Of a stretch of 36,062 nt of DNA, positions 1-36,062 are shown in pieces (within the stretch, counting starts at the first letter, position 1; each line of letters starts with the position of its first letter). A program made the position numbers and the translations under genes. Source of the stretch: an uncultured Lachnobacterium sp. (GTDB lineage Bacteria > Bacillota > Clostridia > Lachnospirales > Lachnospiraceae); the NCBI GenBank assembly GCA_945971355.1, contig CAMFPD010000003.1:1-36062 (forward strand), read 5' to 3'. Below the pieces are notes generated by a model. It worked only from the letters and a program-made list of their open reading frames with translations. It was not told the origin of the DNA and ran no database searches.

Positions 1-1
1 T

Positions 2-73
2 GCCGTTTCGGTATGTCCGATAGCTTTTGAAATATTTGAAAGATTAAAGGTGGAGTATGGTTTCAAAAAGTAA
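2..73 (+). CDS. 3' end of a truncated gene (unidentified)
   Basis: An open frame runs in from the left edge and stops at TAA, leaving only the last 23 residues (ending IFERLKVEYGFKK). The C-terminus is charged and helix-like. The fragment is too short to name a family, and the start lies outside the window. Its reality as a gene end is inferred from the open frame and plausible composition only. Confidence 0.4.
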   Translation, partial: AVSVCPIAFEIFERLKVEYGFKK

Positions 74-205
74 GCAAAAGAAAAATAAGGAGTTGAATAT
101 TATGAGGACGGAGATGTTGTTGCTAGAGGTATTGCGGATTCATGGAAACAAAATTATAAACGCAGAAGTGCAATGATGGACGAATTGAAAAAAGCTGGAT
201 TTTAA
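74..205 (+). pseudogene. Small coding remnant without its own start
   Basis: One frame reads YYEDGDVVARGIADSW... to RRSAMMDELKKAGF and a stop at 203-205. It looks like the natural C-terminus of a soluble protein, but it is preceded by an in-frame TAA (at 88-90) and has no start codon before the internal ATG-ATG. In another frame an AAGGAG sequence sits before an ATG at 101, which would give only a 24-residue peptide. The simplest reading is the tail of a gene broken by a frameshift or deletion. I do not recognise the family. Confidence 0.35.
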
Positions 206-240
206 TTGAAAAATCTTGTAGTGTGATGGTTCGTTTTGTA

Positions 241-249
241 TGTTAAAAT
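241..249 (+). promoter_or_regulatory. Possible extended -10 promoter for the PBP-GGDEF gene
   Basis: TGTTAAAAT has the TGn extension followed by a five-of-six -10 hexamer, about 60 bases before the coding region. No good -35 is visible, which is tolerated for extended -10 promoters. This is inference from consensus only. Confidence 0.3.
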
Positions 250-311
250 ATATATTAGAACTATTTGAATAGTTTGTGGTAGCTATGTGAACGTGCAATA
301 GGAAAGGCATT

Positions 312-2219
312 ATGGGGATGAAAAAACTGGCAATTATTGCAGATGCATGGAAGCGTTATGTAAACTATGCATGGGTTTATGGATGTGAAAAGTATATAGT
401 AGAGCACAATTTGGATGTTGAAGTTGATGTGTTTCACTGCTTTGGTAATATGAGCAAGGACGAATCTAACAATATTGGGGAGTACAATATTATTAATCTT
501 CCAGATTTGACTGAGTATGATGGTATTGTGGTTGAGGTTGCCAATATTGAGATGGAGGATCAGTATAATAAAATTGTCCAGAAAATATTGGATTCTGGCG
601 TTCCTGCGGTATCACTTCTTGTCAAAATTCCAGGAATGTACAGGGCTGGTATTGATAATTACAAGTCAATGAGTCAGATTGTGGAGCATCTAATTTCGGA
701 GCATGGGTGTAAAACCCTCAATTATGTTGGTGGGCCAGTGGATAACAGCGAGAATAATTCTAGACAACGTGCATATGAGGATGTTCTAAGGAAACATGGA
801 ATTAAAGTGGAGCCTGAGAGGATATATCAGGTGAATTATGAAGTGGAAACCGGTATGAAGGCTTTTGATTATTATTACGAGAATAATTTGATTCCGGATG
901 CCTTCGTGTGTGCCAATGAGAATATTGCAGTAGGTCTTTGTCAAAAAGCAATAGACAAAGGGTACAAAATTCCAGAAGATTTCAAGATTACTGGCTTCGA
1001 TGATTTTGACAAAGCATCTTATTTCGAACCAAGAATTACAACTGTCGGTTATAGTAAAGAGAACATAGCATATGAAGCTATGAAGCTTTTGCACCGAATT
1101 TGGCAGGGACAAGAGGTTCCTGAAATCGTATATTCAAAGGCAAATCTCGTATTTCAGGATAGTTGTGGTTGCGTAAATTGCAATCATAAGAAACGAAGTG
1201 ATTTGATAAAGAGTAGAATCTTTTACGAGGTAAGGCAGATAGATTTGTACAATGAGACAACAGATATGAGCAGGAGTCTCATTAATTGTGATACCTATGA
1301 ACAGATGGCAGAGTATCTCTTAAAATGCTTGGTGGGGCTTCGCTGCCAGGAAATGTATCTGGTGATGAATCACGATATTATTGTGTCTCAGGGTAAGGAT
1401 GTTACAGAAGAAGTCCATGAGGAAAATATTGTGGATGGTTATGCAGAACGAATGGATGTTGTCTTAGCATATAAAAAGGGCGAAAAGCAGTACAATGTTC
1501 CTAAGAAAGCAAATGAATTGCTGCCAAAAATCTGGAAGCGACAGAAGGGTGATACCAGGGTGTTTGTGCCTTTACATATGAGAGACAGGGAAGTTGGCTA
1601 TTTTGTTTTGGTAAATTGCGATTATATGATGGAGAATCAGTTTATTTATGAGACGTTGACTTCTTTTTCAAAGGCATTTGAGTACTTGTATAGTAGGACA
1701 ATATTGCAGCGAGTTAATGATAAACTATCAATATTATATTTATTGGATTCGCTCACAGGATTATACAATAGAACTGCTTATAATCAGTTGATTATTCCAA
1801 TGTATGAAAAGTGTATGGCTGAAAAAGAACCGCTTGCTGTTGTATTTTTTGATGCAGATCATTTGAAAACTGTAAACGATAAATATGGTCATGATATGGG
1901 AAATGAGATAATTTTGGGGGTTGCGGATGCGATTAAGAAGTGTTTCCCATTTGATTCAGTGGCTATGAGATATGGTGGGGACGAGTTTGTAGTGCTTGTA
2001 CCTTCCTGTGTAGAGGCTGATGTTGAGGAAATGATAGACAGATTCAATCAGAAGATAAAGGATATTTCAGCAGAAAAAACCCTGCCATTTGCTATTGAGG
2101 CAAGCGCAGGATATGTGATTGCAAGAGACCACTCAAAGGGAATAGATGAATATATAAATGATGCTGATGATATGATGTATCAGGAGAAGAAGAAACGAAA
2201 GGCCGAGAGACTATCATAA
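312..2219 (+). CDS. Sugar-binding-protein-like/GGDEF diguanylate cyclase
   Basis: Cytoplasmic fusion protein of 635 residues. Residues ~1-285 resemble the periplasmic-binding-protein fold of LacI/GalR regulators (opening KKLAIIADAWKR, later ITGFDDFDKASYFEPRITTV), but there is no N-terminal helix-turn-helix, signal peptide or membrane segment. A cysteine cluster (SCGCVNC) follows, then a linker region, and a C-terminal GGDEF domain with intact RYGGDEF at ~553-559, so it probably makes cyclic di-GMP from GTP. The residues where the RxxD inhibitory site should lie read FPFD, so product inhibition looks lost. A sugar or similar small ligand may control activity (inference). The start could be 312 or ATG 318; AGGAAAGG is better spaced for 318. 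The stop codon overlaps the ATG of the phosphatase remnant that follows. Confidence 0.85.
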   Translation: MGMKKLAIIADAWKRYVNYAWVYGCEKYIVEHNLDVEVDVFHCFGNMSKDESNNIGEYNIINLPDLTEYDGIVVEVANIEMEDQYNKIVQKILDSGVPAVSLLVKIPGMYRAGIDNYKSMSQIVEHLISEHGCKTLNYVGGPVDNSENNSRQRAYEDVLRKHGIKVEPERIYQVNYEVETGMKAFDYYYENNLIPDAFVCANENIAVGLCQKAIDKGYKIPEDFKITGFDDFDKASYFEPRITTVGYSKENIAYEAMKLLHRIWQGQEVPEIVYSKANLVFQDSCGCVNCNHKKRSDLIKSRIFYEVRQIDLYNETTDMSRSLINCDTYEQMAEYLLKCLVGLRCQEMYLVMNHDIIVSQGKDVTEEVHEENIVDGYAERMDVVLAYKKGEKQYNVPKKANELLPKIWKRQKGDTRVFVPLHMRDREVGYFVLVNCDYMMENQFIYETLTSFSKAFEYLYSRTILQRVNDKLSILYLLDSLTGLYNRTAYNQLIIPMYEKCMAEKEPLAVVFFDADHLKTVNDKYGHDMGNEIILGVADAIKKCFPFDSVAMRYGGDEFVVLVPSCVEADVEEMIDRFNQKIKDISAEKTLPFAIEASAGYVIARDHSKGIDEYINDADDMMYQEKKKRKAERLS

Positions 2220-2380
2220 TGAAAAAAAGACCAGTGAGCTTACTTCAAACTACTCAGAACACCAGAGATTTAGGTGGATATTTTAGGGAAAAATATGGTG
2301 ATACGAATAACTATTTCAAAGGTATGGGATTAAGTAGTATAGAAATAGAGAAACTTCGTAAAAAGTTATATGAATATTGA
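2219..2380 (+). pseudogene. Internally deleted tyrosine phosphatase remnant
   Basis: A 53-residue frame begins at the ATG overlapping the previous stop. Its first part, QNTRDLGGY, is the hallmark N-terminus of the bacterial tyrosine/serine phosphatase family (Y_phosphatase3). From residue 22 it reads REKYGDTNNYFKGMGLSSIE and EKLRKKLYEY, which resembles the C-terminus of the same family. The roughly 200 residues expected between them, including the HCxxGKDRT catalytic loop, are missing. The reading frame is kept across the join. It is most likely a deletion pseudogene; a small expressed protein cannot be excluded. Confidence 0.6.
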
Positions 2381-2386
2381 CAAAGC

Positions 2387-2418
2387 AAATGCTCCGCATT
2401 TTGTAGTGCGGAGCATTT
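2387..2418 (+). terminator. Strong hairpin between convergent genes
   Basis: A perfect 12-base inverted repeat (AAATGCTCCGCA, loop of 8) lies between the phosphatase remnant and the oppositely oriented chemotaxis receptor. The A-rich and T-rich edges on each side suggest a bidirectional terminator. Confidence 0.7.
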
Positions 2419-2455
2419 ATTAATCTATCAAGGATCTTCCTAATGTGTTTGGGTT

Positions 2456-4237
2456 TTATTCGACGATAAATACTGAAATCTCTTGGTTGAGACGTTTTGC
2501 TGTGGAGTCACATTTGTCAACCTCTTCGCTTACTATATCTGTTTGATATTTGACATCGGTAGTCTTGGATGCGATACTGGTTGTCCCTTGTGCCCCCTCA
2601 TATGTAGCATTTGCGATTTCGCTCATTGATTCAAGCACGCTTTCGATAGAAGCCAATAGTTCCTCAGAGGTTGCGCTGAAATCACTTATAAGTGAATCAA
2701 TCTTTTCAGCATCCTTATTATATGCATCTGCAACTCCATCAAACATATCATAACTTGCTACAACATCGGTAGCTACAAACTCTAATAATCGTTCTGCATC
2801 TTGTGATAGGTTGGTAACTGCTGCGGTCACTTCCTCTGTAACACCTTGGATTTTTGATACTGTTTGTTTGGATTGTTCTGCCAATCCACCAATCTCTGTA
2901 GCAACAACCGCAAAACCTCTACCAGCTTCTCCGGCGCGCGCAGCTTCAATAGAAGCATTTAATGCCAGTAAGTTGGTTTGCTCTGTAATTTCCATAATTG
3001 AGGAAGAAAGTACTTCAATTTCTTTTACTACCTTTGCGTCTTCCAATGCCTTTGCCAAGCTTTCTTGCAATTCATTATGTATCTGGTAGGCATGCGTTCT
3101 CTGATTTTTTGTATCTTCCTGTGCTTTACTTGCGCGTTCATGGATATCTACTGCTTGTTCTGCACCTTCTTGAGAACGGAAGGCAATATTTTTAGCAGCA
3201 ATTTCGATCTCGTGTGACATATTACTAATTGTTTCTGATGATGCAGCTGTTTCTTCCATTCCTGCAGCCAATTGCTGTGTTGTAGCAGATACATCTTCAA
3301 CATTACCACTCAATGAAGATACATTATCTTTCACTCTGTCTACAATTCCGTAAAGAAGATTTCCCTGATTTTTTACCTCGCGAATCAGATTGCTTACCTG
3401 ATGTTTCATATTTTCAAGACCTTCACTTAGAATTCCAAAATCATCTTTTCGATTTTGCAACAGTTCAGGTAATGGTTCTGAAAAATTACCCTTTGCCATA
3501 TTTCCGATATACTTCAAAGAAGCATTGAAAGATTTACTTAAGCTATTGCCTATATAAAGGCTCAAACATAGAGAGATAGCTAGTATTACTAATTCTGTTC
3601 CAAGAACCATAAGTATAGTAGTTTTTATTTTTTGACTTAAATTCTTTGTTTGTAGTGCAACTGTAGTGTCTATATAATCAGTGTAGTTGCCGGTTCCGAT
3701 TACCCAGCCAAACGGCTCGAATGCTTTACTATAAGAACGCTTTGGAGATGGTTCGGTTTCTCCTGCTTTTGGAAACATATAATCGACAAATCCCCCATCT
3801 GGTTCTTGTCCTACACGAATAATCTCACGAACCATTTCATATCCGTTGGCATCTTTCGTTTCCATACGATTTGTTCCCTCAGTCTCATTTCCGAGCAATA
3901 CTACGCAGTTTCCGTCATAAGTATCTGCCCAGAAATAACCTGCTTCACCATAACGCAGGTCACGCAATAGCGACGCTCCCATTTCTTTGGCTTCATCCAA
4001 AGAGCAATCACCATTTTCATATTGTGCATAAACACCATTTAACATAGAAAGAGCATTATCTACTTGCTCTTTTATGCTCTGATCATAATCGGCGCGAATA
4101 CTTTCCTCAAGTATTGCAGTAGCATTGGTGCGTAATGCTGTCAGCTGAATGATGGCTATGCCCCCTAATACCATCAGACCAATAAGTGTAATAAGTGCCA
4201 TGAGTCCCATTTTCATTTTTACACTAATGTTCCTCAT
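2456..4237 (-). CDS. Methyl-accepting chemotaxis protein with Cache sensor
   Basis: Membrane receptor of 593 residues. It has a short cytoplasmic start, a membrane segment at ~10-33, an extracellular sensor at ~40-195 with the single-Cache hallmark [16 protein letters not shown], a second membrane segment at ~205-228, a HAMP-like region, and a long coiled-coil signalling domain with the conserved hairpin tip [20 protein letters not shown]. It would detect a small extracellular ligand and signal through CheA/CheW; the ligand cannot be told from sequence. The tip reads [11 protein letters not shown] where most relatives have arginine after EI/EV. GGAGGG is well placed before the start. No chemotaxis kinase genes are nearby, so it is an orphan receptor that implies motility genes elsewhere. 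Confidence 0.92.
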
Positions 4238-4454
4238 TTTTCATCCCTCCTATATGCAATATTAGTACTAGTGTACTGCACTGTTAGGTTTTTGTCCACT
4301 GCGAAATCTAACATTTTGATACTTTGTCCCACAAAAAACAAAAAATATATAAATACAACATAGAAGTATCTGACAATTTGTGGCAGAAATGATATTATAA
4401 TTAAAGAGAAAATGTGGCAGAGAAGAGCTAATAACACAGAGAATAGGTAATAAC
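4238..4454. other. Divergent intergenic region, receptor/hemerythrin
   Basis: AT-rich spacer between the divergently transcribed receptor and hemerythrin genes. It holds two TGTGGCAGA copies 32 bases apart (near 4380 and 4412) and a small AGTAC/GTACT inverted repeat near 4264, all possible regulator contacts. The 67-residue minus-strand frame across it is low-complexity and not credible. Confidence 0.3.
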
Positions 4455-4482
4455 TTGAAAAAATCTGATTAAATGATAAAAT
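4455..4482 (+). promoter_or_regulatory. Promoter of the hemerythrin gene
   Basis: TTGAAA and TAAAAT are separated by 16 bases, and the -10 carries a TGA extension directly upstream. This is a good housekeeping-type promoter about 45 bases before the start codon. Confidence 0.6.
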
Positions 4483-4525
4483 GGTACTAGAAATATGCTG
4501 ATAAATTTTTAAGGGGTGATAAAAA

Positions 4526-5347
4526 ATGTTTAATTTTACAAAAGATTGTATGATTGGGATAGAGGAACTGGATAACGATCATAGAAGATTATTTGAGCTT
4601 ATAAATGAAGCCCTGTATTTGGTTAATAACGAATATATAGATGATAAATACGATCGGATAAAAAATATATTAGAGGAGCTTGATGACTACGCAGCACAGC
4701 ACTTTGCAAGAGAAGAAGCCTACATGACAAAAATTCGTGATCCAGAGCTTATAATGCAGCGAGTACAGCATGAGCATTTTCATCAGCAGGTTTGGGATCT
4801 GATATACAAAAAAATGGATACAGATGAAGAACAGCAGATTGTCCTTGATAAGATTTTATCATTTTTAACAAGGTGGCTATACCAGCATATTATCTCAAGC
4901 GATGCATTAATTGGAACACTTGAACCATTGGAAGAGTGGATGGTTCGGGAAAATCCTTGCGAGTTTCTTGATGAGTATAAGATAGGAAATGAATTAATTG
5001 ATGCAGAGCATAAAACACTGTTTGATATTACAGGTAAGGTTTATAGTATTTTGAAACGAGGAGCAACATCGGAAGATGCGGATGAAATAATAGGTATTTT
5101 GAAGGAACTCAGAGATTATACTGCTGAACATTTTTCGGATGAGGAGGAGTATATGAGGAGTATTAATTATCCTGGCCTTCCTCAGCAGGAACGTGCCCAC
5201 AAGTCATTTATTGGTGCTTTGGACGATATTAATGAGGACAAGATACACGAGGATCCTGCTGAGTATGTGAAGAGCCTTATAGAATTTCTGTTAGGCTGGC
5301 TAATTAACCATATTCTCAAGGTGGATGGGCTTATTACAAAATCATAA
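4526..5347 (+). CDS. Tandem bacteriohemerythrin, two domains
   Basis: Cytoplasmic protein of 273 residues made of two hemerythrin domains (~1-135 and ~136-273). Hemerythrins bind O2 at a non-heme di-iron site held by five His, one Glu and one Asp. Domain 1 shows the full set: DNDH, QHFAREE, HEHFH and QHIISSD. Domain 2 has DAEH, EHFSDEE and NHILKVD, but where HxxxH is expected it reads QERAH, so one ligand His is Gln. Domain 2 may therefore bind iron or oxygen differently. Single-domain proteins of ~135 residues are usual; this is a duplication. The start has AAGGGGTGA at proper spacing. The likely role is oxygen sensing, storage or scavenging in an anaerobe, next to an aerotaxis-like receptor. 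The 3' end overlaps the convergent AraC gene by six bases. Confidence 0.9.
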   Translation: MFNFTKDCMIGIEELDNDHRRLFELINEALYLVNNEYIDDKYDRIKNILEELDDYAAQHFAREEAYMTKIRDPELIMQRVQHEHFHQQVWDLIYKKMDTDEEQQIVLDKILSFLTRWLYQHIISSDALIGTLEPLEEWMVRENPCEFLDEYKIGNELIDAEHKTLFDITGKVYSILKRGATSEDADEIIGILKELRDYTAEHFSDEEEYMRSINYPGLPQQERAHKSFIGALDDINEDKIHEDPAEYVKSLIEFLLGWLINHILKVDGLITKS

Positions 5348-6211
5348 GGTTTTCTGATTTAGTACATAATCACGTGGCGATTTACCATATTCCTTTTTAA
5401 AGGCGCGATAGAAGCTGGAATAGTCCTTAAAACCACAGAGCAGGTATGCCTCTGAGATGTCTGTTCCTGAGATGATGGCATTTATACAGAGAGTCAGACG
5501 TTTTTTAATAATATACTGATGAAGCGAGGTTCCAAAATTCTCGGTAAATACATGGGAAACGTGATATTTACTGATAAAGAATTCCTTGGAAATAGATTCC
5601 AGAGAGAGCTCCTCTGTGATGTGCTCATCAACATATATTAATATATTTTCGTACAAAGAATTGTCCTTACGCATCTGAGCCGGGTTGTCCAGTTCATAGA
5701 CGTTTCGGCTAATGGAGAACATGAAATCATGCACACTTAGGGAAATGCGAGTAGCTTTACCAAAACGGTTACCTCGCATTTCCCTGATTATTCTAAACAT
5801 TTTTGTTTTCAATTCATTAAAAGTAAAGAAGTCAAAATGATAAATATTTTTCTTGGTTACAGCAGCCTTTTGTAATGGGTACACTAAATCAGAGGAGGTC
5901 TGTAACATATGGTCGCAGAAATCCTGTGAAATCCAGAAAATACATCTCTGATAAGGGATACTTTTATCCAAAATATTCAGATGATGGTTTGTGCAAGGAG
6001 GAATAATAATCATATCTCCCTCGCGTAGAACAAATTCATCGTTTTCAATAAAAATCGAAACCTTGCCACCGAAGAAAAAATAAAATTCATAATAATTATG
6101 TGTGTGGTCTTTTACATTTTGCAATGCTGTATCACTGTAATAGTACAATTCGAAATCCTTTTCGCGCATATGCTGTCTTGAACTAAAGGTTGACAAAAGG
6201 TTTTCCCGCAT
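5342..6211 (-). CDS. AraC-family regulator, probable hexuronate operon regulator
   Basis: Regulator of 289 residues with an N-terminal cupin-like ligand domain (HNYYEFYFFFGG, then REGDMIIIPPCTNHH, ~35-85) and a C-terminal AraC double helix-turn-helix (SLESISKEFFISKYHVSHVF, and LCGFKDYSSFYRAFKKEYGKSPRDY). Start chosen at 6211: AAGGAG sits just upstream, and the GTG at 6217 in the ORF track overlaps that site. It is transcribed divergently from uxuA with a 176-base gap, the usual arrangement for a local sugar-responsive regulator, so control of the uronate operon by a uronate or pathway intermediate is inferred. The six-base convergent overlap with the hemerythrin gene looks incidental. Confidence 0.85.
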   Translation of the reverse strand: MRENLLSTFSSRQHMREKDFELYYYSDTALQNVKDHTHNYYEFYFFFGGKVSIFIENDEFVLREGDMIIIPPCTNHHLNILDKSIPYQRCIFWISQDFCDHMLQTSSDLVYPLQKAAVTKKNIYHFDFFTFNELKTKMFRIIREMRGNRFGKATRISLSVHDFMFSISRNVYELDNPAQMRKDNSLYENILIYVDEHITEELSLESISKEFFISKYHVSHVFTENFGTSLHQYIIKKRLTLCINAIISGTDISEAYLLCGFKDYSSFYRAFKKEYGKSPRDYVLNQKTL

Positions 6212-6387
6212 TTTCACTCCTTCTTTCTAACATTTTTAAAATAATTATAATCTTTCACAGCAAGATTTACAATGTATTTAACAATTTAGTCAATGTAATA
6301 ATTAAGTGAATGGTACTATGATATGAATTAACGAGAGATAATAATAAAGATAATTATAAACAAGCATTGAAAGGAAGGTATTTATCT
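6212..6387. promoter_or_regulatory. Divergent control region, AraC gene/uxuA
   Basis: Very AT-rich region that must hold both promoters. TATGAT at 6317-6322 is a plausible -10 for uxuA, but no good -35 lies upstream, as expected for an activator-dependent promoter. AAGGAAGG at 6371-6378 is the uxuA ribosome binding site. I found no clear long palindrome or direct repeat for the regulator. Confidence 0.4.
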
Positions 6388-7473
6388 ATGGAAATGACAC
6401 TCAGATGGTATGGATCAAAATTTGACACTGTAACATTAAAGCAAATCAGACAGATTCCTGGGGTGACAGGAGTAATTACAACTCTCTATGATACAGAGCC
6501 AGGGGAGGTTTGGACAAGAGAGCGAATTCGTGCACTTAAGGATGAGGTTGAGGCTTCAGGATTAAGAATTGCTGGAATAGAAAGTGTTAATGTACATGAT
6601 GCCATCAAGACTGGTGCAAGCGACAGAGACATGTATATTGACAACTACATTAAGTGTCTGGAAAATCTTGGAGAAGAGGATATACACTTAGTATGCTACA
6701 ATTTCATGCCAGTATTCGACTGGACAAGAACTGAGCTTGCAAGAATGCGTCCGGATGGATCAACAGTTCTTGCATACACACAGGAAGCAGTAGATGCACT
6801 TGACCCAGAGAAAATGTTTGAGTCAATTGCAGGTGATATGAATGGTACAGTAATGCCGGGCTGGGAGCCAGAGAGAATGGCTCATGTAAAAGAGCTTTTT
6901 GAGATGTACAAGGATATTGATGATGAGAAATTATTCGAGAATCTCAAATATTTCCTTGAGAGAATAATGCCTACATGTGATAAGTACGATATCAACATGG
7001 CAATTCATCCAGATGATCCAGCATGGAGTGTATTTGGACTTCCTAGAATTATAATTAACAAGAAGAACATTCTTAGAATGATGGAGATGGTGGACAACCC
7101 ACATAACGGTGTAACTTTCTGTTCTGGTTCATACGGAACAAACCTTGAGAATGACCTTCCAGACATGATTAGATCATTAAAGGGCAGAATTCACTTTGCG
7201 CACGTAAGAAACCTTAAGTTCAATACTCCAACAGATTTCGAGGAGGCTGCTCATCTGTCAAGTGATGGAACATTTGATATGTATGAGATTATGAAGGCTC
7301 TTTATGATATAGGATTCGATGGACCAATCAGACCAGACCATGGACGAATGATTTGGGATGAGGTTGCGATGCCAGGATATGGATTATATGACAGAGCACT
7401 TGGTGCAACATATCTTAATGGACTTTGGGAAGCAATTGAAAAGAGTCACACAAGAGGTGTGGAGAAAAGATAG
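6388..7473 (+). CDS. uxuA: Mannonate dehydratase
   Basis: Dehydrates D-mannonate to 2-keto-3-deoxygluconate (KDG) in the cytoplasm. The protein of 361 residues matches UxuA along its length: opening MEMTLRWYG, then IAGIESVNVHDAIK, AIHPDDPAWSVFGLPRI, TFCSGSYGTN, HFAHVRNL and RPDHGRMIW; the His and Cys in these motifs are the expected metal and catalytic residues of this TIM-barrel enzyme. The ORF track start at 6367 is seven codons too early: the ribosome binding site AAGGAAGG lies inside that extension and is correctly spaced for ATG 6388. First gene of the uronate operon, 30 bases before uxuB. Confidence 0.95.
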   Translation: MEMTLRWYGSKFDTVTLKQIRQIPGVTGVITTLYDTEPGEVWTRERIRALKDEVEASGLRIAGIESVNVHDAIKTGASDRDMYIDNYIKCLENLGEEDIHLVCYNFMPVFDWTRTELARMRPDGSTVLAYTQEAVDALDPEKMFESIAGDMNGTVMPGWEPERMAHVKELFEMYKDIDDEKLFENLKYFLERIMPTCDKYDINMAIHPDDPAWSVFGLPRIIINKKNILRMMEMVDNPHNGVTFCSGSYGTNLENDLPDMIRSLKGRIHFAHVRNLKFNTPTDFEEAAHLSSDGTFDMYEIMKALYDIGFDGPIRPDHGRMIWDEVAMPGYGLYDRALGATYLNGLWEAIEKSHTRGVEKR

Positions 7474-7503
7474 TAGATAATCATTAGGAGATGGGAGATA
7501 ATC

Positions 7504-9111
7504 ATGATTTTAAATGAGAACGGATTAAAGGATAAAGAACAGTGGAAGTCAAAGGGATATTCACTTCCAAAATATGACAGACAGGAAATGATTAAAAATA
7601 CAAAAGAGAATCCAACATGGGTTCACTTTGGAGCTGGAAATATTTTTAGGGCATTTCAGGCTAACGTAGCACAGAATCTGTTGAATGATGGTGTTTTAAG
7701 TTCTGGAATCACAGTTGTAGAGGGCTTTGATTATGAAATTATCGAGAAGAAATACCGCCCTAATGACAACTATTCAATTCTTGTGACGCTTAAGGCTGAT
7801 GGCAATATTGAGAAGACTGTTGTAGGTTCAATTGGAGAATCGTGTATTCTTGACTCTGAAAACGATGTAGAATTTGGAAGATTGAAAGAGATTTTTGCAA
7901 AGGATTCTCTTCAACTTGCCACATTTACAATCACAGAGAAGGGTTACAGTCTTGTAGATGGAAAAGGTGAGCTCTTAGGTCTTGTAAAAGCAGATTTTGA
8001 GGCTGGCCCAGAGAAGCCGGCAAGCTACATTGGAAAGGTAGCAGCCCTCTTATACCACAGATATGTAAATGGTAAGAAACCGATCGCTATGGTTAGTACA
8101 GATAACTGCTCACATAATGGAGACAAGCTTTATGCAGCTATGAATGGATTTGCAGAGAAGTGGGCAGAGAATGGACTTTGTGACAAGGGATTTGTAGATT
8201 ATATAAATGACAAGTCACTGGTTTCTTTCCCTTGGTCAATGATTGATAAGATTACGCCACGACCAGATGAGTCAGTAGAGGCTCTTCTTAAGGAGGATGG
8301 ATTAGAGGATTTAGAGCCTGTAATCACATCAAAGAACACATATGTGGCTCCTTTTGTTAACGCGGAGGAAACAGAGTATCTGGTTATCGAGGATGCATTC
8401 CCAAATGGAAGACCTGCTCTCGAGAAGGGTGGAATCATTTTTACAGATAAAGAGACAGTAGATAAGGTAGAGAGAATGAAGGTATGTACATGCCTTAATC
8501 CTCTTCACACAGCTCTTGCTGTATATGGATGTCTCCTTGGATATACAAAAATCTCAGATGAGATGAAGGATACTGAGCTTGTAAAGCTTGTAGAGACAAT
8601 AGGATATAAGGAAGGACTGCCAGTTGTTATAAACCCAGGAGTATTAGATCCAAAGGAATTTATCGACACTGTACTTAAGGTTAGAATTCCAAATCCATTT
8701 ATGCCAGATACACCACAGCGTATTGCAACAGATACATCCCAGAAGCTTGCTATCAGATATGGAGAGACTATCAAAAACTATATCAAGGAAGGCAAGAATC
8801 TTGAGGATTTGAAGCTTATTCCACTTGTATTTGCAGGATGGCTCAGATACCTTATGGCAGTTGATGATGAAGGCAACGAGTTTGAACTTAGCCCAGATCC
8901 ATTGCTCGAAACAGTTCGTCCGTTCGTTGAGGGAATTAAGATTGGAGAGGCTTGCGATGTTGAAGCTTCCTTAAAGGGAATTCTTGAGGATGCCAAGATA
9001 TTCGGGGTTAATCTCTATGAGGTAGGACTTGCAGACAAGGTATGTGGATACTTTAGCGAGATGATTGCAGGAAAAGGCGCAATCAGAGCGACTTTGAAGA
9101 AGTATGTATAA
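7504..9111 (+). CDS. uxuB: Fructuronate reductase (mannonate oxidoreductase)
   Basis: NAD-dependent enzyme of the mannitol/mannonate dehydrogenase family, 535 residues, interconverting D-fructuronate and D-mannonate. Visible hallmarks are the N-terminal nucleotide-binding segment THWVHFGAGNIFR-like (WVHFGAGNIFRAFQ), STDNCSHNGDKL, FPWSMIDKITPRP and CLNPLHTALAVYGCLLGY. Position directly after uxuA in a uronate operon favours UxuB over tagaturonate reductase UxaB, which is a related family member; galacturonate-side activity cannot be excluded. The GGAGATGGGAGA upstream provides the ribosome binding site. A 81-base gap to kdgA contains no terminator. Confidence 0.88.
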   Translation: MILNENGLKDKEQWKSKGYSLPKYDRQEMIKNTKENPTWVHFGAGNIFRAFQANVAQNLLNDGVLSSGITVVEGFDYEIIEKKYRPNDNYSILVTLKADGNIEKTVVGSIGESCILDSENDVEFGRLKEIFAKDSLQLATFTITEKGYSLVDGKGELLGLVKADFEAGPEKPASYIGKVAALLYHRYVNGKKPIAMVSTDNCSHNGDKLYAAMNGFAEKWAENGLCDKGFVDYINDKSLVSFPWSMIDKITPRPDESVEALLKEDGLEDLEPVITSKNTYVAPFVNAEETEYLVIEDAFPNGRPALEKGGIIFTDKETVDKVERMKVCTCLNPLHTALAVYGCLLGYTKISDEMKDTELVKLVETIGYKEGLPVVINPGVLDPKEFIDTVLKVRIPNPFMPDTPQRIATDTSQKLAIRYGETIKNYIKEGKNLEDLKLIPLVFAGWLRYLMAVDDEGNEFELSPDPLLETVRPFVEGIKIGEACDVEASLKGILEDAKIFGVNLYEVGLADKVCGYFSEMIAGKGAIRATLKKYV

Positions 9112-9192
9112 ATTCAACATATTGTTGGAGTATTTATGTAAAAAGAAATATAATTATACCTAAAAATAAATCAAAGTGAAGAGGTGCTGAAA

Positions 9193-9831
9193 ATGAATGA
9201 AGTTTTAGAGCAGTTTAAAAAGATAGGAATTATTCCAGTTGTTGTATTAGATGATGCAAAGGATGCAAAACCATTAGGACAAGCTCTGATGGAGGGAGGA
9301 CTTCCATGTGCTGAAGTTACATTCAGAACAGAGGCAGCAGAAGAGTCAATCAGAATCATGTCACAGGAATTTCCAGACATGCTTGTTGGAGCAGGAACAG
9401 TACTTACAACAGAGCAGGTAGACAGAGCTGTTGCAGCAGGTGCTAAGTTTATAGTCAGCCCTGGAATTAATCCAAAGGTCGTTGAGTATTGCGTAAAGAA
9501 AAATATTCCAATCACTCCAGGAACATGTAATCCAAGCAACGTAGAGACTGCGCTCGAGTTTGGTCTTGATGTTGTGAAGTTTTTCCCAGCTGAGCCAGCT
9601 GGCGGTCTCAACTATATCAAAGCTATTGCAGCACCATATACAGGTGTAAGCTTTATGCCAACAGGTGGAATTAACTCAGAGAATGTAAAGGAATACCTCA
9701 AGTATGACAGAATTATTGCCTGTGGTGGTAGCTGGATGGTTAAGGGAGACTTAATTAAGTCTGGTAACTTTGAGAAAATTAAAGAATTGACAGCTGAGGC
9801 TGCTACAATTGTAAAAGAGATTAGAGGATAG
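9193..9831 (+). CDS. kdgA: KDPG aldolase (2-keto-3-deoxy-6-phosphogluconate aldolase)
   Basis: Class I aldolase of 212 residues that splits 2-keto-3-deoxy-6-phosphogluconate into pyruvate and glyceraldehyde-3-phosphate. Motifs: AEVTFRTEAA with the catalytic Glu and phosphate-contacting Arg, VGAGTVLT, SPGINPKVVEY, and the Schiff-base lysine in VVKFFPAEPAGG, followed by FMPTGGIN. Length is normal for the Eda/KdgA family. Start moved from GTG 9184 to ATG 9193 because AGAGGTG overlaps the GTG and is well spaced for the ATG. Some family members also cleave 4-hydroxy-2-oxoglutarate. Confidence 0.94.
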   Translation: MNEVLEQFKKIGIIPVVVLDDAKDAKPLGQALMEGGLPCAEVTFRTEAAEESIRIMSQEFPDMLVGAGTVLTTEQVDRAVAAGAKFIVSPGINPKVVEYCVKKNIPITPGTCNPSNVETALEFGLDVVKFFPAEPAGGLNYIKAIAAPYTGVSFMPTGGINSENVKEYLKYDRIIACGGSWMVKGDLIKSGNFEKIKELTAEAATIVKEIRG

Positions 9832-9843
9832 GAGATAATGGAC

Positions 9844-10941
9844 ATGGATTTAAATATGCGTGATGCTAAGGATTGTAAATTTGATGCTGTTTCACTTGGA
9901 GAGGTAATGCTCAGACTTGATCCAGGTGAGGGAAGAATTCGTACTGCAAGAAGCTTCAGAGCATGGGAAGGCGGCGGAGAGTACAATGTTGTAAGAGGTC
10001 TTCGCAGATGCTTTGGATTAAACACAGCTGTTATCACAGCATTTGCCCAGAATGAAGTGGGTCTTCTCATGGAGGATTTCATTTTACAGGGTGGTGTTGA
10101 TACATCTCTTATCAAATGGATGCCAACAGATGGAATCGGAAGAGTATGCAGAAATGGTCTTAACTTCACAGAGAGAGGATTTGGAATCAGAGGTGCAGTA
10201 GGATGTTCAGATAGAGCAAATACGGCAATCTCAAAGGCTACACCGGAAGACTTTGATTTCGAGTACATCTTTGGTGAGCTTGGCGTTAGATGGCTTCATA
10301 CAGGCGGAATCTATGCAGCACTTTCAGAGCAGTCATGTGAGACTGTACTTGCTGCAATTAAGACTGCAAAGAAATATGGAACAATTGTATCATATGACTT
10401 AAACTACAGACCTTCTATGTGGAGTGCAATCGGTGGACATGCAAAGGCACAGGAAGTTAACAAGGAAATTGCGAAGTATGTAGATGTAATGATTGGAAAC
10501 GAGGAAGATTTCACAGCATGTCTTGGCTTCGAAATAGAGGGAAATGATGAGAACTTAAAGGAACTCAACATCGACGGCTACAAGAAGATGATCAACGAGG
10601 CTGTTAAGGTATATCCTAACTTCAAGGCAGTTGCAACAACTCTTCGTACTGTTAAGACGGCTACTGTAAATGATTGGTCAGCATTATGTTGGGCAGGTGG
10701 TGAGATTTACAAGGCAAAGCAGTATGATGGACTTGAGATTATGGACAGAGTTGGTGGAGGAGATTCCTTCGCATCAGGACTTATCTATGGTCTTATGACA
10801 ACAGGAGATGCAGAGACAGCAGTTAATTATGGTGCTGCTCACGGAGCACTTGCAATGACAACACCTGGTGATACTACAATGGCTTCAAAGAAAGAGGTTG
10901 AAGCTCTCATGGGTGGAGCAGGAGCAAGAGTGCAGAGATAA
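9844..10941 (+). CDS. kdgK: 2-keto-3-deoxygluconate kinase (PfkB family)
   Basis: Ribokinase/PfkB-type sugar kinase, 365 residues, phosphorylating KDG with ATP to the aldolase substrate. The N-terminal substrate region reads AVSLGEVMLRLDPGEGR and WEGGGEYNVVRGLRR; the C-terminal PfkB signature is DRVGGGDSFASGLIYGL with the catalytic Asp in GGGD. Context between the aldolase and glucuronate isomerase fixes the substrate. ATG 9844 is preferred over 9838 because GGAG at 9831-9834 is too close to the first ATG. Residues 107-116 differ from E. coli KdgK, as is usual for Firmicutes. Only 12 bases separate it from kdgA; translation is probably coupled. Confidence 0.9.
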   Translation: MDLNMRDAKDCKFDAVSLGEVMLRLDPGEGRIRTARSFRAWEGGGEYNVVRGLRRCFGLNTAVITAFAQNEVGLLMEDFILQGGVDTSLIKWMPTDGIGRVCRNGLNFTERGFGIRGAVGCSDRANTAISKATPEDFDFEYIFGELGVRWLHTGGIYAALSEQSCETVLAAIKTAKKYGTIVSYDLNYRPSMWSAIGGHAKAQEVNKEIAKYVDVMIGNEEDFTACLGFEIEGNDENLKELNIDGYKKMINEAVKVYPNFKAVATTLRTVKTATVNDWSALCWAGGEIYKAKQYDGLEIMDRVGGGDSFASGLIYGLMTTGDAETAVNYGAAHGALAMTTPGDTTMASKKEVEALMGGAGARVQR

Positions 10942-10962
10942 ATTATAGGAGGAGAAGGCAAG

Positions 10963-12360
10963 ATGAAAAAGTTTATGGACGATAACTTTTTATTGACAAC
11001 TGATACAGCCAGAGCGCTTTATCACAATTATGCCGAGAAGCTTCCGATAATTGATTATCATTGTCATCTGAATCCACAGGAGATATATGAGGATGTCAGG
11101 TATGACAACATAACTCAGGTATGGCTTGGGGCGGATCATTACAAATGGCGTCAGATGAGATCAAATGGAGTAGAAGAAAAGTATATAACAGGAGATGGAT
11201 CTGATAGAGAAAAATTCCAGAAATGGGCAGAAACTCTTGAAAAAGCCATTGGAAATCCCCTTTATCATTGGAGTCATCTGGAGCTTAAGAAGTACTTTGG
11301 ATACGAAGGTCACCTCTGTGGTGATACAGCTCAGGAGGTATGGGACTTAAGTGTAGAAAAGCTTAAGCAGGAAAATATGAGCGCAAGAGGATTAATTCTT
11401 CAGTCAAATGTAGATACTATATGTACAACAGATGATCCAGTGGATTCTCTTGAGTGGCATAAGAAGATTAAAGAAGATGGCTTTCAGGTGAAGGTTCTTC
11501 CAGCTTGGAGACCTGACAAGGCAATGAATATCGAGAAGTCTGATTTTTGTGAGTATATTGCAAAACTTTCACAGGTCAGCGGAGTTGATATTAAGGATTT
11601 TGATTCTTTGATAGAGGCATTGAAGAATCGAATGGATTTCTTTGAGAAGATGGGATGCACCGTTTCCGACCATGGACTTGAGTATGTAATGTACGAGCCA
11701 TATGAATTAGAAGAGGTAAACCATATTTTCGAGAACAGACTTGCAAATGGTGTTCTCTCAAAGATAGAGGAGAGAAAGTACAAGACAGCATTCATGGTTT
11801 CTCTTGGCAGGGAATATGCAAAGAAAAACTGGGTAATGCAGCTTCACTATGGAGTGCAGAGAGATTTGAACAAGAAGATTTTCAACGCACTTGGACCAGA
11901 TGCAGGAATAGATGCAATCAATACTTATAGCTCATCTATTGAGATGGGGCAGTATCTGAATGCATTGGCAATTGATGATAGTTTACCAAAGACAATAATC
12001 TATTCCCTCAACCCAGCAGATAATGCTGCAATTGGAACAGTTATTGGATGTTTCCAGGACAGCTCTGCAGTTGGTAAAATCCAGCACGGAGCGGCATGGT
12101 GGTTCAATGACCACAAGACAGGAATGATGGAGCAGATGACCTCACTTGCTAACTTGGGACTTCTTGGAAACTTTGTAGGAATGCTTACAGATTCACGAAG
12201 CTTCCTATCATATACACGTCATGAGTATTTCAGACGTATCATGTGTGAACTAATCGGAGGATGGGTAGAAAATGGTGAGTACCCTAACGACGAGAAGGCA
12301 CTAAAGCAGATTGTAGAAGGAATATCTTACTACAATTGTAAAAATTATTTTTGCTTCTAA
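10963..12360 (+). CDS. uxaC: Glucuronate isomerase
   Basis: Converts D-glucuronate to D-fructuronate (and D-galacturonate to D-tagaturonate). 465 residues, the normal length, with the amidohydrolase-like metal site IIDYHCHLNP near the start and the family pattern NITQVWLGADHYKWRQMRSNG, then WHLELKKYFG-like SHLELKKYFGYEG and a late HGAAWWFNDHKTGMMEQM. AGGAGGAG precedes the ATG. As the last gene of the operon it supplies the first step, completing glucuronate to pyruvate plus triose phosphate. No uronate transporter or glucuronidase is in the operon, so uptake must be encoded elsewhere. Confidence 0.95.
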   Translation: MKKFMDDNFLLTTDTARALYHNYAEKLPIIDYHCHLNPQEIYEDVRYDNITQVWLGADHYKWRQMRSNGVEEKYITGDGSDREKFQKWAETLEKAIGNPLYHWSHLELKKYFGYEGHLCGDTAQEVWDLSVEKLKQENMSARGLILQSNVDTICTTDDPVDSLEWHKKIKEDGFQVKVLPAWRPDKAMNIEKSDFCEYIAKLSQVSGVDIKDFDSLIEALKNRMDFFEKMGCTVSDHGLEYVMYEPYELEEVNHIFENRLANGVLSKIEERKYKTAFMVSLGREYAKKNWVMQLHYGVQRDLNKKIFNALGPDAGIDAINTYSSSIEMGQYLNALAIDDSLPKTIIYSLNPADNAAIGTVIGCFQDSSAVGKIQHGAAWWFNDHKTGMMEQMTSLANLGLLGNFVGMLTDSRSFLSYTRHEYFRRIMCELIGGWVENGEYPNDEKALKQIVEGISYYNCKNYFCF

Positions 12361-12401
12361 ATATATATTTATCAAACTTTGCGTTTGAAATTATTATTTC
12401 C

Positions 12402-12432
12402 TGCCGCCTGCAATTTTATATTGCAAGCGGCA
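12402..12432 (+). terminator. Terminator of the uronate operon
   Basis: Stem TGCCGCCTGCAA with a near-perfect partner (one mismatch), a 7-base loop and a short T-rich tail (TTCTT) 42 bases after the uxaC stop. Confidence 0.75.
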
Positions 12433-12482
12433 TTCTTAATAGTTACATATTCGTTTTCTATTTTTGTATTGTATTAATTATA

Positions 12483-12511
12483 TTGACGTGGTAATAATAA
12501 CACTATATAAT
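12483..12511 (+). promoter_or_regulatory. Consensus promoter of the toxin-antitoxin pair
   Basis: TTGACG and TATAAT with exactly 17 bases between them. This is an almost perfect sigma-A type promoter ending 47 bases before the antitoxin start. Confidence 0.8.
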
Positions 12512-12515
12512 ATAA

Positions 12516-12531
12516 GTACGAAAAAACGTAC
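12516..12531. promoter_or_regulatory. Palindromic operator for antitoxin/toxin autoregulation
   Basis: GTACG and CGTAC arms flank six A residues, at the expected transcription start just after the -10 box. YefM/YoeB complexes repress their own promoters by binding palindromes (known for the E. coli family, with TGTACA cores); the match of the GTAC core and position supports the same role here. Confidence 0.6.
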
Positions 12532-12558
12532 GAATATTAATGCAGAAAGGAGAGTAAC

Positions 12559-12813
12559 ATGTTAGCTGTAAAGAGTATGGATGTTAGAGATAATTTCAAG
12601 ACTTTATGCGATAAAGTTTTTAATGGAGAAACATTGATTATATCTAGGCCTAAAAATGAAAATATTGTTATGTTATCTGAACATGAATATAATGATATGT
12701 TGAAAGCAAAGAGAAATGCTGAATATCTTACAATGATAGATAAGTCTATGGCTGAAGCTGAAGCGGGTGGGTTTGTTACAAAGACCATTGCAGAATTGGA
12801 GGCAAATGAATAA
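12559..12813 (+). CDS. YefM-type antitoxin (Phd/YefM family)
   Basis: Antitoxin of 84 residues. The N-terminal half (MLAVKSMDVRDNFKTLCDKV and later ENIVMLSEHEYNDML) is the Phd/YefM DNA-binding dimer fold; the acidic C-terminal tail is the part that wraps and blocks the toxin. AAAGGAG is well placed. The stop TAA is immediately followed by the toxin ATG, so the two are translationally coupled with the antitoxin first, as is usual. It is expected to neutralise the downstream YoeB and repress the shared promoter. Confidence 0.9.
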   Translation: MLAVKSMDVRDNFKTLCDKVFNGETLIISRPKNENIVMLSEHEYNDMLKAKRNAEYLTMIDKSMAEAEAGGFVTKTIAELEANE

Positions 12814-13074
12814 ATGAATATTGTATTTACTCCTACTGCATGGGAACAGTATACCGATTGGCAGAGGGAAGATAAAAAGATGGTAAGGCGCATCAATGAA
12901 CTCATTAAAGATATTGATCGAAATGGGATGTTAAATGGTATTGGTAAGCCCGAGCCTTTAAAATACCGAAAAGCCATTAGTAGACGAATTACGGAAGAAC
13001 ATAGATTAGTTTATAATATGGATAGTAACCAGAATTTAATTATTTATTCATGTAAATACCACTACGAAGATTAG
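12814..13074 (+). CDS. yoeB: YoeB-type toxin (Txe/YoeB family mRNA interferase)
   Basis: Ribosome-dependent mRNA-cleaving toxin of 86 residues. It follows E. coli YoeB closely: TAWEQYTDWQREDKKMVRRI, the Glu in GKPEPLKY, the Arg in RRITEEHRLVYN and the C-terminal CKYHYED with the catalytic His-Tyr. All three catalytic positions are present, so it looks functional. One difference is visible: the loop before RRITEEH, usually LSGFWSRRI, reads RKAISRRI, is shorter and lacks the tryptophan. The pair sits alone between the uronate operon and the aminopeptidase gene with its own promoter, typical of a mobile cassette. Confidence 0.93.
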   Translation: MNIVFTPTAWEQYTDWQREDKKMVRRINELIKDIDRNGMLNGIGKPEPLKYRKAISRRITEEHRLVYNMDSNQNLIIYSCKYHYED

Positions 13075-13115
13075 TAGAAAGAACGAATTAAACATAAAAA
13101 GCAGAGGTAATGAAA

Positions 13116-14363
13116 ATGGATTTTAACAAAAGAAGACAAGAAGTATTTGACAGAATGGTGGAGAATTCAATAGCCATTCTATATTCAGGAATTGAGCATC
13201 ATGTAAGTGCAGATGAGTATGACCTTTTTACAGCTCATGCAAATAGGAACTTCTTCTATCTCACAGGACTCAGAAGAGATAAGATGGCCCTAGTTTTGGA
13301 CAAGGCTGGTGAGGAACCTAAAACACTTCTTTTTATTGAGGAAGCGGATCCGACAATGGAACGTTGGTATGGCCGTAAAGTGACTGTGGACGAGGCAAAG
13401 GGAGTAACTGGCATTGATAAGGTATACTTTATCAGTGAAATCGACAGTGTGATTGATTCAATTATGACAAGGGAGGATGTGTATACAGCTTACTTTGATA
13501 CATATAGGCATCAGAAGGAAGATCTTCCTGACTATAATCTGGTGAAGGCAAATGAGTTTAAGGATTTGTATCCGGCAGTGGCAATCAAAAATCTTTTCCC
13601 ATTTGTGGCAGAGCAGAGAATGCAGAAGGATGAGGATGAAATTGAGGTCACAAAAGAGGCAATTCACCTTACAAATATTGCATTACAGAATGTGCTTACA
13701 AACTTAAAACCAGGTATGTTTGAGTATGAGGCTCAGGCAGATTTTGAGTACAGCATTAGAAGAAATGGGGCAGAACTGGCTGCGTTCCCTACAATTGCAG
13801 GAAGCGGAATTAATGGAACTATGCTTCATTATGATACAAATCAGGATTTGATGGAGGATGGAAGCCTTCTTCTGATGGATCTTGGAGCAAGAGTGAGAGG
13901 ATATAACTCAGATATTACAAGAACTTACCCTGTTAACGGCAAATTCTCAGAGCGTCAGAGAGAAGTGTATGATATTGTTTTAAAAGCAAACAGAACAGTG
14001 CTCAAGAAGGCAAAGCCTGGAATGACAACAGTTGAGCTTAATGACATCTGCAAAAAGGTATTGGCCGAGGGATGCATTAAATTGGGACTTATTGAGAAGG
14101 AAGAGGAAATCGGAAAGTATTATATGCATGGAGTTTCTCACCATCTTGGCATAGATGTTCACGATGTGACTGTTGACTCAAACAAAAAGCTTCGTCCAGG
14201 TGCAATTATTACAGACGAGCCAGGTCTGTATATAGATGAGTGGGAGATTGGAATTCGTATAGAGGACGACCTTCTTATTACAGAGGATGGTGCAATCTGC
14301 CTGTCAGAAGAGATTATGCGAGATGCAGACGAGATTGAGGCATTTATGGCTAAATCTAAATAA
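13116..14363 (+). CDS. pepP: Xaa-Pro aminopeptidase (M24B)
   Basis: Metallopeptidase removing an N-terminal residue before proline. 415 residues: a creatinase-like N-terminal domain (~1-165, with HANRNFFYLTGL) and the pita-bread catalytic domain. The five expected dinuclear metal ligands are visible: Asp in LLMDLGAR, Asp in NSDITRTYPV, His in VSHHLGIDVHD, Glu in TDEPGLYI and Glu in IRIEDDLLIT. ATG 13116 is chosen because AGAGG (13103-13107) is too close to the ATG at 13110. It follows the toxin-antitoxin pair without its own obvious promoter. Confidence 0.9.
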   Translation: MDFNKRRQEVFDRMVENSIAILYSGIEHHVSADEYDLFTAHANRNFFYLTGLRRDKMALVLDKAGEEPKTLLFIEEADPTMERWYGRKVTVDEAKGVTGIDKVYFISEIDSVIDSIMTREDVYTAYFDTYRHQKEDLPDYNLVKANEFKDLYPAVAIKNLFPFVAEQRMQKDEDEIEVTKEAIHLTNIALQNVLTNLKPGMFEYEAQADFEYSIRRNGAELAAFPTIAGSGINGTMLHYDTNQDLMEDGSLLLMDLGARVRGYNSDITRTYPVNGKFSERQREVYDIVLKANRTVLKKAKPGMTTVELNDICKKVLAEGCIKLGLIEKEEEIGKYYMHGVSHHLGIDVHDVTVDSNKKLRPGAIITDEPGLYIDEWEIGIRIEDDLLITEDGAICLSEEIMRDADEIEAFMAKSK

Positions 14364-14406
14364 TGGCTAAAAAGAAAATACCTTAGCTTTATTGCGATGT
14401 AGAAAC

Positions 14407-14430
14407 TTTCATTATTGGATAATAATGAAA
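14407..14430. promoter_or_regulatory. Perfect 10-base inverted repeat before the Fe-S reductase
   Basis: Arms TTTCATTATT and AATAATGAAA are separated by GGAT, lying 33 bases before the reductase start. There is no T-run, so it is not an obvious terminator. The AT-rich dyad could be an operator (Fur/PerR-like in composition but not a clear match to either) or a leader hairpin. Confidence 0.45.
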
Positions 14431-14462
14431 AAGGAATAGATAAGAAAGATGTGGTAGTCACA

Positions 14463-15485
14463 ATGAGAGAAATAATACTTGGAAAAACTGGAATTAAAAC
14501 CTGTCAGAATGCATTTGGAGCACTTCCAATTCAGAGAGTGACAGATATTGAAGAATCTACAAGAATTTTGAGAAGAGCATATGAAGGTGGAATGCGTTTC
14601 TTTGATACAGCCAGAGCCTACAGTGACAGCGAGAAAAAGCTTGGAATAGCCTTTGAGGGAATGCGCGACAAAATATACATAGCTACAAAGACTATGGCTA
14701 AAACTCCAGAGGAATTCTGGAAGCAGCTGGAGGAGTCGCTTACAGCCCTAAAGACGGATTACATAGATATATATCAGTTCCATTGTGTAGGGCAGTGTTT
14801 TGCACCAGGAGATGGAACTGGAATGTATGAGTGTATGGAAGAGGCAAAACGTCAGGGTAAGATAAGACATATTGGTGCAACAGCCCACAATATTGAAGTT
14901 GCCATGGAATGTGCCAAGTCAGGGCTATATGAGACAATACAGTTCCCATTTAGTTATCTGTCGTCAGATAAGGAGCTTGAACTTGTGAAGGAGTGTGAGC
15001 GTCAGAATGTAGGCTATATCGCCATGAAGGGATTAGCAGGAGGTCTTATTCACGATTCAAAGGCTGCAATGGCATTTATGACCCAGTTCGACAATGTACT
15101 TCCAATCTGGGGAATTCAGAAGATGGAGGAGCTTGAGGAGTGGCTTGCATTTATGGATGAGACTCCTGAATATACAGATGATATTAGAGCATATGTGGAA
15201 AAGGAGCGTGTGGAATTAGCGGGAGAATTCTGCAGAGGCTGTGGATATTGTATGCCATGTCCTGCTGGTATCAAAATTAATAACTGTGCCAGAATGTCGC
15301 TTATGATTAGAAGAGCACCTACTGAGGCATGGTTATCTGAGGAATGGCAGGCGGAGATGGAAAAGATTGAAAACTGTCTCAATTGCGGAAAGTGTAAGAG
15401 TAAGTGCCCATATGAGCTTAATACTCCAGAGCTATTAAGAAAGAATCTGGAGGATTACAGGAGCTTTATAAAGGAAAACAAATAG
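14463..15485 (+). CDS. Aldo/keto reductase with C-terminal 4Fe-4S domain
   Basis: Oxidoreductase of 340 residues. The N-terminal aldo/keto reductase barrel keeps the catalytic tetrad: Asp and Tyr in FFDTARAYSDSEKKLG, Lys in YIATKTMAK and His in IYQFHCVG. The C-terminal ~80 residues form a ferredoxin-like tail with CRGCGYCMPCPAGI and CLNCGKCKSKCP, enough for two clusters. This subfamily is common in clostridia; the substrate is unknown. The ORF track start (TTG 14415) runs through an inverted repeat, and the family begins MREIILGKTGIK, so ATG 14463 is chosen although its ribosome binding site is weak. Likely co-transcribed with the two genes that follow. Confidence 0.88.
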   Translation: MREIILGKTGIKTCQNAFGALPIQRVTDIEESTRILRRAYEGGMRFFDTARAYSDSEKKLGIAFEGMRDKIYIATKTMAKTPEEFWKQLEESLTALKTDYIDIYQFHCVGQCFAPGDGTGMYECMEEAKRQGKIRHIGATAHNIEVAMECAKSGLYETIQFPFSYLSSDKELELVKECERQNVGYIAMKGLAGGLIHDSKAAMAFMTQFDNVLPIWGIQKMEELEEWLAFMDETPEYTDDIRAYVEKERVELAGEFCRGCGYCMPCPAGIKINNCARMSLMIRRAPTEAWLSEEWQAEMEKIENCLNCGKCKSKCPYELNTPELLRKNLEDYRSFIKENK

Positions 15486-15504
15486 TTCTAGAAGAGGTGC
15501 ATAT

Positions 15505-16716
15505 TTGATACAGAAAAAGAAAATTAAAGTTGTAGGATTGATTACCCTGATAATTATGATTGTCGGTAACGTGACCGGCTGTGGCCTGGAAAAGGTTGCT
15601 GATTTCTTTGGTACAAGTGTAGAAAAGGCTGACGCAAATAGTGCAAATATTCCAGATAGTACAGAAAATATAAACAATACAGACAATACGAATTCTTCGG
15701 AAAAAGCAGGGGATAGCAATGTGGCAGAATCTGAGACAGAAACAGAACCAGAACAGTTAGTGCAGACTATCACTATCTCTGCTACAGGCGATTGTACGCT
15801 GGGAAAGACACAGCAGCATGATTATTATGGAAGCTTTTATTCATATTATGATAATTATGGTGAGGATTATTTTTTCTCAGGAGTAAAGGATATATTCGAG
15901 AAGGACACGTTTACACTTGTTAACCTTGAGTGTGTTCTGACAACTTCAACAGACAGGGTGGAAAAGACATACAACCTAAAGGGTGAGCCAGAGTATGCAG
16001 GTATATTAACATCAGGGGCAATAGAAGGCTGCAGTCTGGGAAATAATCATACCTACGATTACGGTGAGAGTAGTCATACTGATACGGAAAACGCATTGGA
16101 AGAGGAGGGCGTCATGTATGCCTTTCAAGACCATATCGGAACGTATACCACAGAGGATGGACTTGTGATAGGTGTAGTTTCCGCAAATCTTTTATCAATG
16201 AGCAGTACATATGAGGACTACCTCTACAATGGAATTTCATCCCTCAAGGAACAAGGGGCTGATGTTATTATAGCCAGCTGCCACTGGGGAATAGAGAGAG
16301 AATATTATCCGAATGATTACCAAAGAAATCTGGCTCATGGTCTGGTAGATGCAGGAGCAGACCTTGTAATCGGAAGTCATCCACATGTGTTGCAGGGGGT
16401 AGAAGTGTATAATGGAAAGGTTATCTGCTACAGTCTCGGAAATTTTTGTTTCGGAGCAAACAGAAATCCGAATGACAAAAACACTATGATATATCAGCAG
16501 ACCTTCACATTTGTGGACGGGCAGATGCAGACAGACATTAACGCAGGTATAATTCCATGTACCTTAAGTTCTACAGATTCCTGCAATGACTTTAAACCTA
16601 CTGTTGCTTCCGATGAAAGGAAACAGGCAATAATTGACAAGGTCAATGAATATTCTTCACCTTACAGTGAAATTTCTTTTGACAGTGAGGGGAAACTGAT
16701 TTATACTTTGCCTTAA
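15505..16716 (+). CDS. CapA-family lipoprotein (PGA_cap metallophosphatase fold)
   Basis: Predicted surface lipoprotein of 403 residues: basic start, hydrophobic stretch and lipobox VTGC (~residue 28), then a Thr/Asn/Glu-rich linker to ~85. The rest is the CapA/PgsA-like calcineurin fold: TISATGDCTLGKT, LVNLECVLT, SLGNNHTYDYG, ASCHWGIEREYYPN, IGSHPHVLQGVEVY and CYSLGNFCFG. CapA homologues act in poly-gamma-glutamate export, but lone copies in gut Firmicutes are of unknown role, and no capBC genes are present. Starts with TTG after a strong GAAGAGGTG. It sits 20 bases after the reductase gene and 30 before thrH. Confidence 0.88.
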   Translation: MIQKKKIKVVGLITLIIMIVGNVTGCGLEKVADFFGTSVEKADANSANIPDSTENINNTDNTNSSEKAGDSNVAESETETEPEQLVQTITISATGDCTLGKTQQHDYYGSFYSYYDNYGEDYFFSGVKDIFEKDTFTLVNLECVLTTSTDRVEKTYNLKGEPEYAGILTSGAIEGCSLGNNHTYDYGESSHTDTENALEEEGVMYAFQDHIGTYTTEDGLVIGVVSANLLSMSSTYEDYLYNGISSLKEQGADVIIASCHWGIEREYYPNDYQRNLAHGLVDAGADLVIGSHPHVLQGVEVYNGKVICYSLGNFCFGANRNPNDKNTMIYQQTFTFVDGQMQTDINAGIIPCTLSSTDSCNDFKPTVASDERKQAIIDKVNEYSSPYSEISFDSEGKLIYTLP

Positions 16717-16745
16717 TAAAGTGATAAAGACAAAGGAGATATGTT

Positions 16746-17345
16746 ATGAATATAGTATGTTTGGACTTAGAGGGCGTTCTTGTACCTGAAATATGGATTG
16801 CATTTGCAGAGGCAAGTGGAATTCCTGAATTGAAAAGAACAACAAGAGATGAGCCAGACTATGATAAGCTTATGAACTGGAGACTTGGAATATTAAAGGA
16901 GCGTGGACTTGGTTTGAAAGAAATCCAGGAGACAATTGCAAAAATTGATCCAATCCCAGGTGCTAAGGAATTCCTTGATGAACTTAGAAGTATGACTCAG
17001 GTGATTATTATCTCAGATACCTTCACCCAGTTTGCAAGTCCACTTATGGAGAAGCTGGGATGGCCAACAATTTTCTGCAACTCATTGGAGGTAGCAGAAG
17101 ATGGAGAAATCACAGGCTTTAAGATGAGATGTGAGCAGTCAAAGCTTACAACGGTAAAGGCACTTCAGTCTATTGGATATGAAACAATTGCAAGTGGAGA
17201 CAGCCACAATGACTTGGGAATGATTCGTGCCAGCAAGGCAGGCTTTTTATTCAAGAGTACAGACCAGATTAAGGCTGACAATCCTGACCTTGAGGCTTTT
17301 GAGACATATGATGAACTCATGGCTGCAATCAAAAAGGTTTTATAA
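16746..17345 (+). CDS. thrH: ThrH-type phosphoserine/homoserine phosphatase
   Basis: HAD-superfamily enzyme of 199 residues. The nucleophile motif is CLDLEGVLVPEIWI, with DLE in place of DxD as in the ThrH family; motif II is IIISDTF and motif IV is ASGDSHNDLGMI. ThrH of Pseudomonas dephosphorylates phosphoserine and can transfer the phosphate to homoserine. Length fits (about 200-205). In clostridia that lack classic SerB this protein often supplies serine synthesis; that role is inferred. AAGGAGAT precedes the start and a strong terminator follows. Confidence 0.9.
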   Translation: MNIVCLDLEGVLVPEIWIAFAEASGIPELKRTTRDEPDYDKLMNWRLGILKERGLGLKEIQETIAKIDPIPGAKEFLDELRSMTQVIIISDTFTQFASPLMEKLGWPTIFCNSLEVAEDGEITGFKMRCEQSKLTTVKALQSIGYETIASGDSHNDLGMIRASKAGFLFKSTDQIKADNPDLEAFETYDELMAAIKKVL

Positions 17346-17357
17346 TTGAATTACATG

Positions 17358-17392
17358 GAGCTTTGTGCAGATGACTGCACAAGGCTCTTTTT
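17358..17392 (+). terminator. Terminator after thrH
   Basis: A 13-base stem GAGCTTTGTGCAG pairs with its partner with one G-U wobble, has a 4-base loop and ends in TTTTT. Classic intrinsic terminator. Confidence 0.88.
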
Positions 17393-17471
17393 GTTGTTTG
17401 TTTCAAAACCCAAATACTTCGTGTAGTTATTTACCCAAAGTGGCAAAGATAACATCCGACTGAAAAAAGTC

Positions 17472-17499
17472 TTGACATTGTAGTGGGAGAATGTATAAT
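17472..17499 (+). promoter_or_regulatory. Consensus promoter of the metal-export operon
   Basis: Perfect TTGACA and perfect TATAAT with 16 bases between. A promoter this strong is normally held down by a repressor, fitting the ArsR gene in the operon and the dyad just downstream. Confidence 0.85.
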
Positions 17500-17508
17500 A
17501 GAATTAAA

Positions 17509-17530
17509 CATATGAATAAATGTTCATATG
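17509..17530. promoter_or_regulatory. ArsR/SmtB-type operator
   Basis: CATATGAATA-AA-TGTTCATATG is a 10-2-10 inverted repeat with one mismatch, close to the ATATGAACA/TGTTCATAT dyads bound by SmtB, CzrA and CadC. It begins 10 bases after the -10 box, over the start of transcription. A further half-site-like ATATGAAT lies near 17546. Confidence 0.75.
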
Positions 17531-17580
17531 TAATTGCGATAAATATATGAATTAAGAATGCATTGAAGGGAGAACATATT

Positions 17581-17799
17581 ATGAAGAAAACTTACAAGAT
17601 TGAGGTTGATTGTGCAAACTGTGCTAACAAGATGGAGGAGGCAGCTAAGAAAACAGCTGGTGTAGCTGATGCAACAGTAAACTTTATGGCGCTCAAGATG
17701 ATTGTGGAATTTGATGAGGGACAGGATCCAAAAACAGTTATGAAAGAGGTATTAAAGAACTGTAAGAAGGTTGAGGACGACTGCGAGATTTTCTTCTAA
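17581..17799 (+). CDS. Heavy-metal-associated (HMA) domain protein
   Basis: Small cytosolic metal-binding protein of 72 residues with the ferredoxin-like HMA fold; the metal-binding cysteines are in VDCANCANKME. Such proteins are usually the N-terminal domain of the ATPase; here it is a separate gene, which could hand metal to the pump encoded next. Start is ATG 17581, not the TTG at 17563, because AAGGGAG lies between them. First gene of the operon; two cysteines near the C-terminus (NCKKVEDDCE) may add ligands. Confidence 0.88.
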   Translation: MKKTYKIEVDCANCANKMEEAAKKTAGVADATVNFMALKMIVEFDEGQDPKTVMKEVLKNCKKVEDDCEIFF

Positions 17800-17833
17800 G
17801 GTAACAAGGAACCTTTATATGGAGGCATGTAAT

Positions 17834-19717
17834 ATGACAAAAAAACAGAAAAAGATGCTGATAAGGATAATAATTGCCGCAGTTCTTATGGTTGGATTGC
17901 ATTTTGTGCCAGTGGACGGAATAATTAGATTTGTTTTGTACATGGTTCCATATCTGGTCATTGGCTATGATATTCTAAAGAAAGCATTTAAAGGAATCAT
18001 GAACAAGCAGGTGTTTGATGAAAACTTTCTTATGGCACTTGCAACAATAGGGGCTATAGCTGTTGCGCTATACGAAAACGGCGACTACACAGAAGCCATA
18101 GCAGTAATGCTTTTTTATCAGATAGGAGAGCTTTTCCAAAGCTATGCGGTTGGAAAGAGCAGGAGAAATATCAGCGAGCTTATGGATATCAGACCGGATT
18201 ATGCTAATGTGGAAGTGGATGGAAATTTGGAGCAGGTTGATCCAGATGAAGTTGAAATCGGAACAATAATTGTGGTTCAGCCAGGAGAGAAAATCCCAAT
18301 TGATGGAATCATAGAGGTTGGAAATTCAACACTTAATACAAGTGCTCTTACAGGTGAGAGTCTTCCAAGGGAAGCTGGTGTGGGCGATGAAGTAATAAGC
18401 GGATGTATTAATATGACAGGGCTGCTTAAAATCAGAACCACCAAGAATTTTGGGGAATCCACAGTATCAAAGATATTGGATCTTGTGGAGAATTCAAGCT
18501 CCAAGAAATCAAAATCGGAGAATTTTATCTCGAAGTTTGCTAAATACTATACGCCAGCAGTTTGTTACAGTGCCATGGCACTGGCAGTGATACCTCCAAT
18601 TATCAGAATGGTAATAATGGGTGCACCGGCAGAATGGGGAACATGGATTTACAGGGCACTCACTTTCCTTGTAATCAGTTGTCCATGTGCGCTTGTAATT
18701 AGTATTCCACTTAGCTTTTTTGCAGGAATAGGTGGTGCAAGCAACGCAGGAGTTCTTGTAAAAGGCTCAAACTATCTGGAAACTCTTTCACAGACTAAGT
18801 ATGTGGTATTTGACAAAACCGGAACAGTAACACAGGGTGTGTTTGAGGTTACTGGGGTACACCATAATACAATGGAAGAAGAAAAGCTTTTAGAGTATGC
18901 GGCACTGGCAGAGTGTTATTCTTCACATCCGATTAGTAAAAGCCTTCGCAAAGCATACGGTCAGGTTATAGATAATTCAAGGGTTTCTGATGTGGAGGAA
19001 GTTGGTGGTCACGGTGTGACAGCCACAATAGATGGAAAAATAGTAGCTGTTGGAAATGATAAGCTTATGGAAAAGCTTGGTATAGAGTACAAGTCTTGTC
19101 ATAAGGTTGGAACAATTGTTCATGTTGCGGTTGATGGAAAGTATGAAGGACACATTATCATCTCAGACGTTATTAAACCAACCGCAAAGGCTGCAATTAA
19201 GGCTCTTCACAGGGCAGGAGTGGCAAAGCTTGTAATGCTTACGGGAGATGCAAAGAATGTGGCAAAGCAGGTAGCAGATGAACTTGGAATTGATCAGGTT
19301 TACAGTGAACTGCTTCCAGGTGACAAAGTCGAGAAGGTAGAAGAGCTTTTGGCGAGCAAGGGAAAAAAGGAAAAGCTTGCATTTGTAGGAGATGGAATTA
19401 ATGATGCTCCTGTTCTGAGAAGAGCTGATATAGGAATCGCAATGGGAGCACTTGGGTCTGATGCTGCAATTGAGGCTGCTGATATAGTTCTTATGGATGA
19501 TGACCCGCTCAAGATAGCAAAAGCCATAAAGATATCACGCAAATGCCTGAGAATTGTATATGAAAACATGTATTTTGCAATAGGAATCAAGCTTATATGT
19601 TTAGCTCTTGGAGCTGTAGGAATTGCCAATATGTGGCTTGCAATATTCGCGGATGTAGGAGTTATGGTGATTGCGGTCCTCAATGCTATAAGAGCATTGT
19701 TTGTAAAGAACTTGTAA
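17834..19717 (+). CDS. Zn/Cd/Pb-exporting P1B-type ATPase
   Basis: Membrane pump of 627 residues. It has two membrane helices at the start (~10-50), further pairs around 70-105 and 240-310, the metal-site helix with SCPCALVIS, the phosphorylation motif FDKTGTVTQG, the SHPI motif, MLTGDAKNVA and the hinge GDGINDAPVLRRADIGIAMG, then two final helices. The CPC motif with VISIPL context and the pair of terminal helices match the ZntA/CadA (P1B-2) group rather than copper pumps. No metal-binding domain is fused at the N-terminus; that function is in the preceding gene. The start is ATG 17834 after GGAGG, not the 17771 frame that overlaps the HMA gene. Confidence 0.92.
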   Translation: MTKKQKKMLIRIIIAAVLMVGLHFVPVDGIIRFVLYMVPYLVIGYDILKKAFKGIMNKQVFDENFLMALATIGAIAVALYENGDYTEAIAVMLFYQIGELFQSYAVGKSRRNISELMDIRPDYANVEVDGNLEQVDPDEVEIGTIIVVQPGEKIPIDGIIEVGNSTLNTSALTGESLPREAGVGDEVISGCINMTGLLKIRTTKNFGESTVSKILDLVENSSSKKSKSENFISKFAKYYTPAVCYSAMALAVIPPIIRMVIMGAPAEWGTWIYRALTFLVISCPCALVISIPLSFFAGIGGASNAGVLVKGSNYLETLSQTKYVVFDKTGTVTQGVFEVTGVHHNTMEEEKLLEYAALAECYSSHPISKSLRKAYGQVIDNSRVSDVEEVGGHGVTATIDGKIVAVGNDKLMEKLGIEYKSCHKVGTIVHVAVDGKYEGHIIISDVIKPTAKAAIKALHRAGVAKLVMLTGDAKNVAKQVADELGIDQVYSELLPGDKVEKVEELLASKGKKEKLAFVGDGINDAPVLRRADIGIAMGALGSDAAIEAADIVLMDDDPLKIAKAIKISRKCLRIVYENMYFAIGIKLICLALGAVGIANMWLAIFADVGVMVIAVLNAIRALFVKNL

Positions 19718-19731
19718 GGATGGTGTTCAGA

Positions 19732-20094
19732 ATGGCTGAAAAAGAAAAAATGTGTTGTGATTCCAAGGAGATTCATGAGGATTTACTCAAAATAGTAAAT
19801 GCAACAATGCCACCGGAAACAGAGCTTTATGATTTAGCAGAGTTATTCAAGGTTTTTGGTGATTCCACCAGAATCAGAATACTGTTTGTGTTATTTGAGG
19901 CGGAGGTATGCGTGTGTGATTTGGCTGAAGTACTGAATATGACACAGTCTGCAATATCACACCAGCTTAGAATATTAAAGCAGAATAAGCTTGTAAAAAG
20001 CAGAAGAGAAGGAAAATCTATATTCTATTCACTGGCAGATAGTCATGTCAGAAGTATTATTGCACAGGGAAGAGAGCACATAGAGGAAGATTAA
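19732..20094 (+). CDS. ArsR/SmtB-family metal-responsive repressor
   Basis: Winged-helix repressor of 120 residues that would release DNA when it binds metal. It contains VFGDSTRIRILFVLFEAEVCVCDLAEVLNMTQSAISHQLRIL and the wing KSRREGKSIFYSL. Two different metal sites are visible: the alpha3N-type CVCD with cysteines near the N-terminus (MCCD), as in CadC, and the alpha5-type DxHx10HxxE (DSHVRSIIAQGREHIEE), as in SmtB/CzrA. Having both suggests sensing of Cd/Pb and Zn. Last gene of the pump operon, 14 bases after the ATPase, and it probably binds the dyad at 17509-17530. The longer track ORF starting inside the ATPase is not credible. Confidence 0.92.
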   Translation: MAEKEKMCCDSKEIHEDLLKIVNATMPPETELYDLAELFKVFGDSTRIRILFVLFEAEVCVCDLAEVLNMTQSAISHQLRILKQNKLVKSRREGKSIFYSLADSHVRSIIAQGREHIEED

Positions 20095-20126
20095 TAAAAT
20101 ACTTAACAATAAAGAGCGTGATAAGC

Positions 20127-20163
20127 AAAGAAGTTCTGTTATTTTGCAGGACTTCTTTTTTTT
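20127..20163 (+). terminator. Terminator of the metal-export operon
   Basis: AAAGAAGTTCTG pairs with CAGGACTTCTTT (one G-U), 8-base loop, followed by a run of T. Ends the operon 30 bases after the ArsR gene. Confidence 0.85.
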
Positions 20164-20211
20164 ATATTTTTATGCTATTATGAGCTATATATAGTCAAAT
20201 GAGGTATAGAA

Positions 20212-21813
20212 GTGAAGAAAAAGATTTACACTACCATTAAGTTAATATTGATTATATGTGTTGTTGCATTGATGAGTCTGGGCTGGTTTGTATGTGAGGA
20301 TAATGTTTTCAGTATGTACAAAACAGAGGCAAACAGTACTATTGAGCCGAATTATATAAGTGAGCTTCCTAACGGTACCAGATGTTATCATTTTAATATT
20401 AGAAATGTGACTCATACTACTCACAGTATGCTTTTCTATACGAATCATCAGGAAGTGTATGTGACTGTTGCAGGACGTCTTGTATATTCTGTGGAAAAAA
20501 GCGATTTGATATTTGGTCATACCACTGGTTCAGTGTGGAATAGAGTTGAAACCCCGGCATATTCGTCTCAAGTGGTTGTTATGATAAAACCGGTATATCC
20601 GAATATAACACCAAGTGAACCCCAATTTTATTTTGGCGATGGTGTAGCCATGTATGAGAACTTGATTTGTGGAAGCTTTATTGAGATGGCGGTTTGCCTT
20701 CTGATAATAGCAGTTGGATTATGTCTTGTTGTGTACTTTTTTATCGCTGCACGAGGAAGTAAGGAGATACTGTATCTCGGTTTATTTGCAAGTCTTTTAG
20801 GATTTTGGTCTCTGGGTGAGACTGCAGGAGTGACATTGCTTCTTCAGCAAAGGGTTATGGCCAGCTACTGTGCATTTACCTGTCTTATGATAGTGGGATG
20901 TCCTTTTGTAATGTTTGTGCGTTATTTTCTGCATCTTCATAATCAGAAAATATGTGCTGTTGTGATAGCGATAATTACATCCATTGCTGTATTTTGCCAG
21001 TTGATGCAATTTCTTAATATCAGAGATATAAAGCAAAATGCAGTTCTTATTCATTTTGGATTGCTTGCAGGCTGTCTATATATGTTTGGTGGAATAATTC
21101 ACAATATGATAATTAAAAAGCATAGGCGTAAATCAGCTATATGTCTTGTAGGTGCATCAGTTCTCGGAATCGCAGCAGTTTTAGATACTATTGCATATTA
21201 TGGAGACAGACTTAATGCTAACAGATATTCTAAGTTTGGCTTTCTTGTATTTATTGTAATAATAAGCTTGGAGACTGCAAGATACGCGAAGCTACAGCTT
21301 GAAAAGGAGCGGAAGCTGAGACTTTATCAGGAAATGGCCGTTAAGGATCTTTTGACTAACTGTTATAATCGAAATGCATATAATGAGGATATAGAAAACT
21401 TTGACAAAGATCAGGATACCTATATTATTACTTTCGATTTAAATAACTTGAAGCTCTGCAATGATACAATGGGACACAATGCTGGTGATCAGTATATAAT
21501 TGAGGCAGCTACAATTATCCAGGAAGTCTTTTCTCATGTTGGAAAAGTATATAGAATCGGAGGAGACGAATTTTGTGTTGTTGCAAAGGACACGACTGAT
21601 GAGAAATTGTCAGGCCTTGTGGAGAAGATGAGGAAAAATGAAAGGGATTTTAACATAGATTCACCTATTAAGCTTGCTATTGCATACGGTATGGCGAAAT
21701 ATAATCCGGAAACACATGAAAGCCTGGAAGATACCCGTTCAGAGGCAGATGAATTAATGTACGAAAATAAGAAAGAATTGAAAAAAAGTGACACATTTAG
21801 AAGAATACTATAA
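20212..21813 (+). CDS. Membrane diguanylate cyclase (7TM-like sensor plus GGDEF)
   Basis: Protein of 533 residues. An N-terminal helix (~8-25) is followed by an extracytoplasmic region of ~125 residues, then about seven membrane helices (~150-355), a short coil, and a C-terminal GGDEF domain with YRIGGDEF at ~448-454, so cyclic di-GMP synthesis is likely. The layout resembles 7TMR-DISM receptors, though the extracytoplasmic domain is not one I can name. The RxxD inhibitory site is absent (SHVGKVYRIGGDEF). Start is GTG with GAGGT upstream. Its last 26 bases overlap the methyltransferase gene. This is the second cyclase in the window with an intact active site. Confidence 0.85.
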   Translation: MKKKIYTTIKLILIICVVALMSLGWFVCEDNVFSMYKTEANSTIEPNYISELPNGTRCYHFNIRNVTHTTHSMLFYTNHQEVYVTVAGRLVYSVEKSDLIFGHTTGSVWNRVETPAYSSQVVVMIKPVYPNITPSEPQFYFGDGVAMYENLICGSFIEMAVCLLIIAVGLCLVVYFFIAARGSKEILYLGLFASLLGFWSLGETAGVTLLLQQRVMASYCAFTCLMIVGCPFVMFVRYFLHLHNQKICAVVIAIITSIAVFCQLMQFLNIRDIKQNAVLIHFGLLAGCLYMFGGIIHNMIIKKHRRKSAICLVGASVLGIAAVLDTIAYYGDRLNANRYSKFGFLVFIVIISLETARYAKLQLEKERKLRLYQEMAVKDLLTNCYNRNAYNEDIENFDKDQDTYIITFDLNNLKLCNDTMGHNAGDQYIIEAATIIQEVFSHVGKVYRIGGDEFCVVAKDTTDEKLSGLVEKMRKNERDFNIDSPIKLAIAYGMAKYNPETHESLEDTRSEADELMYENKKELKKSDTFRRIL

Positions 21814-22588
21814 TAAATTCAACGAAGAAAAGAGATTGGACAGCCGGCATGGCAGGGTAGAGTTTATAACCTCTATGAAGTATATAAACATTTATCTGGA
21901 ACAGATTATGGCTGGAAAAAATGTAGATGATAAATCCCAAATTAAGATACTTGATATTGGGGCTGGAACAGGACGATATTCAGTTCCACTTGCAAATCAG
22001 GGCTTTGACGTCACGGCAGTAGAGCTTGTGAAACATAATTTGGGAAGGCTAAAACAAAAGGGAGCCAATGTAAAGGCATATCAGGGCAATGCACTCAAGC
22101 TAAAAAGATTTGAGGATGACAGCTTTGATTTGACCCTTTTATTTGGCCCCATGTACCACCTGCATACAAGGGAAGATAAGCTCAAGGCGTTGTCAGAGGC
22201 AAAGCGAGTTACAAAATCAGGTGGAATTATTTTAGTGGCCTACATAATGAATGAATTCTCAGTAATAACTTACGCTTTCAAGGAGAGGCATATCCTGGAA
22301 GCAATTGAAAATGGAATGTTGGATGAAACATACCACACAACTGCAAGTGCAAATGAATTGTACAGTATGGTACGACTTGAGGATATAGAAAGTCTGAATC
22401 AGGAGATTGGACTTACAAGGTTGAAAATAATAGCAGCAGATGGAGCTGCAAATTATATAAGACCATTTCTCAATGCACTTGATGAGAATGAATTTCAGTA
22501 TTTTGTGGAATATCATTTAAGAACTTGTGAAAGGCCTGATCTCATGGGAGCAAGTGGACATACTGTAGATATTTTGCAAAAAAATTAA
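21788..22588 (+). CDS. SAM-dependent methyltransferase (class I)
   Basis: Cytosolic protein of 266 residues. The SAM-binding motif is ILDIGAGTGRYSVPLANQGF, with the acidic ribose contact in VTAVELVKHN and a motif IV-like DLTLLFGPMYHLHTREDK; the opening HLEEYYNKFNEEKRLDSRHGRVEF is typical of a common but uncharacterised Firmicutes methyltransferase family. The substrate is unknown. The GTG start lies 26 bases inside the cyclase gene, so the two are translationally coupled; functional linkage is possible but unproven. Confidence 0.8.
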   Translation: MTHLEEYYNKFNEEKRLDSRHGRVEFITSMKYINIYLEQIMAGKNVDDKSQIKILDIGAGTGRYSVPLANQGFDVTAVELVKHNLGRLKQKGANVKAYQGNALKLKRFEDDSFDLTLLFGPMYHLHTREDKLKALSEAKRVTKSGGIILVAYIMNEFSVITYAFKERHILEAIENGMLDETYHTTASANELYSMVRLEDIESLNQEIGLTRLKIIAADGAANYIRPFLNALDENEFQYFVEYHLRTCERPDLMGASGHTVDILQKN

Positions 22589-22604
22589 TTGTAGGGGGCG
22601 GACA

Positions 22605-24737
22605 ATGTATATTTGGAGAGAACGAATATCAGGAGATGCGACAGCAGATATTGTAAATACAGGGTTATTCCCATTGGATGTGCTGGATGGCTTTAAGATT
22701 CGGCCAGGCTTTTTTAGAATGAATGGTGCATATCAGACAGCAAATGGAGTCAGCTTTACGATAAGCTCTCATAATGCTACCTCATGTACCCTTCTGTTGT
22801 TTAAGCCACAGGAAACAGAGCCCTATGGAAGAATAAAAATACCGGACAGCTACAGGATTGGAGATACTTATTCAATATTGGTGTTTGATATTAAAATAGA
22901 TGAATTTGAATATGCATTCCAGATGGAAGGACCAAATGATCCATCAGCAGGACATTTATTTAATCCTTCCAATATTTTATTAGACCCATATGCAAAGGCT
23001 GTAACAGGTCAAAGAAAATGGGGAGAAAAGCCAGAGTCCGGCAAGGATTTTGTGTACAAAGCAAGGGTGGTAAAAAGCAATTTTGATTGGGGGAAAAACA
23101 AGCAGCTGGAGACACCTTTCGAGGATTTGGTTATATATGAAATGCACGTAAGGGGATTTACAAAGGATGTATCATCTAAGGTTAAGGCGCCAGGAACCTT
23201 TGAGGGCTTGAGGGAGAAAATTCCTTATCTCAAGGACCTTGGAATCAATGCGGTGGAGTTGATGCCAATTTTTGAATTTGATGAGATGGAGAGCGCAAGA
23301 GTTGTAGATGGAGTGCAGTTGTATAACTATTGGGGCTACAATACAGTATGTTTTTTTGCACCAAATACAAGTTATGCATACAAAACGGAGCATAATAGAG
23401 AGGGTGACGAACTCAAAAAATTAATAAGAGAACTTAAGGAAAATGGTATTGAAGTTATACTCGATGTAGTCTTCAACCATACAGCAGAGGGAAACGAGTT
23501 TGGACCGTGCTTTTCGTTCAAGGGAATAGACAATAATGTTTATTACATGCTAACACCTGATGGACATTACTATAATTTCAGTGGATGTGGAAATGTAATG
23601 AACTGTAATCATCCGGTGGTAAGAAGATTTATAACAGACTGTCTGAGACATTGGGCAATAGAATACAGAGTGGACGGATTTAGATTTGATTTGGCATCAA
23701 TTTTGGGAAGAGATCAAAATGGTGTGCCTATGCAGAATCCGCCTATATTAGAAGAGCTTGCATTTGATCCAATCCTTGGAAAGATGAAGCTTATAGCAGA
23801 AGCCTGGGATGCAGGCGGTTTGTATCAGGTGGGCAGCTTCCCGTCATGGAATAAATGGGCAGAGTGGAATGGCAGATATAGGGACGATATGCGTTGTTTC
23901 CTAAAGGGAGATGCAGGAAAAGCAGGAGATGCCATCACACGAATTACAGGCTCACAGGATTTGTATAATCCAAATAGTAGAGGACATCAGGCGTCCGTTA
24001 ATTTCTTAACATGCCATGATGGCTTCACATTATATGATCTATACAGCTATAATACTAAGCATAATGAGAAAAATGGCTGGAACAACACAGATGGAGATAA
24101 TAATGGTCATAGTTGGAACTGTGACTACGAAGGCGAGACAGATGATCCAAACGTTAACGGCCTTAGAATGAGACTGATAAAAAATGCATTTGCGGCATTA
24201 CTGTGCAGCCGTGGTCCTGCGATGTTCTTTGCAGGGGATGAGTTTTGTAACACGCAATTTGGAAACAATAATGCATACTGTCAGGACAATATAATTTCGT
24301 GGCTTGATTGGACCAGATTGGACAAATACAAGGAAATACATGACTTTGTAAGGTATATGATTGCATTCCGAAAAAAGCATGCTATCATCAGAAAGAGAAT
24401 GAAGCCTGTGAGTTGTCAGCTCCCAGAAATAAGCATTCACAATGGAACACCTTTTAATTCATATACAGAATATAATACACATATGATTGGTGTTATGTTC
24501 GCTGGCCGCGATGAGAAGGATTCCAAGGATGATATTATTTTTTACTGTGTTAATACGTACTGGGAGCCACTTATTATGCAGCTTCCGGTTCTTCCTAACG
24601 GCATGAAATGGGTTGTGGACGTGAACACCTACTGTGAATATGAGGATGGTAAAGACTTTGGGGCATACACCGAAATGCTTGGAGTCAACACACTAAGGGT
24701 TCCGGCGCGAACCACCATCATTTTAGTGGCAGAGTAA
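22605..24737 (+). CDS. glgX: Glycogen debranching enzyme, GlgX/isoamylase type (GH13)
   Basis: Cleaves alpha-1,6 branches of glycogen or limit dextrin in the cytoplasm. 710 residues: an N-terminal CBM48-like beta domain (~1-150), a GH13 barrel and a C-terminal beta domain. Catalytic motifs are DVVFNHTAEG, the nucleophile in YRVDGFRFDLASILG, the acid in LIAEAWDAGG and the transition-state pair in LTCHDGFTLYDL. No signal peptide. GlgX and bacterial isoamylase are close relatives; being intracellular, glycogen turnover is the better guess. Other glycogen genes are absent here. It is 16 bases after the methyltransferase gene with GGGGGCG as a ribosome binding site, and its terminator includes the stop codon. 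Confidence 0.88.
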   Translation: MYIWRERISGDATADIVNTGLFPLDVLDGFKIRPGFFRMNGAYQTANGVSFTISSHNATSCTLLLFKPQETEPYGRIKIPDSYRIGDTYSILVFDIKIDEFEYAFQMEGPNDPSAGHLFNPSNILLDPYAKAVTGQRKWGEKPESGKDFVYKARVVKSNFDWGKNKQLETPFEDLVIYEMHVRGFTKDVSSKVKAPGTFEGLREKIPYLKDLGINAVELMPIFEFDEMESARVVDGVQLYNYWGYNTVCFFAPNTSYAYKTEHNREGDELKKLIRELKENGIEVILDVVFNHTAEGNEFGPCFSFKGIDNNVYYMLTPDGHYYNFSGCGNVMNCNHPVVRRFITDCLRHWAIEYRVDGFRFDLASILGRDQNGVPMQNPPILEELAFDPILGKMKLIAEAWDAGGLYQVGSFPSWNKWAEWNGRYRDDMRCFLKGDAGKAGDAITRITGSQDLYNPNSRGHQASVNFLTCHDGFTLYDLYSYNTKHNEKNGWNNTDGDNNGHSWNCDYEGETDDPNVNGLRMRLIKNAFAALLCSRGPAMFFAGDEFCNTQFGNNNAYCQDNIISWLDWTRLDKYKEIHDFVRYMIAFRKKHAIIRKRMKPVSCQLPEISIHNGTPFNSYTEYNTHMIGVMFAGRDEKDSKDDIIFYCVNTYWEPLIMQLPVLPNGMKWVVDVNTYCEYEDGKDFGAYTEMLGVNTLRVPARTTIILVAE

Positions 24738-24752
24738 TTCTGCCGCTTTTTT
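24726..24752 (+). terminator. Terminator overlapping the glgX stop codon
   Basis: Arms GTGGCAGA and TCTGCCGC (one G-U pair) enclose GTAAT, so the TAA stop lies in the loop; TTTTTT follows. Intrinsic terminator starting within the last codons of the gene. Confidence 0.85.
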
Positions 24753-24775
24753 GTGTTGAAAATAGCCCCATCCCA

Positions 24776-25224
24776 ATGCATCTGCACATTCACCCTTTGC
24801 CAGACCGTAGAGTAAATCTCTTAGATTTGTCAGATATTTACATTTTGCCTTCAGGGAAGGTGTACTTCAATGGCAAGACAACGCCGCCCGATTGTTCTCC
24901 CCACACGAACAACCAGCTGACCATTCTAGCCGGTCTAAGAGCCCTACTCAGGAAGTAGATATTAGGGGCGCTTCCGAACAACTCGAGCGCTTTTTTCGGA
25001 TAAAAAAGAGTAAAAAGCGCTCTCAAACAAAGTTCTCCCTGCGCCCCACTTTTCCTTCGTACGGGCTCTAAGGCCGGCACGAATGGCCCCTGAATCGTTG
25101 TCCGTGTGGGGAGAACAATTTGGGGCGCACTGTCAAACGTTTGAAGAACAACCTTCTATCGAAGAAGGCAAAAAGTGACATCGGCAAATCTTGGCTTTGC
25201 GGCTAGGTTTCTGAGAAGATGCAT
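24776..25224 (+). ncRNA. Candidate large structured noncoding RNA (~450 nt), class unidentified
   Basis: A gene-free stretch of about 48% GC by hand count, clearly above its flanks, that folds by base complementarity. Outer helix: ATGCATCT (24776-24783) with AGATGCAT (25217-25224). Main helix: 24891-24913 with 25097-25119, 23 positions with a single A-C (G-U on the other strand), extended by CGCCC/GGGCG (24885-24889 with 25123-25127). Inside it: GCCGG...GAGCCC with GGGCTC...CCGGC (24929-24943 region with 25063-25078), GGGGCGC with GCGCCCC (24965-24971, 25041-25047) and an 11-base arm GAGCGCTTTTT (24985-24995 with 25012-25022). Small hairpins flank the core (24848-24860, 25152-25168, 25184-25200). 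Strand is uncertain: more wobble pairs are rescued on the plus strand, but no promoter is visible between the glgX terminator and 24776. I cannot assign a family; known large clostridial RNAs such as raiA are the first comparison. Confidence 0.6.
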
Positions 25225-25417
25225 ATATAGTTTTGTATGTATATAATACGTAAATAGGGTGCCATATCATATCAGATAAAAGCACAACAGAACTGCCCAT
25301 GCAGCGAGTAAGAAATGCTCCCATCCGCGTACCATAAAATTGCAGGAGGCAACGCATTACGGATATAAGAACAAAGTTTGAATAAGTGATATATAGCGTT
25401 AATGAGGACAGGAACAT
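25225..25417 (+). promoter_or_regulatory. Promoter and long leader of queH
   Basis: A perfect TATAAT at 25242-25247 has only a poor -35 (TGCATA) but a TG two bases too far for an extended -10. If used, the leader is about 160 bases and can form a hairpin with ATCCG (25323-25327) and CGGAT (25360-25364) enclosing TTGC/GCAA around AGGAGG. I looked for a preQ1 riboswitch because the gene makes queuosine, and found no match to the class I pattern. No credible gene here. Confidence 0.35.
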
Positions 25418-26080
25418 ATGAATAAGGTGAATTATCAGTTAGTGATGGAAAACATAATTAAGGAGAACTGTTTGGAGAAGGGGCAGATAAAGGAAAAGCT
25501 TCCAACGTTGCTGCTTCACAGCTGCTGTGCACCATGCAGCAGCTATTGCCTGGCAGTGTTGTCACAGTATTTCAATGTCACAGTGTATTATTATAATCCC
25601 AACATATATCCCCCAGAGGAATATGAAATGAGAGCAAAAGAGCAGCAACGTTTCATAAATGAGTACCCAATGGCAAGTGAGGTAAGATTTGTGGAAGGAC
25701 CATATGATACAGAGAGCTTTTATAATATGGCGAAGGGACTTGAGAAGGTGCCAGAGGGCGGAGAGAGATGCTTTAAGTGCTATGAACTAAGACTCAGGGA
25801 GAGTGCAAAGTATGCTCTTGATAATGGATTTGATTTTTTTACAACAACATTATCAATAAGTCCCCTTAAGAATGCCAAGAAACTCAATGAGATAGGAAAG
25901 CAGCTGGAAGAAGAGTTTGGTGTCAAATACTTGTATTCTGATTTTAAGAAAAAGGAAGGCTATAAGAAGTCTACAGAAATATCTAATGAGTATGGCATGT
26001 ACAGACAATATTATTGTGGTTGTGTGTATTCAAAAAAACAGCGTGATGATGAAATCGCGCAAAAAAATGCCACAGAATAG
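25418..26080 (+). CDS. queH: Epoxyqueuosine reductase QueH
   Basis: Catalyses the last step of queuosine synthesis in tRNA anticodons (epoxyqueuosine to queuosine) and replaces QueG in many anaerobes. 220 residues with the family cysteines: LLHSCCAPCSSYCL near the start, GGERCFKCYELRL in the middle and YYCGCVYS near the end, ligands for the iron-sulfur cluster and a neighbouring metal. FFTTTLSISPLKNAKK is another conserved block. The ATG follows GAGGACAGGA. It is a single gene with its own leader; no other queuosine genes are in the window. Confidence 0.92.
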   Translation: MNKVNYQLVMENIIKENCLEKGQIKEKLPTLLLHSCCAPCSSYCLAVLSQYFNVTVYYYNPNIYPPEEYEMRAKEQQRFINEYPMASEVRFVEGPYDTESFYNMAKGLEKVPEGGERCFKCYELRLRESAKYALDNGFDFFTTTLSISPLKNAKKLNEIGKQLEEEFGVKYLYSDFKKKEGYKKSTEISNEYGMYRQYYCGCVYSKKQRDDEIAQKNATE

Positions 26081-26120
26081 TAGCTATGATTATTTGATAT
26101 GGATTAACAAAAATAGTTTG

Positions 26121-26149
26121 TTGAATCATGTCTTTTAGTAATATATAAT
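26121..26149 (+). promoter_or_regulatory. Promoter of argH
   Basis: TTGAAT and TATAAT with exactly 17 bases between, 56 bases before the argH start. Good consensus promoter. Confidence 0.7.
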
Positions 26150-26204
26150 TTAGAAATGTATAAATATGCAAGAATATAATTTGAAGTTATAGGAGGATAA
26201 AGAG

Positions 26205-27593
26205 ATGGCTCAGTTATGGGGCGGACGTTTCACAAAGGAAACTGACAAATTAGTTTATAATTTTAATGCTTCGATTTCTTTTGATCAGAAATTTTATAAG
26301 CAGGATATAGAGGGAAGTAAGGCTCATGTTAAAATGCTTGGAAAACAAGGGATTTTAACAGAACAGGAGATGAATGATATCTTAGACTGTCTTGACAATA
26401 TTCTTAGTGATGTTGAGTCAGGAGCACTTGCCATAACAGATGAATATGAGGATATTCACAGCTTTGTGGAAGCTAATCTTATTGATAGATTAGGTGATAC
26501 TGGTAAAAAGCTCCATACAGGAAGAAGCCGTAATGATCAGGTTGCACTTGATATGCGACTTTATACAAGAGACCAGGTGGTTGAGACAGATGAGCTTTTG
26601 AAGTCACTTTTACAGGTTATTCTACGTATAATGAAAGAGAATACCGAGACTATTATGCCAGGTTTTACACATTTGCAAAAAGCCCAGCCAATTACACTTG
26701 CTCATCACATGGGAGCATATTTTGAGATGTTCAAAAGAGATAGAAGTCGTCTCCATGACATATATGAGAGAATGAATTACTGTCCACTTGGTTCGGGTGC
26801 TCTGGCAGGAACTACATATCCACTGGACAGGGAATACACAGCAGAGCTTCTGGGTTTTTATGGTCCAACATTAAACAGTATGGATGGGGTATCTGACAGA
26901 GACTATCTCATTGAGTTTTTGTGTGCACTGTCAACAATTATGATGCATCTTTCCAGATTCTCTGAGGAGGTAATAATCTGGAACTCAAATGAGTATCAGT
27001 TTGTAGAGATTGATGATGCTTACAGTACTGGAAGCAGCATCATGCCTCAGAAGAAAAACCCAGATATTGCGGAACTCGTTCGTGGAAAAACAGGAAGAGT
27101 ATACGGCGCACTTAATTCAATTCTCACAACTATGAAGGGAATACCACTTGCTTATAATAAGGATATGCAGGAGGATAAGGAGTTAAGCTTTGATGCATTC
27201 GATACTGCAAAGGGATGTATAGCACTTTTTACAGGTATGCTTGACACAATGAAATTTAACAATGATGTGATGCGTAAGAGTGCTAATAATGGATTCACAA
27301 ATGCAACAGATGCTGCCGATTATCTTGTAAAACATGGTGTACCATTTAGAGATGCTCATGGTATCGTAGGACAGATTGTACTTTACTGTCTCCACAAGGG
27401 AATCGCTATTGATGATATGAAGCTTGAAGAGTTAAAAGCAATCAGCCCTGTGTTCGAAGAGGACATATATGATGCTATCTCTATGGAAACCTGTGTAAAC
27501 ACCAGATGCACAATCGGAGCACCTTCCAAGACATCAATGGAGGATGTTATAAAAATCAATGAAGAGTATTTGTGCAATACTAACAAGTTTTAA
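26205..27593 (+). CDS. argH: Argininosuccinate lyase
   Basis: Final step of arginine synthesis: argininosuccinate to arginine and fumarate. 462 residues, normal length, with the family opening AQLWGGRFTKETD, the substrate-binding EDIHSFVE and LHTGRSRNDQVALDMRL, the catalytic-region HLQKAQPITLAHH, and the fumarase/ASL signature GSSIMPQKKNPD. AGGAGG precedes the start. argG is not adjacent, unusual but not rare in this group. Confidence 0.96.
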   Translation: MAQLWGGRFTKETDKLVYNFNASISFDQKFYKQDIEGSKAHVKMLGKQGILTEQEMNDILDCLDNILSDVESGALAITDEYEDIHSFVEANLIDRLGDTGKKLHTGRSRNDQVALDMRLYTRDQVVETDELLKSLLQVILRIMKENTETIMPGFTHLQKAQPITLAHHMGAYFEMFKRDRSRLHDIYERMNYCPLGSGALAGTTYPLDREYTAELLGFYGPTLNSMDGVSDRDYLIEFLCALSTIMMHLSRFSEEVIIWNSNEYQFVEIDDAYSTGSSIMPQKKNPDIAELVRGKTGRVYGALNSILTTMKGIPLAYNKDMQEDKELSFDAFDTAKGCIALFTGMLDTMKFNNDVMRKSANNGFTNATDAADYLVKHGVPFRDAHGIVGQIVLYCLHKGIAIDDMKLEELKAISPVFEEDIYDAISMETCVNTRCTIGAPSKTSMEDVIKINEEYLCNTNKF

Positions 27594-27627
27594 TTAAATA
27601 ATTTAGTAATTTAATTAAGTTTGTTAG

Positions 27628-27656
27628 TTGTATTTTTTAGATAAGTAAAGTAATAT
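27628..27656 (+). promoter_or_regulatory. Probable promoter of asd
   Basis: TTGTAT and TAATAT separated by 17 bases; about 69 bases lie between this and the start codon. Confidence 0.5.
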
Positions 27657-27674
27657 ATTTACTACAAAGACAGT

Positions 27675-27693
27675 TGTTCGCGTGAGGCGGACA
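27675..27693 (+). promoter_or_regulatory. Leader hairpin before asd
   Basis: TGTTCGC and GCGGACA pair (one G-U) around a GTGAG loop in the short 5' leader, 16 bases before the ribosome binding site. No T-run follows. Far too small for a lysine riboswitch; role unknown. Confidence 0.3.
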
Positions 27694-27724
27694 GGTAAAA
27701 AGAGGATTAGAGGAGAAATTTAGC

Positions 27725-28816
27725 ATGAGCGAAAAGTTAAAGGTAGGTATTCTTGGCGGAACAGGAATGGTAGGACAGAGATTTATCTCATTACTTGAGA
27801 ACCATCCATGGTTTGAGGTGACAACGATTGCTGCAAGTCCAAGAAGTGCTGGAAAGACATACGAGGAAGCTGTTGGAGATAGATGGAAAATGGACACTCC
27901 AATGCCAGAGGCTGTTAAGAAAATCGTGGTTATGAATGTAAACGAGGTAGAGAAGGTTGCAGCTGAAGTTGATTTTGTATTCTCAGCAGTAGACATGTCA
28001 AAGGACGAGATTAAGAAAATCGAAGAGGATTACGCTAAGACTGAGACTCCGGTTGTTTCTAATAACAGCGCTCATAGATGGACTCCAGATGTGCCAATGG
28101 TTGTTCCAGAAATCAACCCAGAGCATATGGAAGTAATCAAATATCAGAAGGAACGTCTTGGTACAACAAGAGGATTCGTAGCAGTTAAGCCTAACTGTTC
28201 AATTCAGTCATATGCCCCTGTTTTAACAGCATGGAAAGAGTTTGAGCCATATGAGGTTGTAGCTACAACATATCAGGCAATTTCAGGTGCAGGAAAGACA
28301 TTTAAGGATTGGCCAGAGATGGTTGGAAATATTATTCCATTTATCGGTGGAGAGGAAGAAAAATCTGAGAAAGAGCCACTTCGTCTCTGGGGACATGTGG
28401 ATGATGAGAAGAAGGAAATCGTTCCAGCAGAGTCACCAGTTATCACATGCCAGTGTATCCGTGTGCCAGTTCTCAATGGACATACAGCTGCTGTATTTGT
28501 TAAATTCAGAAAGAATCCAACAAAGGAACAGCTTATTGAGGCATTAAAGAACTTCAGAGGAGTTCCACAGGAGCTTGAGCTTCCAAGTGCTCCAAAGCAG
28601 TTTATCACATACCACGAGGAAGAGAATCGTCCACAGGTTACACTGGATGTAAATTACGAGAACGGAATGGGAATAAACGTAGGACGTCTCAGAGAGGATA
28701 CAGTCTACGATTGGAAGTTTGTAGGACTTTCACACAACACAGTTCGTGGTGCCGCAGGTGGTGCTGTACTTTGTGCAGAGCTTCTTAAAGCACAGGGATA
28801 TATAACAAAGAAATAA
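27725..28816 (+). CDS. asd: Aspartate-semialdehyde dehydrogenase
   Basis: Reduces aspartyl phosphate to aspartate semialdehyde with NADPH, the branch point to lysine, threonine and methionine. 363 residues with the dinucleotide-binding GILGGTGMVGQRF, the active-site cysteine in VAVKPNCSIQSY, the catalytic region YQAISGAGKTF and the late HNTVRGAAGGAVL. Length and the CSIQ context fit the archaeal/fungal-like ASADH group found in many Firmicutes rather than the E. coli form. AGGAG is nine bases before the ATG. Monocistronic, ended by a long hairpin. Confidence 0.95.
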   Translation: MSEKLKVGILGGTGMVGQRFISLLENHPWFEVTTIAASPRSAGKTYEEAVGDRWKMDTPMPEAVKKIVVMNVNEVEKVAAEVDFVFSAVDMSKDEIKKIEEDYAKTETPVVSNNSAHRWTPDVPMVVPEINPEHMEVIKYQKERLGTTRGFVAVKPNCSIQSYAPVLTAWKEFEPYEVVATTYQAISGAGKTFKDWPEMVGNIIPFIGGEEEKSEKEPLRLWGHVDDEKKEIVPAESPVITCQCIRVPVLNGHTAAVFVKFRKNPTKEQLIEALKNFRGVPQELELPSAPKQFITYHEEENRPQVTLDVNYENGMGINVGRLREDTVYDWKFVGLSHNTVRGAAGGAVLCAELLKAQGYITKK

Positions 28817-28846
28817 TATGTTGATATAAGAAAATATTATCTATAT

Positions 28847-28896
28847 AAAATAGCATTGCTATTTGAGATTAACGCTCAGATGGTAATGCTATTTTT
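28847..28896 (+). terminator. Terminator after asd
   Basis: AAAATAGCATT pairs with AATGCTATTTT over 11 bases, enclosing a smaller TGAG/CTCA stem, with TTTTT at the 3' side. Confidence 0.75.
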
Positions 28897-28956
28897 GTGT
28901 TGAGAAAAAGTTAAAAAATGATATAATTTATTTTATCTGAGTTTATGGAGGAGATT

Positions 28957-30297
28957 ATGAAAGCTAAAAAGAGTGATCTGGCCAGATTAGAGGAAAAATA
29001 CAATAAATCTGGCAATCAGCTGGTGGTTCTCTATGGTAGAAAGGGTTGTCAGAAGGAGCAGCTGATTAAGGAATTTATAGAGGGCAAAAAGTTTTTTTAT
29101 TATAGATGCAGGCAGGCTTCTGCTGATGAGCAGCGTAAAATGATGGGGGAAGAGATTGCCAATAAGTTCGATGTGAAATTTTCCCAAAACACTTATGATG
29201 AATTTTTCAACAGGATAAAATCCGGAGATCCAACCAAGCTTGTAGTTGTCATCGATGAGGCGCAATATGTGGTGAAAAAGGATGAGGAGTTTATCAGCAG
29301 TATTATTAAGCTCAAAGAAAAAAAGCTGTATCCAGGACCTGTAATGATAATACTTGCAAGTTCGTCAATAGTCTGGGCTGAGCAGGAAGCAAAGGAGTAT
29401 TTCAAGGACACAATGAAAATCGGAGAAATGAATTTCCTTGAGGTAGTCAGAGCTTTTGAGTCATTGTCTGTGAGAGAATCAATTATGATATATGGAGTGC
29501 TTGGCGGAGTACCTGAGTATCTGGATATGTGGGATCCTGCCAAGAGCTTTAAGAAAAATATATGCAGGCTTGTTCTGTCGAAGGATGGAGCTTTGTTTAA
29601 TGAGGCAGAGACAATTATCTCACAGGAACTTAGAGAATTGTCTGTGTATAATACCATATTAGCTACAATTGCAAAGGGAAAGGACAAGCTGAATGATTTG
29701 TTCCTTGAAACAGGATTTTCCAGAGCCAAGATAAGTGTATATATGAAAAACCTCAGCCATTTTGATATTGTTAATAAAGTAATATCTTTTGAAACAGGTG
29801 GATGGGATAATGCAAAAAAGGGTGTGTACCAGATAAGTGATACATTTGTTAATTTTTGGTTTAAGTTTGTATATCCTCATTTGTCAGATTTATATCTTAT
29901 GTCAGAGGAAGAATTTTATAACACATACATAGCCGGTTCTATCAACGGGTACATGAATCGTTACTTCAGGAATGTATGTATGGAATATTTATTGCTTTTA
30001 AATCAGATGGGAGAGCTTCCAATTAAGGTTACGAAGGTTGGAACATGGATTGGAAAAACAGGAAATATTGATATAATTGCTCAAAGTGATGACAGATGTA
30101 ATATTATTGGCTTCTGTAACTGGAATGAACCACAGATGACAATGGCAAGATGCGAGCAGATGGCAGTTGCAATGGAGAAAGCAAAGCTTTCGTCTGATAA
30201 TTATTATCTGTTTTCTGCAACAGCTTTTGAGCCGGCATTGCAGCATTATGTAAAAAGGGATCCTCGATTTAAGCTTATCAATATGAACGAATTGTAA
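28957..30297 (+). CDS. AAA ATPase-like protein with DUF234-like C-terminus, degenerate motifs
   Basis: Protein of 446 residues resembling the prokaryotic ATPase_2/DUF234 family, which pairs an AAA-type nucleotide-binding domain with a winged helix and a C-terminal nuclease-like fold. The P-loop, usually YGRRRVGKTELI, reads YGRKGCQKEQLI: the lysine is kept but the Gly before it and the Ser/Thr after it are lost. Walker B is intact (LVVVIDEAQYV). The tail has FWFKFVYPHL and, where EIDIVA...ECKW is expected, NIDIIAQ...GFCNWN, so that motif is also eroded. It may be non-catalytic. ATG 28957 is chosen because GGAGGAG overlaps the earlier ATG. Only 15 bases separate it from topB, so they are probably co-transcribed. 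Confidence 0.75.
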   Translation: MKAKKSDLARLEEKYNKSGNQLVVLYGRKGCQKEQLIKEFIEGKKFFYYRCRQASADEQRKMMGEEIANKFDVKFSQNTYDEFFNRIKSGDPTKLVVVIDEAQYVVKKDEEFISSIIKLKEKKLYPGPVMIILASSSIVWAEQEAKEYFKDTMKIGEMNFLEVVRAFESLSVRESIMIYGVLGGVPEYLDMWDPAKSFKKNICRLVLSKDGALFNEAETIISQELRELSVYNTILATIAKGKDKLNDLFLETGFSRAKISVYMKNLSHFDIVNKVISFETGGWDNAKKGVYQISDTFVNFWFKFVYPHLSDLYLMSEEEFYNTYIAGSINGYMNRYFRNVCMEYLLLLNQMGELPIKVTKVGTWIGKTGNIDIIAQSDDRCNIIGFCNWNEPQMTMARCEQMAVAMEKAKLSSDNYYLFSATAFEPALQHYVKRDPRFKLINMNEL

Positions 30298-30312
30298 TTA
30301 TAAGAGGAGTAT

Positions 30313-33300
30313 ATGGGTAAATCGTTAATTATAACTGAGAAACCGTCTGTTGCTCAGGAATTTGCCAGAGTGCTTAAGGTGAGTGGCAGAAACGACGGAT
30401 ATATAGAGAATCAGGAATATGTTATATCCTGGTGTGTAGGTCATCTGGTTGGACTGGTATATCCAGAGGACTACGATATAAAGTACAAAAAATGGAGATT
30501 AGAGGATCTGCCATTTTTGCCAAAGGATTACAAGTATGATGTAATCAAGGATGTTAGAAAACAATATGACATAGTAAACAGACTTCTTCACAGAGAAGAT
30601 ATTGACCGCGTTTACTGGGCAGGTGATGCTGGAAAAGAAGGACAGACTATTGAAGAAAATATAAGAAACTTCGGCGGTGTCAGAGAGGGAATGGAGGAGC
30701 TTCGAGTATGGATTGATTCCCAGACCGAGGAGGAAATACTGCGAGGAATTAGAGAAGCAAAACCAATGTCTGACTATGCTAACCTTGGTAATTCTGGAAT
30801 AATGCGAACCATAGAGGATTATGCTATGGGAATTAATTTCTCCAGAGTTATGTCAGTTAAGTATGGAAATTTATTAAATAACGCTGCTGGAACAACCTCT
30901 TACACAGCGATTGCAGTAGGGCGTGTTATGACCTGTGTTCTAGGTATGGTTGTAATAAGAGAGCGTGAAATCAGAAACTTTAAGGAGACTGAGTTCTATA
31001 GAATTATAGGTAATTTTACAGATGCGAACGTGCAGGGAGAATGGAAGGCCATAGAGGGCTCAAAGTATTTTCAGTCACCGCTCTTGTACAAGGAAAATGG
31101 TTTTAAGGAAGAAAAGGATGCCTTGGAGTTAATTGAAAACCTTCAGGGTAAGTCTGGTGTTGTAAAACAGATTGAAAAGTCTGTCTCAAGGAAACGTGCG
31201 CCACTTTTATTCAATCTGGCTGAGCTTCAGGCCGAGTGTTCTAAACGGTTTAAAATTAGTCCTGACGAAACACTTCAGGTGGCACAGGACTTGTATGAGA
31301 AGAAGCTTACTACATATCCAAGAACTGATGCCAGAGTACTTTCAAGTTCTGTTGCCAAGGAAATTTATAAGAATGTAAGCAGACTTAAGGGATATGAACC
31401 GACAGCACAGTTTGTGGATGAGATAATGAGCAAAAAGCTGTATGCCAATATAGCTAAGACTTCATATACTGATGACAGTAAAGTGACAGACCACTATGCA
31501 ATAATTCCAACAGGACAGCTTACAGAATTGAATTCACTCAATTCCTTACAGCGTGCTGTTTTTGATGTGATTGTGAGAAGATTCCTTAGTATTTTTTATC
31601 CGGCAGCTGAATATGAGAATGTGAAGCTGACAGTAGAGGTTGAGAAAGAGAGCTTTTTCTCATCCTCAAAAGTTCTTAAATCAAAGGGATATCTGGAGGT
31701 GGCAACACCACCTAAGAAGAAATCCTTTGAGGAAGAAAATGCCAGAATTCTCGGAAATCAGGGTGCTGGTACAGATGGTTCTGAGGGTAATTCCGGAGGA
31801 GAAAATGGTGAGGATGAGATAGTTGTCAATCCAAAGGTAATGCTTGAGCTGGCTGACAGACTTAAGGCTGGTGATCAGGTTTCGGTGAATGGTTATCAGA
31901 TTAAGTTTGGTAAGACATCTCCGCCAAAGAGGTACAGCTCAGGTTCCATGGTACTTGCTATGGAAAATGCGGGACAGCTCATAGAGGATGAGGAACTTAG
32001 AGAGCAGATAAAGGGTTCAGGAATTGGAACCTCTGCAACGAGAGCTGAGATAATTAAAAAGCTTGTTAGAATTGGTTATCTGAATCTCAATAAGAAAACT
32101 CAGATATTGTCTCCGGAAAATCTCGGAGAGATGGTATTTGAGGTTGTAAGTATGACAGTTCCAGCACTATTAAATCCTCAAATGACGGCTTCATGGGAAA
32201 AAGGCCTCGAGGGAATAACTCAGGGAACGGTAGATTTCTGGGATTATAGAAATAAGCTTGAGGACTTTATTAGAAAAGAAACTGTCAAAATGATAGGTCA
32301 GGATATTCGTGAATCTCTTGCAGAAAGAATCAGTGAGTTTGCCGGCAAGAATGGACGAGGTGCAGGTGCCCGAAGAAAAATTGGAGTCAAATGTCCAGCT
32401 TGTGGTGGAGAGATTGTAACAACTCCATTCGGGTATGGCTGTGCTAATTACAAACGTGATGATGCCAATAGCTGTAAGTTTGTGCTGGGAGAAATAGCTG
32501 GAAATGTAATTCCAGAGGAACAGGTTATAAAACTTATATCAGATGGTAGAACTGATTTGATAAAAGGCTTTAAGTCGAAGGCAGGCAAGAGGTTTGATGC
32601 GATACTGACTTCGTCAATGGAGGATGGGAGATATAATATCAAATTCGAATTTCAGGATACGGAGCCTGAACCGGTAGAGGGGCTGATGTGTCCTGTCTGT
32701 GGAGGACAGATATTAAAGACAGCTTTTGGGTACAGATGCGAGCATTTTGACAGGGAAAATCCGTTTGGATGTGGAATTAGTATAGGTCAGATTGCAGGAA
32801 AAAAGCTTAGCCATGAGACTGTCGTACAGCTTTTAACAGAACGAAAGACTGATACAATACGTGGCTTCAAGTCAAAGACAGGCAAGAAGTTTGATGCCTG
32901 TCTTGTGATAAAAAAGGACGAGCACGATAAGGAAACAATCCAATTTGATTTTGAAAATGTGGAGGATGAAATCCTTAAGGATGTGGTATGTCCAGTATGC
33001 GGTGGAGGAATCAAGAAAACCTCCTTTGGATTTGGATGTGTCAATTACCGAAAGGATGATCCGGAAAGCTGTCGTTTCTCAGTAGGTCAGATAGCAGGCA
33101 AAACTATAAGTGAAGCAAATGTGAGACAGCTTCTCACAGAAGGTAGAACAGAAACAATCAGAGGCTTTAAGTCAAAGTCCGGCAGCAAGTTTGATGCATG
33201 TCTTAAGCTTGAGGAAAATAGAATTGTTTTTGATTTTGAGCAGGTGACAGATGACATTGTAAAGGATGTGGTATGTCCAGCCTGTGGAGGTGCAATCAAA

Positions 33301-34401
33301 AAGATCTCCTTTGGATTTGGATGTGTAAACTATAGAAAAGATGACCCGGAAAGCTGTAGATTTTCTATCGGTCAGGTGGGAGGAAAAAATCTCACAGCAG
33401 CTCATGTGAAACAGCTTTTAAATGATGGACAGACAGAGACAATCAGAGGCTTCAAGGGAAAAAATGGAAAGAAGTTTGATGCATGCCTTAAGCTTGAGGA
33501 AGTTAAGTCAAATTCAAGTGAAGAGATGTCTGAAAATACTGAAAATATATCTGGCGGAGAACTGAGTGAAATAAATATGGACAGTTCAATGGCGGCTATG
33601 GAAAATCAGAATTCTCAAAATAATATAGGGGCAGCTGGAGAAAAAAGATTCCGAATAGTCTATGATTTCGACCATGTGGAGGCAAAGACCATCAAGGATG
33701 TGAAATGTCCAAAATGTGGTGGCAGGATTCAGGTGGCACCATTTGGATTTGTATGTGAGAATAACAGGCAAAATGACCCTGAAAGCTGCAGCTTTATGGT
33801 TGGCAAAATAGCCAGTGTAAAAATCAAAGAGGCACAGCTCAAAGAACTTCTTATCAGAAAAAGAACGGATGTGATTTCGGGATTTGTAGCAAAGACGGGA
33901 ATGAAATTTGATGCGCCACTTAAGCTTACAGAGGATGGTGAGATAACCTTTGATTTCCCGGAAAAACCAAAGCCGGTTGAGTCAGGAGTTGATTGTCCAA
34001 AATGTGGCAAAAAGCTTATGAAGACACAATGGAAGTATGAGTGTGAATGTGGTTTTGAAACATGGCATACAATTGCAAAGGTGGAACTATCTGAGGATGT
34101 AATAAAAGAATTGCTGGAAACCGGTAAGACCAGAAACAAGGTACTTGGTTTTACATCAAAATCTGGAAATGTGTTTGATTCCTGCCTTAAATATGATTCA
34201 GAGACCAATCAGATAAGCTTTGATTTTGACAATCCGGGTGAAAATTCAGATAATACAAAAGCAGATGCTGGAATGATTGATTTTGCAGCACTTGATGCTT
34301 CTGAAACTGCCGACATTACTGCTGAGATAGAGGCTATGCATGAGTCTGGCGAGGTGTCTGAATTGGCAGAAAACGATACTGCAAATGATGAGAACGTCTG
34401 A
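30313..34401 (+). CDS. topB: DNA topoisomerase III with six-repeat C-terminal tail
   Basis: Type IA topoisomerase passing single DNA strands through a transient break. Residues ~1-690 are the normal TopB core: TOPRIM start SLIITEKPSVAQEFARVL, metal motif YWAGDAGKEGQTIEENI (DxG variant of DxDxE), and the active-site tyrosine in LTTYPRTDAR at residue 335, with an intact GIGTSATRAEIIKKL. The total of 1362 residues is about twice the usual ~700. The extra half is six ~95-residue repeats, each starting CPxCG and continuing FGxxCxNYxxDDPxSCxF...GxIAGK...LL..GRTxxIxGFKSKxGxKFDAxL, like the zinc-ribbon/Toprim C-terminal repeat. A Ser/Asn/Glu-rich linker of ~55 residues splits repeats 4 and 5, and the last repeat has an altered cysteine pattern. 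Confidence 0.93.
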   Translation: MGKSLIITEKPSVAQEFARVLKVSGRNDGYIENQEYVISWCVGHLVGLVYPEDYDIKYKKWRLEDLPFLPKDYKYDVIKDVRKQYDIVNRLLHREDIDRVYWAGDAGKEGQTIEENIRNFGGVREGMEELRVWIDSQTEEEILRGIREAKPMSDYANLGNSGIMRTIEDYAMGINFSRVMSVKYGNLLNNAAGTTSYTAIAVGRVMTCVLGMVVIREREIRNFKETEFYRIIGNFTDANVQGEWKAIEGSKYFQSPLLYKENGFKEEKDALELIENLQGKSGVVKQIEKSVSRKRAPLLFNLAELQAECSKRFKISPDETLQVAQDLYEKKLTTYPRTDARVLSSSVAKEIYKNVSRLKGYEPTAQFVDEIMSKKLYANIAKTSYTDDSKVTDHYAIIPTGQLTELNSLNSLQRAVFDVIVRRFLSIFYPAAEYENVKLTVEVEKESFFSSSKVLKSKGYLEVATPPKKKSFEEENARILGNQGAGTDGSEGNSGGENGEDEIVVNPKVMLELADRLKAGDQVSVNGYQIKFGKTSPPKRYSSGSMVLAMENAGQLIEDEELREQIKGSGIGTSATRAEIIKKLVRIGYLNLNKKTQILSPENLGEMVFEVVSMTVPALLNPQMTASWEKGLEGITQGTVDFWDYRNKLEDFIRKETVKMIGQDIRESLAERISEFAGKNGRGAGARRKIGVKCPACGGEIVTTPFGYGCANYKRDDANSCKFVLGEIAGNVIPEEQVIKLISDGRTDLIKGFKSKAGKRFDAILTSSMEDGRYNIKFEFQDTEPEPVEGLMCPVCGGQILKTAFGYRCEHFDRENPFGCGISIGQIAGKKLSHETVVQLLTERKTDTIRGFKSKTGKKFDACLVIKKDEHDKETIQFDFENVEDEILKDVVCPVCGGGIKKTSFGFGCVNYRKDDPESCRFSVGQIAGKTISEANVRQLLTEGRTETIRGFKSKSGSKFDACLKLEENRIVFDFEQVTDDIVKDVVCPACGGAIKKISFGFGCVNYRKDDPESCRFSIGQVGGKNLTAAHVKQLLNDGQTETIRGFKGKNGKKFDACLKLEEVKSNSSEEMSENTENISGGELSEINMDSSMAAMENQNSQNNIGAAGEKRFRIVYDFDHVEAKTIKDVKCPKCGGRIQVAPFGFVCENNRQNDPESCSFMVGKIASVKIKEAQLKELLIRKRTDVISGFVAKTGMKFDAPLKLTEDGEITFDFPEKPKPVESGVDCPKCGKKLMKTQWKYECECGFETWHTIAKVELSEDVIKELLETGKTRNKVLGFTSKSGNVFDSCLKYDSETNQISFDFDNPGENSDNTKADAGMIDFAALDASETADITAEIEAMHESGEVSELAENDTANDENV
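32380..34235 (+). repeat. Six coding repeats of ~285-300 bases within topB
   Basis: The first cysteine codon of each unit lies at 32392, 32689, 32989, 33274, 33706 and 33994. Units 3 and 4 are the most alike, sharing long identical protein stretches (FGFGCVNYRKDDPESCRF), pointing to the most recent duplication. The larger gap before unit 5 is an inserted low-complexity linker. Confidence 0.85.
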
Positions 34402-34435
34402 GAGAAAAGTGATTGAAATATGGAGGAAAAGTAAG

Positions 34436-35110
34436 ATGGAAAATGCTAAAATTAAAAATCTCTATAATTTAGAGGAGACAATTGCAGGAGAATATCTGTC
34501 CCAGTTTGAGTATCCATGGGAAGCCCTGGAGGGAATCGGTGATTATATAAAAAAAATTGGTCCAACACTTGATCCAAATAAATTTGAGATGCAGGGAGAG
34601 GATGTATGGGTAGCAAAGAGTGCCAAGGTATTCCCAAGTGCATATCTCAATGGACCACTTATTATAGATGAGGATGCAGAAGTTAGGCACTGTGCATTTA
34701 TCAGAGGAAACGCAATCGTTGGAAAAGGGGCTGTTGTTGGGAATTCAACAGAGCTTAAGAATGTAATTATTTTTAATTCTGTACAGGTGCCACATTACAA
34801 TTATGTGGGAGATTCTATTCTTGGATACAAATCTCACATGGGAGCAGGTTCAATTACATCAAATGTAAAGTCAGACAAAACTCTTGTTGTAGTTAAGGAC
34901 TGCTATGACTCAAAGGAGGAAATAGCAACGGGACGTAAAAAGTTTGGAGCAATGCTTGGAGATTATGTGGAGGTTGGATGCAATTCTGTATTAAATCCAG
35001 GAACTGTAATTGGAAGAAACTCCAATATTTACCCAGTATCAAGGGTTAGAGGTGTTGTTCCAGCTAATTCAATTTTCAAGGATAAAGATAATGTTATACA
35101 AAAACAGTAA
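34436..35110 (+). CDS. Left-handed beta-helix protein (UDP-GlcNAc pyrophosphorylase C-terminal-like)
   Basis: Protein of 224 residues made mostly of hexapeptide repeats of the left-handed beta-helix (VWVAKSAKVFPSAYLNGPLIIDEDAEVRHCAFIRG..., then IVGKGAVVGNSTELKNVI and later VEVGCNSVLNPGTVIGRNSNIYP). It resembles the acetyltransferase half of GlmU/sugar-1-phosphate enzymes but lacks the nucleotidyltransferase half, so it may be a sugar or nucleotide-sugar acyltransferase; the substrate is unknown. GGAGG is well placed before ATG 34436; the track frame from 34340 overlaps topB and is rejected. Probably the last gene of the ATPase-topB transcript. Confidence 0.8.
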   Translation: MENAKIKNLYNLEETIAGEYLSQFEYPWEALEGIGDYIKKIGPTLDPNKFEMQGEDVWVAKSAKVFPSAYLNGPLIIDEDAEVRHCAFIRGNAIVGKGAVVGNSTELKNVIIFNSVQVPHYNYVGDSILGYKSHMGAGSITSNVKSDKTLVVVKDCYDSKEEIATGRKKFGAMLGDYVEVGCNSVLNPGTVIGRNSNIYPVSRVRGVVPANSIFKDKDNVIQKQ

Positions 35111-35178
35111 AAAAACTCGAAAATTGAATATAACCACTAGACTTATGGCGAAAAATATGTAAAAATGCAAAAGGAATG

Positions 35179-35207
35179 TTAAAGCAGTAACAATGTTTTA
35201 ATATAAG
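35179..35207 (+). promoter_or_regulatory. Probable promoter of the NifU-like/GGGtGRT pair
   Basis: TTAAAG and TATAAG with 17 bases between, 28 bases before the start codon in an otherwise featureless AT-rich spacer. Confidence 0.35.
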
Positions 35208-35235
35208 ACAATTTATAAGTGAAAGGAGTCTTAAA

Positions 35236-35928
35236 ATGATTTACACTAAGGAAGTAGAAAACATGTGTCCTGTAGCTAAGGGCGCAAAACATGAGCCAGC
35301 TCCTATCCCAGAAGAAGGAAAATGGGTTCATTCCAAAAAAATTGAGGATATTTCAGGTTTTACTCATGGAGTAGGCTGGTGTGCACCACAGCAGGGTGCT
35401 TGTAAGCTTTCTCTCAACGTAAAGAATGGAATTATCGAAGAGGCACTCGTAGAGACAATCGGATGTTCTGGTATGACACATTCAGCAGCTATGGCAGCTG
35501 AAATCTTACAGGGAAAGACAATTCTCGAGGCTTTAAATACAGACTTAGTTTGTGATGCTATTAATACAGCTATGAGAGAGCTTTTCTTACAGATTGTTTA
35601 CGGACGTACACAGTCTGCATTCTCTGATGATGGACTTGCAATCGGTGCTGGTCTTGAGGATTTAGGAAAGGGACTTCGCTCTCAGGTTGGTACAATGTAC
35701 GCAACAAAAGAGAAGGGTGTTCGTTACCTTGAGATGGCAGAGGGATATGTAACAGGAATCGCTCTTGATGAGAACAATGAAGTAATCGGATATCAGTTCG
35801 TTTCTCTTGGAAAGATGACTGACTTTATCAAGAAGGGTGACGATCCTAACACAGCTTGGGAGAAAGCAAAGGGCCAGTATGGTCGTGTTGCTGACGCTGC
35901 TAAGATCATCGATCCTAGACAGGAATAG
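35236..35928 (+). CDS. NifU-like iron-sulfur scaffold family protein
   Basis: Protein of 230 residues. The central part has the NifU/IscU-like N-terminal scaffold pattern: GWCAPQQGACKLSL, VETIGCSGMTHSAAMAAEIL and LVCDAINTAMRELFLQIVYGR, giving three conserved cysteines at scaffold-like spacing. The remainder (after ~145) is a family-specific extension. In clostridia this gene is regularly followed by a GGGtGRT-family gene, as here, so a joint but undefined role is likely. AAAGGAG precedes the ATG; codon use (many GTT/GCT/CTT) suggests high expression compared with neighbours. True Fe-S assembly activity is unproven. Confidence 0.82.
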   Translation: MIYTKEVENMCPVAKGAKHEPAPIPEEGKWVHSKKIEDISGFTHGVGWCAPQQGACKLSLNVKNGIIEEALVETIGCSGMTHSAAMAAEILQGKTILEALNTDLVCDAINTAMRELFLQIVYGRTQSAFSDDGLAIGAGLEDLGKGLRSQVGTMYATKEKGVRYLEMAEGYVTGIALDENNEVIGYQFVSLGKMTDFIKKGDDPNTAWEKAKGQYGRVADAAKIIDPRQE

Positions 35929-35962
35929 TCAGTAATATTTAGAGAAAGGAGAATAGATAAAA

Positions 35963-36062
35963 ATGGCTTTATTTGAATCATATGAAAGAAGAATTGACCA
36001 GATTAACGCTGTATTAAACAGCTATGGTATCAGCTCAATTGAAGAAGCTGAAAAAATTACAA
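35963..36062 (+). CDS. GGGtGRT-family protein, 5' end (cut by window edge)
   Basis: The start MALFESYERRIDQINAVLNSYGISSIEEAEKIT matches the conserved opening of the GGGtGRT proteins (about 330 residues, named for a C-terminal motif outside the window). Function is unknown. AAAGGAG lies ten bases before the ATG, 34 bases after the NifU-like gene, so the two form an operon. Confidence 0.8.
   Translation, partial: MALFESYERRIDQINAVLNSYGISSIEEAEKIT

Follow-up and report, generated by a model that had tools for sequence, protein, structure and literature searches.

In a review of 2022, the Periplas_BP domain figures as a putative sensor associated with c-di-GMP, its function being predicted only by homology, and SBP_bac_3 is reported as the only member of the PBP clan to have been studied (PMC8846402). 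Regarding the catalytic GGDEF domain, it is established that one position decides between GTP and ATP, D344 of PleD reading guanine and a Ser or Thr at this place in the Hypr enzymes permitting the use of ATP (PMC9140294, PMC6456294). In the published model, a shortened selectivity residue moreover requires the motif form GGDE[F/Y] (PMC6456294). When the DNA described here was first annotated, the combination of a LacI-type sensor with a diguanylate cyclase was called little-studied, which is right in view of the status given to the domain by the review. The architecture is already catalogued; functional work on it seems to be absent from the open-licence literature, where neither LacI-core cyclases nor a GH53–GGDEF fusion turned up as the subject of a study, and the change at the selectivity residue reported below seems to have gone unremarked; our search for the effect of an Asn at this position likewise returned nothing relevant.

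The gene is a single open reading frame on the forward strand, at positions 312–2219 of the window (i.e., the whole stretch of 36,062 nucleotides that was analyzed, which belongs to a draft genome of 2.27 Mb), and encodes a soluble protein of 635 amino acids; the second Met (window 318) is the start in many homologues. An ortholog with 71% identity is found in the genome of Agathobacter sp. SUG220. Residues 1–283 (312–1160) form a ligand core of the LacI/periplasmic-binding type, as supported by Pfam (Peripla_BP_3 at residues 124–285, E 1.5e-23, with weaker Peripla_BP_4 and Peripla_BP_1 matches over the same core), by AlphaFold2, by Foldseek and by sequence alignments to PDB entries. No Pfam match to the LacI helix-turn-helix (PF00356) was found and the protein begins at the first strand of the ligand core, which bears out the first-pass annotation of a LacI-type domain deprived of its DNA-binding part. 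Neither a transmembrane segment nor a signal peptide was found, the highest 19-residue hydropathy being 1.3; as no hydrophobic stretch is long enough, the protein is predicted to be cytoplasmic, as had been proposed. In the AlphaFold2 model, computed with 37 relatives in the input (mean pLDDT of 89.8), the ligand core is two-lobed, and the top PDB matches of the whole model in Foldseek are the LacI-type cores of CcpA, RbsR and LacI (E about 1e-18).

The sensor is not fused directly to the cyclase, contrary to what had been described. Indeed, about 190 residues (288–477) lie in between and comprise a linker helix (residues 295–324; 1194–1283), an alpha/beta domain (residues about 329–442; 1296–1637) and a 33-residue signaling helix entering the cyclase (residues 445–477; 1644–1742), both helices being taken from the AlphaFold2 model. 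Even at E 10, Pfam gives nothing for the middle domain, and in eight relatives the Pfam GAF family finds no match in it at the same threshold. When the domain is modeled alone (pLDDT of 79.9), most of the PDB structures nearest to it in fold are GAF domains (PDE6C, NLH2, Lcd1 and CodY), with a best E of 0.03 and TM scores of 0.37–0.55, and a profile built on it matches 7 of the 196 genomes of an order-wide sample. From these weak fold matches, the domain would be an undescribed, GAF-like one. The GGDEF domain follows at residues 478–634 (1743–2213; Pfam match at 478–630, E 4e-35; AlphaFold2).

A scan of the contigs with the lone protein gave a single relative, and the survey of the family rests on a separate search of genomes. 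A count by hand of the matches that run the length of the model finds the sensor in about 50 of the 200 Lachnospiraceae genera sampled; when the sample was drawn from the whole phylum, almost every strong full-length match fell in this same family, with a few distant fusions elsewhere. The same sensor module is found fused to GGDEF only, to GGDEF and EAL (L104, L106, L108 and L109), to EAL alone (L103:979–4329), to GGDEF and GH53, and to GGDEF and GH3. In the GH53 proteins (L035:2640–6068, as well as L033, L034, L036 and L111), the LacI-type sensor, the GAF-like domain and the GGDEF domain precede an endo-beta-1,4-galactanase domain (E 1e-87 to 1e-99 in L033, L036, L035 and L111) and a C-terminal tail unmatched in Pfam, within polypeptides of about 1130 amino acids that lack a signal peptide and a membrane stretch. 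In L035, the acid/base (QIGNEI) and nucleophile (VETA) glutamates are kept when aligned to solved galactanases and, as this locus belongs to a genome assembled in one contig of 3,449,685 bases, the fusion is not an assembly fault. The GH53 domain is a separate canonical domain, and we do not accept for these fusions the proposal of a GGDEF domain serving as the glycosidase site (PMC5457731). Another relative (L102:827–5131) carries the same sensor-cyclase with a GH3 glycosidase over 1435 amino acids, its GGDEF motif reading GGDEI. One sensor being joined to GGDEF, EAL, GH53 and GH3 domains, it appears as a modular input for the making and breaking of c-di-GMP, tied to glycan enzymes. The EAL-type relatives (L103, L104, L106, L108 and L109) have a degenerate GGDEF domain or none; their C-terminal regions, which reach about 380 amino acids, are unmatched in Pfam. 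A further subfamily (L042, L043, L046, L047, L048 and L018) keeps the sensor and the SCGC motif described below with a degraded cyclase motif (SGDEF, DRDEF or SNDEF); judging from these motifs, its members are perhaps non-catalytic receptors.

We consider it probable that the protein is a soluble one-component synthase of a cyclic dinucleotide, most likely c-di-GMP, gated by an intracellular sugar or oligosaccharide. In this mechanism, the LacI-type clamshell would close on a small sugar or oligosaccharide that is already within the cell, and the movement would pass through the SCGC joint, the linker helix, the GAF-like domain and the long helix. In a presumed homodimer, the two GGDEF half-sites would thereby be re-placed relative to each other and synthesis switched on or off, according to the sign of control that is assumed.

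Regarding the ligand, Foldseek places among its top structures RbsR with ribose, a LacI ancestor with fucose and CelR with cellobiose (E 1e-18 to 4e-17). The pocket residues, on the conservation of which the first-pass annotation had made its proposal depend, are indeed conserved: of 78 intact GGDEF relatives, all have R151 and D230 and 76 have N202. In order of sequence, the three residues align with the contact positions (Arg, Asn and Asp) of the LacI-ancestor and PurR-type cores, which we take to be R197, N246 and D274 of LacI. At the position of N202, the LacI ancestor has Asn and PurR has Gly, and the pattern is, by alignment, that of the sugar-binding LacI members. Moreover, the GH53 fusions lie in the sister group of the clade of the present protein, and their pocket segments (DGW[KR]R...W, GEY, CANDNIA and TGFDNxDKA) closely resemble its own. 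From the pocket residues and the glycoside-hydrolase fusions of the sister proteins, the latter being in our judgment the best evidence, we infer that the ligand would be a carbohydrate. A sensor binding a nucleoside, a purine or another non-carbohydrate metabolite is an unlikely reading: purines too are ligands of LacI-type cores, one of the best sequence matches is to PurR (E 1e-14) and no sugar operon is conserved beside the gene, but N202 and D230 follow the sugar-binding pattern, PurR having Gly in place of N202, and the sister clade carries glycosidases. Hence, of the sugar or nucleoside control originally suggested, the sugar stands at the level of the family, where predicted cytoplasmic sugar control of the cyclase is well supported by the pocket contacts and the GH53 and GH3 fusions, and the nucleoside has no specific support.

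The neighborhood of the gene was also considered as a source of clues to the ligand. Among the neighbors compared, no conserved sugar operon lies beside the orthologues, which weighs against the sugar-gated reading, and genes for ABC-F, sulfatase and YfhO proteins recur in pairs of genomes only, so that this line was abandoned. One ortholog (G014) adjoins a gene for a methyl-accepting chemotaxis protein (MCP) and a transporter permease, and others adjoin unrelated genes. A GH53 gene beside a paralog of the same genome (L032/L063) was ruled out, the next gene encoding a Na:Ala symporter. In the window, the 3' side of the gene holds a convergent sCache_2 chemoreceptor, a double hemerythrin, an AraC regulator and hexuronate genes, the last beginning 4 kb from it. 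A 53-codon reading frame (2219–2379) overlaps its stop codon (TAATG) and resembles both ends of a protein of the tyrosine-phosphatase type (TRDLGGY ... GMGLS..EIEKLRKKL); it is not found behind the orthologues and is probably a remnant. Between the gene and the convergent chemoreceptor gene, a perfect 12-bp inverted repeat (2387–2418), seen by eye and absent from the output of the scan, is a candidate bidirectional terminator. Elsewhere in the window (20212–21813), a second GGDEF protein of 533 amino acids has Asp at the selectivity position and an N-terminal region of 370 residues without Pfam match at E 1e-6. Beside a sensor-cyclase paralog, we noted a 638-residue protein without Pfam match (L060:10847–12760) and a hybrid histidine kinase that begins with a NUDIX domain (L060:12730–14781).

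Coming to the cyclase domain, the alignment shows an intact catalytic set, with the wide-turn DxLTGLYNR motif, D514, K519, N522, H527, R553 and the GGDEF signature (residues 555–559; 1974–1988), and the domain is thus active-looking by sequence, as first annotated. The lack of an RxxD site noted at the same time is borne out as well, this allosteric site of product inhibition being optional among GGDEF cyclases: the aligned position (residues 545–548; 1944–1955) reads FPFD and none of the 78 intact relatives has RxxD, which implies that feedback via the I-site is absent family-wide. What had been missed is residue 531 (AAT codon at 1902–1904), which alignments and clade comparison place on the purine-selectivity position, corresponding to D344 of PleD and S347/348 of GacA, and which is Asn instead of the guanine-recognizing Asp. 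Asn is present in all 12 members of the clade, a monophyletic group of 12 genomes with a support of 1.0 (FastTree), and the 66 other non-redundant intact relatives all have Asp; this is the sharpest clade-specific change in the GGDEF domain. Being common to 12 separate genomes that form one clade, it cannot be ascribed to chance or to an assembly error. Within its own genome, Asn531 is unique, the other 12 of 13 GGDEF domains with a readable motif having Asp (13 loci printed with Asp or Asn, two of which show the same domain). When 200 genera were searched with a DNA pattern for GHDMGN, this genome alone matched.

Such a fixed change may suggest that Asn531 loosens or alters base recognition, with the enzyme making 3',3'-cGAMP, a mixture of products or a product from another purine nucleotide under the same sugar control. 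This reading draws on the clade-wide fixation and on the uniqueness of Asn531 in its genome, as well as on the position being the one that settles whether Hypr enzymes use GTP or ATP (PMC6456294, PMC9140294); furthermore, all 12 members have the GGDE[F/Y] motif, with its central Asp, that the published model requires for a shortened selectivity residue. However, the known Hypr enzymes carry Ser or Thr and not Asn, and the likely cross-dimer residue R487, assigned from a 44-residue spacing equal to that of R537 and D581 in IsPadC, is Arg in 12 of 12 members, as in c-di-GMP makers. The riboswitches of the genome also speak against it. Indeed, the genome contains 19 GGDEF matches and two c-di-GMP-I riboswitches (L200:1641–1721 on the reverse strand and L201:851–924 on the forward strand), which together imply that c-di-GMP signaling is in use. 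With the numbering of the specificity position that we assume for both, they appear to have G and not A there, and would hence be c-di-GMP-specific, which disfavors cGAMP-type riboswitches in this genome. Altogether, we regard an altered product as improbable, and we give a slightly lower probability to its more specific form, in which a sugar-gated synthase of a gut Lachnospiraceae clade would have an Asn base-reader that does not insist on guanine and would release a different cyclic dinucleotide, for instance 3',3'-cGAMP, or a mixed one.

It is also conceivable that Asn531 has abolished synthesis, the domain then binding GTP or acting by protein contact. In support of such a silent domain, replacing Asp by Ser at the selectivity position inactivated four of five canonical enzymes (PMC6456294); but these four were GGEEF enzymes whereas the present one is GGDEF, and all other catalytic residues are kept across the 12-member clade, unlike in degenerate relatives (SGDEF, GNGEY and others), which makes this possibility very unlikely.

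The synthase gated through its clamshell would relay the signal by the SCGC joint (residues 284–287; 1161–1172), which is nearly invariant and located just before the linker helix. The conserved joint had initially been described as CGCxxC. The true motif proves to be SCGC, with C285 and C287 conserved and the third cysteine, C290, present in only 3 of 78 relatives, and CGCxxC is thereby ruled out as a conserved metal site. In the phylum-wide search, LacI regulators often end in ...RESCG[A/Y/G/F], from which it follows that S-C-G is ancestral and that the second cysteine marks the signaling fusions; fusions in another family (L172–L175) also read FRESCGC and RQSCGC. That the two CxC motifs of a dimer form a metal or redox site, making redox or metal the main input in place of sugar, would fit with CGC being kept in 75 of the 78 intact GGDEF relatives and in the EAL-type ones ahead of the linker helix, but is most doubtful, as S-C-G is an ordinary C-terminal ending of many LacI regulators and the motif could be structural.

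Soluble LacI-type sensors mounted on c-di-GMP enzymes are thus common in a dominant gut family, in versions for making and for breaking the messenger. Judging from the glycosidase fusions, c-di-GMP may be controlled directly by fragments of glycans within the cell, a route by which diet would act on motility and attachment. Moreover, the replacement of Asp by Asn, fixed in the clade at the selectivity residue, offers a natural test of purine choice by GGDEF enzymes and, if the altered-product reading were true, the products of glycan breakdown within the cell would be linked to a second messenger that these bacteria are not known to use.

Finally, the favored sugar-gated synthase combines traits of several known systems. 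With the LacI/GalR regulators (CcpA, RbsR, LacI and CelR), it has in common the fold of the ligand core and the Arg, Asn and Asp contact positions, but it lacks their helix-turn-helix and its output is a cyclase reached through a GAF-like domain and helices. Like RmcA, with its SBP_bac_3 domain (PMC8846402), it places a clamshell domain in a c-di-GMP protein; RmcA-type domains are however periplasmic and act across the membrane, whereas the present protein is soluble with a LacI-type core. IsPadC (5llx), at rank 49 in the full-length fold search, similarly has a GAF-type region and a long helix leading into its GGDEF domain, its sensor being in contrast a light sensor. With the Hypr GGDEF enzymes GacA and Bd0367 (PMC6456294, PMC9140294), it shares a selectivity residue other than Asp together with a GGDEF motif, and it differs from them by having Asn at this position, by the likely cross-dimer Arg (R487) where GacA has Tyr304, and by a sensor that is not a receiver domain.
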